Assembly: GCA_903831255.1 (NCBI GenBank)
Contig: CAIKWZ010000024.1
Coordinates: forward strand, 1 to 64,000
DNA from: an uncultured Alphaproteobacteria bacterium
Lineage (GTDB): Bacteria > Pseudomonadota > Alphaproteobacteria > Caulobacterales > Hyphomonadaceae
DNA length: 64,000 bases
Reading direction: 5' to 3'
The translations under genes and the position numbers were made by a program. Shown here in pieces: positions 1 to 64,000 of this stretch (within the stretch, counting starts at the first letter, position 1; every line of letters begins with the position of its first letter). The notes beneath the pieces were generated by a model, which did not search any database, was not told where the DNA came from, and worked only from the letters and a program-made list of their open reading frames with translations.

Positions 1-240
1 GTGGTCGGCCTGTTCGGCGGCAAGTTCAATGCGCCGATCCCCTCGTTCCCAAGCCGCCCTTTCTCCATCATCGGCTCATTCACGGGCCCGCTTGGCGAGA
101 CCGTGGAAATGATGGAGCTCGTCAAGGCGGGACGTATTTCCCCGATCCCGATTGAAATGCGTGCCCTGGACCAGGCCGACCGAACGCTTAATCAGCTCCG
201 CGAAGGAAGCGTCGTGGGGCGGGTGGTTCTGCGCCCCTGA
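1..240 (+). CDS. MDR-type alcohol dehydrogenase, C-terminal part
   Basis: The frame is open from the first base of the window and stops at 238-240, so only about 79 C-terminal residues are present. The sequence has the usual end of a medium-chain (zinc-type) dehydrogenase: a glycine-rich strand (GLFGG), the IIGSFTG strand, a helix around ELVKAGRISP, and the closing LREGSVVGRVVL element that packs the NAD(P)-binding domain against the catalytic domain. The N-terminal zinc and cofactor motifs lie outside the window, so substrate cannot be judged. It is followed 20 bases later by the convergent phosphatase gene. Confidence 0.75.
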   Translation: MVGLFGGKFNAPIPSFPSRPFSIIGSFTGPLGETVEMMELVKAGRISPIPIEMRALDQADRTLNQLREGSVVGRVVLRP

Positions 241-260
241 CGCTTCCGGGGGGGCTGGCT

Positions 261-1943
261 CTATCCCGAGGTGACGGCTCCAACAGCCATCGGACGTTGG
301 AGCCCACCCATTCCGATCTCCGCCGCACGTGCGATGAAACGCGCGTCGGTTGAGGCGAAATACTCTCTCGATTTCACGGTCGAAACCTTGATGAATTCGG
401 CCTCGACCGCATCGGAACGAAGCGTGAGCAGCGTGTAGCCCTTGTCGAAGGCGTTGTAATAGACGACCTCATCATTGGCCTCCGCCATCAGCCAGTTCAG
501 CTCCTTGATAGGCAGACTGTCGCCGGCCCCGTTCGAGGTGACGGATGTGCACCCGAACTCGACACCGATGCGCCATCCTTTTTCGTCATGAAGCTCGTTG
601 GCCCAAGCGGTGTGAGTGTCTCCGGTCAGGGTAACCAGGCGGGCGCCAGCCGCCCGCGCCGCCGCGTAAAGCCGCTCGCGAGCTTGCGGGTAACCGCCCC
701 AGGCATCCAGGTTCCAGGGTAGTCCGTAGCGGGCTGTGGAGTAGAAGCGCCGGGCCGAGGGAGAGAGCGTCGCATAGGCCTCTGCGCTCAGGGCCGTCTC
801 CAGATCTGGGTTTCGGGCCTTGGCCATCGTCACCTGATTGCCAAGAACCTGCCACTTGCGTCCGCCTGCAACCGACGCCTTCATCCCCTCAGCGAGCCAG
901 GCCTCCTGCTCAAAACCGAGCATTGTCCGAGCGGGGTCGTTGACCTTGGCCATGATCGCGTCCGCCGCCTTCTGCTTCTCCGTCTCCGGCGCGAGCCCGA
1001 TCGGGTCGATCGTCAGATCCTCGCCCCGGCCGATGAGCCGACTTTCAAGGAGAAACAGGCTCGCCAGATCCCCGATATCGAACCTGCGCCACAACGCCTC
1101 GCGCACCTGCCCTGACGCCGGATCACGCACAGGCATCCATTCAAGATAGGCCTGAACCGCCTGGGCCTTTCGGTCGCTCCATACACCCTCGGTGTCCGGC
1201 TGATGGTTCTCAGCCCCGGTCCGGTAAGCATTGTTGGCCGTTTCGTGATCGTCCCAGGTACAGAACCACGGCGCCGCCGCATGGGCCGCCTGGAGGTCCG
1301 GATCAGATTTGTACTGTGCGTGACGGAGCCTGTAATCCGCCAGGGTCAGACACTCGCCCGCGGGTTCGTGATTGCGTCCGAGCTGCCGCCCCACCTCGCC
1401 GCCATAGCCGTTGCGACCGTATTCGTAGAGGTAATCGCCCGCGTGAAAGACCGCATGAGCATCGCCCCGACTGGCGATCTCCCGATAGGCGTTGAAATAG
1501 CCGAAGGGGAGATTCGAGCACGAGACCACGGCGATACGGAAATCTGCCACCCCGGAGGAGGGAAGCGTTCGTGTCGTTCCTCCGGGAGACACCGCCTGGC
1601 CGGCCCAGAACCAATAAAAGAAGGTCTCGCCGGCGGGCAGGCCGACAACATCCACCTTGACGGTGTAATCCCTCTCGGGTCCGGTCACGAATACGCCCGA
1701 CTGAACAACATCGGTGAAGGCCCGATCTCTCGCCACAGACCAGTTGACGGGAACGGACCCCGGTGTCTTCGGCGTTATCCGAGTCCAGAGTATGACGCTC
1801 GACTGGGTGGGATCTCCCGACGCCACCCCGTGCTCAAACGCCGCCTCGCCCTTGTAGACCGCTCCCCCGGATGGAGAGGATGCGCACGCCGCGGCCAAGC
1901 TGGCGGCGCCTGCGCCAAAGATCCCGCGCCGGGTGAGTGACAT
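261..1943 (-). CDS. phoD: PhoD-family alkaline phosphatase, Tat-exported
   Basis: A 560-residue metallophosphoesterase of the PhoD family, expected to hydrolyse phosphomono/diesters outside the inner membrane. I chose the ATG at 1943, after an AAGGAGA ribosome site, because it gives a twin-arginine-like leader (LTRRGIF) followed by a small-residue stretch and LAAAC, so the product may be a Tat-exported lipoprotein. Metal-binding PhoD motifs are in order: VSCSN near residue 138, HAGDYLYEYG near 167, DDHET near 229 and GDTHT near 440. The length is typical of the family. The frame stays open further upstream, but that part overlaps the divergent rluD gene. The 82-base gap to rluD must hold both promoters. 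Confidence 0.92.
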   Translation of the reverse strand: MSLTRRGIFGAGAASLAAACASSPSGGAVYKGEAAFEHGVASGDPTQSSVILWTRITPKTPGSVPVNWSVARDRAFTDVVQSGVFVTGPERDYTVKVDVVGLPAGETFFYWFWAGQAVSPGGTTRTLPSSGVADFRIAVVSCSNLPFGYFNAYREIASRGDAHAVFHAGDYLYEYGRNGYGGEVGRQLGRNHEPAGECLTLADYRLRHAQYKSDPDLQAAHAAAPWFCTWDDHETANNAYRTGAENHQPDTEGVWSDRKAQAVQAYLEWMPVRDPASGQVREALWRRFDIGDLASLFLLESRLIGRGEDLTIDPIGLAPETEKQKAADAIMAKVNDPARTMLGFEQEAWLAEGMKASVAGGRKWQVLGNQVTMAKARNPDLETALSAEAYATLSPSARRFYSTARYGLPWNLDAWGGYPQARERLYAAARAAGARLVTLTGDTHTAWANELHDEKGWRIGVEFGCTSVTSNGAGDSLPIKELNWLMAEANDEVVYYNAFDKGYTLLTLRSDAVEAEFIKVSTVKSREYFASTDARFIARAAEIGMGGLQRPMAVGAVTSG

Positions 1944-2025
1944 GACCGGTTTCTCCTTTGCCCGCAGTGTGCGAGAAGCCGACACTAAGGGAATATTCTC
2001 TCTGGCCAACCCCTGTGACGGAATC

Positions 2026-3102
2026 ATGACAACGGCGACGGAAACCCAGCTGACACTCACGGCGACGCCCGAGGCGCTCGGCGCCCGGGTCGACAAGTGG
2101 CTGGCCGAAAACGGCGCCGGCATGTCCCGCTCGCGCCTGAGGACCCTGATTGAGGAGGGCCGCCTGAGTGCGGGCGGACGTATCGAAACCGACCCCAGCG
2201 CGAAGATGATCCCGGGCGCCGTCTATCTTCTCAACCTGCCGCCGCCGATCGCAGCTGAGCCCATTCCCGAGCCCATGGACCTGGATGTCCTCTACGAGGA
2301 CAAGCATCTCATCGTGATCAACAAGCCGCCCGGGCTGGTCGTTCATCCAGCGCCCGGGCAGTGGACCGGCACCCTCGTCAACGGCCTTCTTCATCACTGC
2401 GGTCCGGCTCTGACCGGGATCGGCGGCGTGGCTCGTCCGGGCATCGTTCACCGCCTGGACAAGGACACTTCAGGGGTGATGACGGCCGCCAAGACGGAAG
2501 CGGCCCATACAGCCCTGACGGCCATGTTCGCCGCTCACGACATCGAGCGCGCCTACCTGGCGGTCACACGCGGAGCTCCGCGACCACTCATCGGACGTAT
2601 CGAGACGTATATCGGCCGCTCTCCGGGAGACCGAAAGAAAATGGCGGTGATGAAAGAGAAGCATTACCGCGCTGACCATTACTCGGATGACCCCGATCTC
2701 CTCCCGGATGAAACCCCTCAGGGAAAGATCGCCATCACCAACTACAGGGCCCTCGCCGTTTATGGCCGCCTTGACGCGACAGGAGGCCAACCGGCTGCAG
2801 CCCTTGTGGAGTGCCGCCTGGAAACCGGACGAACTCACCAGATCCGCGTTCACATGGCCCATATCGGGGCGCCGGTGCTTGGCGATCAGACCTATGGTCG
2901 ACATCGCTGGCTCAAGGCGGACGGCAAGGGACCCGCCTTCGATCGGGCGACGGCCGGCGCCAAGGCGTTCGAGCGCCAGGCCCTGCATGCGTCGATACTC
3001 GGGTTTGCACATCCCATAACCGGAAAATCCATGAGATTTCAGGCCCCTCCCCCGGCAGATATGCAGGAGCTCATCAACGCTCTTGAAGCCATGCCGAGCT
3101 GA
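2026..3102 (+). CDS. rluD: RluD-family 23S rRNA pseudouridine synthase
   Basis: A 358-residue RNA pseudouridine synthase. An S4 RNA-binding domain occupies about residues 15-75 (ARVDKWLAEN, SRSRLRTLIEEG), followed by the catalytic domain. The catalytic aspartate is D145 in HRLDKDTSGVM, and the later motif TGRTHQIRVHM is the usual RluA/RluD signature. By family it isomerises uridines of helix 69 in 23S rRNA. The ATG at 2026 starts just before the S4 domain; upstream in-frame starts would run into the phoD leader. The order rluD then rpoH is common in Alphaproteobacteria, which supports RluD rather than RluA or RluC, though family members are hard to separate by eye. Confidence 0.9.
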   Translation: MTTATETQLTLTATPEALGARVDKWLAENGAGMSRSRLRTLIEEGRLSAGGRIETDPSAKMIPGAVYLLNLPPPIAAEPIPEPMDLDVLYEDKHLIVINKPPGLVVHPAPGQWTGTLVNGLLHHCGPALTGIGGVARPGIVHRLDKDTSGVMTAAKTEAAHTALTAMFAAHDIERAYLAVTRGAPRPLIGRIETYIGRSPGDRKKMAVMKEKHYRADHYSDDPDLLPDETPQGKIAITNYRALAVYGRLDATGGQPAAALVECRLETGRTHQIRVHMAHIGAPVLGDQTYGRHRWLKADGKGPAFDRATAGAKAFERQALHASILGFAHPITGKSMRFQAPPPADMQELINALEAMPS

Positions 3103-3150
3103 TGTCTCAGCCAACCCTCTGATCCATCGCAAGAAGGGATCGTAAATACC

Positions 3151-3179
3151 CTTTAAACAGGCCGGCCCCTCACCCATCT
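3151..3179 (+). promoter_or_regulatory. candidate sigma-32 (heat-shock) promoter of rpoH
   Basis: CTTTAAA at 3151-3157 and ACCCATCT at 3172-3179 are separated by 14 bases. They resemble the heat-shock consensus (CTTGAA, 13-15 bases, CCCCATnT); seven of the eight -10 positions match. The site lies about 85 bases before the chosen rpoH start. Autoregulation of rpoH through its own sigma factor is established in Caulobacter, so the arrangement is plausible, but it is a visual match only. Confidence 0.45.
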
Positions 3180-3265
3180 CATGAAGACGGTCGGGACGGG
3201 GAGGCCGTCGATCGATGTCGTTCACCCACAGGCTCGGGATGAGTACGGACAAGGAAGGCAAGGCC

Positions 3266-4162
3266 ATGACGGCGCTGACCACGACGCTGACGCTGTCTCC
3301 GGAACAGGGACTGTCGCGGTATCTGTCTGAAATTCGCAAATACCCTCTTCTCGAGAAGAATCAGGAGTTCATGCTCGCCAAACGCTGGGCGGAGCATAAA
3401 GACCCCAATGCAGCGGAACAGCTGGTGACGTCTCATCTTCGCCTCGTCGCCAAGATCGCTATGGGATACCGAGGGTACGGCCTGCCGATGGGAGAGGTCA
3501 TTTCCGAAGGGAATGTCGGCCTTATGCAGGCCGTCAAGAAGTTCGATCCCGACAAGGGGTTCCGTCTGGCCACCTACGCCATGTGGTGGATCCGGGCCGC
3601 CATTCAGGAATACATCCTCAGGTCCTGGTCTCTGGTTAAGCTCGGAACCACAGCCGCCCAGAAGAAGCTTTTCTTCAATCTTCGTCGGCTGAAAGGCGAG
3701 ATTCAGGCGCTCGAGGACGGAGACCTTCGGCCCGAGAACGTCACGGAGATCGCCACGCGGCTCGGCGTGACGGAAGACGAAGTCACCTCCATGAACCGAC
3801 GCATGTCCTCGGGCGGGGACGCCTCGCTGAACGCGCCGATCGGAGGCGTCGAGGGCGAAGGCGAATGGCAGGACTGGCTGGCCGACGACAGCCCGGATCA
3901 GGCGGAGACGTTCGCCGAACGGGAGGAGTTTTCGGCGAGAATGGGACTTCTCGAGACGGCGATGCAGACGCTGGGCGAACGCGAGCGGGACATTCTCACC
4001 GCGCGCCGTCTTAAGGATGAACCGATCACGCTTGAAGACCTCTCGGTGAGGTACAATGTCAGCCGAGAGCGCATCCGCCAGATCGAGGTGCGAGCCTTCG
4101 AGAAGCTTCAGACAGCGATGAGGGACGCCGCCCGGGCTCAGGGTCTGTCTTCAGACGCCTGA
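3266..4162 (+). CDS. rpoH: RNA polymerase sigma-32 factor
   Basis: A 298-residue heat-shock sigma factor. Region 2 is clear (SHLRLVAKIAMGYRGYGLP, GNVGLMQAVKKFDPDKGFR, TYAMWWIRAAIQEYI). The RpoH box QKKLFFNLR at residues 132-140, which separates RpoH from other sigma-70 relatives, is present. Region 4 ends with LSVRYNVSRERIRQIEVRA. I chose the ATG at 3266 because an AAGGAAGG ribosome site sits about seven bases before it and the N-terminus then matches the family (LSPEQGLSRYLSEIRKYPLL). Earlier in-frame ATGs at 3215 and 3239 cannot be excluded. It should direct RNA polymerase to chaperone and protease promoters. Confidence 0.95.
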   Translation: MTALTTTLTLSPEQGLSRYLSEIRKYPLLEKNQEFMLAKRWAEHKDPNAAEQLVTSHLRLVAKIAMGYRGYGLPMGEVISEGNVGLMQAVKKFDPDKGFRLATYAMWWIRAAIQEYILRSWSLVKLGTTAAQKKLFFNLRRLKGEIQALEDGDLRPENVTEIATRLGVTEDEVTSMNRRMSSGGDASLNAPIGGVEGEGEWQDWLADDSPDQAETFAEREEFSARMGLLETAMQTLGERERDILTARRLKDEPITLEDLSVRYNVSRERIRQIEVRAFEKLQTAMRDAARAQGLSSDA

Positions 4163-4266
4163 TCGTGCGCGCCGAAGCTCGCAATCTCAAAGATCCGGGA
4201 TTGCTGGAAGGGTGCGGCGCAGCCTAACGTGACGTATTCTCTCCCATATCGACCGCGGAGGCCTCT

Positions 4267-5472
4267 ATGGCGCTCAAGCCCCTTTCGGACCTGCCTGAAC
4301 TTTCGCTGCTGATCGGCCCGGAAGAGGACATGCATGCAGTGTTCCGGACGGCGCGGGGTCAATCTCCTTTGGCGAGCAATCCGATGGGGATGCTCATGGC
4401 GCTTCGGGCACGCCACCTGGAGCCTGCCCTCAGCGACGCGACGCGACAGATGGAGACTGAACCGCTCCTGATGCAGGGGGTGACGGACGGCCCTCTGATC
4501 GAGATGCGCAAGCAGATTCTCCTTTTCTCAAACGGGGAGGCCCACCGCCGGCGTCGTCAACCTCTGGCGAGGACGTTCGCCTTCAAACTCATGGAGGGTA
4601 TGCGCTCCGCCGCGCGCAACGTCGCGGAGGAGTTGCTTGAAGATCATGCTCAGACCGATGACGTCGACTTCCTGAACGCCATTTCCGCTCAGGTGCCTCA
4701 ACGTATCATCGCTGACATCCTCGGCGTCCCCCGCGAAGATCTGCCCTATCTGCAGAGACTGGTCGACGATGTGGTCCAAACCCTCGGCTTCTTCGATCCA
4801 GCCCTCCGAGCTCAGTACGAAGCCAGCTCGCTGGAGTTCAACGCCTATGTCGGCAGGCTGCTGGACGATCGAAGACGAACCCCCCGGAACGACTTTCTGT
4901 CCGAGTTTGCGGCGGCGGCAGACGAGGCGGGGGAGCTTTCCGAAGCCGAAATGCGCGCGGACATCATCGCACTCATCGTGGCGGGATCCGACACGACGAA
5001 AAACTCGATCGCCATGACCCTCGCCCTGCTGCTCGATCACCCTGAGCAGTGGGCGGCGTTCTGCACCGACCCCGAGGGACTGAAAAAGGGCGCCGCCGCA
5101 GAGGGCCTCCGATATGAGCCCGTCGCCTTCGGCGTCCCGAGAATGGCCGTGGCGGACTTCGAACTGGATGGGTTTGCGGTCCCCGCCGGGGCTCTAATCT
5201 TCCTTGTCATACCGTCAGCGTGTCGGGATGAGGAAGTCTATGGCGCTCCGGACGTCTTCGACATCCGAAGAGCAGATCATCCGCGATGGCATTTCGCATT
5301 CGGGGGCGGGGCTCATCGTTGTCTTGGCGAGGCCCTCGCCAGAGTGGAGATCGAGGAGACCCTGTCAGCCGTCGCCCGACGTGCTCCCGCGATCCGCCTT
5401 GCCGGTCCCAGGCCGCGCATGAGCGTGGCCGCCATCAGGGCGGTCGATCAGATGCGCGTGAGCCTTCGTTAG
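4267..5472 (+). CDS. cytochrome P450
   Basis: A 401-residue soluble bacterial cytochrome P450. The oxygen-activating I-helix motif AGSDTT is at 239-244, the K-helix ExxR is E279-R282, and the haem loop FAFGGGAHRCLG places the thiolate ligand at C352. Length and the lack of a membrane anchor fit class I bacterial P450s that need a ferredoxin and reductase; neither partner is nearby. Substrate cannot be told from sequence. It lies 104 bases after rpoH, with an ATG and a GGAGGCC ribosome site just before it, and 18 bases before the TrmH gene, so those two may share a transcript. Confidence 0.95.
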   Translation: MALKPLSDLPELSLLIGPEEDMHAVFRTARGQSPLASNPMGMLMALRARHLEPALSDATRQMETEPLLMQGVTDGPLIEMRKQILLFSNGEAHRRRRQPLARTFAFKLMEGMRSAARNVAEELLEDHAQTDDVDFLNAISAQVPQRIIADILGVPREDLPYLQRLVDDVVQTLGFFDPALRAQYEASSLEFNAYVGRLLDDRRRTPRNDFLSEFAAAADEAGELSEAEMRADIIALIVAGSDTTKNSIAMTLALLLDHPEQWAAFCTDPEGLKKGAAAEGLRYEPVAFGVPRMAVADFELDGFAVPAGALIFLVIPSACRDEEVYGAPDVFDIRRADHPRWHFAFGGGAHRCLGEALARVEIEETLSAVARRAPAIRLAGPRPRMSVAAIRAVDQMRVSLR

Positions 5473-5490
5473 GCCGGCACCCCTCTCGCC

Positions 5491-6312
5491 ATGATCATTC
5501 CTGTCGACAGCGCCGACGACGACCGGCTTGAGCCCTATCTCAGGGTCCGCGAAAGAGATCTCGCCCGGCGCGACGGCTGTTTCATCGTCGAGGGGCGCGT
5601 CACCGTTGAAAGACTGATCACGGGGTCCCGCTTCGAGACCCTGTCGCTTTTTCTTGCCGATAGCCGGGTGGCGCGCCTCGCGCCGCTCCTGGAGCTCCTG
5701 AACCCTTCTGTTCCGATATATGTCGCGCCGCAGGCGTTGATGGACTCCATTGTCGGATTTCCTCTCCATCGGGGCATACTCGCCCTGGCGCGGCGGGAGG
5801 TGGAAACCGCTGCGGGCCCGTTTCTCCGGACCCTGAGGCGGCCTCTGGACGATCATTCGCCGATAACCGTCCTCGGGCTGATCGGCCTTTCCAATCATGA
5901 CAATGTCGGGGCCTGCTTCAGGAACGCCGCCGCCCTAGGCGCCTCGGGCATGCTGCTGGACCAGGAGTGCTGCGATCCGCTTTACCGTAAGGCGATCCGG
6001 GTCTCCGCCGGGACCGCCCTCGCCCTCCCTTACTGTCGTCATGGAACCGGCGGAGAGATGATCACGGCCCTGTCCGAGGAGGCATTCGATCTGTGGGCCC
6101 TTTCACCTCAAGGCGGCGAAGCCCTTGAAACCCTCAAGCCCCCTCGCCGGCTCGCACTGCTTCTGGGCGCCGAGGGACCGGGACTACCGCGCGATCTGCT
6201 GGCGAGAACAAGGCGCGTTTCCATCCCGATGGATGGGGATACAGACAGCCTCAATGTCGCAACCGCAGGCGCACTCGCGCTGTGGAGAGTTCGGACGGCA
6301 CGAAGCGCCTGA
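5491..6312 (+). CDS. TrmH/SpoU-family RNA 2'-O-methyltransferase
   Basis: A 273-residue member of the SPOUT RNA methyltransferases. The three trefoil-knot motifs are present: LSNHDNVGACFRNAAALG (motif 1), LLLGAEGPGLP (motif 2) and VSIPMDGDTDSLNVATAGAL (motif 3). The first 100 residues form a substrate-binding part (GCFIVEGRVTVERLI) as in RlmB and TrmH relatives. It should transfer a methyl group from S-adenosylmethionine to a ribose 2'-OH of tRNA or rRNA; the target base is not evident. The start follows the P450 stop by 18 bases. A near-perfect inverted repeat (GCGCCTG, CAGGCGC) overlaps its stop codon. Confidence 0.9.
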   Translation: MIIPVDSADDDRLEPYLRVRERDLARRDGCFIVEGRVTVERLITGSRFETLSLFLADSRVARLAPLLELLNPSVPIYVAPQALMDSIVGFPLHRGILALARREVETAAGPFLRTLRRPLDDHSPITVLGLIGLSNHDNVGACFRNAAALGASGMLLDQECCDPLYRKAIRVSAGTALALPYCRHGTGGEMITALSEEAFDLWALSPQGGEALETLKPPRRLALLLGAEGPGLPRDLLARTRRVSIPMDGDTDSLNVATAGALALWRVRTARSA

Positions 6313-6373
6313 ACAGGCGCCGACCCCAAGCAATTAACCTTTTGGTTACCAACCCGCACCTACCGATTCACAG

Positions 6374-7372
6374 ATGAACCACGCAAGCTCCATGCGTTGT
6401 CTGGTCACCGGGGGATGCGGCTTCCTCGGATCCGCTGTCGTGCGCGCTCTCCTCGAGCGGGGAGATCGCGTCCTCAATATCGATACCCACAGCCGCATCG
6501 CCCCTGTTCCGTCTCTGGGGAACGTCGCCGGTCGATCCGGCTATGCGCGTCTTGAGGCGGACGTCTCAGATCGCTCCCTCATGAGAGCCGTCATCGCGGA
6601 ATTCAAACCGCATTGCGTCATCCACCTGACCGCCCCTGGCGCCAACGACGACGGCGTCACTCCGGAAGCAGACATCGAAAAAGCTCTTTCGGTTGTAGAG
6701 GCCTGCAAATTCCATCTTTCCCGCGTCTCTGAGAACGAACAGTCGGCGTTTCGCCTCGTCCACGCCCTCCACGCCCGCCATGCAGGCCACGGGGAGGATC
6801 CGCCGATGCTTTCGCCGCGGGACGCCACCTCCGCTGCGGCCGGCAGGCTGATCGAGACCTGGTCCCGCGCCTGCGGCGTGCCAACGACGGCGTGTCTGGC
6901 TGATGCTCTTTTCGGACCGTGGCAACCGGAAGGCGCCCTGGTTACCGATCTTCTTGTGTCGCTACTCGAGGAAGGCGTTTTCATCCTCGACGACGGGGGC
7001 GGAACTCTTCGCGACTGGATTACCGCGGATGATTTCGCTTCTGGTCTTATCTCTGCGGCCATCCATAGTCAGCCATTCGCGCGCTATAGCTTTTCGACAG
7101 GCGCCGAGCGCAGCGATCTCGACATGGCCCTGACATTGTGCGGCCTTCTGGATTCCGCTCGCCCGCTCGGGACAAAAGGCGGCTGGACGGACAGGATTCA
7201 GATCATTCCAAACCCTGACGAGCCGGTCCCGGCTCCGCACCTGAACTCAGACAGAGCGATCGAGGAGCTTGGCTGGTCGCCCAATGGCTTTCACGATGGG
7301 CTTGGCCGTATCATTCCCTGGCTTCTTACACGTCTGAATCCCTCGCCTACACCCAATCTCGCGGCCGAATGA
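6374..7372 (+). CDS. NAD-dependent epimerase/dehydratase-like protein without catalytic residues
   Basis: A 332-residue extended SDR whose N-terminus is normal (RCLVTGGCGFLGSAVVRALL, a GxxGxxG dinucleotide motif). The layout resembles dTDP-glucose 4,6-dehydratase: the NIDTHS strand, the DWITADDFASGL segment and C-terminal ELGWSPNGFHDGL. The active-site elements are gone. Where relatives have STDEVYG this protein has ALHARHAG, and where they have the YxxxK catalytic pair it has R149 and S153 (SPRDATSAAAGRL). It is full length with no frameshift, so it looks like a maintained pseudoenzyme or a binding protein rather than a decaying gene. Function unknown. It is convergent with the next gene, 21 bases away. 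Confidence 0.8.
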   Translation: MNHASSMRCLVTGGCGFLGSAVVRALLERGDRVLNIDTHSRIAPVPSLGNVAGRSGYARLEADVSDRSLMRAVIAEFKPHCVIHLTAPGANDDGVTPEADIEKALSVVEACKFHLSRVSENEQSAFRLVHALHARHAGHGEDPPMLSPRDATSAAAGRLIETWSRACGVPTTACLADALFGPWQPEGALVTDLLVSLLEEGVFILDDGGGTLRDWITADDFASGLISAAIHSQPFARYSFSTGAERSDLDMALTLCGLLDSARPLGTKGGWTDRIQIIPNPDEPVPAPHLNSDRAIEELGWSPNGFHDGLGRIIPWLLTRLNPSPTPNLAAE

Positions 7373-7393
7373 CTTAAGGGGCTCAAGGGGCGC

Positions 7394-7741
7394 TCACCCT
7401 TGCCTGCATGCCCAGCGCTCAGCGAGGGCCGCAGCCACCAGCCGGTCCGCGCTCTCCGTCAGTCGGTCCTGGTGGCTGTTCAGGAATGTAAGAACCTGCT
7501 CGAGAACCTCTCCCTGATTTATATCGGGGGGCGTGCAGACAAGGGAGCCTGACAGGGCATCGTGAACCCCAATCACATAACCGGCGGCCAGAGCGTCTTC
7601 AATCAAGGTGTCGACTGTGTCGGATCCGAACCAACCCTGAAGCCCGTCCTTGAGCGCCTTTCCAGACTTAAACTCCCCTTCAGCGACGGCGGGAGCCACA
7701 GCGATCGCAGCGAAGGCAAGAAAAACAGCGACAGTCTTCAT
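7394..7741 (-). CDS. Rap1a/Tai immunity-like secreted protein
   Basis: A 115-residue exported protein. The ATG at 7741 gives a clean signal peptide (MKTVAVFLAFAAIAVAPAVA). The mature part has the Rap1a/Tai pattern: a helix with AGYVIGVHDAL, a cysteine in LVCTPPDINQGE, then VLTFLNSHQDRL and a final AALAERWACRQG, giving two cysteines that could form a disulfide. In Serratia this fold neutralises type VI secretion amidase effectors in the periplasm. No effector or secretion gene is adjacent, so this is an orphan family member whose role may differ. Confidence 0.7.
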   Translation of the reverse strand: MKTVAVFLAFAAIAVAPAVAEGEFKSGKALKDGLQGWFGSDTVDTLIEDALAAGYVIGVHDALSGSLVCTPPDINQGEVLEQVLTFLNSHQDRLTESADRLVAAALAERWACRQG

Positions 7742-7935
7742 GGTAGGTCTCCAGAGGCCAGGTTCGCCGATCCGCTGGTTTGGCCCCGTACCTGGTGAAA
7801 GGGCAAGGCTCAATGACGCCGCCCGACGTCCGCCGCATCAGGAACAGTCAATTGACCGCAGACAGCCTAGGCAAATCCCCGGGAGACCACTAGGGTTTCG
7901 TAAAAGACGACAGAAACGACCTCGGGGAGACTCAC

Positions 7936-10029
7936 ATGGCATTGAGCTTCATGAACAGGCTGAGCGTGCGCTCGGCGAGCGCCGTGGTGTTTCTGATGGC
8001 GAGCGCCTGTGCTCCCCGGCCAGGCTCCGAGACGGTCGAGGCATCTCTTGTTACGGCGACCAGCGAGGCGGACCACCCCGGACAGGCGGTTTATGAGCAA
8101 TGGTGCGCCTCGTGCCATGACAATCCAGAAGCCAGCCGCGCCCCGGGTCTGGACGGCATACGTGAACTCAATCAGGCGACCATCCGTTACGCTCTTGAGC
8201 TCGGTTACATGAAGTATCAGGCGCGGGATGTCCCCAAAGACGAGCTCGAACAGCTGATCGACTGGCTGCCTCAGGGCGAGGCGGAGGACGATGGATGGGT
8301 CAAATCGGCATCCTGCCCGATCAAGCGTCGCCGTGTCATTCTGGAGGGGGCCCCAAGAACGGCCGTAGCGTTCGGCATCGACCCTCATAACAATCGAAAT
8401 CAGAGCGCCGAGGCGACCGGATTGTCGGCGAAGGACATGCCCAGGCTCGAACTCGCCTGGTCGATCGCCTTTCCTAAAACGCCGACCATGCGCTCTCAGC
8501 CTGTCGTGGTGGGAAACACGATCTTCATCGCCGCGACCGACGCCGGGCGTCTCTACGCGCTCGATACCGACACAGGCTGTGTAAAGTGGATGTACGCCTC
8601 GGATATGACGCTGCGCTCCTCTCTGGCCTTCGCCGAGGGTGTCAACGGCGCCCCGGCGTCCATTCTCATGGGCGACGCGGCAGGGCGCGTCCATGCAGTC
8701 AATGCGACAACCGGGGCCAAGCTCTGGGTGACCGATGTCAAGCTGACCGACGTCAACCGCGTCACAGGCGCGCCGGTGGTGCTCAAGGATCGGGTCTACG
8801 TCCCCGTGTCGGCGATCGAGGTCAACTTCACGCAGTTTGATGATTACGAATGTTGCAAGGGACAGGGAGCTGTCGTCGCTCTCAACCTGACCACCGGCGA
8901 CAAGGTATGGACGGGCAGGACCATGCCGGAGGCGACCCCGCAGCTGATCAGCAAGGCCGGAACGCAACAATGGGGCCCGTCCGGCGCCATCATCTGGTCC
9001 ACTCCGGCAATCGACGAGAAGCGGGGCGTGCTCTACGCGGGTTCCGGTGAAAACACCTCCTGGCCTGCAACCGATACCTCGGACGCCATCATCGCCTACG
9101 ACCTCCAGACGGGAGATCGTCGCTGGACCTTCCAGGCGACCGAGGCCGACATCTGGAACTATGCGTGCGGTCGGGGCGGGGCGAACTGCACCTACCCGGG
9201 CGAGTATCACAGCCCGGACTTCGATTTTGGAGGCTCTGCCCTCCTCGCCAAGACCCCGTCCGGTCGTGAGCTCATCGTCGCCGGCCAGAAGTCCGGAGTT
9301 GTCTGGGCCCTCGATCCGGATCGCAGCGGCGAAGTGGTTTGGTCCAACCGTATCGGCCGCGGGGCCGCCAACGGCGGCATTCACTGGGGCATAGCGTTTG
9401 ACGGGAAGCGTATCTTCGCCCCGCTGAATGATCCCAACTCAAGCTATCCCAATCCGAACTGGGGGCCGGGCATTCACGCACTGGATGTGGAAACCGGCGC
9501 TATCGTGTGGAGCTACAAGCCGACCGCCGCAGACTGCGATGCGGACGTCGAACCGGGCAAAACCACCCGCCCGGCCCCGGAGTTCGTGTTGAACCCGATC
9601 GCCGCCCCGATCAGACCGCAGTCGCGGCAGGTCTGGGAGAGCTGGCCGCCCGGAACCCTCGCCGCCGCACCCCAGAGGCCCGATGTGTCGCCCTCCGCGG
9701 GGAGCGCAACTCCGCCGCCCGCAAGACCGGCCCGTCCCTGCCGACTTGGAATGTCGCCGGCTCCTCTGGTCGTCGACGGCGCCGTTGTCACAGGCACCAT
9801 TCAGGGAATGCTCAGGATCTTCGACGGCGCATCCGGGGAGGTGCTCTTCGAGTATCAGACCAACAAGCCCTACCCGGACACGGTCAACAAGATTGAAGGA
9901 CATGGCGGAGGCATCGACAGCCATCCGTACGTAGCCGCAAACGGCACTCTGTTCGTCCAGTCCGGCTATGCGCGGTTCGGAGAGCCGCCAGGAAACATGC
10001 TTCTCGCTTTCAAACCGAAGAAGGACTGA
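7936..10029 (+). CDS. quinohaem (PQQ plus cytochrome c) dehydrogenase, polyvinyl-alcohol-dehydrogenase-like
   Basis: A 697-residue exported protein. The leader ends in LMASAC, so it may be a lipoprotein. A cytochrome c domain carries the haem site CASCH at residues 57-61. The rest is an eight-bladed PQQ propeller with repeated blades such as GRLYALDTDTG, GRVHAVNATTGAKLW, GAVVALNLTTGDKVW, IIAYDLQTGDRRW and IHALDVETGAIVW. The domain order matches polyvinyl alcohol dehydrogenases, which oxidise secondary alcohols and pass electrons to the internal haem. A Pro/Arg-rich stretch around 9600-9745 interrupts the last blades and is unlike the rest. The substrate here is unknown. The 3' end overlaps the convergent GT87 gene by 20 bases. 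Confidence 0.85.
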   Translation: MALSFMNRLSVRSASAVVFLMASACAPRPGSETVEASLVTATSEADHPGQAVYEQWCASCHDNPEASRAPGLDGIRELNQATIRYALELGYMKYQARDVPKDELEQLIDWLPQGEAEDDGWVKSASCPIKRRRVILEGAPRTAVAFGIDPHNNRNQSAEATGLSAKDMPRLELAWSIAFPKTPTMRSQPVVVGNTIFIAATDAGRLYALDTDTGCVKWMYASDMTLRSSLAFAEGVNGAPASILMGDAAGRVHAVNATTGAKLWVTDVKLTDVNRVTGAPVVLKDRVYVPVSAIEVNFTQFDDYECCKGQGAVVALNLTTGDKVWTGRTMPEATPQLISKAGTQQWGPSGAIIWSTPAIDEKRGVLYAGSGENTSWPATDTSDAIIAYDLQTGDRRWTFQATEADIWNYACGRGGANCTYPGEYHSPDFDFGGSALLAKTPSGRELIVAGQKSGVVWALDPDRSGEVVWSNRIGRGAANGGIHWGIAFDGKRIFAPLNDPNSSYPNPNWGPGIHALDVETGAIVWSYKPTAADCDADVEPGKTTRPAPEFVLNPIAAPIRPQSRQVWESWPPGTLAAAPQRPDVSPSAGSATPPPARPARPCRLGMSPAPLVVDGAVVTGTIQGMLRIFDGASGEVLFEYQTNKPYPDTVNKIEGHGGGIDSHPYVAANGTLFVQSGYARFGEPPGNMLLAFKPKKD

Positions 10030-11215
10030 CGGACTTCCCGGTCAGGTCAGCGATCCACTCGGATGAGCGGGATCGTCCGATCCTCAGGGCAAGCGCACCA
10101 AGCGCCAGCGCAAGAGCAAGGCTCACGACCTTGGGCGCATAGTCGCCGAGGTCGAGGCTCTGACCGAGCGCGCCCAAAGCACACACAGAAGCCAGGACGC
10201 CGGCCCATCGCCGGCGCGTCGCCTCGGCCATGTCCGACAGGCGGAGTAAAGCAAACAGGGACCCGATCAGCATCGCCAGAAGCAGAGTGTCGTTTGGCGT
10301 AATCCGGGGATTGGCGAGAGCGCCGACGCCCAGGCCGAACAACGCCCTTTCCCTAGGCTGCAGCCCTCCGCCTCCGGCCAGCACGAGGACACAGGCGCAG
10401 AGCGCCAGGGCGAACACTCCCCATCCCAAACTAGGCAGAACTCCCAGAGAGGTCAGCCCCAGGACGTCAATCCAACCATAGAAGCCATCGCCCGGCTGAA
10501 CGTCGTAAATGAACAACTCAAGCGAGCGGCGCCACTCCTGTGCAAGCGCCCCACCCTCGAGGAGAAAAACGATCGTCGGGGCCAAACCCGCCAGACCCGC
10601 TGCAGCGCCAAGAGCCAGACGCCGCCAGATCGGGATGGGAAGAGCCAGAAGGACCAGGCCATAGGTGAGGAAAACAGGCTTTATCGCGCCGGCGACCGCC
10701 AGACAGACAGCGAACACGACGGGTCTGCGAGGAGCGAACCAGGCGGCCAGACACAAAGCGGCATGAAGAGGCACCGCGATGTTGGCCCAGTAAGGGGCGC
10801 TGCCCGTGACCAGACCCAGACCGAGCCATCGATCCCACCGATCGCCCGGGCCGCCACGTCGAATGAAAGCGGCCCAAAGCAGGTAGCCGAACGCTGCGAA
10901 GAAGACGCTCAGATAGACCCCGCGCCAAAGCTCCGGCCCCAGCGTCGCCGAGATGGCTGCAAACCCCTCGGCGATCGAAGGCAGATAGACAAATCCCGAG
11001 GGCTTCATGCCAGGGCAGGTCGCCGCCGGATCATAGATGGGCAAGCCTTGCAGAAAGCGCTGCCCCGCGCATTCCACCGCCTCGAAATCGGAAAACCAGT
11101 GACTTCCCCGAAGGAACCGGCTCAACACCCCTGTTGTCAGAGGAGCGAGAAGACACACAGCCAGCGCCGCCTTCATCCAGCCGGACCGGTCGCTCCATCT
11201 GTCCTGCACGCCCAT
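10010..11215 (-). CDS. GT87/DUF2029-like membrane glycosyltransferase
   Basis: A polytopic membrane protein of about 401 residues with roughly ten hydrophobic helices. The DUF2029 (GT87) pattern is seen: a first helix, then a periplasmic loop DFEAVECAGQRFLQGLPIYDP (acidic pair early), SGFVYLPS, and later the NPRITPNDTLLL turn. Family members transfer mannose or arabinose from polyprenyl-phosphate donors. I prefer the ATG at 11215, although a TTG at 11233 lies upstream. The start at 11215 falls eight bases after the purA stop, so the pair is probably co-transcribed. Confidence 0.75.
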   Translation of the reverse strand: MGVQDRWSDRSGWMKAALAVCLLAPLTTGVLSRFLRGSHWFSDFEAVECAGQRFLQGLPIYDPAATCPGMKPSGFVYLPSIAEGFAAISATLGPELWRGVYLSVFFAAFGYLLWAAFIRRGGPGDRWDRWLGLGLVTGSAPYWANIAVPLHAALCLAAWFAPRRPVVFAVCLAVAGAIKPVFLTYGLVLLALPIPIWRRLALGAAAGLAGLAPTIVFLLEGGALAQEWRRSLELFIYDVQPGDGFYGWIDVLGLTSLGVLPSLGWGVFALALCACVLVLAGGGGLQPRERALFGLGVGALANPRITPNDTLLLAMLIGSLFALLRLSDMAEATRRRWAGVLASVCALGALGQSLDLGDYAPKVVSLALALALGALALRIGRSRSSEWIADLTGKSVSPSSV

Positions 11216-11222
11216 GGATACT

Positions 11223-12515
11223 TCACTTCTCAAAAGGATCGCGCATCAGGATGACATCCTCGCGCTCGGGTGAGGTCGACAATAGAGCCACCGGCTTGCC
11301 AACCAGTTCTTCGAGCCGCCGGACATACTTAACCGCCTCTCCGGGCAACTGAGTCCAGCTCCTCGCCCCATGCGTCGACCCGGACCAGCCCCGAACCGTC
11401 TCATAGACCGGCTCAAGGCGAGACTGATCCGTCATGCCCGATGGAAAGCGATCGATCAGAACCCCATCGAGGCGGTAGTGTGTGCAAATCCGAATTTCTT
11501 CAAAGCCGTCGAGAACATCGAGCTTTGTAAGAGCCAGCCCGTTCACGCCAGACACCGCGCACGCCTGCCTGACCATCACGGCATCGAACCATCCGCAGCG
11601 ACGGGCGCGACCTGTGTTGGTGCCGAACTCCCGTCCCCTCTCCCCAAGCCGGCGACCCACGTCATTGTCCTGCTCGGTCGGGAACGGTCCTCCGCCAACC
11701 CGGGTCGTGTAAGCCTTCACAAGCCCAAGGACATAATTGATCGCCCCTGGACCCACGCCTGATCCTGCAGCCGCCTGTCCGGACACCACATTAGACGATG
11801 TGACGAAGGGATAGGTGCCATGATCAACATCGAGCATGACGCCCTGGGCCCCTTCAAAGAGAATTCGCCTGCCCAGGCGCACCGCCTGATCAAGACGGTC
11901 CCAAACCGGCTTGGAATATCCGAGAATGCGGGGCGCAATCGCAAGAAGATCCGCCTTCAGGGCGCTTCCGTCCGGCTCGGGAAGCCCCAGCCCGACCCTG
12001 AGGGGGCGATGATGGGCGAGGAGACGATCCAGCTTAAGATCCAGCGCTGCCGGGTCGGCAAGGTCCGCCACCCGGATCGCGCGGCGACCAACCTTGTCTT
12101 CGTAGGCAGGGCCGATCCCCCGTCGGGTGGTGCCGATCTGAGCGTCGCCCGCCGCCTGCTCGCGCGCCGCATCGATGTCCTTGTGCCAGGGCAGAATAAG
12201 GCAGGCGTTGTCAGCGAGCAGAAGATCGTCCTCAGTAAGGGTGACGCCCTCCGCCGCGATCGCGTCAATCTCGGCGAGAAGGTGCCAGGGGTCGACCACG
12301 ACGCCGTTGCCGATGATCGAAAGCTTGCCGCCCCGAACCACGCCTGAAGGCAAGAGATTGAGCTTGAAAACCCGACCGTCGATCACAAGGGTATGACCCG
12401 CGTTGTGACCGCCCTGAAAGCGGACCACCACATCCGCGCGACTGGACAGCCAGTCGACGATCTTGCCCTTTCCTTCATCGCCCCACTGCGCTCCGACGAC
12501 GACGACACCGGCCAT
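11223..12515 (-). CDS. purA: adenylosuccinate synthetase
   Basis: A 430-residue enzyme, normal for the family, that joins IMP and aspartate with GTP hydrolysis in AMP synthesis. The N-terminal GTP loop [11 protein letters not shown] and the IMP site [10 protein letters not shown] are intact, as are [32 protein letters not shown] and the aspartate loop VGGGPFPTE. It starts with ATG at 12515 and runs toward the GT87 gene, with which it nearly overlaps. Confidence 0.98.
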
Positions 12516-12726
12516 TGGCTATCCCCTTTTCCGATGCGCGGGCGCGCTGGAAATGCGGGCGCAAAGGACACCAGCCGGGTCAAGCGCGCAAGCCAAAATC
12601 CATCTCCCGCCTCTCGATCGCAGCCCGCTACGGGCCGCTCGCCGACCTTCTGGGCCGTCAGGAAGAGATTGCCTCAGACATCGCCCTCGTGAAACACTCC
12701 ACTCCCAACTGCGGAGCATTGCCGAC

Positions 12727-13479
12727 ATGACCCATCTGGCTCTTGTGACGGGAGGCGCTCGTCGTCTGGGCCGGGCGATTGCGCTGCGTCTGGCGCGGGA
12801 AGGATGCGACATCGCGCTCCATTACCGAAGCTCGGAAGAAGAAGCGCAGGAGACAGCCAGCGACATTCGCCTGCTCGGAAGGCGGGCCGAGCTGTTCTGC
12901 TTCGATCTGAGCGAGGAAAATGAGCTTCAGACGGCCTATGGGACCATCGGAGCCCGCTTCGGCCGAGCGCCGAATATCCTGATCAATTCCGCGTCGATCT
13001 TCGAGTGGGACGACCTGTCGTCCGTGTCCGGCGCCAGTCTCCAGCGACACTTCGAGACCAACCTCTTTGCGCCCGTGCTTCTGACCCGCCTCCTCGCCTC
13101 CCATGCGGCCCCGGATGCACGGGGGGCCGTGATCAACCTTCTCGATCAGAAGCTGTTCAATCCGAACCGGGATCACCTGGCTTACACCCTGTCCAAGTAC
13201 GCGTTGCAGGGCTTCACCACGCTGATGGCCCGGGAACTGGCGCCCCGCTTCCGCGTCTGCGCTATCGCGCCTGGCCTGACGCTGCCTGGACCGGGGAGCG
13301 CCGGCGAACGGTTTGACACCCTCCACGACCAGACGCCCCTCAAACGCGGCGCAAGAGCTGAAGACATCGCGGATGCGGCGGCGTTCCTGCTCAGAAGCGA
13401 AGCTATTACAGGCCAGACGCTGATCGTGGACGGAGGATCCCATTTGAGCCCTTCCGAACGCGACTTCGCCTTCCAGTGA
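12727..13479 (+). CDS. FolM/PTR1-like short-chain dehydrogenase (putative pteridine reductase)
   Basis: A 250-residue SDR. The cofactor loop TGGARRLG fits the TGxxxRxG pattern that marks pteridine reductases and FolM (dihydromonapterin reductase) instead of the usual TGxxxGxG. The segment HYRSSEEEA matches a preference for NADPH, and catalytic Y153 and K157 are in YTLSK. The ATG at 12727 follows purA divergently. The gene downstream belongs to the pterin-synthase family, which strengthens a pterin role: reduction of a dihydropterin to the tetrahydro form. Ordinary SDR function with another substrate cannot be ruled out. Confidence 0.8.
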   Translation: MTHLALVTGGARRLGRAIALRLAREGCDIALHYRSSEEEAQETASDIRLLGRRAELFCFDLSEENELQTAYGTIGARFGRAPNILINSASIFEWDDLSSVSGASLQRHFETNLFAPVLLTRLLASHAAPDARGAVINLLDQKLFNPNRDHLAYTLSKYALQGFTTLMARELAPRFRVCAIAPGLTLPGPGSAGERFDTLHDQTPLKRGARAEDIADAAAFLLRSEAITGQTLIVDGGSHLSPSERDFAFQ

Positions 13480-13588
13480 ACAAGGAAGCCGGGTTCGCAT
13501 TGCCGGGATCGGCGCAAGGATGTATGCGAACCCCCGTCGATCCCGCCTGCCTTCCCGTTTGGTTCCGGCGGATACAGAGCGCAGGACC

Positions 13589-13951
13589 ATGTTCGAAGTT
13601 TCCGTCTCCGGCTCGTTTGAAGCCAGTCATTTCATCGAGGCTGAGGGCGCTTCGCGAGACTATCGCCGCGTGCACGGTCATTCCTTTGTCGTCCTGGCGG
13701 CGGTGAGGGGACCAGCGCCCTCCTCTGACGGCTGGATCCTTGACCTTGGGGTCTTCGAGACGGCTCTCAGGGAGACGCTCAGCGAGCTGGATCACAGATT
13801 GCTCAACGACGTACCCGGACTGGAGCGTCCGACATTTGAAAACATCCTCATGTGGATCGAAGCCCGACTGAAGGAGAAGGGGTTCACCCCGTCTCGTCTT
13901 GAAATCGAGCGCCCCACCGTTCGCCAGAAGGCGGTCTATATCCCCGGATGA
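13589..13951 (+). CDS. 6-pyruvoyltetrahydropterin synthase/QueD-family protein, atypical active site
   Basis: A 120-residue T-fold protein. The zinc ligands are kept: H14 in FEASHF and H29/H31 in RVHGHSF. The segments GWILDLGVFETAL, LDHRLLNDVPGLERPTFEN and IEARLKEKG align well with QueD. Two residues used for catalysis in QueD are not where expected: the cysteine four places before HGH is Y25 here, and the C-terminal KET glutamate position reads RPT. I chose the ATG at 13589 (after GCAGGACC) because it starts at the first strand. The 110-base gap to the FolM-like SDR suggests joint function in pterin metabolism rather than queuosine synthesis. Confidence 0.78.
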   Translation: MFEVSVSGSFEASHFIEAEGASRDYRRVHGHSFVVLAAVRGPAPSSDGWILDLGVFETALRETLSELDHRLLNDVPGLERPTFENILMWIEARLKEKGFTPSRLEIERPTVRQKAVYIPG

Positions 13952-13978
13952 CGGTCCCGAGGGGTTGTCTGCTGGCGG

Positions 13979-15862
13979 TCATCGACCTCGCTCAGCAGCC
14001 TCCATCGCCTCACCCGCCGCCAGCCACTCAGTCTCAGCTTCCTCGAGACGCAGCTGAGCCTTCGCCCGAGCCTTGAGCCTGGCCTCAGCATCCGCTTTTC
14101 GCGCGTAGATCGCCGGATCCGCCAACTCTCTGTCGAGCCCCTCCAGAACAGAGCGAGCCTTTTCAATCTCCAGTTCGGCGGCCTCCAGACGCATGCGGAC
14201 CTTGTTGGAAGGCTTCGTGGGCGCAGTCGACCCGGAACGGGAGGACTGCGGCTTCTTCGCCGCTGAAGCGGATGCATCAGGCTGACGATCGGCCGCCAGG
14301 ACAAGCGCCTTGTAGTCCGCGATATCGCCTTCATAGGGAGAGGCGCGGCCATCCTTCACAAGCCACAGTCGGTCGGCGGTCGCTTCGGCCAGATAGGTGT
14401 CGTGCGTGATCAGCAGAACCGCTCCGCTGAAGTCGTTCAGGGCGTAAATGAGCGCCTCGCGGCTATCGATATCAAGGTGGCTGGTCGGCTCATCGAGGAT
14501 AAGGATGTGAGGTTTGCGATAGGTCGTCAGGCCGAGCAGAAGGCGGACTTTTTCGCCCCCTGACAGGTTTTCCACACGCGTTTCGACCTTTTCAGGTCCA
14601 AAACCGAACTGAGCGGCAACGGCCCTCACCTGCGCCTGACCGGCTTCGGGCATGAGATCGCGAACGTGATCGAGGACATTCTCGCCCTCGCGAAGCTCAT
14701 CGAGCTGATCCTGACTGAAATACCCGATCCTCAGGTTTCGCGAGGCTCGCCGGCCTCCCGACAGAAGAGCCAGTCGCTGGGCGATCGACTTGACCAGGGT
14801 CGTCTTACCCTGCCCGTTAGCCCCGACAATGGCTATGCGATCATCCATGTCGAGACGAAGGCTGACATGGCGAAGGATCGCCCGCCCCGAAGCATAGCCA
14901 AGGTCAGCTCCTTCAAGCTCCAGAATCGGAGAAGCGAGCTCTTCAGGATCTCCGAAACGAAACGGCGTGGTGCGCTCGGCGAGCGGAAGGGTGATCTCCT
15001 GCATCTTCTCCAGCATCTTGACCCGGCTCTGGGCCTGGCGGGCCTTGGAGGCCTTGGCCCGGAAGCGATCGACAAACGCCTGCAGATGGGCGCGCTCCGC
15101 ATCCTGCTTGGCTTTCTGACTCTCGAGCTGCGCCGAGCGCTCGGCCCGACGACGGAGGTAGGCGTCATAGCCACCGGGATAAAGCGCGAGCTTCGTCTGT
15201 TCGAGCGCAAGGATGTGGGTGACAGACCGGTTGAGCAGATCCCGGTCGTGACTGACGATCACCACCGTATGGGGATATTTTCGGAGGTAAACTTCGAGCC
15301 AAGCTGCGCCCTCGAGATCAAGATAGTTGGTCGGCTCATCCAGAAGAAGAAGGTCAGGCTGAGAAAACAGAACCCCGCCCAGGGCGGCCCTCATGCGCCA
15401 TCCGCCAGAGAACTCCCGGCAAGGCCTCGCAAGGTCGCCCTGGGAAAATCCAAGGCCGACCAGTATCTCCGAGGCCCGCGCTTCCGCCGAATACGCGTCG
15501 ATATCTGCGAGGCGGGTGTAGATCTCGCCAATCCGCATAGGATCCTCGGCGGTCTCGGCTTCCTTCATGAGGGCCGTGCGCTCCACATCGGACGCCAGCA
15601 CCACATCGAGAAGTGTCTCATCCGAGGGCGCGACCTCCTGGGCCACAAATCCCATGCGGGCCCCTCGATTGATGCGGATCGTTCCGTCCCGCCGCCCCTC
15701 CCCTTTCGCGAGATCCTCGCGGATCAAACGCAGGAGCGTCGACTTTCCTGTGCCGTTACGCCCCACAAGGCCCACTTTCCAACCGTCCGCAATCTGGGCT
15801 GAGGCCTGCTGAAACAGAGGCCTGCCGTCGATCCGAAAGGTTAGATCGTTGATCTGAAGCAT
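13979..15862 (-). CDS. ABC-F family ATPase (Uup-like)
   Basis: A 627-residue soluble protein with two ABC ATPase domains and no membrane segment, the layout of ribosome-associated ABC-F factors. Domain 1 has Walker A GRNGTGKST, signature SGGWRMR and Walker B LLLLDEPTNYLD; domain 2 has GANGQGKTT, LSGGEKVRL and LILDEPTSHLD. A charged inter-domain linker spans about residues 235-300, and the last 80 residues form a coiled coil (LEAAELEIEKARSVLEGL) as in Uup. Such proteins act on the E site of stalled ribosomes. Start ATG at 15862; convergent with the PTPS-like gene. Confidence 0.9.
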   Translation of the reverse strand: MLQINDLTFRIDGRPLFQQASAQIADGWKVGLVGRNGTGKSTLLRLIREDLAKGEGRRDGTIRINRGARMGFVAQEVAPSDETLLDVVLASDVERTALMKEAETAEDPMRIGEIYTRLADIDAYSAEARASEILVGLGFSQGDLARPCREFSGGWRMRAALGGVLFSQPDLLLLDEPTNYLDLEGAAWLEVYLRKYPHTVVIVSHDRDLLNRSVTHILALEQTKLALYPGGYDAYLRRRAERSAQLESQKAKQDAERAHLQAFVDRFRAKASKARQAQSRVKMLEKMQEITLPLAERTTPFRFGDPEELASPILELEGADLGYASGRAILRHVSLRLDMDDRIAIVGANGQGKTTLVKSIAQRLALLSGGRRASRNLRIGYFSQDQLDELREGENVLDHVRDLMPEAGQAQVRAVAAQFGFGPEKVETRVENLSGGEKVRLLLGLTTYRKPHILILDEPTSHLDIDSREALIYALNDFSGAVLLITHDTYLAEATADRLWLVKDGRASPYEGDIADYKALVLAADRQPDASASAAKKPQSSRSGSTAPTKPSNKVRMRLEAAELEIEKARSVLEGLDRELADPAIYARKADAEARLKARAKAQLRLEEAETEWLAAGEAMEAAERGR

Positions 15863-16226
15863 AAGCCGGGTCCGAGTTCAGGTTCACAGACGGCCGAAGA
15901 GGCGGTCCAGGCGATCATCTCGCCGCCCCGGGCCGGCCGTATCGGGCGGGATGGACGCGGGGCTGTCCTCGCCAGAGGGCGGGCGACTTCAGTCCGATCC
16001 AGCCGATCAAATCTCCGACGGGCGATACACATGTTACAGGGAAATTCCAGATATATTTGTCGTGCGCAGCCCTTTACTCCGCCGTGGCGGCGGAGGAAGT
16101 TCCGCGCCGAATAGACAGGAAGGCCGAAGTCCTCACAGGAACCGACGGGAAGCGCCGCACCCCCTCTTCAGGGTCGATCGTTCCCTCTCCGGGCCGCAAG
16201 GCGACCAGCCACGGACAGAACCCAGA
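15863..16226. other. intergenic region between divergent ABC-F and permease genes
   Basis: These 364 bases carry the promoters of two divergent genes. No convincing open frame is seen. An AT-rich patch with TATATT at 16052-16057 could be a -10 element for the permease, but I found no clear -35. I looked for a ydaO-type c-di-AMP riboswitch, which precedes kimA in Bacillus, and saw no recognisable one. Confidence 0.4.
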
Positions 16227-18317
16227 ATGAATCTTCTCTCAAAGGTCGGGGCGCGACTCTCCGCCCGCCGAAAATCGCCCAAGAATCCCATGTCCTACGA
16301 GACATGGAGAAGCGCCGCGCTGGTGGCGGTTCTGGCCTGGGCAGGCGTCGGGGCGGACAGCCTGTCCTCAGCCAATTACGGCCCGGAAGAGGCGTATAAG
16401 GCGCTCCACCTATCGGGGCACGAGCCGTTAGTTCTCTGGCTCGCTCTCATCACAGCCCTTACGGTCGTTGTGATTTCGCTTGCCTATGTGCAGGTCATCG
16501 CACTCTTTCCCAGCGGAGGGGGCGGATACAAGTCTGCAAGCCGTCTGGTTCACCCCCTGGCCGGTCTGGTGTCCGGCTCCGCCCTCGTGGTCGACTACGC
16601 CCTTACCATCGCTATCTCGATTGCGGCCGCTTCCGACGCGATGCTCAGTCTCGCGCCGCCTGACTGGCTTCAGTACAAGCCCTTCGCCCTGGCCGGAGGG
16701 CTCGCACTCCTGCTGGCGCTCAACCTGCGCGGGATCAGGGAATCCATCTCTGTCCTGGCCCCGATCTTTTTCGGCTTCCTGATCACACACGTCGTCCTGA
16801 TCGGGTTCGGGATCGCCGCCAAGGGCGACGAGCTCGTAGGAGCTGTGGTTGAAGCCGAACGTCAGGCGATCGAGGTCACGACCGAGACCGGGCTATGGTC
16901 GCTGATCGCCATTATTGCGGGAGCTTACGCGGCGGGTGCGGGCACCTATACCGGGATCGAGGCGCTCTCGAACAACGCCCATGCCCTGAAGCCCCCCCGG
17001 GCGAAAACCGGGGCCCGCGCCATGGCCCTGATCGCCCTGTCGCTGGCGGTGATCGCCGGCGGGATCATGATTCTCTATACGGTCTGGCTTCCCGAGATCG
17101 AACCTGGCAAGACCCTGAACGCCGTCGTCTTTGAAAGCACGCTTAAGCAGCTGTTTCCCGAGCAGGAGCTGGCGCGGCAGATCGCCCTGACTATCGCCAT
17201 GACTTTCGCAGCGGCGCTGCTTCTGGTCGCGGCAAGCTCCGGATTTCTCGGAGGTCCTGCGGTCCTGGCCTCGATGGCGTATGACAAGTGGGCCCCCCAC
17301 TCCTTCGCTCACCTCTCCAGCAAGCTTGTGGCGCAGAACGGCGTCCTGGCCATGGGCGTGGCCGCCGGCATCCTGCTGACCGTCACCGGAGGGCTTGTTC
17401 ATAGCCTCGTGGTTCTCTACTCGATCAACGTCTTCCTCACGTTCAGTCTCTCACTCACGGGGCTCGTTCGGCACGGGATCGCCCATCGGGGCGAAACAAA
17501 AGGCTGGCGTGTTCGTCTGTTCATCGCGGGCCTCGCTCTTTGCGTCGCCGTCTCCATCCTGATCACGCTCTTCGTCGCAAAGTTTTCCCAGGGCGCATGG
17601 GCCGCCATCCTGGTCGCGGGCATGCTGGCGGCCTCCGGTTACTGGGTCAGGGACCATTATCGTCGTTTCGACAACGCCATGGACCGGACTTTTGAAGACC
17701 TTCTCGTCAGAGACCCGGGCGCAGCCGTGGAGCTGCCTAAAAACGCCCGCATGAAACGTCCCGTCGGCATTGTGACGGGACCCCATGGCGGGGCAGGCCT
17801 TCACGCCCTGATGCATGCTCAGAGACTGTTCCGGGGCGGCTTTGACAGCGTGGTGATTATCTCGGCTGGCGAGGTGGACGCGGAGTGCTATGGCGGACAT
17901 GAAGCTCTCGAGCGACTGAGACAGCAGGTCGGCGAGAGGTGCGCCAAGATCGTCGCGTGGAGCCGCGACCATGGCATGCCCGCGCGCGTCTATACGGGAT
18001 TTTCAACGGACGCCGTGGAGACCCTTGAACAGCTCTGCCTCAAAGCACGAGCCGACCATCCGAATGTGGTGTTCGTAGCGACGCGCCCCATGACCCGCCC
18101 TCACGGCTGGGCATCAACCTTGCTGCACGGAGGCACTGCGCTCAGCCTGCAGCGCCGCCTTCATGCTCATGACGCCCCGCTGATCGTACTTCCTATGCGG
18201 GTTGATCTTGGTCCCGACCAGTTCTTCCGCAAAGGACCACGCCCAGCCGTCGCCGAGACGACTTCCCGCCCGGGACGAGACCACGGCTCGATCGAAACGC
18301 ATGACGGATCCGGCTGA
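16227..18317 (+). CDS. KimA-like APC-superfamily potassium permease
   Basis: A 696-residue protein with about 12 membrane helices followed by a cytoplasmic domain of roughly 190 residues. The first helix carries GADSLSSANYGPEE, close to the SDALSSVAYGTEQ hallmark of KimA (YdaO) K+/H+ symporters. Other shared elements are PSGGGGYKSA, SALVVDYALTIAISIAAASD and TGIEALSNN. The soluble tail is UspA-like, as in KimA, and here it reads as a complete domain. KimA imports potassium with proton coupling; an amino-acid substrate is the alternative. I chose the ATG at 16227 (after CAGAACCCAGA), ahead of a short basic segment. Confidence 0.82.
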   Translation: MNLLSKVGARLSARRKSPKNPMSYETWRSAALVAVLAWAGVGADSLSSANYGPEEAYKALHLSGHEPLVLWLALITALTVVVISLAYVQVIALFPSGGGGYKSASRLVHPLAGLVSGSALVVDYALTIAISIAAASDAMLSLAPPDWLQYKPFALAGGLALLLALNLRGIRESISVLAPIFFGFLITHVVLIGFGIAAKGDELVGAVVEAERQAIEVTTETGLWSLIAIIAGAYAAGAGTYTGIEALSNNAHALKPPRAKTGARAMALIALSLAVIAGGIMILYTVWLPEIEPGKTLNAVVFESTLKQLFPEQELARQIALTIAMTFAAALLLVAASSGFLGGPAVLASMAYDKWAPHSFAHLSSKLVAQNGVLAMGVAAGILLTVTGGLVHSLVVLYSINVFLTFSLSLTGLVRHGIAHRGETKGWRVRLFIAGLALCVAVSILITLFVAKFSQGAWAAILVAGMLAASGYWVRDHYRRFDNAMDRTFEDLLVRDPGAAVELPKNARMKRPVGIVTGPHGGAGLHALMHAQRLFRGGFDSVVIISAGEVDAECYGGHEALERLRQQVGERCAKIVAWSRDHGMPARVYTGFSTDAVETLEQLCLKARADHPNVVFVATRPMTRPHGWASTLLHGGTALSLQRRLHAHDAPLIVLPMRVDLGPDQFFRKGPRPAVAETTSRPGRDHGSIETHDGSG

Positions 18318-18567
18318 AACGCCGAGAGCTGCTGCCCTCCTGCTTCTAATACATCCTGCCGATCCCAAGAGAACACTTGGGGAGAGACCCCATCCGTCGA
18401 TCTCTCAAAGTCTTCACAAGGGCGATCCTCAGGTGCGCGCCCTTGCTGCCCGCGAATGCGCGCCAAGCCGGTCGGGACGTAAGGTTTCGAAGGTTTGCGG
18501 CGCTCGGCACGAACGGCCCGGGGAACGACGTCTGCCGCAAGGATCACGCCCGTGCGGAGAGCCGACA
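18318..18567. other. intergenic stretch downstream of the permease
   Basis: About 250 bases between the permease stop and the terminator of the opposite-strand operon. Several overlapping frames are open here, as expected of G+C-rich DNA, but none has recognisable motifs or a good ribosome site. I see no feature in it. Confidence 0.4.
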
Positions 18568-18595
18568 TGAAAAGGCCCGGCCTCTCGGCCGGGCC
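18568..18595 (-). terminator. rho-independent terminator of the TonB/ExbBD/TPR operon
   Basis: A perfect 9-bp stem, GGCCCGGCC (18574-18582) with GGCCGGGCC (18587-18595) and a 4-base loop. Read on the minus strand it is followed by TTTTCA. It lies 27 bases after the TPR gene stop, so it closes that operon. Confidence 0.8.
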
Positions 18596-18621
18596 CAGAC
18601 AAAGTGTTACGGACGAGCCCT

Positions 18622-19902
18622 TCAGAGCTTCGAGATGGCGATCCAGTTCTTAGCCAGAGCCGCAGCGCCATTGTCGCCTTTGACCTCCGCCCAGGTCTTG
18701 CGAGCATCATCTTTCTTGCCCGCCTTGAACTGAGCAATCCCAAGGCGAAGCTTGGCGAGCGCAACCTGCCCCTCATCCATTCCGCCCTTGGCGATCCCCT
18801 TGGTGATCAGATCGATCGCCTTGGTCGTGTCGCCGGCAGTCATGTAGCCTTCGCCCGTATCGACGAACATCATGCCGGTCGGAGCGGAGGCAGCCTCCTT
18901 TTCCGACTGCGCAAGATCACCGCCAGCGTCGGACTTGGCCCCAGCCTGAGCCTGGGCATAGAGGCGCTTATTGCGCTCAGCATTCTTGTCGGAAGCGCCG
19001 CCGATCGCCCCGGACTTGAAGAGAGGCGCGAGGATCTTCTCTGCCTCGGCAGGCAGACCGCGAGACAGAGCCTGCTCGCCCATCGCCAGCTGTTCTTCCT
19101 GCTTGAGATCGACCTTCGCCGCCACCAGAGCCCGGAAGACGTCCAGCTGCGTCTGGGTGCGATTGTACTTCGGCTCTTTGGTCGCCCGCTCAACAAGAGC
19201 GCGCCAGTAGAGCTCCTTGGGATACTCGCCCGCGACACGCTCAAGGGCGGTGTAATAACCGTCCATGTTCTTATTGTCGAAGTGGGCCTTCATGATGATG
19301 TTGTAGAGTTTCTCGCTCGGCTTCTTTCCTTCCGAGCGAGACTGATCGATCGCCTTCTGACCGAACGAGACCGCTTCCTGGTAATTCTTAGCCTTCAGAG
19401 CGGAGCTTGAGAGATAGGCATACTGGTCGGACGAGCCACCGTACTCGACCACATAAGCCTTCGTGAGAGCCTCAGCTTTCGCCTCCTGGCCCATCACCGC
19501 GTAGGTGCCGGCAATTGTCGCCTTGTGACGCTTGGCGGTCGCGGTGTCGACGCCGAGAGCCAGCTGAGCCTCCAGAGACTTCACCAGTCCCGCGTTGTTC
19601 TTCATGTTGGCGTAAATGGCGGTGCGGAACTGCTCGACGCCCAGCTTCTCCTGCGGGGCTTTCGCAAACGGCGCCGCCGCCTCAACCTTGGCGAGGGCGT
19701 CTGAGAACTTACCCGCCTGCATAAGCGCCTGAGCCTCGCCCATAGGCTTTGCAAACTCCGGCGAAGACTTCACCTGCTTCGGCGCCTGCGCGATAGCCGT
19801 CGGCGCGAGAACCGTCCCGGCCGTCATGGCCCCGAAAACCGACATTAGGCCAAGCCCAACGGCCGGAAGGCCGGAGCGAAGCGACGAGCTGAACGAGTTC
19901 AT
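18622..19902 (-). CDS. exported TPR-like protein linked to the TonB system
   Basis: A 426-residue exported helical protein. The leader has a basic start, a hydrophobic stretch and a likely cut after AIAQA. The mature part is built of helix pairs typical of degenerate tetratricopeptide repeats: EAQALMQAGKFSDALAKVEA near the start, AYLSSSALKAKNYQEAVSFG, and GYMTAGDTTKAIDLITKGIA with LGIAQFKAGKKDDARKTW at the end. It is the last gene after tonB, exbB and two exbD genes on the same strand and precedes the terminator. In several Proteobacteria a periplasmic TPR protein accompanies this module. Likely a structural or assembly partner; the exact role is inferred. Confidence 0.75.
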   Translation of the reverse strand: MNSFSSSLRSGLPAVGLGLMSVFGAMTAGTVLAPTAIAQAPKQVKSSPEFAKPMGEAQALMQAGKFSDALAKVEAAAPFAKAPQEKLGVEQFRTAIYANMKNNAGLVKSLEAQLALGVDTATAKRHKATIAGTYAVMGQEAKAEALTKAYVVEYGGSSDQYAYLSSSALKAKNYQEAVSFGQKAIDQSRSEGKKPSEKLYNIIMKAHFDNKNMDGYYTALERVAGEYPKELYWRALVERATKEPKYNRTQTQLDVFRALVAAKVDLKQEEQLAMGEQALSRGLPAEAEKILAPLFKSGAIGGASDKNAERNKRLYAQAQAGAKSDAGGDLAQSEKEAASAPTGMMFVDTGEGYMTAGDTTKAIDLITKGIAKGGMDEGQVALAKLRLGIAQFKAGKKDDARKTWAEVKGDNGAAALAKNWIAISKL

Positions 19903-19978
19903 GCGAAACCTCCACTTATCGTCTTAATATAGGCGACCAACTGGTAGTCGCAAAGTCAGGATTACACCCCAGTCACAT

Positions 19979-20007
19979 GAACGGCGCCCGAATGAAAGGC
20001 GCCGTTC
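19979..20007. other. strong hairpin between exbD and the TPR gene
   Basis: GAACGGCGCC (19979-19988) and GGCGCCGTTC (19998-20007) form a perfect 10-bp stem with a 9-base loop. No T-run follows on either strand, so it is not a standard terminator. In the operon transcript it could stabilise the upstream mRNA or partly reduce expression of the TPR gene. Confidence 0.5.
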
Positions 20008-20037
20008 CCGTGACTGCAAAAAGTTCAGATCCGAGGC

Positions 20038-20460
20038 TTACTGAGTGCCCCCGATGATCCCCAGCTTGGTCAGTCCCAAGCGCTGGGCGGACGCCATCAC
20101 GGCGGCCACCTGCTTGTATCTCGCCAGGCGATGAGGCTCGATATGAATCTCGGGCTGCTCGCCTCGCTGGGCTTCGACCATCATGTTCTGCTCCATCGTC
20201 GCACGATCAACGACAGAGCCATTCCAATAGATCGACCCGTCGAAGTCCACGATGATCCGAACCGGTTCGATCGGGTTCTCAGGCGGGGGGGGAGCATCCG
20301 GCGGCGGAGGCCGCGGGGTGTCCAGTTTCACGGCATGACGCTGGGGCGGGATGGTGATGATCAACATGATCAACAGCACCAGCATCACATCGATGAGGGG
20401 CGTGGTATTGATTTCCGAAAGCGGTTCGCCTTCCGCCTGCGCACCGACCTGCATTGCCAT
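20038..20460 (-). CDS. exbD: ExbD biopolymer transport protein (second copy)
   Basis: A 140-residue single-span protein. A short cytoplasmic start leads to the membrane helix with TPLIDVMLVLLIMLIIT; the aspartate there is the proton-carrying residue of ExbD/TolR proteins. A proline-rich linker (PRPPPPDAPPPPE) and a periplasmic domain ending in LGLTKLGIIGG follow. With ExbB it converts the proton gradient into movement of TonB. It lies 33 bases after the other exbD; the linker is much longer in this copy, so the two probably form a heteromer. Confidence 0.93.
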   Translation of the reverse strand: MAMQVGAQAEGEPLSEINTTPLIDVMLVLLIMLIITIPPQRHAVKLDTPRPPPPDAPPPPENPIEPVRIIVDFDGSIYWNGSVVDRATMEQNMMVEAQRGEQPEIHIEPHRLARYKQVAAVMASAQRLGLTKLGIIGGTQ

Positions 20461-20493
20461 CGTTCATACTCCAGCGCGAACTGCGCAGTTCCA

Positions 20494-20940
20494 CTAATAT
20501 CCGCCGCCGCCCGGCTTCTTGGTGATGAAGCCGATCTTAGCTATGCCCGCCTTCTGCGCCGCTTCAACGACCCGACCGACATTGTGATACTCCGTCTCCT
20601 GGTCGCCGCGGATATGCACCTCAGGCTGAGGCACAATCACAGCGGCCTGACGCAGACGGGACATCAACTCTTCCTCATCCGGCAGACGGTACTGATTCCA
20701 GTACACGTTGCCCTGAGTGTCCACCGAGAGGTTCACGTTCTCAGGCCTGGTGATAACCGCCTGATTGCGTTCCTCCGGAAGCTCCACCTCGACCGTTCCG
20801 ACCACAACCGGAACGGTGATGAGGAAGATGATGAGCATCACGAGCATAATGTCGACGAGCGGCGTCGTGTTGATCGAGGAGTTCAGAGGGGTCTCCTCCT
20901 CCTCGATCAGCTGAATTCCGCCGTTTGATTCGCTCGACAT
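20494..20940 (-). CDS. exbD: ExbD biopolymer transport protein (first copy)
   Basis: A 148-residue ExbD with the helix TPLVDIMLVMLIIFLIT (conserved aspartate present) and a periplasmic domain with LPEERNQ, VYWNQYRLPDEEEL and KAGIAKIGFITKKPGGGGY. It starts 11 bases after exbB. Two consecutive exbD genes downstream of exbB are frequent in Caulobacter, Xanthomonas and sphingomonad-type loci. Confidence 0.94.
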   Translation of the reverse strand: MSSESNGGIQLIEEEETPLNSSINTTPLVDIMLVMLIIFLITVPVVVGTVEVELPEERNQAVITRPENVNLSVDTQGNVYWNQYRLPDEEELMSRLRQAAVIVPQPEVHIRGDQETEYHNVGRVVEAAQKAGIAKIGFITKKPGGGGY

Positions 20941-20951
20941 TGATTATCCCC

Positions 20952-21845
20952 TCAGGCTTTGGCCGAAGAGGCCATCAGCTTCTCGACGTCATAGGCGAAG
21001 TGCCGCGCAGCGTCGGAGATGCTTTTGTTACGGCGACCCAGGAGGTTGTAGAAGATAACCGCAGGAACAGCGACGGCCAGACCGATGGCGGTCATGATCA
21101 GCGCTTCACCAACCGGACCCGCAACCTTCTCGATGGACGCATCGCCCGTCAGACCAATGCGAACCAGAGCGTTCACAATACCCCAAACGGTTCCGAAGAG
21201 ACCCACGAACGGGCAGATCGAACCGACGGTCGCAAGGAAGGCCATACCCGCCTGAAGCCGGGTGTTGACCCGCTCAAGCTCGATACCGACCTGGTGAGAC
21301 GTACGGTCGCCACGGCTGATTCGAGCGCCAAGACCCGCCTGAGCGCTGTTCGCCTGAGCGACCGCGCCTTCAGCAATATTGCGGAACGCACTCTTCTCTC
21401 CGAGCGCCTCAAGACCATCGTCCAGAGACCCCGCTTCCCAGAACCCGCCAAGCTTCTTGACCTGACCGTTCAGGATGTTCTGATCGATCACCTTGGTCGC
21501 GGCGATGTAGATCGTGCCCGAGAACATAATGATCATGATGATGAGGGTGGAGCGAGCGACGATGTCGCCCTGGGCCCACATTCCCTGAATGCTGAAGGGG
21601 TTGTGAGCTTCCTCAGCACCCTCTTCGGCGGCAGGCTCTTCCGTCGTCGTGAGAGGAGCGGGAGCGGCCGCCTCCTCGGTGACGCCCGGAATAGAGGTGT
21701 CGACGTCCACCGCCGGAGCGGATTCAGCCGGGGGGGTCTGAGCCATCGCGCCTACGGGCAGGAAAGCCAGGGCCAGTGCTGCGACCAGAAATCTCACCGG
21801 AGAGCCCCGCCGCGAAGGACCATCACCGAAGTACGCCGTGTTCAT
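20952..21845 (-). CDS. exbB: ExbB biopolymer transport protein
   Basis: A 297-residue MotA/TolQ/ExbB protein. A cleavable leader (cut near GAMA-Q) and an Ala/Pro/Glu-rich periplasmic stretch precede the first channel helix (LIIMIIMFSGTIYIA). The conserved channel region is AFLATVGSICPFVGLFGTVWGI followed by ALIMTAIGLAVAVPAVIFYN. It forms the pentameric proton channel that houses ExbD and drives TonB. The extra N-terminal leader, absent in E. coli ExbB, is usual in Proteobacteria with long ExbB forms. Confidence 0.95.
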   Translation of the reverse strand: MNTAYFGDGPSRRGSPVRFLVAALALAFLPVGAMAQTPPAESAPAVDVDTSIPGVTEEAAAPAPLTTTEEPAAEEGAEEAHNPFSIQGMWAQGDIVARSTLIIMIIMFSGTIYIAATKVIDQNILNGQVKKLGGFWEAGSLDDGLEALGEKSAFRNIAEGAVAQANSAQAGLGARISRGDRTSHQVGIELERVNTRLQAGMAFLATVGSICPFVGLFGTVWGIVNALVRIGLTGDASIEKVAGPVGEALIMTAIGLAVAVPAVIFYNLLGRRNKSISDAARHFAYDVEKLMASSAKA

Positions 21846-21998
21846 AGTCTTCCTCTCCTCAAACGGGTCGCCCCGTGTCTATCACCCGCCGCAATGAGAC
21901 TGCTTTTGTCGTCTCAACCGGCCAGTTTTCCAAAAACCACACTAGTCGTTAGCGTTAGAACTTCCACCCCAATCAACTGGGAATAACTCTCAGTCCAA

Positions 21999-22649
21999 TC
22001 AGTCCTCCAGCTCCCAAACGATCGTAAGCTGGTGCGGCGGATCGCAGAAAGCCACCGACTTGCCCGTCGAGTCCTTGGCGGGATCCAGGCGCGTACGGGG
22101 AAGCCCCTTGACCGTGGCTTCATCAAGACGGGGGAAGCCGCTCGACTTCAGCAACTGAACGTTCGTCATCCGGCCCGTCGCATCGACGCAAACCGAAACG
22201 GTGACTTCACCCTCTTCCTTCGCCCTCTGAGACGCCGGGGGATATTCAGGCTTCTCAAAACGTCGCCCGACCGACGGACGGGACACGATCGTGACGGCAG
22301 GCGCCGGCGGAGGCGCCGGTCTGACGACAGGCGGGGGCGCCGGGCGCGCTACCTGCTGCACCTGCTGGATCGCCGTCGGAGGCGGCGGGGTATCAAAAAC
22401 GAATTCGGGCAGGATCACCTGCGGCGGCGGAGGCGGCAACTCAACGTCCACCGGCGGCGGCGGCGGCGGCTCCTCGTCAGGCGTTTCCGGCTCCTCGATG
22501 ATCACAACCTCGGTCTCGGTCAGCTTATTGACGATCTGCATACCGAGACCCGTCGCGAGACCGTAGCCCACGAGGGCATTGATCAGGATCACAGCGCCGA
22601 TCCCAACATATCGGGTAGTCTTAGGTGGCTGCTTAGTCGCGTAATACAT
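21999..22649 (-). CDS. tonB: TonB energy-transducing protein
   Basis: A 216-residue TonB. One N-terminal membrane anchor (VGIGAVILINALVGYGLATG) is followed by a Pro/Glu-rich spacer (EEPPPPPPVDVELPPPPP and further proline runs to about residue 120) and the C-terminal TonB domain (FEKPEYPPASQRAKEEGEV, RLDEATVKGLPRTRLDPAK). Two cysteines in this domain may pair. I chose the ATG at 22649 because the anchor follows closely. It should pull on TonB-dependent receptors. It heads the minus-strand unit, with a 153-base gap before exbB that could hold a second promoter. Confidence 0.93.
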   Translation of the reverse strand: MYYATKQPPKTTRYVGIGAVILINALVGYGLATGLGMQIVNKLTETEVVIIEEPETPDEEPPPPPPVDVELPPPPPQVILPEFVFDTPPPPTAIQQVQQVARPAPPPVVRPAPPPAPAVTIVSRPSVGRRFEKPEYPPASQRAKEEGEVTVSVCVDATGRMTNVQLLKSSGFPRLDEATVKGLPRTRLDPAKDSTGKSVAFCDPPHQLTIVWELED

Positions 22650-22987
22650 CTGTCTCTCGCTCTCGACGCCCCTAGGTTCACTTCCCCGGCCTTTGGCCTG
22701 ACGGAAGGTGAAGTCCAATTTTTATGCCTTCGTTTTGGCCTAAGCGCCAGCCTCGGAATTGTGAATTTTACAGCACAGCGCGCACACAACCTCACCAATC
22801 CCACGTCGGAGACCAGCGTTGCGGCCGGGGTCTTGAACGCGATGGTCCGTTTCGGATCTATCGCACACGTCGGGGTTGGAGCCGACGACCCTCTGTTACC
22901 TTGCGATATGCTTTCCCAAGTCAGCCTTTGTCAACGCAGAGCTAACGAGGGCGCCAAAACTTTATCTCCCTGAATCAACGATTTTCT
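22650..22987. other. upstream region of the tonB operon
   Basis: About 340 bases without a supported gene. It must carry the tonB promoter. An AT-rich run (AATTTTTAT) at about 22718-22726 is the only obvious promoter-like patch. I saw no Fur-type palindrome. Confidence 0.35.
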
Positions 22988-23017
22988 ATCCGGCGCCTAA
23001 ATGTCGCGGCGCCGGAT
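22988..23017. other. hairpin at the 3' end of the symporter gene
   Basis: ATCCGGCGCC (22988-22997) and GGCGCCGGAT (23008-23017) form a perfect 10-bp stem with a 10-base loop. It touches the stop codon of the symporter gene on the minus strand. No T-run follows, so it may act as a 3' end stabiliser or a weak terminator. Its inner core is shared with the hairpin at 19979-20007. Confidence 0.55.
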
Positions 23018-24267
23018 CAAAGAAGGTGCGGCTCGGGGTCCTTCGCCCGACCATCCAGCACGCCTTCCCACTTCGCAATCACAGCGCAGGCTATGGAGTT
23101 TCCAATCACATTTGTCGCCGTCCGCCCCATATCCATAAAGGCGTCTACCGCCAGCACGAGGGCGATCGCCTCTGTCGGCAGACCGAAGGCCGGCAAGGTC
23201 GCGGAAATCACCACCAGGGATGCGCGAGGAACACCCGCGATCCCCTTGGAAGTGACCATGAGGAGCAGAAGCATAAGGATTTGCTGGCTGACCGATATCT
23301 CAATCCCCATGGCCTGCGCGATGAACAGGGTCGCGAAGGTGCAGTACATCATCGAACCGTCCAGGTTGAACGAGTATCCCAGAGGCAGAACAAAGGAGAC
23401 CACGCGATTGGGGACCCCAAACTTCTCAAGCTGCTCAAGGAGTTTAGGATAGGCTGCCTCTGAGCTCGCCGTAGAGAACGCCAGCAGCCCAGGCTCACGG
23501 ACCATCGCCAGAAGACGGAAAACCTTCGGCCCAAGGACTATGAAACCTGCGAGGATCAACAAGCCCCACAGGACCCCCAGCGCAATAAAGAAAGACCCGA
23601 CCAGCCGGCCGTAGTCAGCAATAACCGACAGGCCCTGAACCGAAACCACGACCGCCAGGGCTGCAAACACAGCCGCCGGCGCAGCCGCCATCACATAACC
23701 TGTGACCTTCAACATCACCTGCGCTGACTGTTCGAGAAGTTCGGTCACCCTTGAGGTTCTCGACCCGAGGGCCTGCAGCGCCACGCCCAGGAACAGAGAA
23801 AAGACGACGATCTGCAGAATCTCGTTGCGCGCCATGGCGTCTGCAATCGACACGGGAAAAACGTGCGTCATGAACTCCTTGAGCGAGAAATTCGTCTCAG
23901 GCAGGGCCGCACCCGCCGCAACCTGAGCCATAGACGGATCGAACCCCAGCCCGGGCTGGAGCAGGTTCACCATGATCAGACCCAGACCGAGCGAAATAAT
24001 CGACGCCGTCAGGAACCAGGCCATTGTCCGAAAACCGATCCGCCCCAGACTTCCGCCGCCCAGATGCGCGATCCCCACCGAAAGGGTCGTCAGGACCAGC
24101 GGGGCGATGATCATCTTGATCATGCGCAGGAAAATATCCGAGATGATCTTAAGGTAACCGGCGATTTCGGCAGCCATTTCCGGCGTCTGAGTCTGATTGA
24201 CCAGCGCGCCCACAGCGACCCCCAGCACCATCGCCGCCAAAATGCTTATGAAAATCAGCCGATTCAT
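23017..24267 (-). CDS. dicarboxylate/amino acid:cation symporter (DAACS family)
   Basis: A 416-residue secondary transporter of the DctA/GltP family with eight membrane helices and two re-entrant loops. The serine-rich loop AFSTASSEAAYPKLLEQ, the segment PLGYSFNLDGSMMY and the later GIAGVPRASLVV and MDMGRTATNVIGN are family signatures; the last binds the substrate carboxylates and cation. I chose the ATG at 24267 (after GGGAGAGCGCC), directly before the first helix. Substrate could be C4-dicarboxylates, glutamate or aspartate. Confidence 0.93.
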   Translation of the reverse strand: MNRLIFISILAAMVLGVAVGALVNQTQTPEMAAEIAGYLKIISDIFLRMIKMIIAPLVLTTLSVGIAHLGGGSLGRIGFRTMAWFLTASIISLGLGLIMVNLLQPGLGFDPSMAQVAAGAALPETNFSLKEFMTHVFPVSIADAMARNEILQIVVFSLFLGVALQALGSRTSRVTELLEQSAQVMLKVTGYVMAAAPAAVFAALAVVVSVQGLSVIADYGRLVGSFFIALGVLWGLLILAGFIVLGPKVFRLLAMVREPGLLAFSTASSEAAYPKLLEQLEKFGVPNRVVSFVLPLGYSFNLDGSMMYCTFATLFIAQAMGIEISVSQQILMLLLLMVTSKGIAGVPRASLVVISATLPAFGLPTEAIALVLAVDAFMDMGRTATNVIGNSIACAVIAKWEGVLDGRAKDPEPHLL

Positions 24268-24439
24268 ATGGCGCTCTCCCTCGTGCCTTTGCTTCCATAG
24301 CACGCGTCGTCGGAGTGAACACCTCAGGCCCGTCCCTGAGCTGAGGCGGCGCTCGAAGAGGCGTGCAGGCGGACGCGGCGCTCGAGGCGAACGCCCCCAG
24401 ATCAATAAAACGTGATCTGCGGCACGGGGTCGATCATCC

Positions 24440-24562
24440 CTACGTCAAGATCAACGCCCTCGCCTCACGCGCGAGGTCCGCGCGAACGGTGGACAGCCGC
24501 CGCCATAGGTGCTGATGCTCTTCCCAAGGCGGATCCGCGAGCAGCGGGGCGCCCGGCCGCAT
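24440..24562 (-). CDS. possible small protein upstream of the symporter
   Basis: A 40-codon frame with ATG at 24562 and TAG at 24440-24442. The predicted peptide has a helical, arginine-rich second half (LWRRLSTVRADLAREARALI). The ribosome site is weak (GGGACCC). I recognise no family. It occupies the 312-base gap between the symporter and the divergent dipeptidase, where nothing else is evident; it may be chance. Confidence 0.2.
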   Translation of the reverse strand: MRPGAPLLADPPWEEHQHLWRRLSTVRADLAREARALILT

Positions 24563-24579
24563 GAAAGGGTCCCGGCTCC

Positions 24580-25845
24580 ATGATCAATCGACACGCCCTA
24601 TCCCGCCTCGCTCTGATCGTCGCGCTGACGGCAGCCTCGTCGGCCTGCGCGTCAATGGATCAGGCTGCGTCCCAGGGCTCCGACGGGGCGGCCTATATGG
24701 CGGCGCACCGAAGCGCCCTGACCCTCGACACTCACCTCGACACGCCGGCCAATCTCGTGTCTCCGCGCGGCTTCGACATCACCAAGCGCTACGATACCGA
24801 CCGCGAGGGCTATCAGGTCGATCTGCCCCGCATGAATGAGGGCGGCCTCGATGGCGGCTTCTGGGCGATCTACACGGCGCAAGGACCCCTGACGCCGGAG
24901 GCCTACGCCAGGGCCCGCGACACCGCCCTCCTCCGGTCGGCCGCCATCCGTGAGATGGCCGCCCGTCACGCAGACGCATTCGCCCTCGCGCTTCGAGCGG
25001 ACGACGCGGCGCGGATCGACGCCGACGGCCGAAAGGTCGTTTTCCAGTCGATCGAGAACTCCTACCCGCTGGGCGAGGACATCTCGATGGTGGAGACATT
25101 CTATAAACTCGGCGTGCGCATGATCGGCCCGGTCCATAACGGAAACAACCAGTTCGCAGACAGCACAAACGATTCCTCGGGGCCTCGCTGGAACGGCCTG
25201 AGCCCTCTCGGGGCCCAGCTGGTCAAGGAAGCCAACCGTCTCGGCATGGTGCTCGACGGAAGTCATGCATCCGACGTGGCGATCGCCCAGCTGATCGATA
25301 TGTCAGCGACCCCGATCATACTCTCCCACCATGGCGCGGATGGGCCGTATCAGCACCCACGCAACGCCCCTGACGAGCTTCTGAAAAAACTCGCCGCCAA
25401 GGGAGGGGTCATTCAGATGAACGCCCTCGGGAGCTTCATCAAACCCCTTCAGCAATCTCCGGAGAGAGTGGCTGCGCTCAGCGCGCTTCGCGACCGCTGG
25501 GGCGCGATCGATGATCTGCCGGCGGACAAGTATGACGCCTATCTCGATGAACGCCTCGCGATCGACGCCAGGTATCCCGAAGCCCGGGCTGAGTTCTCAG
25601 ACTACATGGACCAATTCCTCTACACCCTCAAACTCATCGGCCCGGAGCATGTCGGGGTCGGCGCAGACTGGGACGGAGGCGGCGGCGTCAACGGTATGCG
25701 GGATGTCTCGCAACTTCCGAGGATCACGGAAAGACTCCTTGCCGAGGGCTACTCAGAGGCGGACCTTAAGAACATCTGGGGCGGGAACGTCCTCAGACTG
25801 TTGCGCGCCGCTGAGACCCACGCCGCCGCTGTCGCGAGCCGCTGA
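24580..25845 (+). CDS. membrane dipeptidase (peptidase M19), lipoprotein
   Basis: A 421-residue dipeptidase of the renal dipeptidase family. The leader ends in ASSAC, which suggests a lipoprotein. Zinc ligands are in TLDTHLDTP (H52, D54), with later ligands in GSHASDVAI and ILSHHGADG; the GVGADWDGGGGVNG loop closes the barrel. It cleaves dipeptides, including some with D-residues, outside the cytoplasm. The gene is complete, and its last bases coincide with one edge of the duplicated M20 fragment that follows. Confidence 0.9.
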   Translation: MINRHALSRLALIVALTAASSACASMDQAASQGSDGAAYMAAHRSALTLDTHLDTPANLVSPRGFDITKRYDTDREGYQVDLPRMNEGGLDGGFWAIYTAQGPLTPEAYARARDTALLRSAAIREMAARHADAFALALRADDAARIDADGRKVVFQSIENSYPLGEDISMVETFYKLGVRMIGPVHNGNNQFADSTNDSSGPRWNGLSPLGAQLVKEANRLGMVLDGSHASDVAIAQLIDMSATPIILSHHGADGPYQHPRNAPDELLKKLAAKGGVIQMNALGSFIKPLQQSPERVAALSALRDRWGAIDDLPADKYDAYLDERLAIDARYPEARAEFSDYMDQFLYTLKLIGPEHVGVGADWDGGGGVNGMRDVSQLPRITERLLAEGYSEADLKNIWGGNVLRLLRAAETHAAAVASR

Positions 25846-25996
25846 GGGGCGTACGGCCGAACCCGGCCGGATCCCTCACCGGCCGAAGATCTAGGACCGG
25901 ACAACCTCATCAAGAAACTTCCTGCCCTCACAGAGGGCTTTGACGCGGAGCGTGTCGTTCAAACCCAGACTGTTGGTTTCCCCACGATAGGATGAT
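25838..25996 (-). pseudogene. degenerate duplicate of an M20 peptidase 3' end
   Basis: Translated on the minus strand, this stretch reads like the last 40 residues of the intact M20 peptidase at 27271-28683 (LRVKALCEGRKFLDEVVRS here, IRVKSLYEGREFLDEVVRS there). A tyrosine codon before IFGR has become TAG, and the metal-ligand histidine of NNNHGLNE is a leucine in TNSLGLND. DNA identity is about 84 percent over 116 bases by eye, with no gaps. Both copies have the ten-mer GCCGCTGAGG at the same distance beyond the stop (25838-25847 and 27233-27242). The rest of this second gene is missing; an SDR gene begins where it should continue. Confidence 0.8.
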
Positions 25997-26037
25997 GAGG
26001 GAATGGCGTGAGCGATCCGAGCGGACGTCTTGAGCGT

Positions 26038-26865
26038 TCAGTCGGCGATGACAGGCGTTTGCGACAGCGCCTCCGAAGGGGGCTCACGCAAACCCAGCTG
26101 CAACAGCGCGTCCGCTACGCCCTGATATCTCGGCCTCATATCCTCGCTGATATGGGCGTGCGTCGGAATATAGAAGAGCCCGAGGTCCATCCCCCTGAGC
26201 GCAATCTCAGCGCAGCGTTCCGGCATGATCAGGCCCAGCGACGCAGGCGCCATCTTCGGATCGGGCAAACCCCTGGCTATCAGGGGCGTATAAACAGCGC
26301 CGGGCAACAGCACATGGACATCGAGTGTGTCCTGGCACTCGTCGCGCAACCATTCCGCCAGGATCAGGATCGCGTGTTTGGTGGCACCATAGAGCCCTAA
26401 CCCTCGGCCCTTCACCGCCGCGGGGGCAGAGAGTGAGTTCTCCGAACCTGTAATCATCAGCCGTCCACGCGTCCCACCGGGTTCCAGCGCTCGAAGATAG
26501 GCCTGCACGATGCGGAGGGAGGCAAAGCAGTTCACTTCGAACAAGCGCTCAGCCTGCATCCCCAAGGGCTCGTTCTTGATCTTTTTGCTGTGGCCGATGC
26601 CGGCGTTTGAGCATACGAGGTCCAGCCGTTGGCGCCAGGCGAAGGCCTCCTTGATCGCCATCTCGGCGGCCTCTGGTTCCGCGAGGTCACATACGACCCC
26701 GCGCGCCCTATCGCCAAACTCCGCCACTGCGGCATCGACCTTCGTTGGCTCAAGATCAGCGATCACAACATAAGCGCCTCGATCAACAAGCGCCTGCGCA
26801 ATCGCTTTGCCGATTCCTGATGCTCCGCCCGTGACAAGCGCCGTTGTGTGTTCATGCGAGGTCAT
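26038..26865 (-). CDS. short-chain dehydrogenase/reductase
   Basis: A 275-residue classical SDR. The cofactor loop TGGASGIGKAIA, the acidic ADLEPTK after strand 2 (NAD preference), CSNAGIG and the catalytic YGATK are all intact. Substrate is not evident. I chose the ATG at 26865 (after GGAGAACAC). It sits between two gene remnants, so it may have arrived or been moved with the rearrangement that broke them. Confidence 0.88.
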   Translation of the reverse strand: MTSHEHTTALVTGGASGIGKAIAQALVDRGAYVVIADLEPTKVDAAVAEFGDRARGVVCDLAEPEAAEMAIKEAFAWRQRLDLVCSNAGIGHSKKIKNEPLGMQAERLFEVNCFASLRIVQAYLRALEPGGTRGRLMITGSENSLSAPAAVKGRGLGLYGATKHAILILAEWLRDECQDTLDVHVLLPGAVYTPLIARGLPDPKMAPASLGLIMPERCAEIALRGMDLGLFYIPTHAHISEDMRPRYQGVADALLQLGLREPPSEALSQTPVIAD

Positions 26866-27054
26866 GTGTTCTCCGCCATTTGACTTACCAAGCCTATCAT
26901 CCGATGCCGGCATGCTCACTCAAGCCTTACCGTTGGCACAGTTGCGCCTGCCACGACCGGCATTCGACGATCTTCTCCGGACCGAATATTTCGTGAGCGA
27001 AGCGAAAGGGCATACCCTTCTTCTTTGAGGATCTCCATCGGGAAGGGTTGCCGC

Positions 27055-27232
27055 ATGCGCGGCATGTCGGCTTTCGCCCTGGCGATCAGTCTCGCCACCT
27101 GCGCCCCCCCCAACAGGCAAACCCTGCGGATCTTGTCATCGTGACTTCACGGATCTTCACCGCGAGTGGGGAACGCCCTTGGGCGCATGCCGTGGCGGCG
27201 GATGATGAGCGGATCGTCGAGGCGGGCGGCGG
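27055..27232 (+). pseudogene. amidohydrolase remnant, frameshifted and truncated
   Basis: After a good ribosome site (GGAAGGG) an ATG at 27055 opens a lipoprotein-like leader (MSAFALAISLATCAPP). The frame then ends early, but the next frame continues with ADLVIVTSRIFTASGERPW and AVAADDERIVEAGG, the first strands of exported amidohydrolases. The switch falls at a run of eight C at about 27104-27111; one more C would restore the frame. Homology stops at about 27230, exactly where the M20 3' flank begins, so more than 90 percent of the gene is lost. Confidence 0.7.
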
Positions 27233-27270
27233 GCCGCTGAGGAACAAAGGACCAACTTCGACGGGATCCC

Positions 27271-28683
27271 TCACCGACCGAAGATGTAGGACCGGACGAC
27301 CTCATCGAGGAACTCCCGGCCTTCATAGAGGGATTTGACGCGGATCTTCTCGTTCAAACCGTGATTGTTATTCTCCCCAGGTAAGGAGAACATTCCGCTC
27401 ATTCCATAGGTCGCGATGCCGGCGTTCATGAGAAACCGCCCGTCCGTCGCCCCAGCGGTCAAAGATGGAGCGATCACAGCCCCCGGCCACATGCGGGATG
27501 CGGCCTTCCGGACCGGGGTCATGATTTCCTCGGTAAGAGCCGGCGCTGACGAACCTTCGCGCAGCCTCTCGACTGCAACAGCAACTTGGCTGTCGGATAC
27601 CGCGCCTTCCAGGGCGGCCTTGACCTGCTGGGCCGTTGTCCCCTGCATGATGCGGCAGGAAAGAACAGCGCGGGCGCGCTGAGGCAAGGCGTTTGGCGCA
27701 TGACCCGCCTCGAGCTGAGTTGCAACGCAGGTGGTCCGCAGCATTGCGTTATAGGAGGGATCGGCGGTCAACACTTTCAGAGCTGCGGGGTCAGTTGGCT
27801 CCTTCCCAACCGCGGTCATCGCGGACCCGAGGTCGCCCCCCACGATCGGGCCTATCCGTTCAAAGTAGGTTCTGGTTACAGGAGTGACCTCGACGGGAAA
27901 CTGGAACCCCTCCACACGCTTCAGGGCCTGAGCCAGCCGATAAATCGCATTATCCGGGACCGGACGCGAGGAATGTCCGCCGGGGTTGACGACTTCAAGG
28001 GTGAAGACCTGATGAATCTTCTCGCCGGCCTGAACGTTGAGCGCCAGGGGTTTTCCCGAAGGACCAAGCAAGCCGCCCGCTCCTTCGTTTATGGCGAAAC
28101 CGGCGTCGATGAGATCACGATCAGTTTTTAGAATGTACTCAACACCATTGACCCGACCCGATGTCTCCTCCCCACAGGTAAGAGCCATCTTCAGAGTTCT
28201 GCGGGGCCGGGCGCCCTCGCGCTTCAGCCGAACCATGAGGTCAAGGAAGACGGCCGCCATCGACTTGTCGTCAGATGCGCCCCGTCCGAAGAAAAATCCG
28301 TCCTCCTCAATAAGAGTGAACGGGTCGCGAACCCAATCCGCTCTTCGCGCATCCACCACATCGATATGTGCGAGGATGAGAACAGCCTTGGCCGAGGGAT
28401 CGCTCCCCTCAATTCTCGCAACCAGGTTTCCATCGTCCGGCGCCCCGGTCGGCACTATCAGACGGGCATCCCTCGCGCTGTACCCCGCTTCCTGAAGCCG
28501 TTTCAGTCCAGCCTCAACGAGCCGCGTGCATGATCCGCTTGAGGGAGAGGTGTCGATCTCGACCATCTCCTCATAAATGCTTCGGAACGACATCAGCTCC
28601 GCATCACGCGTCTGCGCCGTCGCGGAGGACACCGCCAGGCTTGCGAGCAGGAACCCCAGACACGTCAGCTTTTCAAAACGCAT
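27271..28683 (-). CDS. M20-family metallopeptidase, exported
   Basis: A 470-residue zinc peptidase. The leader (cut near SSATA-Q) indicates export. Metal and catalytic residues are present: LAHIDVVDA (ligand and catalytic acid), GRGASDDKS, the general base in CGEETSG, INEGAG, and the last histidine in NNNHGLNE. The dimerisation domain is in the middle (NPGGHSSRPVPDN). It should cut dipeptides or acylated amino acids. I chose the ATG at 28683 after GGAAGACTGCG over an upstream GTG at 28701. A broken second copy of its 3' end lies 1.4 kb away. Confidence 0.9.
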   Translation of the reverse strand: MRFEKLTCLGFLLASLAVSSATAQTRDAELMSFRSIYEEMVEIDTSPSSGSCTRLVEAGLKRLQEAGYSARDARLIVPTGAPDDGNLVARIEGSDPSAKAVLILAHIDVVDARRADWVRDPFTLIEEDGFFFGRGASDDKSMAAVFLDLMVRLKREGARPRRTLKMALTCGEETSGRVNGVEYILKTDRDLIDAGFAINEGAGGLLGPSGKPLALNVQAGEKIHQVFTLEVVNPGGHSSRPVPDNAIYRLAQALKRVEGFQFPVEVTPVTRTYFERIGPIVGGDLGSAMTAVGKEPTDPAALKVLTADPSYNAMLRTTCVATQLEAGHAPNALPQRARAVLSCRIMQGTTAQQVKAALEGAVSDSQVAVAVERLREGSSAPALTEEIMTPVRKAASRMWPGAVIAPSLTAGATDGRFLMNAGIATYGMSGMFSLPGENNNHGLNEKIRVKSLYEGREFLDEVVRSYIFGR

Positions 28684-28848
28684 CGCAGTCTTCCGCTTCA
28701 CAGGGCCCGCGGGCTATTCCCCGCACGCGCAGACGGTCGGCCGTAGACAGTGACGTGTCAAGCGACCGCGGTTCAATATGCACCCTGGGTGTCGTATACT
28801 CGGCACACGTCACGACGTAGAAACCAGTGGCGGCCAAGGAAGGGCGGG

Positions 28849-29910
28849 ATGATGAGGCGTGAACGCGATACGATCCCAAATCGTCAGGGACGGACAAGGC
28901 CTTATGCGATCGGCCTGACCGTTTTGGCGCTTTCAGGGCTGGCGTCGACCGTGCTTCCCATCCAAGACGCATCGGCCGCGCCGCCCGTCCCGCCGGAATG
29001 GACGCCGCCCCGGGCCGCCGACGGACGACCCGATCTTCAGGGCGTATGGACAAACTCCTCCATCACCACCCTCGAACGTACCGATCCGTCGTTACCGCTG
29101 AGACTCTCACCGCAGCAGGCTGAACGACTTGAGCAGTCGCGGGCGAGACTTGAAGCAGCCGCCAACGCCCCGACCAACCCTCAGGAAGGCGCTCCGGACG
29201 CCGGCGCTTCAGTGGGAGGATATAACGCGTTCTGGCTGGATCGGGGATCAAGGGTCGGCGTCGTCAGGGGCGAGGCCCGGTCGTCATGGATCGTCGAACC
29301 GGAGAACGGCCGCATGCCCGTCTCGGAAGCCGGCGCCGCGCAGATACGCTCCATCCTCAAAAGACGCGGAGAGGACGGTCCCGAGGGAATGAACCCGGCA
29401 GACCGCTGCCTAGTCGGCAGTCGAGGCTCCGGCGGGCCTCCCATGCTGAACAATATCTATAACAACACCTATCAGATCGTTCAGACGACCGATCACGTCG
29501 TGATCCTCGTTGAGATGATGCATGACGCCCGAATTATCCGACTTAACGAGGGCCATAAGGCTCCAGAGCTTAAACAGTGGCATGGGGATTCCATCGGTCG
29601 CTGGGACGGCGACACGCTGGTTGTCGAAACCCGCCACTGGAAGGAGGATCATGCATCCTACGAGCCGGTCGTCCTCTCCGATACAGCGCTGGTGACGGAG
29701 CGCTTCACCCGCTCCGGGCCCGCTGAAATTCTCTATGAATTCACGGTAGATGATCCCCAGACCTATTCGCGGCCCTGGCGAGGGGAAATGACGTTCACTC
29801 CCTCGGGCGGCCCTGTGTTCGAATATGCCTGTCATGAAGGCAACTACGCCCTGCACGGCATTCTTTCAGGCGCCAGAGTTCTCGAAGGCCGCCTGAAGGC
29901 TCAGGAGTGA
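28849..29910 (+). CDS. exported protein of unknown function
   Basis: A 353-residue protein with a hydrophobic N-terminal segment (YAIGLTVLALSGLAST) and a likely cut near ASAA. Recurrent features known from uncharacterised proteins in sphingomonads and Acidobacteria are RAADGRPDLQGVWTN, ADRCLVG, NNTYQIVQT, GRWDGDTLVVETRHW, the ERFTRSGPAEILYEFTVDD strand pair, and EYACHEGNYALHGILSGAR. The pattern suggests a beta-rich binding fold. No function is known to me. An AAGGAAGGG ribosome site fits either of the two adjacent ATGs (28849 or 28852). Confidence 0.75.
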   Translation: MMRRERDTIPNRQGRTRPYAIGLTVLALSGLASTVLPIQDASAAPPVPPEWTPPRAADGRPDLQGVWTNSSITTLERTDPSLPLRLSPQQAERLEQSRARLEAAANAPTNPQEGAPDAGASVGGYNAFWLDRGSRVGVVRGEARSSWIVEPENGRMPVSEAGAAQIRSILKRRGEDGPEGMNPADRCLVGSRGSGGPPMLNNIYNNTYQIVQTTDHVVILVEMMHDARIIRLNEGHKAPELKQWHGDSIGRWDGDTLVVETRHWKEDHASYEPVVLSDTALVTERFTRSGPAEILYEFTVDDPQTYSRPWRGEMTFTPSGGPVFEYACHEGNYALHGILSGARVLEGRLKAQE

Positions 29911-29991
29911 CGCCCCGAGAACCGCTTGCGCGCTCCTCAAGGCAGCGGCATGTAGAGATCACTATTCAGCAGCTTTTTCCGGGGCCGGAAC

Positions 29992-30201
29992 GTGGCGGAC
30001 ATCATCAACCTCCGATCGCGCAGGAAAGATGCTGAAAGACGGCGGCGCTCCGATCGCGCATCGGAAAACCGGATTAAGTTCGGTCGGACCCGCGAAGAGA
30101 AAACACGCGACCTCCTGGAGCGTTCGAATCACGAACGAGCCCTGGACGGCGCCCGACGCACAGATCAGACGCGCGATGACGAAACAGATTCTTCGTCTTG
30201 A
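29992..30201 (+). CDS. DUF4169-type small basic protein
   Basis: A 69-residue charged protein starting with GTG. The beginning MADIINLRSRRKDAERRR and the following NRIKFGRTREEKTRD and RALDGAR fit the DUF4169 family of short alphaproteobacterial proteins of unknown role. It is highly helical with no membrane segment. It lies between the exported protein and the flavin oxidoreductase and may be transcribed with the latter. Confidence 0.65.
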   Translation: MADIINLRSRRKDAERRRRSDRASENRIKFGRTREEKTRDLLERSNHERALDGARRTDQTRDDETDSSS

Positions 30202-30279
30202 CCCGCCCCCCATTCCAGACCCATTGACGCCTATCTATCCCGCTCGCCGGACCAGCTCATCGTTTGCCCGAGGCCGATC

Positions 30280-31389
30280 ATGACCGACACATCTGTTCTC
30301 TTTCAGCCCTTCTCGCTGAGAGGCCTCAAGCTTTCAAATCGGATCGCCATGGCCCCAATGACGCGCTCGCGTTCGCCTGGCGCCATCCCGAATGACGACA
30401 ACGTTGCTTATTACCGTCGGCGTGCGGAAGCCGATGTCGGATTGATCATCTCTGAAGGGACCCTGACCCGCCGGCGCGGAGCGTCCAACGACGCCAATAT
30501 CCCCCTGTTTTGGGGAGAAGAGGCCCTTGATGGATGGAAAAAAGTGATCGACGCGGTTCACGAGGCCGGCGGACGAATGGCCCCGCAGATCTGGCATCAG
30601 GGAATGTCCAGGAAGCCGGGAACCGGACATTTTCCGGATGCGCCGAGCGATGGGCCTTCCGGGATCACCCTCACGGGCAAGAAAATCGCCGAGGAACCGT
30701 CCGAAGCCGAGGTGCTGGATATGGCTCAAGCCTATGCAGACGCCGCCGGAGACGCCCGTCGCCTCGGGTTCGACTGCATCGAGCTTCACGGCGCGCATGC
30801 CTACCTGATCGACGAGTTCTTCTGGGAGGTCACCAACCACCGGACAGATCGCTTCGGCGGCTCGCTTGAGAAGCGGGCGGAATTCGCCGCCGAGACCATC
30901 CGCCGCTGCAGGGTTGCGGTTGGAGACATGCCGATCATCATCCGGATCTCGCAGTGGAAGTCCTCGGACTACAACGCCCGCATCGCAACCACCCCTCAGG
31001 AAATGGAGCGATGGCTAAAGGTTCTGGTCGATGCAGGGGTCGACATGATCCACTGTTCTCAGCGGCGCATCTGGGAGCCGGAGTTTCCGGAGATCGACGG
31101 GCCAAAGGGCCTTAACTTCGCAGGCTGGGCCAAAAAGCTGACGGGCCTGCCGACGATCAGCGTCGGATCGGTCGGACTGAATGGAGAGTTCACCGCGGCG
31201 TTCAGGGGAGAAGGCGCCCCCGCGGCCGGCATCGAAACCACCCTCGAACGCCTGGAAAAGGGAGAGTTCGACCTGGTCGCCGTCGGACGCGCACTGCTTC
31301 AGGATCCGGAGTGGGCGAGCAAGATCAAGGCGGGCCGACTGTCTGAGCTGAGGGATTATCAGGCGAATGCGCTGGCGACTTATTACTAA
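30280..31389 (+). CDS. old yellow enzyme family NADH:flavin oxidoreductase
   Basis: A 369-residue FMN-dependent TIM-barrel protein. The first strand MAPMTRSRSPG, the central FDCIELHGAHAYLIDEFFW, NHRTDRFGGSLEKRAEF and the FMN phosphate site near VAVGRALLQDPEW are family marks. The usual substrate-binding HN/HH pair reads IWHQGM and IELHGAH. Members reduce activated C=C bonds, or in some cases catabolise dimethyl- or trimethylamine, but the lack of an iron-sulfur extension and the length fit enoate reductases. Confidence 0.92.
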   Translation: MTDTSVLFQPFSLRGLKLSNRIAMAPMTRSRSPGAIPNDDNVAYYRRRAEADVGLIISEGTLTRRRGASNDANIPLFWGEEALDGWKKVIDAVHEAGGRMAPQIWHQGMSRKPGTGHFPDAPSDGPSGITLTGKKIAEEPSEAEVLDMAQAYADAAGDARRLGFDCIELHGAHAYLIDEFFWEVTNHRTDRFGGSLEKRAEFAAETIRRCRVAVGDMPIIIRISQWKSSDYNARIATTPQEMERWLKVLVDAGVDMIHCSQRRIWEPEFPEIDGPKGLNFAGWAKKLTGLPTISVGSVGLNGEFTAAFRGEGAPAAGIETTLERLEKGEFDLVAVGRALLQDPEWASKIKAGRLSELRDYQANALATYY

Positions 31390-31448
31390 GCGGGCTCCGG
31401 TTTCGCTTCAAATCCGCTGAGGCTGACGCCAGCACGGTCGCGAATCTA

Positions 31449-32438
31449 TCAGTCCGCGATCTCGACGCCGGTCAGAAGCCCCTGATCGATCGCAATCATC
31501 CTCATCCTCTTTCCATCGAGGCTCGACACACCAATTTCGCCTCCAAGGGAGGTGAACGCCATGATGTCGCCGTCGACGTCTATCGATACGCCGATCGCCT
31601 CCTTGAGACCCCGGACAAGAATCTCCCGATCTGTCCGGCGAGAAGGATCGGCCGAGACGGGCGGATCCATCGGCGCCCGTGAGACCGTGTTGTCGCCGCG
31701 ATCGGTCCAGTAGATCAGACGACGCTCCAGATCGAGGTCAAGGTCGATAGGCTCTGGAAGGTTCGAGAATAACGTCTCGACGTCGGCGCGTGACGATGCG
31801 GTCTGACCCAAGGGAATATCGATGCCCGCCCGCCGGATCACCCCCTCCCCTGCATCATCTCCGCCCTTTTGAGTCCAATAAATCTGGCCCGAACGAAGGT
31901 CGAGCGCGATACCGACGCACCAACGGGAAGCATCGCCTTTGTCGCGTTCCGGATCACCGGTCTGGACCAGCGTCTCGATCGCGGAGCCGTCCAGGTTGGA
32001 CCTCATGATGGCCATCCCCTCGCGGTCGGCCCAGTAAAGCTTCTGTCCCTCAAGGTCGATCTTCAGTTGCTTGGGCGTAAATGCCCCGCCGGGCGGAACC
32101 ACCATCGTCAGCTCCCCACCGTCGAGATCGGAGCGCATGATGTAGCCGTCATCCTCCGACGCCCGGCCCATATTGGTCCAATAAATGTGCCCGCGACGGG
32201 GATCGATCGCGATTCCATCATTGACCGATCCCCTCGCAGCCTGAGCCGTCTGGTCGACGAGAACGACCGGCGCGCGGCCAGAAGGATCGACCGCCATCAC
32301 CCGAGAGGCGCCGAGATAATAGATTTTGGACCCTGCCTCGGCAGGCTCGTCAGCCAAAGCGACAGGAGACGAACAGCCGAGCGCCCCGAGCGCAGCGGCA
32401 AGCGCCAGCCGACCAAGGCTCCAGCTTCGACCCGACAT
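31449..32438 (-). CDS. YWTD-propeller lipoprotein
   Basis: A 329-residue exported protein. The leader ends in ALGC, a probable lipobox. Repeats of the LDL-receptor YWTD type follow: GHIYWTNMGR, KLYWADREGM, GQIYWTQKGG and RLIYWTDRGD, spaced by 40-50 residues, which make a six-bladed propeller. In animals such modules bind proteins; bacterial relatives have no settled role. I chose the ATG at 32438. It is convergent with the flavin reductase and divergent from the acylase. Confidence 0.82.
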   Translation of the reverse strand: MSGRSWSLGRLALAAALGALGCSSPVALADEPAEAGSKIYYLGASRVMAVDPSGRAPVVLVDQTAQAARGSVNDGIAIDPRRGHIYWTNMGRASEDDGYIMRSDLDGGELTMVVPPGGAFTPKQLKIDLEGQKLYWADREGMAIMRSNLDGSAIETLVQTGDPERDKGDASRWCVGIALDLRSGQIYWTQKGGDDAGEGVIRRAGIDIPLGQTASSRADVETLFSNLPEPIDLDLDLERRLIYWTDRGDNTVSRAPMDPPVSADPSRRTDREILVRGLKEAIGVSIDVDGDIMAFTSLGGEIGVSSLDGKRMRMIAIDQGLLTGVEIAD

Positions 32439-32660
32439 GCTGATCCTGCCCTTTTCACGGCCTGATGAATTCCGCACAACTATAGCCCGACATGCCGCGG
32501 AGAAAAGACCCGCTCGCGGCGGCTTCACCCTGCTGACGGGTTTTCGCGTCGGCCAACCCTCGGCAGGAGGAGGCTCAAGGGGAATTCCCGAGCCGAAACC
32601 GGATTGACACCAGACCCTCCTCGATATGGCATCCGGGTCGTCGGTCAGGAGGATAGACCC

Positions 32661-35072
32661 ATGAACTCAGCGTCCCATTTGCGATCCGGCGTCTGCCTGA
32701 TCGGCCTCCTGTCGGTCATGTCCTGCGCCGGGGGCCCTTCCCCTGTCGAGAACGGAAGCGAACAATCGCCCGCCTATCAAGCTGAAATCCGTCGGACCGC
32801 GTTTGGCGCCCCCCACGTCAAGGCCGGGGATTACGCAGGTCTCGGTTTCGGGATCGGATACGCATCTGCAGAGGACAACCTTTGCGAGCTGCTCGAGCGA
32901 ATGATTACCGTCAACGGAGAGCGCGCCCGATACCTCGGCCCGGGGGTCAAAGACGCCAACATCATCAGCGATATCTACCACAAAAGGCTTATCCAGACGG
33001 GAGAACTCGAGACGCTCCTGACGGGCCCCGAGAACGATCCGGACACGCCCTCGCAGGCTTCGCGAGACATTGGACGAGGATACGCCGCCGGGGTCAGTCG
33101 TTACATCAGGGATCGGGCGGGGAGCGAGCTGAACGATCCCCGATGCAAGGGAGCGCCCTGGATCCGGGAGATGACCGAAACGGATTACTGGCGACATGTT
33201 TTCGCGGGGCAAGTGCTGTATCAGCCCGCCGGGGTGGCCGCCGCCGCCCCGCCGGACGGTCCCGGCAGTCAGAGCGCAGCCCTCGACGATCCTTTGGTCG
33301 AAACGCTGGGTCTTGGAAGCAACGCCTATGGTCTGGGACGCGAAGTCACCCGCTCCGGACGGGGCGTTCTGCTGGCGAATCCCCATTATCCATGGGATGG
33401 GCAGAACCGCTTCTATCGCATGCACATGACGATCCCGGGCGAACTCAATGTCGTTGGAGCAGGACTGGTGACTAACGCCACCATCGGCATCGGTCATACT
33501 GAGAGCATCGCCTGGACTCACACGGTATCGACAGCAAGGCGCTTCGGATACTTCGAACTCACGCTCGATCCGGCTGATCCCACCCGGCATCTTGTCGACG
33601 GCAAGTCCGTGGCGATGACGAAAATGACCGTGACGGTGGACGTGAAGGACGCCTCTCCCGTCGAACGAACGCTGTACACCACCGAGTTTGGGCCCGTCGT
33701 CGAAACCGAGACGCTGCCCTGGACGAAGTCCCGAGCCTACGCGATCAGCTATGTGCCGCAGGGCGTGCGTTCGCCTGACCAGTATCTCGCGATCTGGAAG
33801 TCACGTTCTGTGCGTGAACTTCGCGACGCTCTGGGCCGTTATCAGGCCACCGGCTTCAACACGACAGCTGCAGATGCGCAGGGAGAAGCCTTTTTCGGGG
33901 ATATGGGCATGATCCCGAATGTGAGCGAAGAGCTCGCCCAAAAGTGCTCCGCCTCAGAACTCGCCCGCAAACAATGGGCGGAAGCGCGTATCCCAGTGCT
34001 GGACGGCTCGCGATCAGAATGCAGGTGGACGAACGATGCGGATTCCACCGCCCCCGGCGTCTTCGGATCGAGCCGGACGCCGCAGCTCTTTCGATCCGAC
34101 TATGTCAGCCAGAGCAATGACAGCCACTGGCTGACGAACCCGGAACAGCCTCTTGAAGGCTATAGTCCGATCTTCGGTGATGAACAAACCCAGCGGAGCC
34201 TCAGAACTCGTCTGGCCCTGCATCAGATTGAAGACAGGGAGGAAGGACGCGACGGACTTCCGGGGAAGGGATTTGATCTGCGAACACTTCAGTCCGTCAT
34301 CTTTCAAAACCGACATCTCGGGGCTGAGATGGTTCGCGATGATCTGGTGTCCCTCTGTCGCAGTCAGGGCGGCGCTGATCTCGCCAGAGCTTGCGAGGCT
34401 CTTTCCAAATGGGACCTTCGTGTCGATGCCGACAGCCGTGGGGCGCATCTGTTTCATCTGTTCGCAGAAGCCGGCGGCCTCCAGTTTTCGGCTCCGTTTT
34501 CCGTCACCAGTCCCGTTGCGACCCCTAAAACGCTGAACCGTGAGGATCCAAGGGTCCTCTCCGCCCTTCGATCCGCACTCAAGAAACTCGACGAACTCGA
34601 GATTTCTCCGGAGGCAAGACTTGGAGATGTTCAGGTCGAGACCCGTAATGGCGAACGCATCCCGATTCATGGAGGCGCAGGACCTGAGGGCGTATTCAAC
34701 GTCATCACCGTCGAATCGCTTGAACCCAAGCTCGGCTGGACCAGCATCCGGCACGGCTCCAGCTGGATCATGGCTGTGGAGTTCACCCCTGACGGCCCGG
34801 TCAGCGAAGGTGTTCTGGCTTATTCACAGTCCACCGACCCGACGTCCGCCAACTATTCGGATCAGACCAGGCTCTACGCCAGCAAGGGATGGGACGACCT
34901 GAGATTTTCAGAGGCCGCGATCGAAGCCGGCCTCGTTTCAAGGACCGTCGTCTCGGAAGGGCCAGAGGACTGCGCTGCAGAAGGATGGAAACGCTTCGGG
35001 CGCGCGCGCTTTGCCGGCGAGAGCGAATGCCGCCTGGTACTGGCCAAAGAAGCACCGAGAGCGAGGCCGTGA
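32661..35072 (+). CDS. penicillin-acylase-family Ntn hydrolase, lipoprotein
   Basis: An 803-residue precursor. The leader ends in LSVMSC, a likely lipobox. The nucleophile serine S220 in LGLGSNAYGLG would become the first residue of the beta chain after autoprocessing, leaving an alpha chain of about 200 residues. The FYRMHMTIPGELNVVGAGL, GIGHTESIAWTHTVS and NTTAADAQGEAFFGDMG segments are typical. Relatives include PvdQ and QuiP, which cleave acyl-homoserine lactones, and siderophore or penicillin acylases. Substrate cannot be fixed. A CAGGAGGA ribosome site precedes the ATG at 32661. Confidence 0.9.
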   Translation: MNSASHLRSGVCLIGLLSVMSCAGGPSPVENGSEQSPAYQAEIRRTAFGAPHVKAGDYAGLGFGIGYASAEDNLCELLERMITVNGERARYLGPGVKDANIISDIYHKRLIQTGELETLLTGPENDPDTPSQASRDIGRGYAAGVSRYIRDRAGSELNDPRCKGAPWIREMTETDYWRHVFAGQVLYQPAGVAAAAPPDGPGSQSAALDDPLVETLGLGSNAYGLGREVTRSGRGVLLANPHYPWDGQNRFYRMHMTIPGELNVVGAGLVTNATIGIGHTESIAWTHTVSTARRFGYFELTLDPADPTRHLVDGKSVAMTKMTVTVDVKDASPVERTLYTTEFGPVVETETLPWTKSRAYAISYVPQGVRSPDQYLAIWKSRSVRELRDALGRYQATGFNTTAADAQGEAFFGDMGMIPNVSEELAQKCSASELARKQWAEARIPVLDGSRSECRWTNDADSTAPGVFGSSRTPQLFRSDYVSQSNDSHWLTNPEQPLEGYSPIFGDEQTQRSLRTRLALHQIEDREEGRDGLPGKGFDLRTLQSVIFQNRHLGAEMVRDDLVSLCRSQGGADLARACEALSKWDLRVDADSRGAHLFHLFAEAGGLQFSAPFSVTSPVATPKTLNREDPRVLSALRSALKKLDELEISPEARLGDVQVETRNGERIPIHGGAGPEGVFNVITVESLEPKLGWTSIRHGSSWIMAVEFTPDGPVSEGVLAYSQSTDPTSANYSDQTRLYASKGWDDLRFSEAAIEAGLVSRTVVSEGPEDCAAEGWKRFGRARFAGESECRLVLAKEAPRARP

Positions 35073-35191
35073 TCGCCATGGCCCAGAGGGCCATACCGCA
35101 GAGGTGTAATCACAGAGGGCGCCGGGATGACCTGCATCAAGGGCGAATGATCATCGGTGCGGCAGACTGGATCTGTCCGGTGAGGAACGTC

Positions 35192-35548
35192 ATGCGCGCC
35201 AGTCTTCATGCTCTCCCGGTGTTGCTGATGGCCGCATGCGTTTCCTCGCCGGCGCCCGGGAGAGAGGGTTCTTCCCCTTTCGCCCTTCCCTCGACCGCCA
35301 CAGTTGCTGAAGGTCGGCTACTGACGCGCATTCACTGCGCTGGCTGCCATGCCGCGGAGCCGGGAAGCGAAAGCGCCCACAAGGACGCGCCGTCCTTGAG
35401 ACTGATCTCGAGACGCTATCCCGTCGCCTCTCTGGAAGAATCGCTCGGAGAGGGGATTGTCGTCGGACATCCCGACATGCCCGAGTATCGGTTTCGACCT
35501 GAGGATGTTTCAGCTCTGATCGCCTATCTCGAAACCATCCAGGACTGA
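35192..35548 (+). CDS. small monohaem cytochrome c
   Basis: A 118-residue exported protein with a leader ending in MAAC (possible lipoprotein), haem site CAGCH near residue 49-53, and the distal methionine probably in HPDMPEYRF. Length and the closing ALIAYLETI fit class I cytochromes c. It follows the acylase by about 120 bases and precedes a strong terminator, so the two may share a transcript. It probably shuttles electrons for periplasmic dehydrogenases. Confidence 0.85.
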   Translation: MRASLHALPVLLMAACVSSPAPGREGSSPFALPSTATVAEGRLLTRIHCAGCHAAEPGSESAHKDAPSLRLISRRYPVASLEESLGEGIVVGHPDMPEYRFRPEDVSALIAYLETIQD

Positions 35549-35593
35549 GCTGACCCGGGCCCTTCTCGCGCGTCTCAGACCGCGCTATCTGGT

Positions 35594-35622
35594 GGCTCAT
35601 GCATCATGAGCCCTCCTTTTTT
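35594..35622 (+). terminator. rho-independent terminator after the cytochrome c gene
   Basis: GGCTCATG (35594-35601) and CATGAGCC (35605-35612) form a perfect 8-bp stem with a 3-base loop, then CTCC and six T at 35617-35622. It ends the acylase/cytochrome transcript before the helicase gene. Confidence 0.88.
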
Positions 35623-35681
35623 GTTCACCCTTATCCTTTTGCGTCCGCCTCCTGCCCTTCCCCTGTCTCCGGAGGCGAGGC

Positions 35682-38030
35682 GTGACATCCGAAGAGCCGA
35701 GGCTGTCTATTTCCCAGCGTGCGGCGCCGCGCCCCCCTATGGGTTCGGGCGGCTCCGGACCTTATCTTGAGGGTCTCAACGACCGACAGCGCGACGCCGT
35801 GCTCTCCACACAGGGCCCGCTGCTTGTTCTCGCCGGGGCCGGGACCGGAAAAACCCGGGTTTTAACCTCGCGGATCGCCCATATTCTCGCCGAGAAGCTG
35901 GCATGGCCCTCCCAGCTGCTGGTGGTGACCTTCACCAACAAGGCCGCACGGGAAATGAGGGAGCGTACGGTCAGGCTGGTCGGTCCCGATGCGGAGGGCC
36001 TCAGATGGCTGGGAACGTTTCATTCCGTCGCCGCTCAGATCCTGCGTCGTCACCCGGAGCTCGTGGGGCTCAAGACAGGTTTCACCGTTCTCGATACGGA
36101 TGATCAGCTTCGCCTCATCAAACAGATCCTCGAGGCGGAGGGTATCGATCTGAAGAGATGGACGCCGCGATTTTTCGCCTCCCTCATCGACGGGTGGAAG
36201 AATCGCGCGATCCGACCTGAGAAGCTGCCTCCGGAAGAGGCCAGACAGTTCGACTCGGGAAAGGGCGGTCGGCTTTATTCTCTCTATCAGAATCGACTTT
36301 CCGTTCTAAACGCCGTCGATTTCGGCGATTTGCTCCTTCACAACATCACTATCTTTCAGGACCATCCGGAGGTGCTGGCGGATTACCATCAGCGGTTCCG
36401 ATATCTTCTGGTTGACGAGTATCAGGACACCAACGTCGCCCAGTACCTCTGGCTGCGCCTGCTGGCCCGGGGGTCGGGACATATCTGCTGCGTCGGCGAC
36501 GATGATCAGTCCATCTATGGCTGGCGCGGCGCCGAGGTGGAAAACATCCTTCGGTTCGAAAAAGACTTTCCCGGAGCGCGGGTCATTCGCCTTGAGCAGA
36601 ACTATCGATCGACCGGTCATATTCTTGCGGCCGCGTCACATCTGATCTCAGAGAACCGTTCCCGTCTCGGCAAGACCCTCACGACGGATTCCGGGGAGGG
36701 CGACCTCGTCAAGGTGCGAGGCGTCTGGGATGGAGAACAAGAGGCTCGCCTCGTGAATGACGACATCACCTCGTGGGTGCAATCGGGGCGCCGACATGAT
36801 TCCTGCGCTGTTCTGGTTCGTGCGTCCTGGCAGATGCGGGCTTTTGAAGAACGCTTCATCACCACCGGCACCCCCTATCGGGTCATAGGCGGCCCGCGTT
36901 TCTTCGAACGGGCGGAGATACGCGACGCGATGGCCTACCTGCGCCTTATGCGCTCCGCCTCGGACGACCTCGCCTTCGAGCGTGTGATCAATCAGCCCAA
37001 ACGGGGAGTGGGCGAGAGTTCGATCCAGAAGATTCAGGTGACGGGCCGGCAGATGAACGCCCCCTTCGTCGAAGCGGCTGAGGCGCTGATCCGGAACGAA
37101 GAGATCAAGGGACCCGCCAAGACAGGAATTCGACGCTTCCTGAACGATCTCGAGCGCTGGCGGCGTGAGGCTTCAACGCTGGAGCATCCGAGGCTCCTCG
37201 AACTCATACTCGATGAAAGCGGCTATACGGATATGCTGCAGACCGACAAGTCGCCCCAATCCCAGACGCGGCTTGAGAACCTGAAGGAGCTTGTCCGGGC
37301 GACCGGGGCGTTCGATAGCCTCAACGCATTTCTGGAACATGTCGAACTGGTCATGGACAACGCAGAGGGAGCAGGAGCGGATGATCAGGTTCAGATCCTG
37401 ACCCTCCATTCCGCCAAGGGCCTTGAGTGGCCGATGGTCTTCCTTCCCGGCTGGGAGGAAGAAGTGTTTCCCTCCCGTCGCTCGCTCGACGAACAGGGCG
37501 CCAGGGGCCTCGAGGAAGAGCGACGCCTCGCCTATGTCGGGCTCACCCGGGCTCGGGAACGGGCCTATCTGTCATTCGTCGCCAATCGGCAGATCTACGG
37601 ACGCTGGACCTCCGTCCTGCCCTCCCGCTTCATCGACGAGCTGCCTGCGCCTCACGTCGACGCCGTCTCCGAGACGGGTTACTCGCCTCAGTCCGGATAT
37701 GGCTCTGGCCGGATGGGCGGGTCGTTCGGAAACGGAGAGAGCGCCTTTCGTTCCACATATGACAGCCCAGGCTGGCGTCGGGCGGTGGATGCTGTCCAGC
37801 GTGAGGCCGAGGGACGCCGCAACGCTCCGCGACCGCCTGACATCGAAGCTTCCGGACGATTGCTCGCCTCCAGCGCAACCTCGGAAGGGGGCCTCAGCCC
37901 CGGAGTGCGGGTTTTTCATCAGAAATTCGGGTACGGCCGCGTGACCGTTGTCGAAGGAGCTAAGCTGACGGTCGACTTCGACAAGGCGGGGGTCAAGAAG
38001 GTGGTCGAAAGCTTCGTCGAACGAGCGTGA
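35682..38030 (+). CDS. UvrD/PcrA-type DNA helicase
   Basis: A 782-residue superfamily 1A helicase. Motif I is LAGAGTGKTRVL, Ia TFTNKAAREM, II VDEYQDTN, III GDDDQSIYGWRGA, IV RLEQNYRST, V TLHSAKGLEWPMVF and VI YVGLTRARERAYLS. The C-terminal tail (FHQKFGYGRVTVVEGAKLTVDF) is the Tudor-like RNA-polymerase-binding part of PcrA/UvrD. It unwinds DNA 3' to 5' in repair and clears stalled forks. Start is a GTG at 35682 after CCGGAGGCGAGGC. Confidence 0.96.
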   Translation: MTSEEPRLSISQRAAPRPPMGSGGSGPYLEGLNDRQRDAVLSTQGPLLVLAGAGTGKTRVLTSRIAHILAEKLAWPSQLLVVTFTNKAAREMRERTVRLVGPDAEGLRWLGTFHSVAAQILRRHPELVGLKTGFTVLDTDDQLRLIKQILEAEGIDLKRWTPRFFASLIDGWKNRAIRPEKLPPEEARQFDSGKGGRLYSLYQNRLSVLNAVDFGDLLLHNITIFQDHPEVLADYHQRFRYLLVDEYQDTNVAQYLWLRLLARGSGHICCVGDDDQSIYGWRGAEVENILRFEKDFPGARVIRLEQNYRSTGHILAAASHLISENRSRLGKTLTTDSGEGDLVKVRGVWDGEQEARLVNDDITSWVQSGRRHDSCAVLVRASWQMRAFEERFITTGTPYRVIGGPRFFERAEIRDAMAYLRLMRSASDDLAFERVINQPKRGVGESSIQKIQVTGRQMNAPFVEAAEALIRNEEIKGPAKTGIRRFLNDLERWRREASTLEHPRLLELILDESGYTDMLQTDKSPQSQTRLENLKELVRATGAFDSLNAFLEHVELVMDNAEGAGADDQVQILTLHSAKGLEWPMVFLPGWEEEVFPSRRSLDEQGARGLEEERRLAYVGLTRARERAYLSFVANRQIYGRWTSVLPSRFIDELPAPHVDAVSETGYSPQSGYGSGRMGGSFGNGESAFRSTYDSPGWRRAVDAVQREAEGRRNAPRPPDIEASGRLLASSATSEGGLSPGVRVFHQKFGYGRVTVVEGAKLTVDFDKAGVKKVVESFVERA

Positions 38031-38235
38031 CGGACGCTTCGCGCTCCTCAGGCCCTGCCCGAGGCTCCGCCTCCGCCCTGATCGGCTGGTTTGCGGTCGT
38101 GTAAGACGTGCGGGAAAACCGGGCTCACGGCGCCCGTATTGGCGGCATCGCCCCACCCAGACGAGCAGCCGCAGGGGGTGCAGCTATGAGAATGCTCTCG
38201 GACTGATATAACCCCCCCGGTCGAGGGTTTGTTTC

Positions 38236-39168
38236 ATGTTCAAAGTGACAGTCAGTCTTTCCCGTCCAGAGGCGGAGCGGCTTTCCGCGCTCCTGTCAGA
38301 GCTTGAGCCGGCGCCGGCGTCGGCAGTCGCTATTGAGGAAGTCTCCAAGACGGTCTGGCGGCTCGAGGCCTTTTGCCTCGAAGAGGACCTTGCTCACGGG
38401 GTCGCCTCAATTCTCGAACTTGAGCATCCAGGCGCACGCACGGCAATCGTCGAGCTTGAGGACAGGGATTGGGTGGCTCTGAGCCTTGAAGGCCTGCCGG
38501 CCGTTCACGCCGGCCCGTTCATCGTGGCCGGCGCCCACGAACTCGCACGCGCAGGAGCGGGGCGTATCCCTGTCTGGATTGAGGCCGGGCCGGCATTCGG
38601 CACCGGCCATCACGGCACAACAAAGGGATGCCTTGAGGCGCTCGCGCGCCAGGCCGCTCACGGCCCGATCGGTCGAGTCCTTGATATCGGAACCGGTTCC
38701 GGGGTTCTGTCGATCGCAGCCCTGAAGGCAGGCGCCGTCTCGGCGCTGGCGACAGATATCGATGCCGAGTCCGTGCGCGTCGCCCGGGAAAACGCCCGCA
38801 ACAATCAGTGCGGCCGCTCACTTCGACTTCTCCACGCGGCGGGGGCCAACCATGTGGCGATTCGAACCGGCGGGCCCTATGACGTTGTGATGGCCAACAT
38901 TCTCGCCCGCCCTCTCGTCTCTTTGTCTCGCGACATCGCGCGGCTGGTTCGCCCAGGCGGGGTGGTGATCCTCTCGGGACTTCTCACACATCAGGAGCCG
39001 CAGGTTCGGGCCGCTTATGCCGGCCAGGGTCTACAGCTGATCGAACGAAGACGCATTACCGGCTGGTCGACCCTTGTTTATAGGCGTCCGCGCCCAAAAC
39101 CCGGCAGGGACGGACGAGCCCGTCCCGCCCCCCGACCTGCATCCGAGCGCGCGGGCGCAGACGCCTGA
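38236..39168 (+). CDS. prmA: ribosomal protein L11 methyltransferase
   Basis: A 310-residue SAM-dependent methyltransferase. Before the core is the PrmA substrate domain, and the motif GPAFGTGHHGTTKGCLEAL distinguishes PrmA from others. The SAM loop is LDIGTGSGVLSIAA, followed by DIDAESVRVARENA and the NPPY-like VMANILARPLV. It trimethylates L11. The last 25 residues are Arg/Pro-rich and look like an extra tail. Start ATG at 38236. Confidence 0.93.
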   Translation: MFKVTVSLSRPEAERLSALLSELEPAPASAVAIEEVSKTVWRLEAFCLEEDLAHGVASILELEHPGARTAIVELEDRDWVALSLEGLPAVHAGPFIVAGAHELARAGAGRIPVWIEAGPAFGTGHHGTTKGCLEALARQAAHGPIGRVLDIGTGSGVLSIAALKAGAVSALATDIDAESVRVARENARNNQCGRSLRLLHAAGANHVAIRTGGPYDVVMANILARPLVSLSRDIARLVRPGGVVILSGLLTHQEPQVRAAYAGQGLQLIERRRITGWSTLVYRRPRPKPGRDGRARPAPRPASERAGADA

Positions 39169-39274
39169 AAGGTCCGCCCTCCTCAAAAAGTCGGTCTTCC
39201 TGCCCGCCAAAGGACTTGCGGGAGGGAAGGCCCTCGTGCTGGGGTCCGGTCAAAGCGTCAGGGTGAACAGAACC

Positions 39275-41086
39275 ATGAGACAGACCTACGATGTCATAGG
39301 CGGGCCGGAAGCAGGACGACGCGCCCTGCCTCTTCTGCGGGACCGCCTCGCATCCATGGGGCTGGACGGGGTGTTCATTCCGCACGAGGACGAATATCAG
39401 AACGAGTATCTTCCCGACTGCAATGAGCGCCTCGCCTGGGCGACAGGGTTCACCGGATCGGCAGGCGCCGCGTTCATTTTCATTCGAAACGCCATCGTGT
39501 TCGTGGACGGTCGATATACGCTTCAGGCCGCTGCGCAGCTCGACACTGAGCTGTTCGCTACGGCCGATCTTGCAGACCCTGGCCCCTTCGGATGGCTTGC
39601 AGGCCAGTCGCTCGCCGGATCGAGGATCGGCTATGATCCCCGCCTTCTCAGCCCCGAAGCGCTCGACCGGCTGACAGCCGCCGCCGCCCGTTGCGGAGCT
39701 TCGCTTGTTTCGACCCTTCCCGGCCCGGTCGATACCGCCTGGAGCGATCGCCCCTCAGAGCCCATTCATCCCGTCACGCCCCATGATCTCGTCTACGCTG
39801 GCGAGACGAGCGCGTCCAAACGAACCCGGCTGGCGGCGAAACTCCGCGATGACCGGCTGGACGCCGCCGTGATCACTTCGCCTGCATCGATCGCATGGCT
39901 CTTCAACATCCGGGGAGCTGACGTCTCACGCACGCCGTTGCCACTTGGGCGTGCGATCCTTCACGCTGATGGCCGCGCGGACCTGTTTATCCGACCCGAG
40001 AAGGCGAGCCCCGTCCTCGTATCTCACCTGGGTTCCGAGGTGACCCTCAGACCCGAGAGCGACCTTGCGGAGGGTTTATCCGCCCTGTCTGGCCGCAAGA
40101 CATCCGTCGACCCCTCTGCTGCGTCTGCCTGGTTTTTCACAACTCTTGAAAGCGCTGGAGCGATCGTCGTGCGAGGGCCCGATCCCTGCATTCTGCCGCG
40201 CGCCCGGAAGAACTCTGTGGAAGTCGAGGGGGCGCGTCGGGCCCATCGTCGGGATGGGGCGGCCCTTTGCCGTTTTCTCAGATGGTTCGACGAACACGGC
40301 CAGACGGGTGCGGTGACCGAAATCGACGCCGCGATGAAGCTTGAAACCTGCCGAGAGGAGACAGGTGAGCTGATGGACCTGTCCTTCAACTCCATTTCCA
40401 GCGCTGGTCCGAACGGGGCGATCAATCACTACAGGCCAGATGTCGCCACCAACAGACCCCTTGAAAGGGGCGGACTGTTCCTGATCGATTCCGGCGGTCA
40501 GTATCGCGACGGCACCACGGACGTGACGCGAACGCTGGCCATTGGCGATGCGAGCGAGGAAATGAAGGACCGCTTCACGCGAGTGCTCAAGGGCCATATC
40601 GCCCTTGCCAGCGTTCGTTTTCCCAAAGGCGTCACCGGCTCCGCCCTAGATGTTCTGGCGCGCATGGCGCTCTGGGACGGGGGATTTGATTATGACCATG
40701 GCACCGGACACGGCGTGGGAAGCTATCTCGGCGTTCACGAAGGGCCGCAGCGTATAGCCAAGGCCCCAAATGCGGCCGCTCTTGAGCCCGGGATGATCAT
40801 CTCCAATGAGCCAGGATACTATAAGGCCGGCCACTACGGCATCCGTATCGAGAACCTGATTGTGGTCTCTCCTCCGACGCCGGTCGATGGCGGCGATCGC
40901 GAAATGATGACGTTCGAAACCCTGACCCTTGCCCCGATAGATCGTCGCCTGATCCTAGCGGACCGCCTCACCCTTGAGGAACGCCGATGGGTCAACGATT
41001 ATCATGCTCGCGTCGCCAAGGAACTCGCCCCACTCCTGTCAAAGGATGACGCTGCATGGCTTTCAAAGGTTTGCGCTCCCGTCTGA
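39275..41086 (+). CDS. Xaa-Pro aminopeptidase (M24B)
   Basis: A 603-residue metallopeptidase with two creatinase-like N-terminal domains and a pita-bread domain at about 310-530. The five metal ligands are in DSGGQYRDGTTDVTRT (two aspartates), HGVGSYLGVHEG, SNEPGYY and GIRIENL. Length matches the eukaryotic-like APP1 type found in many Proteobacteria. I chose the ATG at 39275, though upstream the frame is open from 39074, overlapping prmA. It releases N-terminal residues that precede proline. Confidence 0.92.
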   Translation: MRQTYDVIGGPEAGRRALPLLRDRLASMGLDGVFIPHEDEYQNEYLPDCNERLAWATGFTGSAGAAFIFIRNAIVFVDGRYTLQAAAQLDTELFATADLADPGPFGWLAGQSLAGSRIGYDPRLLSPEALDRLTAAAARCGASLVSTLPGPVDTAWSDRPSEPIHPVTPHDLVYAGETSASKRTRLAAKLRDDRLDAAVITSPASIAWLFNIRGADVSRTPLPLGRAILHADGRADLFIRPEKASPVLVSHLGSEVTLRPESDLAEGLSALSGRKTSVDPSAASAWFFTTLESAGAIVVRGPDPCILPRARKNSVEVEGARRAHRRDGAALCRFLRWFDEHGQTGAVTEIDAAMKLETCREETGELMDLSFNSISSAGPNGAINHYRPDVATNRPLERGGLFLIDSGGQYRDGTTDVTRTLAIGDASEEMKDRFTRVLKGHIALASVRFPKGVTGSALDVLARMALWDGGFDYDHGTGHGVGSYLGVHEGPQRIAKAPNAAALEPGMIISNEPGYYKAGHYGIRIENLIVVSPPTPVDGGDREMMTFETLTLAPIDRRLILADRLTLEERRWVNDYHARVAKELAPLLSKDDAAWLSKVCAPV

Positions 41087-41559
41087 CGATCTCCCCGAAA
41101 ATGGTCGGCGCCGTGCTGACGGCCGCCGTCTTCGCCTGGTCATGTCAGAGTGTTCCGACAGTCGCGGAAGCTGAAAGGTTCGCCGATTGCCCGGCTGCAA
41201 AAGCCGCCTATCAGGTGACTGATGATTTTATGCGGACGTTCAATTCTAAGGACGCAGAGGTCTTCGGCTCGGTTTTTCACTTTCCAAGCGTCAGAATTGC
41301 GAGCGGTAACGTTATAATCCTTAAGTCGCCCGCGGATCTCGAGGCGTCGTTCACCCGGCTTGCCGAGACTGGCTGGGATCGGAGCGAATGGGCGAGGCGT
41401 GAGGTCGTCCAATGCGGACCGACGAAGGCTCATATGCTGACGACATTCGTGCGATACCGGGCCGACGGATCAGAACTGTCTCGCTTCGACTCGCTCTACA
41501 TCGTCGAGTTCAAAAATGGCCGGTGGGGTCTCACGGCCCGGTCCAGCTTTGCAAACTGA
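41056..41559 (+). CDS. exported NTF2/SnoaL-like protein
   Basis: A 167-residue protein. Its basic start and hydrophobic stretch (MVGAVLTAAVFAWSC) suggest export, perhaps with lipidation at the cysteine. The rest resembles the DUF4440/SnoaL cone fold: a helix DDFMRTFNSKDAEVF, a HFPSVRI strand, ADLEASFTRLAETGW, and paired strands to LYIVEFKNGRWGLT. No catalytic set is evident. The ATG at 41056 has AAGGATG before it and overlaps the peptidase end by 31 bases; an ATG at 41101 is the alternative. Confidence 0.65.
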   Translation: MAFKGLRSRLTISPKMVGAVLTAAVFAWSCQSVPTVAEAERFADCPAAKAAYQVTDDFMRTFNSKDAEVFGSVFHFPSVRIASGNVIILKSPADLEASFTRLAETGWDRSEWARREVVQCGPTKAHMLTTFVRYRADGSELSRFDSLYIVEFKNGRWGLTARSSFAN

Positions 41560-41574
41560 GCGGACGCCTTACGA

Positions 41575-42606
41575 TCAGAAGCGCCCGCGCATGCCTGCAA
41601 CGTCATCGTCCTGAACCGGTCCGGCGACAGCCTCTCCTTGCCCTTCTCCGCAAAGAGAGCGCCCCCGATACTCAGGACTATAGGCCGTGCACGCGACCTC
41701 GAGCGTCCAGGGCCCTGCAGCTGGATTGAAGGGACCCACCCACTCCTCAAGCATTTCGCTGCCCCAGAGTTGAAGAAAGAACTGCTGGGGGTTGGTGAGC
41801 TTTCTGACATCGCCCCCGCGCGCTTCATGGATCAAGACATCATCGACGTACCAACGGATCGATCCCGGTCGCCACTCAAAGGCGTAGTTATGAAACCCAT
41901 CGGCAGCGTCAAACGGGAGATTGACCACATGCCCCCTCGCCTTGCCTCCGACATGGTAGGTGAGCTCGACCTGACGCGTATTCCGGCCCAGAATCTCGAT
42001 GTCGATTTCATTGTTGGGAACGACCCCGTCAGCCTGCGAAAAGGTGAACGCTCCCGTGACGAGGCCAGGGTCGCGAGGCGCCTTGAGACGCGTCTCGAAA
42101 TACCCATACCGAAACGCCTCAGTGGTTCGGAGCTCGGCTGACGAGAGGGGCTTCTGACCTCCCTGACTTAAGGCTAGGACAAGCTTCAACCCGGATGGAC
42201 CGGCGAGGAGCTGGCTCGCACGCCAGTCGTTCTCCATATAGTCGCCATTCGACCAGCCGTCCGAGACCAACCAGCGGGCGCTCGGCGAGGTCAGATCAAA
42301 ACGCTCGATGAAGGCCTCTCCCAGCTGAGGAAAGGGCTGCGAGACCTCGATAACGCCGTCCGGCCCATAAATGGGCAGCTCGGCCGGCTCGTCGTCCGCC
42401 AGGTCAGGTTCCGCCAATCTCTCCGGCGACACTATCTGAGCTCGCTCGCTTTCACTTCCGGAGACATTCTCAGGGGCCGCATCCGATGGGTCAGAGGTCG
42501 GCCGCATGTAAGCTAGGACGGCCATGATCAGCACCGCCATCGCCACCAGCGCGAGCTTTAGTCTCGCCGGCACTCGCTTTTCAGAGGTCGGAGCTCCAAT
42601 GTTCAT
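41575..42606 (-). CDS. GH16-family glycoside hydrolase, membrane-anchored
   Basis: A 343-residue protein. An uncleaved N-terminal helix (LALVAMAVLIMAVLAYM) and a charged linker to about residue 95 precede the catalytic jelly-roll. The GH16 active-site motif EIDIE lies at 200-204, with SAELRTTEAFRYGYFETRLK before it and GFHNYAFEWRPGSIRWYVDD after it. It would hydrolyse beta-1,3/1,4-glucans or similar polymers at the periplasmic face. I chose the ATG at 42606. It is convergent with the NTF2-like gene, 15 bases away. Confidence 0.85.
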   Translation of the reverse strand: MNIGAPTSEKRVPARLKLALVAMAVLIMAVLAYMRPTSDPSDAAPENVSGSESERAQIVSPERLAEPDLADDEPAELPIYGPDGVIEVSQPFPQLGEAFIERFDLTSPSARWLVSDGWSNGDYMENDWRASQLLAGPSGLKLVLALSQGGQKPLSSAELRTTEAFRYGYFETRLKAPRDPGLVTGAFTFSQADGVVPNNEIDIEILGRNTRQVELTYHVGGKARGHVVNLPFDAADGFHNYAFEWRPGSIRWYVDDVLIHEARGGDVRKLTNPQQFFLQLWGSEMLEEWVGPFNPAAGPWTLEVACTAYSPEYRGRSLCGEGQGEAVAGPVQDDDVAGMRGRF

Positions 42607-42834
42607 ATTGTCTCCAGCCCCGTTCGCCCGTCCTAGGCAATGGCCGTCGATCCCCGGAGCGACGCCAACCAGCCCACACCCCTGACCTGCAACAAGGGCG
42701 CCAGCCCCCATCGGGTCAGGTCGGCGCCCAACCGGCGGCCGGGGGGTGGGCGATTATGCGCCCCTTAGAGTGTTTAAAGACCCGCCAGAGGCGAGACGCT
42801 TGGCGCTCACCTCACCCTCTGCTAAAGCCGCGCG

Positions 42835-44643
42835 ATGACCCCCCGCGACAAAATTCGAAACTTCTCGATCATCGCCCACATCGACCATGGAAAGTCGACG
42901 CTGGCGGACCGTATCATTCAGATGACAGGCGGCCTCGCAGCACGCGACATGGTCGACCAAGTCCTTGATTCTATGGATATAGAACGGGAAAGAGGGATCA
43001 CCATAAAGGCGCAGACCGTTCGGCTCGACTATACTTCGAAGTCGGGCGAGACGTTTGTCCTGAACCTCATGGACACGCCCGGCCACGTCGACTTCGCCTA
43101 CGAAGTCTCGCGGTGCCTCGCCGCCTGCGAGGGAAGTCTTCTGGTTGTGGACGCGTCGCAAGGGGTCGAAGCTCAGACGCTCGCGAACGTTTACAAGGCC
43201 ATAGACCAGAACCATGAAATCGTGCCGGTTCTGAACAAGATCGATCTGCCGGCTGCCGATGTGCCGAGGGTCCGAGCTCAGATCGAGGATGTCATCGGAA
43301 TTGACGCATCGGACGCTGTCGAGATTTCCGCTAAGACAGGGTTCGGCGTCGACGCGGTTCTAGAGGCCATCGTTAACCGATTGCCGGCGCCCGCAACCGG
43401 CGACGCGTCCCAGCCGCTCAAGGCGCTCCTCGTTGACGCCTATTATGATCTTTATCTGGGTGTCGTGGTCATCATCCGGGTGGTCGATGGGTCGGTACGG
43501 AAACGACAGAAGATCAAGATGATGAAGACCGGGGCAACGTACGACCTCGACCGGGTCGGCGTCTTCAGGCCCGGCCGCCTTGCGGATATCGATGAACTGG
43601 GCCCGGGCGAAGTGGGCTTCTTCACCGCCTCGATCAAGGCGGTCGCCGACTGTTCGGTCGGCGACACCATTACCGATGAACGACGACCGACCGACGCGCC
43701 GCTTCCGGGGTTTCGCGACGTGCAGCCGGTGGTTTTCTGCGGCCTCTTTCCGATCGATGCGGCCGAATTCGAAGATCTCAGGACAGCCATGGGAAAGCTC
43801 AGGCTGAACGATGCGAGCTTCACCTTCGAAATGGAGACAAGCGCCGCTCTCGGCTTCGGTTTCCGATGCGGGTTTCTGGGACTGCTGCATCTCGAGATCA
43901 TTCAGGAACGCCTCTCCCGAGAATTCGACCTCGACCTGATCGCGACCGCTCCTTCGGTGGTCTATGAAATCCATATGTCCGACGGCACGATGCATGAGCT
44001 GCACAACCCAGCGGACATGCCCGATCCCGTAAAGATCGCGGAGATCCATGAGCCCTGGATCGAGGCGACAATCTTCACCCCGGACGAATTTCTGGGTGGA
44101 ATTCTCAAACTCTGCCAGGACCGACGCGGAGTGCAGAAAGAGCTCTCCTATGTCGGCGCCCGCGCGATGGTGAAGTATGAGCTGCCTCTCAATGAGGTGG
44201 TGTTTGATTTCTATGATCGCCTGAAATCGATCTCCAAAGGCTACGCCTCCTTCGACTACTCGATGATAGGTCATCGGCTGGGGGACCTCGTGAAAATGCA
44301 GGTTCTCGTCAATGAGGAGCCGGTCGACGCCCTGTCGATGCTTGTTCACAGAGCCAGAGCCGAAAGCCGCGGCCGCGCCATGTGCGAAAAACTCAAAGAC
44401 CTCATCCCACGCCACATGTTCAAGATCCCGATCCAGGCGGCGATCGGAGGACGCGTCATCGCCCGGGAAACCATCTCGGCGATGAGAAAGGACGTCACGG
44501 CGAAATGCTATGGCGGCGACGCCACGCGTAAACGAAAGCTCCTCGACAAGCAGAAAGAGGGCAAGAAGCGCATGCGCCAGTTCGGCAAGGTTGAGATCCC
44601 TCAGGAAGCGTTCGTGGCGGCCCTCAAGATGGACTCGGACTAA
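42835..44643 (+). CDS. lepA: elongation factor 4 (back-translocating GTPase)
   Basis: A 602-residue translational GTPase. The G motifs [25 protein letters not shown] and NKIDLP are intact, followed by EF-G-like domains and the unique C-terminal domain with [19 protein letters not shown]. It acts on stalled or mistranslocated ribosomes. ATG at 42835. The 228-base gap behind it contains the GH16 promoter region but no other gene. Confidence 0.98.
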
Positions 44644-44730
44644 AATCAGGGGACGTTGCCCGCGCCCCTACCCGCTCCCTCCGCCGGGACCACGTCTTCC
44701 TGCCCCCCCTTTTCCTCGGCAAGACGGAGA

Positions 44731-44747
44731 GTTAACCTCCGTTAACC
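44731..44747. repeat. two direct GTTAACC copies, CtrA-like spacing
   Basis: GTTAACC occurs at 44731-44737 and 44741-44747, one helical turn apart, 33 bases before the lipoprotein start. The pair reads TTAA-N6-TTAA, one base shorter than the CtrA consensus TTAA-N7-TTAAC. It may be a binding site for a dimeric regulator. Confidence 0.35.
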
Positions 44748-44779
44748 GGAAGCTTTTCTCCGGTCCGGGGAGGGAAGAC

Positions 44780-46429
44780 ATGATGAAGCGTCTGGCGATG
44801 GCGACGTGGCTTGGGGTCCTGGCGGCCGGTTGCGGCGCGCCGCAAACATCTCAGCCCTGGACGAAGACGGAATTCGCAGGTCCCTCTCCATTCCATGGTC
44901 TCCATGGCCTGGCCATCGCTCCCGACGGACAGATCCTCGCAGGGAGCGTTGTCGGTCAGACGATCTACTCCGTCGATCCCGCCACCGGCGTCGTCACTGA
45001 GAGACTGGGGCCTCCGAACGGCATGGCGGACGACATCGCCTTTGGTCCCGACGGGGTCATGGCCTGGACCGGGTATCTGACGGGAAAAGTGTTCGTCCAG
45101 ATGCCGGGAGCGGAACCGAAGATGGTCGCTTCGGGGCTTCCGGGGGCCAACTCCCTGGCCTTCACGACGGACGGCCGGCTCTATGTCACGCAGGTCTTCC
45201 TTGCCGATGCTCTTCACGAAGTCGACTGGAAGGGCGACGCCGGAGCGCGCCTCATCGCCGAAAATCTCGGGGGATTAAACGGCTTCGAAATCGGGCCGGA
45301 TGGCATGATCTATGGCCCGCTCTGGTTCAAAGGCGTCATCGCCCGTGTCGACCCTGCGACGGGAGAGGCGACCCCTATCGCCCAGGGCTTCCAGGTCCCG
45401 GCGGCCGCCAATTTCGGGCCGGACGGAAAGCTCTACGCGATCGATACAAAGACGGGAGAGCTTAAGTCAGTCGACATCGCCACCGGCGCGACCTCCGTCA
45501 TTGCGACACTCAGCCCCTCTCTGGACAATCTCGCCATAGCAGACAGCGGTCTGATCTATGTCTCGAACATGGCCGAGGCGGCGATATTTGAAGTCAACCC
45601 TGCGACCGGAGCGGTGCGAACCGTCGTCAGCGGCCCGCTTTCGACGCCGACCGACATGGTCGTCGTCAACGGCCCCAATGGCGAGAGCCTCCATGTCGCC
45701 GATGTCTTCGCCTATCGGACCATCAACACTGCGACAGGGGACATCAGAGATCCGCTTCGCATGTACCGTGACCCGGTTGAAAATCCTCTCGGGATCGGCG
45801 CCGGCCCTAACCGCGTCGTGATCACCAGCTGGGCAGCCGGAACGGTCCAGATCGTGGAGATTGCATCCGGCGCCGCGTCGGAGCCCATCCATGGTCTGAC
45901 CACCCCTGTCGACGGCCTTGAACTCACCGATGGAAGGGTCGCCGTCCTTGAGAGCTCTACCGGTCTCATTCGCATTCTCGAAACCCCTCAGGGCGAGCCG
46001 GCCCGCCCTGCCGACGAGCCTCTCGCGACTGGCCTCAATCTCCCTGCGGCAATGGCTGAAGGTCCGGACGGCATGATTTATGTGACGGAAACCAATCCCG
46101 GCGCCATCGCTCGGGTCGACCCGGCAAACGGCGAGGTTACCCGCATCGTCTCAGACCTTCTTGGACCTGAGGGCATAGATGTCGGGCCCGACGGCCGTAT
46201 CTATTTCGCCGAAGTCGGCGCCAGCGCGGTGAGGGTTTTCGATCCGTCCGACAAAACCACAACGACGATAGGGGAAGGACTCGAGGTCGGCTTTCCGGCG
46301 CCGGAAGGGGCTCTGCCGGCCTACGCGACCACTGGCGTCGCCCTCTCGAAGACGTCCGGCTCCGTCTATGTCTCATCCGATATCACGAATTCCATTTACC
46401 GGTTCGATCCGCCACCCGGACGTCCGTAA
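44780..46429 (+). CDS. beta-propeller lipoprotein (SMP-30/NHL-like)
   Basis: A 549-residue exported protein with lipobox LAAGC. It is built of propeller blades: HGLHGLAIAPDGQILAGS, GMADDIAFGPDGVMAWTG, GANSLAFTTDGRLYVTQ, NGFEIGPDGMIYGPLW, AANFGPDGKLYAIDT, and more to GPEGIDVGPDGRIYFAEVG. Enough blades exist for two propellers. Similar folds include gluconolactonases, virginiamycin B lyase and NHL proteins; the catalytic set of none is clear. An AGGGAAGAC ribosome site precedes two adjacent ATGs at 44780 and 44783. Confidence 0.82.
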   Translation: MMKRLAMATWLGVLAAGCGAPQTSQPWTKTEFAGPSPFHGLHGLAIAPDGQILAGSVVGQTIYSVDPATGVVTERLGPPNGMADDIAFGPDGVMAWTGYLTGKVFVQMPGAEPKMVASGLPGANSLAFTTDGRLYVTQVFLADALHEVDWKGDAGARLIAENLGGLNGFEIGPDGMIYGPLWFKGVIARVDPATGEATPIAQGFQVPAAANFGPDGKLYAIDTKTGELKSVDIATGATSVIATLSPSLDNLAIADSGLIYVSNMAEAAIFEVNPATGAVRTVVSGPLSTPTDMVVVNGPNGESLHVADVFAYRTINTATGDIRDPLRMYRDPVENPLGIGAGPNRVVITSWAAGTVQIVEIASGAASEPIHGLTTPVDGLELTDGRVAVLESSTGLIRILETPQGEPARPADEPLATGLNLPAAMAEGPDGMIYVTETNPGAIARVDPANGEVTRIVSDLLGPEGIDVGPDGRIYFAEVGASAVRVFDPSDKTTTTIGEGLEVGFPAPEGALPAYATTGVALSKTSGSVYVSSDITNSIYRFDPPPGRP

Positions 46430-46705
46430 ACCTCTGTTTCGGGGCCCGCCGTGCGGATAATCGGATCTCGTAAGCGCGATGTCTGATCTCTGACCAGAGA
46501 CCATCCAGGCCGGTCACGGCGATATGCGGCTTGCAGCCGGCCACGCCGCTGTCCGAGCCGGGCTGGGAGGTCGCGGGAGACGTTGTAAGACAAACGAATT
46601 CTGTTACAGTCGACCTGTGGCCGCGTCGCACTGACGGTCGACGTCGCAAGTAGAAGAATTCCGTCCGAGGCCAGGAGACGGGACCAGCCCCAAGGGAGAG
46701 CGTCT

Positions 46706-48694
46706 ATGAAGTTCGGGTTGTTGGGCCTTGCGCTATCGGGATGCGCCGCAGTTGCGCTGATCGGAGTGGCCGCCAATAGTCAAACACTGCGTCCAGCGGC
46801 AGCCACCACTCAGATCCGGGTGCCCGAGCGCGTGGATAACTTCCGACTGACCGACCATCTCTCAAAGTCGCACGAGCTGAGATATTTCAAGGACGCAGCT
46901 GCAATCGTCATCGTGTCCCATGCGGCCGGATCGAAGCATGTTGCGGACGCCGTTCCGACACTGAACGCGCTCAAGGCCGGTTACGATTCGAAGAACGTCC
47001 AGTTCTTCATGTTGAATTCGAACCTTCCGGATACGCGCGAGACAGTCGCCTCGTCCGCTACAGCGAGCGGACTGACCATCCCGGTCCTCCTCGATAGCGC
47101 CCAATTGGTCGGCGAAAGCCTCGGCGTCAGCCGGACCGCTGAAGCCTTCGTCATCGACCCCAAGTCCTGGAAAGTGGTCTATCACGGCCCGATCGATGAC
47201 CGTTTCGCGGGCAAAGCCCCGAAGGGTCAGGCGAAGGCCGAGACCGCCTACCTCGCTAACGCTCTCGACGACATTCTCGCAGGGCGGTCAGTGAAAACCG
47301 CCTCTGTTCCTCTGCAGTCGCCTGCCCTGTCCTTTCCGGACAGAGACAGGCAGAGCGATTTCGTGAACATCTCATACGAAAAGCAGATCGCGCCGATCCT
47401 CGCTGAGAACTGCGTGGCCTGTCATACCGAAGGCGGGATCGGCCCCTTCGCGATGACCAGCTACGAGATGGTCAAAGGGTTCGCGCCGATGATTCGCGAA
47501 GCGGTCAGAACTGACCGTATGCCGCCCTATCAGGCGGATCCGCATATCGGCGCCTTCTCAGACGACATGAACCTCTCGGTCTCTGAACAGAAGACCCTCG
47601 TTCACTGGATTGAGGCGGGAGCTCCGCGCGGCAAAGGAAGCGATCCGCTCAAGATAAACGCCAAGGCTGCGCCGGAATGGGAGCTTGGAGAGCCGGATCT
47701 GGTTCTGACGCTCCCCGCCTACAAAATACCAGCCTCGGGAATCGTCGATTATCAGAACCCGGTGCTCAAGAACCCTCTGACTGAGGGGAAATGGCTGCGT
47801 GCCTCGACCATCAAGGTCGGAGACCGTCAGGCCGTCCACCACCTTCTCTCTCCCGTCGGCGGTTACGCAGTGGGCGCAGAATCGAACGTTTATCCGGCAG
47901 GGACTGGAACCTGGGTCGAACCTGGACAGACGCTCCGCTTCCAGCTGCACTACACCCCCTACGGGAAAGAGACGACCGATGTCACTCGCATCGGCCTCTA
48001 CTTCCATAACGACAAAGCGCCGCCGACGATCGTTCGTCGGTCCGCAGTCATCGCAAATGCAGGGATCGAGATCCCGGCCAACTCCGCACGCCATGAGGAG
48101 ACGGCCTACATAACCTTCCCGGCGGATGCGACGCTGTATTCGGTGTTCCCGCATGCGCACTACCGAGGGGAAAATGCCGCCGTCTGGATGCAGAAGCCAG
48201 GTCAATCAGAAGAACTGATCCTCGCCCTCCCCAAATACGACTTCAACTGGCAGAGGGGCTATGAGTTCAAGACCCCGATCCAGGTTCCGGCAGGAACGAA
48301 GCTGATCACTCGCTATCAGTATGACAACTCTGCTCGCAACCCGGCCAACCCTGATCCCTCGATCAAGGTGACATGGGGTGAACAGTCCCACGAGGAAATG
48401 CAGTACACGGCCCTCAGTTTCCGCTGGAACGACGAGACGGCCGCTTCGCAGAAGCCGGAGCACATGGAGAAACTGAACGCTTCGCGTTCAATCGGCATCA
48501 TGGACAAGAACCTTGATGGCCAGGTCGCCCGAAACGAAGTCAGAGGGCGGATGGGCCAGATGGTCCTCGCCAACTTCGAAAAGCTCGACGCAGACAAGAG
48601 CGGCCAGCTCTCTGAAGCCGAGCTTGGCCAAGTGACGAGAATGATGAACCGAGCCATCGAAACCGCTCAGGCGCAGCAGAGCATAGGACAGTAA
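46706..48694 (+). CDS. exported multidomain copper/haem protein (redoxin fold, CxxCH, PHM-like monooxygenase, EF-hands)
   Basis: A 662-residue exported protein with four parts. Residues 35-195 look like an AhpC/TSA-type thioredoxin fold, but the active-site cysteines are missing (VSHAAGSKHV). A c-type haem site CVACH sits at 236-240. Residues 310-590 match the two cupredoxin-like domains of copper type II ascorbate-dependent monooxygenases, with every ligand in place: H378, H379 and H415 for one copper, H483, H485 and M565 for the other. The tail has two EF-hand loops (DKNLDGQVARNE, DADKSGQLSEAE). It probably hydroxylates a substrate outside the membrane with electrons from the haem. It is followed by a strong terminator. 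Confidence 0.82.
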   Translation: MKFGLLGLALSGCAAVALIGVAANSQTLRPAAATTQIRVPERVDNFRLTDHLSKSHELRYFKDAAAIVIVSHAAGSKHVADAVPTLNALKAGYDSKNVQFFMLNSNLPDTRETVASSATASGLTIPVLLDSAQLVGESLGVSRTAEAFVIDPKSWKVVYHGPIDDRFAGKAPKGQAKAETAYLANALDDILAGRSVKTASVPLQSPALSFPDRDRQSDFVNISYEKQIAPILAENCVACHTEGGIGPFAMTSYEMVKGFAPMIREAVRTDRMPPYQADPHIGAFSDDMNLSVSEQKTLVHWIEAGAPRGKGSDPLKINAKAAPEWELGEPDLVLTLPAYKIPASGIVDYQNPVLKNPLTEGKWLRASTIKVGDRQAVHHLLSPVGGYAVGAESNVYPAGTGTWVEPGQTLRFQLHYTPYGKETTDVTRIGLYFHNDKAPPTIVRRSAVIANAGIEIPANSARHEETAYITFPADATLYSVFPHAHYRGENAAVWMQKPGQSEELILALPKYDFNWQRGYEFKTPIQVPAGTKLITRYQYDNSARNPANPDPSIKVTWGEQSHEEMQYTALSFRWNDETAASQKPEHMEKLNASRSIGIMDKNLDGQVARNEVRGRMGQMVLANFEKLDADKSGQLSEAELGQVTRMMNRAIETAQAQQSIGQ

Positions 48695-48715
48695 TTCAGC
48701 GGCCCGAATGCAAAC

Positions 48716-48752
48716 AAGGCGGGTGGCCCGAAAAGGCTCACCCGCCTTTTTT
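48716..48752 (+). terminator. rho-independent terminator after the copper/haem gene
   Basis: AAGGCGGGTG (48716-48725) pairs perfectly with CACCCGCCTT (48739-48748), with an inner GCC/GGC pair in the loop, and runs into six T in a row (48747-48752). It separates this gene from the ABC exporter that starts at 48794. Confidence 0.9.
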
Positions 48753-48793
48753 GATGGACGGACCGCTGTTCTGACAGGAGCCTAGAGGTCGTC

Positions 48794-49555
48794 ATGGAGA
48801 CTGAGGATTACGCGCTGAAAATCAGCCAGGTGCGAAAATCCTATGGCGACAAGGCCGCCGTCGACGGACTGAACCTATGTGTCCGTCGGGGGGAGCTTTA
48901 TGCGCTGCTCGGCCCCAACGGCGCTGGCAAGACAACGACTCTCCGGATGGTTGCAGGACTGCTCAGCCCGGATTCCGGCGACATCTCAGTCATGGGTGTG
49001 AATGTCAAAACCGACCCCATAGGCGCCAAGCGTATGCTCGCCTGGCTGCCGGATGAGCCGATGCTGTATGACCGGCTGACGGCGTGGGAATATCTCGAAT
49101 TCATGGCCGGCCTATGGTCCGTGCCCAGCGACATCGCGCACTCGAGAGCCGAAGAGCTTCTCAAGCTCATGTCTCTCTGGGACAACAGAAATCAGCAGTG
49201 CCAGACCTTTTCCAGGGGCATGAAGCAAAAGGCGGTTCTCGCCGGCGCGCTGATCCATGACCCGCAGGTGCTGATGCTCGACGAGCCCCTCACCGGCCTC
49301 GATGCACCCTCCTCGCGCATGGTGAAAGAGCTTCTCAAGCAACGAACCGCCGCAGGCAAATGCGTGATCCTGACAACCCACATTCTCGATGTCGCTGAAC
49401 GAATGGCGGACCGCATCGGCATTATCGCTGCCGGCAAGCTCCTGGCTGAAGGGCGTCTTGAAGACCTTCAGCTGCGCTCCGGCGAGACGAAGGGAACTCT
49501 TGAAGATGTGTTTCTTTCCCTCACCAAGACAAACGATGCGGATGCTGTGGAATGA
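48794..49555 (+). CDS. ABC transporter ATP-binding protein
   Basis: A 253-residue ATPase. Walker A is GPNGAGKTT, the signature FSRGMKQKAV, Walker B VLMLDEPLTGLD, and the switch histidine is in ILTTHILD. The shape fits the DrrA/CcmA-like exporters of ABC-2 type systems. Its stop overlaps the permease start by four bases (ATGA), so translation is coupled. Confidence 0.95.
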   Translation: METEDYALKISQVRKSYGDKAAVDGLNLCVRRGELYALLGPNGAGKTTTLRMVAGLLSPDSGDISVMGVNVKTDPIGAKRMLAWLPDEPMLYDRLTAWEYLEFMAGLWSVPSDIAHSRAEELLKLMSLWDNRNQQCQTFSRGMKQKAVLAGALIHDPQVLMLDEPLTGLDAPSSRMVKELLKQRTAAGKCVILTTHILDVAERMADRIGIIAAGKLLAEGRLEDLQLRSGETKGTLEDVFLSLTKTNDADAVE

Positions 49556-51099
49556 AGCGGCCGGGCGCCCTCTGGCTACTCCGGCATGAGCTCCGCCTGG
49601 GCTTGAGAGGTCTATCCGGAGGATCGCCCTATGGGCCCATTCTGATCGCCGTTGGGGCTGTCGTCTGGACCATGGTCTCCTGGGTCTTCGCTGCGCCGAT
49701 CGCTAAAATCCTTCCCCCGTTTCCATTTCCGCCGTCCACCGGACTGCTGACAGCCCTTCTCGTGATCAGCGCAGGCCTGGCTGCATCCGCGTGCCTGATG
49801 CTCAGCCAGGCGATTACAATTACGGTCAGTCAGATCTACACGCGTAACGATCTCAGCCTTCTGTTTTCGTCTCCCGTGAAACCCTGGACGGTGCTCGTGG
49901 TCAGAGCCACCTCCATCGCGATGCAGGTCTGTCAGACCTACGTACTGCTAGCCGGACCGGCTATTGTCTGCCTTGCCGTCAGCCATTCTCCCGTCTGGCT
50001 GTTTGCCCTGGTCTGCATCGTCCTGCTCGGCGTCATGTCCACAGGGGTAGGACTTCTCATCGTTCTTTGGCTCTTTCGCACGATCGGGCCGAAACTCACG
50101 AAGACGATGGCGCAGATCTTCAGCGTGATTATCGGCGCCTCAATTTTTCTGGCGTTCCAAGCCTACAACATCGGCAGATCTTTCGACCTGCTTGAGCTTC
50201 CGAAGCGAGCGTCGTCCATCATCAAGGATCCGGACGTGCTCTGGCTCCTGCCCGCTCGAGCCGTTCTGGGGGACGGGACATCCCTTTTTCTTCTCGCCCT
50301 TGTCAGCGGCGCGATCTTCCTGGTCGGGGTCTTTCTCTTCAGTCGTCATTTCGTATCCGACGTCGCCTCAGCGCTTTCCGTGGGCGCTGTGCGAAAGTCA
50401 GAGCCCGGACGAACACAGCGGATGACAACCAATCTCACGAGCGCGATCTTCTGGAAGGAACTCAAACTCCTGGGACGCGATCCGCTTCTGATCACATCGA
50501 TCGGCATGCAGCTGGCTTTCATGGCTGTGTATCTCCTGCCGCTGCTGTTCGTTCTGACAACTCTGGGAGAGCCCTCAGACGCTGACGTTTTCCGTTACGC
50601 AGCCCTTGCCTCCGGGCTGACGCTCTTCTCCGCAAACCTAGCCTTCTCGCTGACGTGGATCTCGGTCTCGGCAGAAGACTGCCCCGATCTCATCGCATCC
50701 GCACCCGTGCGAAGCCGGGATATCGATATGGCGAAGGCCAGGGCCGCGCTCGCGCCGATTGTCATTGTGTTCACCCCCCTGGTTGCGGGGCTTGTGATCC
50801 TCTCGCCGACCGCAGGCGTTTGCGCAGCGCTCGGTTGCACGGCGGCCACCTTAAGCGCAGTCGCCATTCAGCTCTGGAGGCGCGTCCCAGCCCGCAGAAG
50901 CGATTTCCAAAAGACGAACGGAAGCCCCAACCTGACGGCAACCCTTGGCCAGCTTCTCGTCACCTCATGCCTGAGCGGAGCCGTCGCAGTCGGGGCCGGC
51001 GGACTTCCCTGGCTCGCCATTCCGCTGCTCCTCATCGGTGCGGCTGTCCTCGGGGCGCTTAAGCCGGCAACCTCAAAAACTCATCTGCCGCGATCCTGA
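49552..51099 (+). CDS. ABC-2-like exporter permease
   Basis: A 515-residue protein with about a dozen membrane segments in two similar halves. It begins LWLLRHELRLGLRG, and a second soluble turn LTSAIFWKELKLLGRDPLLITS marks the second half; such elbow helices are typical of ABC-2 permeases. It starts inside the last codons of the ATPase gene. Substrate unknown; it is not near a biosynthetic cluster. A hairpin follows at 51149-51176. Confidence 0.85.
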   Translation: MKRPGALWLLRHELRLGLRGLSGGSPYGPILIAVGAVVWTMVSWVFAAPIAKILPPFPFPPSTGLLTALLVISAGLAASACLMLSQAITITVSQIYTRNDLSLLFSSPVKPWTVLVVRATSIAMQVCQTYVLLAGPAIVCLAVSHSPVWLFALVCIVLLGVMSTGVGLLIVLWLFRTIGPKLTKTMAQIFSVIIGASIFLAFQAYNIGRSFDLLELPKRASSIIKDPDVLWLLPARAVLGDGTSLFLLALVSGAIFLVGVFLFSRHFVSDVASALSVGAVRKSEPGRTQRMTTNLTSAIFWKELKLLGRDPLLITSIGMQLAFMAVYLLPLLFVLTTLGEPSDADVFRYAALASGLTLFSANLAFSLTWISVSAEDCPDLIASAPVRSRDIDMAKARAALAPIVIVFTPLVAGLVILSPTAGVCAALGCTAATLSAVAIQLWRRVPARRSDFQKTNGSPNLTATLGQLLVTSCLSGAVAVGAGGLPWLAIPLLLIGAAVLGALKPATSKTHLPRS

Positions 51100-51148
51100 G
51101 TCCCCTTCCGCCTCAGGAAGGCTCTCGCTCCCGGAACGCCAGGCCCCA

Positions 51149-51176
51149 GCGCGTAGGGAGTATCCGCCCTACGCGC
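51149..51176. terminator. hairpin between convergent genes
   Basis: GCGCGTAGGG (51149-51158) and CCCTACGCGC (51167-51176) form a perfect 10-bp stem with an 8-base loop in the gap between the ABC permease and the hydroxyacyl-CoA dehydrogenase. No long T-run follows on either side; a bidirectional stop or 3' end structure is likely. Confidence 0.55.
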
Positions 51177-51211
51177 CTGCCATCAGACGATCCCGGAAAC
51201 GCTCCGACTGC

Positions 51212-52504
51212 TTAAAGGGAGGCGAAACGCCCACCCTCATTCACTAGCCGCACCAGCAGATCCGACGGCGAATAGAGCGCGGGGTCCATCGAACTCACCT
51301 TGCTAAGAACCCGATCAAGTCCAACGTGGTCCCCAAGGAACATCGGACCGCCCTTGTCTGCCGGCCATCCATAGCCGTTGAGCCACACGACATCGATGTC
51401 CGATGAACGCTGCGCTTTGCCCTCCTCGAGGATCTTCGCGCCCTCGTTGATCATCGGGAATATGCACTCCTCGATGATTTCCTCCTGGCTCGCCGTGCGC
51501 TTCGGGAGGCCTTTCTCAGCCACGATCTCGCGGATGACGCCCTCAACCACCGGCGAGGGTCGACCGACACGCTGGGCGTCATAGTCGTAGAAACCAGCGC
51601 CGGTCTTCTGGCCGCGACGGTCCATCTCGCACAGCCTGTCACGGAGCGGGTTCTGCGTCTTTGCGCCTGGCTTCCAGCCGATATCAAGGCCGGCCAGATC
51701 ACTCATCTGAAACGGTCCCATCTTGAACCCGAACGCGTTCAGTGCGGCGTCAATCTCCCACGGCATCACACCCTGATAGACAAGGGACTGGGCCGCCGAC
51801 TGGCGCTTGGCGAGCATACGGTTGCCGACGAAGCCCGGACACACGCCGACCAGGGTTGCGACCTTTTCAATCTTGCGCGCCAGATCCATTGAGGTTGCGA
51901 TAACGTCGGCGGATGTCTTTTCGCCGCGGACAATCTCAAGCAGCTTCATTACGTTCGCCGGTGAGAAGAAATGCAAACCGATGACATCCTCGGGTCGGCG
52001 GGTCACGGATGCGATCTCGTCGATATTGAGATAGGACGTATTGCTCGCGAGGATGGCTCCAGGCCGGCAGATGGCGTCGAGACGCCGAAAGACATCCTTT
52101 TTGATGTCCATGTCCTCGAAGACGGCTTCAATGACCAGATCACAGTCCGCCAGAGCCTCGAGGCTGAGCGATCCCGAAAGGTGTCCCATGCGCACCGCCA
52201 CCTCCTCAATCGGAAAGCGCCCCTTTGCGGCCGAGTTTTCGTAGTTTTTCCTGATCACCCCGAGACCGCGGTCGAGCGCATCCTGCTTCATCTCGACAAT
52301 GCAAACAGGGACGCCAGCATTTGCAAAGTTCATTGAGATCCCTCCGCCCATCGTCCCGGCTCCGATAACGCCCACCTTGCGGATCGGACGAAGAGCGACG
52401 CCGGATGGCAGGCCGTCGACAACCCAGGCCTTTCGGGTCGACTCCGAGATGTAAGCGGAGATTTCGGCGGCAGGAGCGGCGGGGGCGGCAAGAGACTGAG
52501 TCAT
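51212..52504 (-). CDS. 3-hydroxyacyl-CoA dehydrogenase, FadB/FadJ C-terminal half
   Basis: A 430-residue enzyme that oxidises 3-hydroxyacyl-CoA with NAD. The cofactor motif [13 protein letters not shown] and the catalytic helix [16 protein letters not shown] are intact, and a duplicated C-terminal dimer domain follows (PGFVGNRML, then [10 protein letters not shown] near the end). The N-terminal 35 residues ([19 protein letters not shown]) resemble the linker joining the hydratase and dehydrogenase domains of multifunctional FadB, yet no hydratase part is present. ATG at 52504. Confidence 0.9.
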
Positions 52505-52704
52505 GGCGGGTCCTCAATTTGGCTTCTGGCGGCGAAGCGCCGCCTCACGCAATTGCTGTCTTCCGTGCCGCGCCCCCGAAGCGACGTCAACATCTGGCGG
52601 ACATTCGAGACGCCCCCCCTTGCTGGGAGCCTGGGGCCGGGCCAGCTTCATACTCCCGGGAGGCTGATCAGGGCCGCGAATCTGGAAATACGGAAAGGAT
52701 CCCC

Positions 52705-53283
52705 ATGAGACTTCATTCCCCGCGAATCCCGCCCCTCGATGATCGCGACTTCAGCGAGGAACAAAGTGCGATCGCTGAAACCCAGCGGGGACGGGACGGT
52801 CGGCTGCTGAACATCTTTCGAACGCTCGCACATGCGCCCGAAGCCCTTAAATCCTTCCTCGCCTGGGGCGGCTACATCCTCTCCGATCGAAACTCCCTGC
52901 CCGCCCGAGAGAGAGAAATGGCGATCCTGCGCATCGGCTATCTCTGCCGCTCCGGGTATGAGTGGACGCAGCACCATCGAATTGGCCTGCGTTGCGGACT
53001 GACCGCCGAGGAGATCGAACGGATCAAGACTGGTGCGACCGCACCCGGTTGGACCCGCGCCGAGCGCTCTCTTCTGGAAGCATGTGATGAGCTTCACACG
53101 TCCCAGTTCATCGCGGAGGCGACCTGGACAGCGCTGCTCGCCGATTACTCCTCCAGGCAGGCGATGGACCTTGTCATGACGGCGGGTCAATACACGCAGG
53201 TCTGCATGATGCTGAATACATTCGGGATCCAGCTGGATGAGGGTCAGGTCCTGGATCGGGACCTCGATCAGAGACGAGGCTGA
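52705..53283 (+). CDS. carboxymuconolactone decarboxylase/AhpD-like protein
   Basis: A 192-residue helical protein. The CMD core is at about 65-125: AREREMAILRIGYLCRSGYE, then WTQHHRIGLRCGLTAEEIERI. The conserved histidine of the EWxxH motif is kept. Only single cysteines surround it, so it lacks the CxxC of peroxidase-type AhpD and may act as an isomerase or decarboxylase-like protein on a hydrophobic acid. ATG at 52705 after GGAAAGG. The next gene starts one base after its stop. Confidence 0.82.
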   Translation: MRLHSPRIPPLDDRDFSEEQSAIAETQRGRDGRLLNIFRTLAHAPEALKSFLAWGGYILSDRNSLPAREREMAILRIGYLCRSGYEWTQHHRIGLRCGLTAEEIERIKTGATAPGWTRAERSLLEACDELHTSQFIAEATWTALLADYSSRQAMDLVMTAGQYTQVCMMLNTFGIQLDEGQVLDRDLDQRRG

Positions 53284-53284
53284 C

Positions 53285-54082
53285 ATGGTCGGGCGGATCG
53301 AGGGGCGCACAGCGATCATCGTCGGCGCCGGCCAGACCCCAGGTGAGACGATTGGAAACGGTCGGGCGATGGCTATGCTGTTCGCACGCGAGGGAGCGCA
53401 TGTATGGTGCGCCGACATCAACCTGGAGAGTGCGGAAGAGACCGCTCGCCTCGTGACGGAGGCCGGGGGACAGGCCTCGGCTATACAGGTCGATGTATCG
53501 CGCAGCGCCGATTGCGCCCGGCTGATCGAACAGGTGCAGGCGCGCAGCGGAACCATCGACATTCTGGTCAATAATGTCGGGATCGGAGCGAACGACGCTC
53601 CCGCGCACGCCATTGAAGAAGACGTGTTTGATCGCATCCTGGCGACCAACCTGAAATCCATGGCGATGACTATCCGTCACGCCCTTCCCCTGATGCGGGC
53701 CCAGCGGAGCGGCGCCATCCTGAACATCTCCTCGGTCGCCTCGCTTGGCGGCCATAACATGCTTGCCTATGAGGTCTCTAAGGCCGGAGTTAACAGACTG
53801 ACGCTCTCGGTGGCCCTCTCAAACGCGCGATATGGTGTGCGGTGTAACGCGATCCTCCCGGGCCTGATGGATACGCCAATGGCCATCGAGGGCCATTCCA
53901 AGGCCCGCGATGTCACTCCCGAGAGCCTTCGACAGGAACGCCATAAGCGCGTCCCGATGGGCCACATGGGGACTGGGTGGGACACTGCGAAGGCGGCGGT
54001 CTTTCTGTGCTCATCCGATGCCGAGTTCATCACCGGGGTCATGCTGCCGGTCGATGGCGGTATGTCTGCCCGAACAGGCTGA
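53285..54082 (+). CDS. short-chain dehydrogenase/reductase
   Basis: A 265-residue SDR. The nucleotide loop is longer than usual (GAGQTPGETIGNG), followed by the D-I-N of CADIN for NAD. NNVG and the active-site YEVSK are in place, and the C-terminus has the FITGVMLPVDGG strand. It begins one base after the CMD gene, so the two almost certainly work together, perhaps in acyl or aromatic catabolism. Confidence 0.9.
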   Translation: MVGRIEGRTAIIVGAGQTPGETIGNGRAMAMLFAREGAHVWCADINLESAEETARLVTEAGGQASAIQVDVSRSADCARLIEQVQARSGTIDILVNNVGIGANDAPAHAIEEDVFDRILATNLKSMAMTIRHALPLMRAQRSGAILNISSVASLGGHNMLAYEVSKAGVNRLTLSVALSNARYGVRCNAILPGLMDTPMAIEGHSKARDVTPESLRQERHKRVPMGHMGTGWDTAKAAVFLCSSDAEFITGVMLPVDGGMSARTG

Positions 54083-54142
54083 ACGCTGACTGCGACGCTT
54101 GGCCGGCTGGACGTCCGATCGCGGCTGGAGAACATCAGGGGC

Positions 54143-54571
54143 ATGACAACGGTTTCACAGCCTCCTAAGCGAGACATCTGGCTTTCCATCAGGAGAGGCT
54201 TGAGGCTCCGCTGCCCGAGTTGCGGAGAAGGCTCTTTGCTCGAGGGTTATCTCAAACCTCGAGCCGCCTGTTCCCGCTGCGGAGAGGATATGAGCGCCCT
54301 ACGCGCTGATGACGGACCCGCATGGGCCACGATCCTCCTGGTTGGCCACCTGGTTTCACCCGCCTTCGTCATTTTCGCCAGGCCTGACGCCGCCGATACG
54401 ATTGCGCCATTCCTCGTCATTGCGGGTCTGGTCCTGATCCTGACGCTCCTCATCCTTCCACGAATGAAGGGTCTCTTCATGGGCGCTATCTGGGCTTCAA
54501 GGGCCGGCGACAGCTCAGAGGCCCATGAAAAAGCCCACCCCGGAGAGACAGCCGCCGAAGGTCCCATGTGA
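54143..54571 (+). CDS. DUF983 membrane protein
   Basis: A 142-residue protein with a zinc-ribbon-like start (RCPSCGEGSL and CSRCGEDM) and two membrane helices (WATILLVGHLVSPAFVIF and PFLVIAGLVLILTLLIL). The pairs of cysteines and the position before the helices are the DUF983 pattern. In some bacteria the gene sits by cytochrome oxidase genes; not so here. It lies 60 bases after the SDR and is convergent with the RND pump. Confidence 0.85.
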   Translation: MTTVSQPPKRDIWLSIRRGLRLRCPSCGEGSLLEGYLKPRAACSRCGEDMSALRADDGPAWATILLVGHLVSPAFVIFARPDAADTIAPFLVIAGLVLILTLLILPRMKGLFMGAIWASRAGDSSEAHEKAHPGETAAEGPM

Positions 54572-54613
54572 TCGCCGGGGTCGTCCGGAACGCCGTCAGG
54601 CCTCAGGATGCCG

Positions 54614-57600
54614 TCAGAGCTCACCGCTGCGCAGAAGCTCGTCATCCTCAGGCGTACGCGGGGTCGTAAGGCGAGCGGCCTTTGGGTTCAGCCAGCGTTC
54701 GAAGTCATCGACGATCTTGTAGACGGCCGGAACCAGAACGAGCGACAGCAGGGTCGAGGAGATCAAGCCGCCTATCACCGCAACCGCCATGGGCTGACGG
54801 AAGTCGGCTCCCTCGCCGATACCCAGGGCGGTCGGCAGCATTCCCGCAGACATGGCGACCGTTGTCATCACGATCGGTCTCGCTCTCTCCCGACACGCCG
54901 CGATCAAGGCGTCCCGGGCGCCGCGGCCCTCGCGTTCCGCTTCGATTGCAAACTCCACGAGAAGAATAGAGTTCTTCGCCGCCAGCCCCAACAGCATCAG
55001 CATACCGATCAGGACGGGCATGGTCACGTCCAGCTGCGTCACGAACAAAGCGATCACCGCCCCGGAAAACGATAGCGGAAGCGCTGAGAGAATAACCACA
55101 GGCTTAAAGATCGAGCGGAACAGCAGAACGAGCACGCAATAGATGAAGGCGACCCCGGCCAGCATGGCGAAAACGATGCCGCCGAACAGCTCTCCCATCG
55201 CCTGTTCCTGTCCGATCGATGCCCGTTTGACATCCGAAGGAAGGTTCCGGATTGTCGGGGTCGCATTGATCGCGGCCGTCGCATCCCCTGCGGCGACACC
55301 AGCTGCGTAATCGGCCTGAACGGATGCTCGACGTTCCCGATCAAAACGCTGGATTTTCCCCGGTCCGGGCGCGAAGCCGATGTCGGCAACCGCTCCCAAC
55401 GTCGTCATCCCGCCATCACGCGTCGGCACGCGCAGATTCTCAAGAACTCGCAGATCCGTTCTCACTTCCTCGGGGAAGCGAACGCGAATAGGCAACCGTC
55501 GCTTGCCTTCGGAGAATTTTGCAGAATTGGCCTCTATGTCTCCTGTAGTCGCAATACGCGCCACGGCAGCGATCGCATCCGCAGACACATTCAGGCGAGC
55601 CGCCTCGGCAGGCCTCGGTCGAATGATCAGCTCAGGTCCCGGAGGCGCAGGCGACAAACGCGGATTGCTGATTTCCGGAACGGCTCGCAGATCCTGCAGG
55701 AGAGACAGCTGGGCCTTCTGGAGCGCATCTACATTCTCGCTGGAAAGGATCACGTCGACGTCCGTCGATCCCCCGCCGGGGCCCGCCTCAGACGATGCCA
55801 CCCGGATATCCGGGATCTGAAAGAGCGCAGGCTGCACCTTCTGACGGATCGCGTCTGTGGAAAGCGTCCGCTCCTCCCTGAGCACCGCTGTCGCACGGCC
55901 GCTCGCGAGATTGCCGTTCGCTCCGCTGGATCCCACAACGATGAAGACATGCTCCACATCCGGTTCAGCCAGGAGAATATCCGTCAACTCGCCCGCCGCA
56001 CGCTGCATGCTCGAGCGCGTCGTCCCTGGAGGACCCTCGAGCGAGAAATCGACATAGCCTGGATCCTCTGTCGGGATGAATCCAGCCGGCACCATCGACC
56101 CGATGGCGATCGCCCCAAAAAAGGAGACCGCGCCAAGGACAGACGCCAGCCACGGGCGATCGATGCACCAGGTGAGCGATCGCTCATAGAAGCGGGGAAG
56201 CTGGCGAGCGTCATGAAGAGATGTCGCAGGCTTCAGGAAATAGGCCGCCATGAGCGGGGTAACCAGGCGGGCGACGAGCAGCGAGAAGATGACCGCAACA
56301 GCCACCGTAATCCCGAATTCCTTGAAGAACTGACCGGAGATGCCTTTAATGAAAGACACGGGAAGGAACACGACTGCGATCGCGGCAGTCGTGGCGACCA
56401 CCGCCAATCCGATGGCGTCAGCGCCCTCCATGGCCGCCCGGAACGGGGTCGCCCCCGCCTGTGTCCTCTTCTGGATGTTCTCAATTTCAACGATGGCGTC
56501 GTCCACCAGGATGCCGATCACAAGGGTCAAACCAAGGAGCGTGACGACATTCAGACTGAAGCCCATCGTTCCGATCACGAAAAAGGTCGGGATCAGCGAC
56601 AAAGGCATGGCGGTGGCGGCGATCAGCGTTGAACGCCAGTCCCTCAGAAAGAAGAAGACCACAAGGGCTGCGAGAACCATTCCCTCGAGCAGCACATGGA
56701 CCGTCGCCTCATAATTGGCGCGTGTGTCGTCGACGATTGAGACGATCTTTGTGACCGTGACCCCGGGATTGGCCGCCAGAAGGCGATCCAGCGCCTCCTT
56801 GACCCCATCATCAACCTGAACCTCGCTCGCCTCGTCGACTTTGATCACCTGAAAGCCGACAACCGGACGACCGTCGAGACGGGCGAATCCGCGCTCCTCG
56901 CCGGAGCCGTCCCCGACATCCGCCACATCCGAAAGCCGCACATAGGCCCCGGTTCGAAGCGGAATGGTCAGATTGCGAAGCTCTTCGACTGTCGCCGTCT
57001 CGTTGACCACGCGAACCGTACTTTCCGCGCCCCCGACCTCCGCGCGGCCGCCGCCGAAATTGCGGAAGTTCTGCCGCAGCGCATCATTGATCTGCGCGGC
57101 GGTAACGCCGAGAGCCCCCATCCGAACCGGGTCCAGGGTCACGTTGATCTCGCGATTAACACCCCCGATACGAGAGACCTGACCAACGCCTGGAACTGTC
57201 TGAAGGGTCCTCGCCAGGGTGTCGTCGATGAACCACGAAAGACTGGTTGGCGACATAGACGGCGCTGAGACCGCATAGGTCACAATCGGAAGGCCCGTGA
57301 AATCGAGGGCGTCCACGCGCGGCGGCTCAATCCCAGCGGGCAGCTCGATACGAATCTGATCGATCTTGGAGCGAACCTCGTCCTTCACCTTTTCGATCGG
57401 GGTTCCGATATTAAACTGAACGAGCGTCTGAGAAACGCCGAGGCTCACGTCTGAGCTTATGGATTCCACGCTCGGAATGCCGGAGATCGCATTTTCCACC
57501 AGGCGCGTGACCTGATTCTCCATCTCCGTCGGAGCGGCGCCATCCTGGACGACCGTGACAGCGACCACCGGAAAGGCGACATTGGGAAATTGTTTGATCG

Positions 57601-57703
57601 GCAATTCGAAATAGGAAATCAGACCTGCAACGGTTGCGACCGCAAAAGCCACAACCACAGGAATAGGATTTCTGATCGCCCAGCTTGAAATCTGCAGGTT
57701 CAT
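54614..57703 (-). CDS. RND efflux pump, inner-membrane transporter
   Basis: A 1029-residue RND transporter of the HAE-1/AcrB type. The first helix (AIRNPIPVVVAFAVATVAGL) is followed by a porter domain; the TM4 proton-relay aspartates are in TLVIGILVDDAIVEIEN; the second half repeats the layout. The length is complete. It exports hydrophobic compounds with its fusion protein, whose gene overlaps it by four bases. No outer-membrane channel gene is near, so it probably uses a shared TolC-type protein. Confidence 0.94.
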   Translation of the reverse strand: MNLQISSWAIRNPIPVVVAFAVATVAGLISYFELPIKQFPNVAFPVVAVTVVQDGAAPTEMENQVTRLVENAISGIPSVESISSDVSLGVSQTLVQFNIGTPIEKVKDEVRSKIDQIRIELPAGIEPPRVDALDFTGLPIVTYAVSAPSMSPTSLSWFIDDTLARTLQTVPGVGQVSRIGGVNREINVTLDPVRMGALGVTAAQINDALRQNFRNFGGGRAEVGGAESTVRVVNETATVEELRNLTIPLRTGAYVRLSDVADVGDGSGEERGFARLDGRPVVGFQVIKVDEASEVQVDDGVKEALDRLLAANPGVTVTKIVSIVDDTRANYEATVHVLLEGMVLAALVVFFFLRDWRSTLIAATAMPLSLIPTFFVIGTMGFSLNVVTLLGLTLVIGILVDDAIVEIENIQKRTQAGATPFRAAMEGADAIGLAVVATTAAIAVVFLPVSFIKGISGQFFKEFGITVAVAVIFSLLVARLVTPLMAAYFLKPATSLHDARQLPRFYERSLTWCIDRPWLASVLGAVSFFGAIAIGSMVPAGFIPTEDPGYVDFSLEGPPGTTRSSMQRAAGELTDILLAEPDVEHVFIVVGSSGANGNLASGRATAVLREERTLSTDAIRQKVQPALFQIPDIRVASSEAGPGGGSTDVDVILSSENVDALQKAQLSLLQDLRAVPEISNPRLSPAPPGPELIIRPRPAEAARLNVSADAIAAVARIATTGDIEANSAKFSEGKRRLPIRVRFPEEVRTDLRVLENLRVPTRDGGMTTLGAVADIGFAPGPGKIQRFDRERRASVQADYAAGVAAGDATAAINATPTIRNLPSDVKRASIGQEQAMGELFGGIVFAMLAGVAFIYCVLVLLFRSIFKPVVILSALPLSFSGAVIALFVTQLDVTMPVLIGMLMLLGLAAKNSILLVEFAIEAEREGRGARDALIAACRERARPIVMTTVAMSAGMLPTALGIGEGADFRQPMAVAVIGGLISSTLLSLVLVPAVYKIVDDFERWLNPKAARLTTPRTPEDDELLRSGEL

Positions 57704-58821
57704 TGTCCTGCACCCTCGTCCGAACCGGCCTCTTCAAGAGGCATGACCACATCGCCCTCGAGTGTGAACGCCGACCCGGTCGCCAGAACCATGGCGCCGC
57801 CCTCCGGCCCATCCAGCAGCTGAATGAACTCGCCCATACGACGGCCCAGGCTGACGCCGACCTTGGAGACCTTGCCCCCCTCGCCGACGACCATCACCGA
57901 CGGCCCGCCTGCCTCATAACGAATAGCGCTCACGGGAACGGTCAGGGCGGACTGCACGACGCCTTTGAAGGTCGCTTCGGCGAACCCTCCCGGCCTGAGG
58001 TCGGCATCATAAGGCAATTCGATGCGAGCACGCCCAAGACCCGTGGCGGCCTCAAGCCGAGGGCTCACAAAACGAACCTTCCCCTCTATCGTTTTTCCGG
58101 TCGGCAACTGGACCCGGGCGACCTCCCCTATATCGATCTGCGCCAGAGAGATCCCGGGCATCTCAGCATCCAGCTCGACGAGCCCGCCGCGTGCGATACG
58201 GAAATAGGGCGTGGCGCCTCCGACGCTCGAAATATCTCCGGGCCGCAGAGAACGCTGAAGGATCTGTCCTGCAACCGGCGCTCGGAGCACCATGCGCGCT
58301 TCGCGAGCTCGCATTTCCTGCACCATCGCACTGGCCGCCAGAACGCTGGCTTCCGCGCTCATGACCTCCATCCGCCGCTGCTCGAGAAGCTCCTTGGAGA
58401 AGGCGCCCGCCGCTTCAAGGTTCTGAGCTCGATCGAACTGCGACCGCTTGAACTCCGCCGAAGCCTTTTGCTGCGCCAGAGACGCCTCCGCCTGGGCAAT
58501 TTGCGCCCTGAGCAGAGTGTCGTCCATCCGGGCGAGAGGCTGACCCTGCTTAACCCAGTCGCCTTCATCCACCAGAACCGCCTGGACGCGGTAGCCCATA
58601 AGCTCAGAACTGACCGCCGCTTCCTCCCGGACAACCAGCCTGCCGGTCGCCATCATGTCTTCTGAAACGTCCCTTATCGCGACGCGGACGACCCGCATGG
58701 TCTGCACGGCCGCCTGAGCCGCGCCCTCCCGTTCCCCGGCCGGCGCAGGCTTCTGGCCGCATGCGCTCAGGGACAGGGCGGCGAGACCGACCCCGGCGAT
58801 CGTGATCATGCGGTACGTCAT
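57700..58821 (-). CDS. RND efflux membrane-fusion protein, lipoprotein
   Basis: A 373-residue periplasmic adaptor. The leader ends in LSLSAC, a clear lipobox. A biotinyl-lipoyl-like half (ELMGYRVQAVLVDEGDWVKQGQPLARMD) and its partner (ARMVLRAPVAGQILQRSLRPGD) flank a coiled-coil hairpin (IAQAEASLAQQKASAEFKRS), and beta-barrel and membrane-proximal domains follow. I chose the ATG at 58821 before the leader. It precedes the transporter with an ATGA overlap. Confidence 0.93.
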   Translation of the reverse strand: MTYRMITIAGVGLAALSLSACGQKPAPAGEREGAAQAAVQTMRVVRVAIRDVSEDMMATGRLVVREEAAVSSELMGYRVQAVLVDEGDWVKQGQPLARMDDTLLRAQIAQAEASLAQQKASAEFKRSQFDRAQNLEAAGAFSKELLEQRRMEVMSAEASVLAASAMVQEMRAREARMVLRAPVAGQILQRSLRPGDISSVGGATPYFRIARGGLVELDAEMPGISLAQIDIGEVARVQLPTGKTIEGKVRFVSPRLEAATGLGRARIELPYDADLRPGGFAEATFKGVVQSALTVPVSAIRYEAGGPSVMVVGEGGKVSKVGVSLGRRMGEFIQLLDGPEGGAMVLATGSAFTLEGDVVMPLEEAGSDEGAGQ

Positions 58822-58952
58822 CTTGTGGTCCTCAGGCGTTTGTCTCGGGTTCGCCCGAGCGTCGCCCCACCCTTTCGGGGCGCCGCCCGGCGGCTCCCCC
58901 GCCCTGTTTCGGGTCAAGGGAGCCGGAAGTCGGGGGAGGCTCTTGTCATTAT

Positions 58953-58970
58953 GGAAACTCTGAGGTTTCC
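58953..58970. promoter_or_regulatory. candidate TetR operator upstream of the efflux operon
   Basis: GGAAAC (58953-58958) and GTTTCC (58965-58970) are inverted repeats separated by six bases, an 18-bp palindrome typical of TetR-family operators. It lies in the 221-base gap between the divergent efflux operon and the TetR gene, about 130 bases from the first and 70 from the second. Confidence 0.5.
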
Positions 58971-59042
58971 TTACCGCGATCGGTGTCGCGTGAAAACATG
59001 GCGATGTCGTTAAGTCGTTCAAATTAATGTGCTGGATACGTC

Positions 59043-59699
59043 TTGGATCGCCACGAGGATCACATATCCCCCCCCACACTCCGGGAGCGCATCCTGACGG
59101 CCGCGCGGCGCGTCTTTCTCGACGGCCCCCCCGAGCAGGCGACCATGGACGCCGTCGCGCAGGCGGCCGGAATGTCGAAGAAGACCATCTACCGGGAGTT
59201 TCGCAGCCAGTTCGAGCTCCTTGCCTGCCTGCTGGAGGATAAGGTCGCAGATCTTTCCGCTCTCCCGCGCCCCGAAACGACGGACGATCTGCCCGATCAG
59301 CTGCTTTCCCTTCTGTTGCGTTTCGCCAGCCACATGACCTCTCCACGTTCGATAGGGCTGATCCGGCTGATGGTCGCCGAAGCCCGCCGATATCCCGACC
59401 TTGCGAGCCGCCACCCATCGCGAGGCCGGGCAGCGCCGATCATCGCCGACTGGCTCTCGCACCCGGCAGTCCAGGAGCGCTACGACATCGACGATCCGAT
59501 GGAGGCAGCCGCCATGCTCGTGGGCATGGTGACCCAGGATGCAGCGGTTCGGCTGCTGATCCGGGGGGAAGACCCTCTTCCAACAGGGGTCATCGAAGCG
59601 CGCGTGCGAAAGGCGGTATCGATTTTTCTCAAAGGGTGCCTTCGCGAAAAGGCTCACAGCGTCGTTGAAAGCACAAAAAGTTGTTCGGCTGAGAGGTAA
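59043..59699 (+). CDS. TetR-family transcriptional regulator
   Basis: A 218-residue regulator. The helix-turn-helix is at about residues 12-58 (RERILTAARRVFLDG, TMDAVAQAAGMSKKTIYREF). The ligand domain is unlike others I know. The only start in this frame that keeps the first helix is the TTG at 59043; an in-frame TAA at 59025-59027 rules out anything earlier, and no strong ribosome site precedes it, so it may be poorly translated or nearly leaderless. It probably represses the divergent RND pump. Confidence 0.88.
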   Translation: MDRHEDHISPPTLRERILTAARRVFLDGPPEQATMDAVAQAAGMSKKTIYREFRSQFELLACLLEDKVADLSALPRPETTDDLPDQLLSLLLRFASHMTSPRSIGLIRLMVAEARRYPDLASRHPSRGRAAPIIADWLSHPAVQERYDIDDPMEAAAMLVGMVTQDAAVRLLIRGEDPLPTGVIEARVRKAVSIFLKGCLREKAHSVVESTKSCSAER

Positions 59700-59821
59700 G
59701 CCGTTTTGCTGGCCGGGCTCCGGACGAACGTCCGAAAGAGCCGATTGAGGCTTTGCACCGAATGATGAGCGGGCATAAACATCCCAACGCTCCCAAGGCG
59801 CTCGCACTGCAGGTGTCGTCC

Positions 59822-60883
59822 ATGTCGGCAATCTCCGTTCTTCCCGTGATCATGTCCGGCGGCTCAGGAACACGCCTCTGGCCGCTGTCCACCTCCGACC
59901 GACCCAAGCAGTTCCACGCCCTCGGCGCTCAACGGACCATGATTCAGGAAACGGCCCTGCGGCTGGCGTCAGCCGAGACGGGCCTCAATGTTCTCGGTCC
60001 CGCCATTATCGGCAATATCCGGCACGCAGACCTGATTGCCTCCCAGCTTGCCGAGGTCGGCATTTCACCCACCTTCACAGCCCTGGAGCCCGTCGGACGC
60101 AACACAGCCGCCACTGCCGCCGCCGCTGCGCAGCTCGCTCTCGAGTACGCTCCGGGGGCTCTGGTTCTTCTGATGCCAGCCGACCATGTGGTGTCCAATC
60201 CTGCAGCGTTCCTGCGCGCCATATCCGTCAGCGCAGAGACAGCGAAAAGCCGAATCGTCACCTTCGGCATGCGCCCCACCGGACCAGAGACAGGATACGG
60301 CTACATCAAACAGGGACGGGACCTGGCGGACGGCGTCCATGAGGTCGCGGCATTCCGGGAAAAGCCCGTCAAGGAGGTCGCGGAGACCTACCTTCAGGAA
60401 GGCGGCTATAGCTGGAATTCAGGCGTCTTCTTCTTTGATCCGACCGTGATGCTGAATGAGTTCTCCCTCACCTCGCCTGACATCCGTGATCGGACGCTTG
60501 ATGCGCTCAGACAGGGGGTGCGTCATGACCGAACGCTCCTCATCGACGCTCAGATCTTTGCGACCGTGCGTTCCGCGCCGATCGATATTGCGGTCATGGA
60601 GCCGACCCAACGAGCTGCGGTGACGCCCTGCGACATCGGATGGGCTGACGTCGGATCATGGTCGGAACTCTGGCGCCTGTCGGAACAGGACGCCTCAGGA
60701 AATGTGACGATCGGACCGTCATTAATTGTCGACGGATCCGACAATCTCGTCCGCTCTGAGGGAATTCATGTGTCCATCGCGGGCGTCAGCGGCCTTGTAG
60801 TCGTCGCGACGAAGGACGGGATCCTTATCATTCCGAAAGAGCGGGCCCAGGACGTCGGAAAACTTATCCCCGGCAGAAAGTGA
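59822..60883 (+). CDS. mannose-1-phosphate guanylyltransferase
   Basis: A 353-residue nucleotidyltransferase that makes GDP-mannose from mannose-1-phosphate and GTP. The N-terminal VIMSGGSGTRLWPLS is the pyrophosphorylase loop, followed by RPKQFHAL, and the substrate motif is AAFREKPVKEV. The C-terminal isomerase domain of the bifunctional (ManC/AlgA) form is absent. I chose the ATG at 59822. GDP-mannose feeds surface polysaccharide synthesis; no other such gene is close. Confidence 0.9.
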   Translation: MSAISVLPVIMSGGSGTRLWPLSTSDRPKQFHALGAQRTMIQETALRLASAETGLNVLGPAIIGNIRHADLIASQLAEVGISPTFTALEPVGRNTAATAAAAAQLALEYAPGALVLLMPADHVVSNPAAFLRAISVSAETAKSRIVTFGMRPTGPETGYGYIKQGRDLADGVHEVAAFREKPVKEVAETYLQEGGYSWNSGVFFFDPTVMLNEFSLTSPDIRDRTLDALRQGVRHDRTLLIDAQIFATVRSAPIDIAVMEPTQRAAVTPCDIGWADVGSWSELWRLSEQDASGNVTIGPSLIVDGSDNLVRSEGIHVSIAGVSGLVVVATKDGILIIPKERAQDVGKLIPGRK

Positions 60884-60963
60884 CCGGCCAGGCCCCTGCG
60901 GTCTGGTTCAGACTATTCCTGTACGCCTGACGAGAAGGCGCGCGTCGCTTCCATACGGCCGCA

Positions 60964-62571
60964 TCACTCGCCCTCACTCAGACCCGTATCGAACATCGCC
61001 CTTGCACTCGCATAATCAGGCTTACCGTTCGGCGCCCTCGGAACATGCTCCAGAAACATGATTTGACGCGGCGCCTTGTAGTGGGCCAGACGCCCCCTGA
61101 CGTGCTCAACCAACTCCGCTTCGGACAGGCTCAGTCCAGCCACGGCTTCCACGACGGCCGAGATGGACTGACCAAACCGCGGATCCGGCCGCCCAAAGAC
61201 GAGCGCGTCAACCACTCCGGGATGCGTCTTGAGAGCTTCCTCAACTTCTTCCGGATAGATCTTCTCACCGCCCGAGTTTATGCAGTGGCTGCCTCGACCA
61301 AGAAGCCTGATGCGTCCATCCGCCTCCACGGTTGCGTGATCGCCCGACAGAAGATGGCGAACGCCATTAATCGTCACGTAGGTGCGTGCGGTCTTCTCGG
61401 GGTCCTTATAATACCCCAGCGGCAGATTTCCCCATTTCGCTATCAGGCCGACTTCGCCTGAACCCGGGGTGACTGGCGTGAAATCACTCTCTCTCACTAC
61501 AAGCGTGTTGGGCGCATCAAATCTCGCCTCCTCGGCCCGGGCGCCGCGGACTGTCACCGAAGCGCCAAGACCGGTTCCTTCAGAGGAACCAAAGCTGTCG
61601 AACAGCTGCGCGTCAGGCATGAAATCCAGCAATCCCTCCTTGACCTCCGGACTCCACATCATGCCGCTCGAAGTGACCACGAGGCACGAGGAAACGTCAT
61701 AGCGGCCGCCTCCGGAGCGGAGCTCTTCCAGAAGAGGCTTGCCGAAGGCGTCTCCTACGATCGCCAGTCCTCCACATCGCCATCGGGTCATGGCCTCAAG
61801 CACGCGCGGAGGCTCAAACCGCGGGGCTCGGGTCAGGACGACAGGCGCCGCCTTGCTCATCGCGCTTACCGCCGTAAACAGTCCCGTCCCATGCATGAGA
61901 GGCGGGGCAATGAATACGGGCAGACGTCCCTCACCCGTCCGGATCTGATCCTGCAGGGCCGAAAGGTTCGCGGGAGGCTCAAGTCCCAGACGAATGGCGC
62001 GACCGGCTGCAAGAACCTCCCACCACACCTCGCTGGGCCACATCACGCCCTTCGGCAAGCCAGTCGTCCCACCCGTGTAAAGCAGGAACATGTCCTGGGG
62101 CGACCGGATCATTTCGAGGGATCGTCCATCTCCGGCGACCAGATCGTCCATAGAGACGAAATCATCCAGCTTCCCGCCAGACGAAATCCACACCTTCACT
62201 CCGACCAGACGAGACCGAAGGGTCCGCACGATATCGACGAACTCAACATCGAAGACGACGGCCTCTGCGTCGCTGTTTGTCAGCAGATACTCCAGCTCCG
62301 CAGGTCCGTAGCGATAGTTGACATTCACCGGAGCGATCCGGCCCTTGAAGGCCCCAATGAACGCGGTCATGTAATCGGGACTATTACGCATGTACTGCGC
62401 AAGCTTGGATCCGGGCACCAGTCCTGCATCGTGAAGGGCGCGCGCAAATGAATTGGTCCGCCTGGTGAACTCGCCCCAGGACAGGATGTCCTCGTCGCAG
62501 ATTATGGCAGGGTCTTCGGGACGGACAGCCTGTGCCACGGCATCGAACACATCGCCGAAACTCATCGTCAT
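60964..62571 (-). CDS. acyl-CoA synthetase (AMP-binding)
   Basis: A 535-residue ATP-dependent ligase. The phosphate loop LLYTGGTTGLPKGV, the A5-like SFGSSEGTG, the hinge SGDHATVEADGRIRLLGRG, and the catalytic lysine region PNGKPDY near the C-terminus are all present. It activates a carboxylic acid as AMP ester then CoA thioester; a medium/long or steroid-side-chain acid is plausible from the FadD3-like form, but not shown. ATG at 62571. Confidence 0.92.
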   Translation of the reverse strand: MTMSFGDVFDAVAQAVRPEDPAIICDEDILSWGEFTRRTNSFARALHDAGLVPGSKLAQYMRNSPDYMTAFIGAFKGRIAPVNVNYRYGPAELEYLLTNSDAEAVVFDVEFVDIVRTLRSRLVGVKVWISSGGKLDDFVSMDDLVAGDGRSLEMIRSPQDMFLLYTGGTTGLPKGVMWPSEVWWEVLAAGRAIRLGLEPPANLSALQDQIRTGEGRLPVFIAPPLMHGTGLFTAVSAMSKAAPVVLTRAPRFEPPRVLEAMTRWRCGGLAIVGDAFGKPLLEELRSGGGRYDVSSCLVVTSSGMMWSPEVKEGLLDFMPDAQLFDSFGSSEGTGLGASVTVRGARAEEARFDAPNTLVVRESDFTPVTPGSGEVGLIAKWGNLPLGYYKDPEKTARTYVTINGVRHLLSGDHATVEADGRIRLLGRGSHCINSGGEKIYPEEVEEALKTHPGVVDALVFGRPDPRFGQSISAVVEAVAGLSLSEAELVEHVRGRLAHYKAPRQIMFLEHVPRAPNGKPDYASARAMFDTGLSEGE

Positions 62572-62979
62572 AGACGTCCCCTCCCAGTCTCGTTTTATTG
62601 GGTTACCTTGACAGGACTGCGATGCAGGTAAAGCCCTCCCCGAGGCGCACTTCGCATTTGGCGCCGCGGCCTGACCTTACGCTCGATTGCCTGCCCAGGC
62701 ATGCGCAGATAGGATCTCACCGTCTGTTATGATCCTCTCGCTCGAGTGCCCATCGCTGGGGTCAGGGGCTCTTTTCGGTGCCAGGAGAGATCATGAAGCG
62801 GGCGTCTGCGTTCACCATTCCGAGCTCGACGACCCCTACGTCATGCGCCGAGAGCCGCCCGCAACTATCCACTTGTGAGTGCAGTCTCGTTGCAGATTAT
62901 CCCTCAGTGGTCGGTCTCTGGCGATCATGCTCTGCCAGCGAATTGTCATAACCGAGACGCGCGTGAGGAGATTTTCTAA
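62572..62979. other. intergenic region between the synthetase and the permease
   Basis: About 400 bases with the divergent promoters of both neighbours. A TTGACA hexamer occurs at about 62608-62613 with no good -10 at 17 bases. Short frames are present (for example ATG at 62794) but none has recognisable motifs. I see no other feature. Confidence 0.35.
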
Positions 62980-64000
62980 ATGACTGATACGCCTGTCGCA
63001 ACGCCTCAGACCCGCAGCGATCACCCTCAACTCGCCAAGACCCTGCGATCCCGCCATGTGACCATGATCTCGATAGGGGGGATTATCGGAGCCGGGCTGT
63101 TCGTAGGGTCATCAGCAGCCATCGCAGCCATCGGACCGGCCGTTCTGGTCAGCTATGCACTGGCCGGACTGATCGTTCTCTTCGTTATGCGGATGCTCGG
63201 AGAAATGGCGGTCACACATCCTGACACCGGCGCATTTACCGAATTCTCCCGGCTAGCCCTCGGCCCGCTGGCGGGTTTCACCGCAGGCTGGCTGTACTGG
63301 TATTTCTGGGTCGTCGTCGTCGCCATCGAAGCGATCGCCGGAGCCGCCATCCTGGCAAGATGGATCGATCTGCCAGCGTGGCAGATCGGAGTGGTTCTTA
63401 TGACGGTTCTCACCGCCTCCAATCTGTTCTCCACGCGAACTTATGGCGAGTTCGAATTCTGGTTCTCCTCAATCAAGGTTGCAGCCATCGTCGCTTTTAT
63501 CGCGATCGCCGGCGCGCATGTGTCCGGCATGACAGGCGACCATCAGGGAGGGTTTTCGAACCTGTTCAACGACGGCGGCTTCGCTCCATTCGGATGGGGA
63601 CCAGTCATCGCCGGCGTCACCACGGTGATTTTCGCTATCGTCGGAGCTGAAATCGCGACTGTCGCCGCTGCCGAGGCGAGAGAAGGCCCCAGAGCGATCG
63701 CAAATCTCACCACCTCGCTCGTGATGAGAATTGTCCTGTTCTATGTGGGCGCCATCGGTCTCATCCTCGCGGTCATACCATGGCGATCCATCGAGCCGGG
63801 ATCTTCGCCCTTCGCAGCCGCCCTGGGACAAGTGGGCGTCCCAGGAGCCGAAGATCTCATGAATGTCGTGGTTCTGGTCGCGGTGCTCTCGTGTCTGAAT
63901 TCAGGGATTTACGTCGCCTCGCGAATTCTGTTCACCCTTGCGGCCAAAGGGGATGCCCCGGGCTGGATCGTTAAGCTCGATCGACGCGGCGTGCCGAAGC
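62980..64000 (+). CDS. amino acid permease (APC, AAT-type), N-terminal part
   Basis: The frame opens with ATG at 62980, preceded by GAGGAG at 62965-62970, and runs off the end of the window, giving about 340 residues. The first helix has the APC motif SIGGIIGAGLFVGS; then AGLIVLFVMRMLGEMAV, and FTEFSRLALGPLAGFTAGWLY are typical of the AAT branch (GABA, proline, aromatic amino acid permeases). The later helix with VGAEIATVAAAEARE also agrees. Substrate cannot be told from this part. Confidence 0.9.
   Translation, partial: MTDTPVATPQTRSDHPQLAKTLRSRHVTMISIGGIIGAGLFVGSSAAIAAIGPAVLVSYALAGLIVLFVMRMLGEMAVTHPDTGAFTEFSRLALGPLAGFTAGWLYWYFWVVVVAIEAIAGAAILARWIDLPAWQIGVVLMTVLTASNLFSTRTYGEFEFWFSSIKVAAIVAFIAIAGAHVSGMTGDHQGGFSNLFNDGGFAPFGWGPVIAGVTTVIFAIVGAEIATVAAAEAREGPRAIANLTTSLVMRIVLFYVGAIGLILAVIPWRSIEPGSSPFAAALGQVGVPGAEDLMNVVVLVAVLSCLNSGIYVASRILFTLAAKGDAPGWIVKLDRRGVPK

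Follow-up and report, generated by a model that had tools for sequence, protein, structure and literature searches.

An exported bacterial protein that appears to join a c-type haem to a PHM/DBH-type dicopper region

We found a gene for an exported redoxin–cytochrome c–PHM/DBH-type dicopper–EF-hand protein (46706..48694, plus strand; 662 aa, ATG start) in a 64,000-nucleotide stretch of DNA from an uncultured alphaproteobacterium of the Hyphomonadaceae (hereafter the window). By its predicted fold and ligands, this protein is a member of the PHM/DBH superfamily of copper type II monooxygenases, yet it is neither PHM nor DBH. The two-copper domain is known from the animal enzymes that make hormones and noradrenaline, where it is driven by ascorbate. 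With a probability of roughly 0.55, we propose that the window protein is a periplasmic PHM/DBH-type dicopper monooxygenase, which would be reduced via its own c-type haem and would take part in the oxidative catabolism of a small molecule.

Results

The protein differs from its nearest ortholog (95% identity) at 31 of 662 residues, and the gene shows a dN of 0.025, a dS of 0.616 and a dN/dS of 0.04 in this comparison. It is a real gene under strong purifying selection. Most of the changes fall in the redoxin part and only one in the EF region. In an alignment of 79 homologs, reaching down to 43–45% identity, C236, C239, H240, M262, M272, H378, H379, H415, H483, H485, M565, D600, E611 and D628 are invariant in all sequences. 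The AlphaFold2 model of the whole protein, based on this 79-row alignment, has a pLDDT of 88.5 and a pTM of 0.84. An earlier note on this DNA had described a single exported protein with four parts, and a signal peptide, a Pfam redoxin domain, a CxxCH motif, the copper fold and the EF loops were all found. Script checks showed that the residue positions named in that note are all correct and that C13, C236 and C239 are the only cysteines. The domain assignments are not due to chance, because the ligands are invariant in the 79 homologs and the Foldseek search aligns the model with DBH and PHM. The parts of the gene described below, the hairpin that follows it and the propeller gene before it lie on the plus strand.

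The two-domain PHM/DBH-type copper region comprises residues 319–582 (47660..48451), as delimited by a separate model and PDB matches. The earlier note had listed six copper ligands, and these align one-to-one with those of rat PHM, whose sequence was taken as a segment from a printed match alignment. The CuH ligands are H378 and H379 (47837..47842), corresponding to PHM H107 and H108, and H415 (47948..47950), corresponding to PHM H172. The CuM ligands are H483 and H485 (48152..48160), corresponding to PHM H242 and H244, and M565 (48398..48400), corresponding to PHM M314. All six were confirmed by structure prediction, the fold search, the PHM alignment and their invariance, and none of the 79 aligned homologs lacks them. 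A profile of the copper region matched DBH in the PDB (E 0.003), with H415, H483 and H485 falling on DBH histidine residues. The whole model gave human DBH (E 7.2e-14) and rat PHM (about 1e-12) in a Foldseek search against the PDB. The structure prediction that the earlier note had called for thus returned a two-domain PHM/DBH fold with the predicted ligands in register with PHM. Modelled alone, the copper region reached a pLDDT of 90.6 and a TM score of 0.74 to DBH (E 5.5e-14), and its best 31 Foldseek matches in the PDB are all DBH or PHM. Cu2_monoox_C (PF03712) scored 22.4 bits on the whole protein, just under the cut-off of 23, and 24.5–25.4 bits, above it, on the domain alone. The N-terminal Pfam model (PF01082) found no match in the window protein and matched one of 40 family members at E 0.034; the fold and the ligands of the N-terminal copper half were found although PF01082 fails. 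The overall rmsd of the model to PHM is about 4–8 Å, so the two copper domains may be set at a different angle to each other. PHM-type disulfides are not possible in the window protein, which has no cysteine in residues 240–662.

We then considered the haem. The cytochrome c domain (approximately residues 206–318; 47321..47659) is helical in the model, and the Pfam cytochrome CBB3 match on the window protein is weak and below the cut-off. The haem-attachment motif CVACH is present at residues 236–240 (47411..47425), as the earlier note had read it, and CxxCH is invariant in 79/79 homologs. The invariant M272 (47519..47521), which lies in an RMPP motif, is a candidate distal haem ligand. The predicted features of a c-type cytochrome are therefore present, namely CVACH in an exported domain and M272 as a candidate axial partner. 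In a distant proteobacterial genome, the copper profile also finds a protein of 414 aa (L144 1387-2631; G194 C189), in which a cytochrome c domain directly precedes a PHM region with all ligands, and which has no redoxin domain and no EF-hands. This protein matches both PF01082 and PF03712 (PHM match E 2.8e-7) and keeps the DEMC motif. Such a short protein occurs in one of the 61 genomes searched around G194. Its gene adjoins a TonB receptor-like gene and a gene for an ASPIC/VCBS-like repeat protein, both named from sequence only. That a haem–copper fusion exists without redoxin and EF-hands makes it more likely that haem and copper are functionally linked. It is plausible that the haem replaces ascorbate as the electron source of the copper site, since the haem motif is invariant and this shorter fusion exists. 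Ascorbate does not usually occur as a metabolite in bacteria. This, the fact that CxxCH and M272 are never lost in the 79 homologs (Alpha- and Gammaproteobacteria included) and the retention of haem and copper in the shorter relative all speak against a reading to which we give a minor share of belief. According to it, the protein would be a PHM/DBH-type monooxygenase whose c-type haem is a sensor or a structural unit, and the electrons would come from small reductants (quinols or ascorbate-like compounds), as in animals. Its support comes from animal PHM, whose CuH ligands and ascorbate requirement are documented and which is driven by ascorbate with no linked haem (PMC6123673).

The N-terminal and C-terminal parts were investigated in the same way. 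Residues 1–33 (46706..46804) form a Sec-type signal peptide according to the sequence and the alignment, and residues 1–32 have low pLDDT. C13 of this peptide forms an LSGC motif; a lipoprotein reading is unlikely for the window protein, as orthologs lack this cysteine. A redoxin/AhpC-TSA-like domain follows (approximately residues 42–205; 46829..47320). AhpC-TSA (PF00578) matches residues 42–153 with 31.3 bits against a cut-off of 26, and Redoxin (PF08534) is also above its cut-off; the two matches span residues 42–160. Foldseek places this domain on the thioredoxin-like structures 3U5R and 2CVB (TM by target 0.78–0.79). No redox-active cysteine was found in residues 14–235. The earlier description of a thioredoxin-like part without active cysteines is therefore borne out by Pfam and Foldseek, with the refinement that 31 of 79 homologs keep one cysteine, in the motif GCPIVR. 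This cysteine is missing in the window clade, so its loss is, as judged from the alignment, a trait of that clade and not of the whole family. A stand-alone redoxin lipoprotein of the same subfamily with one cysteine (GCPIVQ) is encoded at G000:C9:41622-42182 (L043 8551-9222), next to two same-strand genes for TonB-dependent receptors; in L059, the window ortholog also has a related receptor gene nearby. At the C-terminus, two canonical DxDxDG...E calcium-type loops were located where the earlier note had seen them, as checked by script and alignment: loop 1 at D600–E611 (48503..48538), with D600 and E611 invariant, and loop 2 at D628–E639 (48587..48622), with D628 invariant. The Pfam EF-hand match on the window protein is weak and below the cut-off.

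The combination of these domains could also be read, though we consider this improbable, as a periplasmic redox or copper-handling protein (a Sco-like or thiol-redox helper, or an O2/copper sensor) that is no oxygenase. Cytochrome oxidase assembly likewise brings together redoxin, haem c and copper, and many paralogs are lipoproteins, with clear lipoboxes in the alignment. However, the active cysteines of the redoxin part are absent in the window protein and number at most one in its relatives, unlike those of Sco or ResA, and the copper region has the oxygenase fold with two copper sites, including the catalytic CuM set His-X-His...Met. Each genome has five or six diverged paralogs, and these, together with their IorAB and acyl-CoA gene neighbours, point to catabolism over assembly.

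The source genome contains six copies of the architecture and one stand-alone redoxin; one of the six copies is cut by a contig end, with its N-terminal part outside. We found the family in 26 of 101 relatives, including all members of the genus, and in only two or three of 399 genomes evenly sampled from the phylum. The earlier note had suggested a search for the same domain order and its gene neighbours in other genomes. Scanning the genome collection with a pattern gave at least 576 family loci, and members of the family turned out to be tied to a molybdenum hydroxylase and a propeller gene. The best 80 of these at least 576 loci are mainly alpha- and gammaproteobacterial. They include Phenylobacterium, Hyphomonas, Hyphomonadaceae, Henriciella, Aquisalinus and Parvularculaceae, as well as the marine gammaproteobacterium HTCC2143, Halieaceae, Cellvibrionales and other proteobacterial MAGs. 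No match to the family was found among the plasmids in the collection. PF03712 was rejected as a family probe, as at E 0.001 it misses both G077 copies that the family profile finds. In the tree, the window clade adjoins a sister clade of paralogs. One copper gene copy of G023 (L155 8797-10676) appears as two separate matches that part near the middle and may be a pseudogene or reflect a sequencing error.

We next investigated the genetic loci of the copper genes. Just upstream of the window gene lies a gene for a 549-aa SMP-30/NHL β-propeller lipoprotein (44780..46429; Pfam SGL), a probable functional partner judging from the gene context in relatives. The longest possible start of its reading frame, at 44510, is unsupported by homologs and is probably wrong; the homologs and the lipoprotein signal indicate a start at 44780. 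Propeller copies of at least 63% identity are found in 12 genomes (that of the window counted), all of which carry copper genes, and in 10 of the 12 the propeller lies within 800 bp of a copper gene. The propeller precedes a window-clade gene in G000 and G014 and follows a copper gene of a different clade in the other genomes. This occurrence beside two paralog clades, in two gene orders, argues for a functional tie.

The lyase half of PAM is a six-bladed zinc β-propeller (PMC6529398), which makes the propeller neighbour intriguing. Together with the PHM fold, this neighbour would fit a peptide-modifying enzyme like animal PAM, in which hydroxylation of a peptide is followed by cleavage catalysed by the propeller; we consider such an activity very unlikely. 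The candidacy of the propeller as a true PAL was rejected: what the propeller profile finds are generic NHL and SMP-30 propellers, and the best 60 of 233 PDB matches do not include PAL. In PHM, R240 binds the peptide carboxylate. The window protein has no arginine near this position (none in residues 476–482), which speaks against C-terminal amidation of peptides; of the other residues of the PHM site, N316 is unmatched and the alignment of Y318 is ambiguous.

A second conserved neighbourhood belongs to the sister paralog. In L038, L109, L121/L153, L159 and L162, iorA-iorB precedes a copper gene of the sister clade, all in the same orientation; IorAB is not beside the window gene. Among 17 relatives whose IorB has at least 69% identity, 15 have a copper gene 168–508 bp downstream of iorB and in the same orientation; the counts are small and ignore kinship, and 15 of the 17 IorB genomes represent one genus. 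The exceptions to this order are G009 and G011, and all 17 genomes carry the family. IorB is a molybdopterin-binding hydroxylase of the isoquinoline-1-oxidoreductase type, whose sequence reads as having an N-terminal twin-arginine motif and a lipobox. At G000:C69:3839-8805 (L038), the conserved iorA, iorB and copper gene are followed by genes for an ABM-domain protein and an acyl-CoA dehydrogenase. This cluster looks like a catabolic operon around the sister paralog. Genes for FadD, ECH and 3HCDH occur near several paralogs and in none of 20 control regions (small counts, kinship ignored), while acyl-CoA dehydrogenase genes showed no enrichment near copper genes, being equally frequent in the target and the 20 control regions. 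The ortholog in G008 is flanked by genes for a TonB-dependent receptor and an acyl-CoA ligase. These flanks and the ECH, FadD and 3HCDH genes near paralogs suggest that a compound is imported from outside and catabolised. The gene-context evidence gave no substrate clue peculiar to the window paralog.

Directly 3' of the window gene, an intrinsic terminator-like hairpin with a U tract (48716..48755; −43.8 kcal/mol over 81 nt, z −6.3), missed by a simple terminator scan, separates it from a downstream ABC transporter. This ABC-2 transporter was rejected as a partner. It lies beside most orthologs, but so do LepA, 3-hydroxyacyl-CoA dehydrogenase and other unrelated genes; the terminator stands between, the G008 ortholog lacks the transporter, and the arrangement looks like ordinary synteny. 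Another neighbour family (fam16; L121 8819-9916) recurs near copper genes, but it is uninformative because three of the four genomes checked have 19–32 copies. In the window it is represented at 28750–29910 by one member; the proteins of this family are exported and about 366 aa long, with 19 copies in the source genome and 32 in G023, and the L121 representative has no Pfam match. The window further encodes a PQQ-type dehydrogenase with an N-terminal cytochrome c (7936–10029), whose relatives cluster with a copper gene and two genes for DUF6644 membrane proteins in L071, L073 and L089.

Discussion

In our preferred reading, a haem-reduced copper monooxygenase, electrons would reach the c-type haem from the pool of periplasmic cytochromes or from a partner dehydrogenase, and the haem would feed them one at a time to CuH in the place of ascorbate. 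CuM would then activate O2 and hydroxylate a C–H bond of a small molecule, which is probably hydrophobic or heteroaromatic, and the product would pass to IorAB or to the propeller protein. Calcium in the EF-hands may stabilise the fold. The redoxin domain would be a binding or scaffold module; that it binds a partner or a substrate, as the earlier note had it, is a guess. For the sister paralog, the Tat-exported IorAB-type molybdenum hydroxylase could pass its two electrons to the haem, and for the window paralog, the SMP-30-type propeller could act on the hydroxylated product. Each paralog probably acts on a substrate of its own during oxidative catabolism. A bolder version, which we regard as unlikely, is a two-step pair with the logic of animal PAM, built from different parts. 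Here the product of a haem-wired PHM-type enzyme would be hydroxylated, as a carbinol or in the manner of a hemiaminal, and the neighbouring SMP-30/NHL propeller lipoprotein would break it down; with the sister paralog, IorAB would supply the electrons, one oxidation paying for the other without NAD(P)H.

Work on PHM/DBH-type copper monooxygenases has dealt almost entirely with animals, in which these enzymes depend on ascorbate. In the open-access literature, with most subscription journals outside it, we found no paper on bacterial PHM/DBH homologs or on this domain order, and the relevant papers on the fold all concern eukaryotes. This agrees with the earlier view of a little-described system. 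Judged from sequences and models, what is new here represents a bacterial, multi-paralog, haem-fused form of the PHM/DBH superfamily with conserved gene partners. Since standard profiles score the copper regions at about the cut-off, many members are presumably annotated merely as redoxin or thioredoxin proteins. If our reading is true, a large bacterial family with its own haem would represent another way to power this copper chemistry, provide simple models in which to study how electrons pass from one copper to the other, which is an open question, and form a further class of periplasmic oxygenases able to attack difficult C–H bonds. With a molybdenum hydroxylase and a propeller protein as conserved neighbours, the search for substrates becomes practical.

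Among known systems, PHM (PDB 1PHM, 1OPM and 1SDW) shares the two-domain fold and has all six copper ligands in register. In contrast to PHM, the window protein (about 15% identity) lacks a PF01082 match, cysteines in the copper region and the arginine at the peptide-carboxylate position, and it is bacterial, predicted to be periplasmic and fused to redoxin, haem c and EF-hands. DBH (PDB 4ZEL) is the best PDB match, with a TM score of 0.74 over the copper region and 18% identity, but the added domains differ: a DOMON domain is present in DBH, which is driven by ascorbate. The one-Cys thioredoxin-like proteins 3U5R, 2YWI and 2CVB resemble the N-terminal fold (TM by target 0.73–0.79); the cysteine that they carry in a CPFV-type motif is absent in the window protein and present in 31/79 relatives. 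Isoquinoline 1-oxidoreductase IorAB is a candidate partner of the sister paralog and not a homolog of the copper protein. The short L144 protein differs from the window protein in lacking redoxin and EF-hands, and is like it in the order of cytochrome c and PHM-type copper region.
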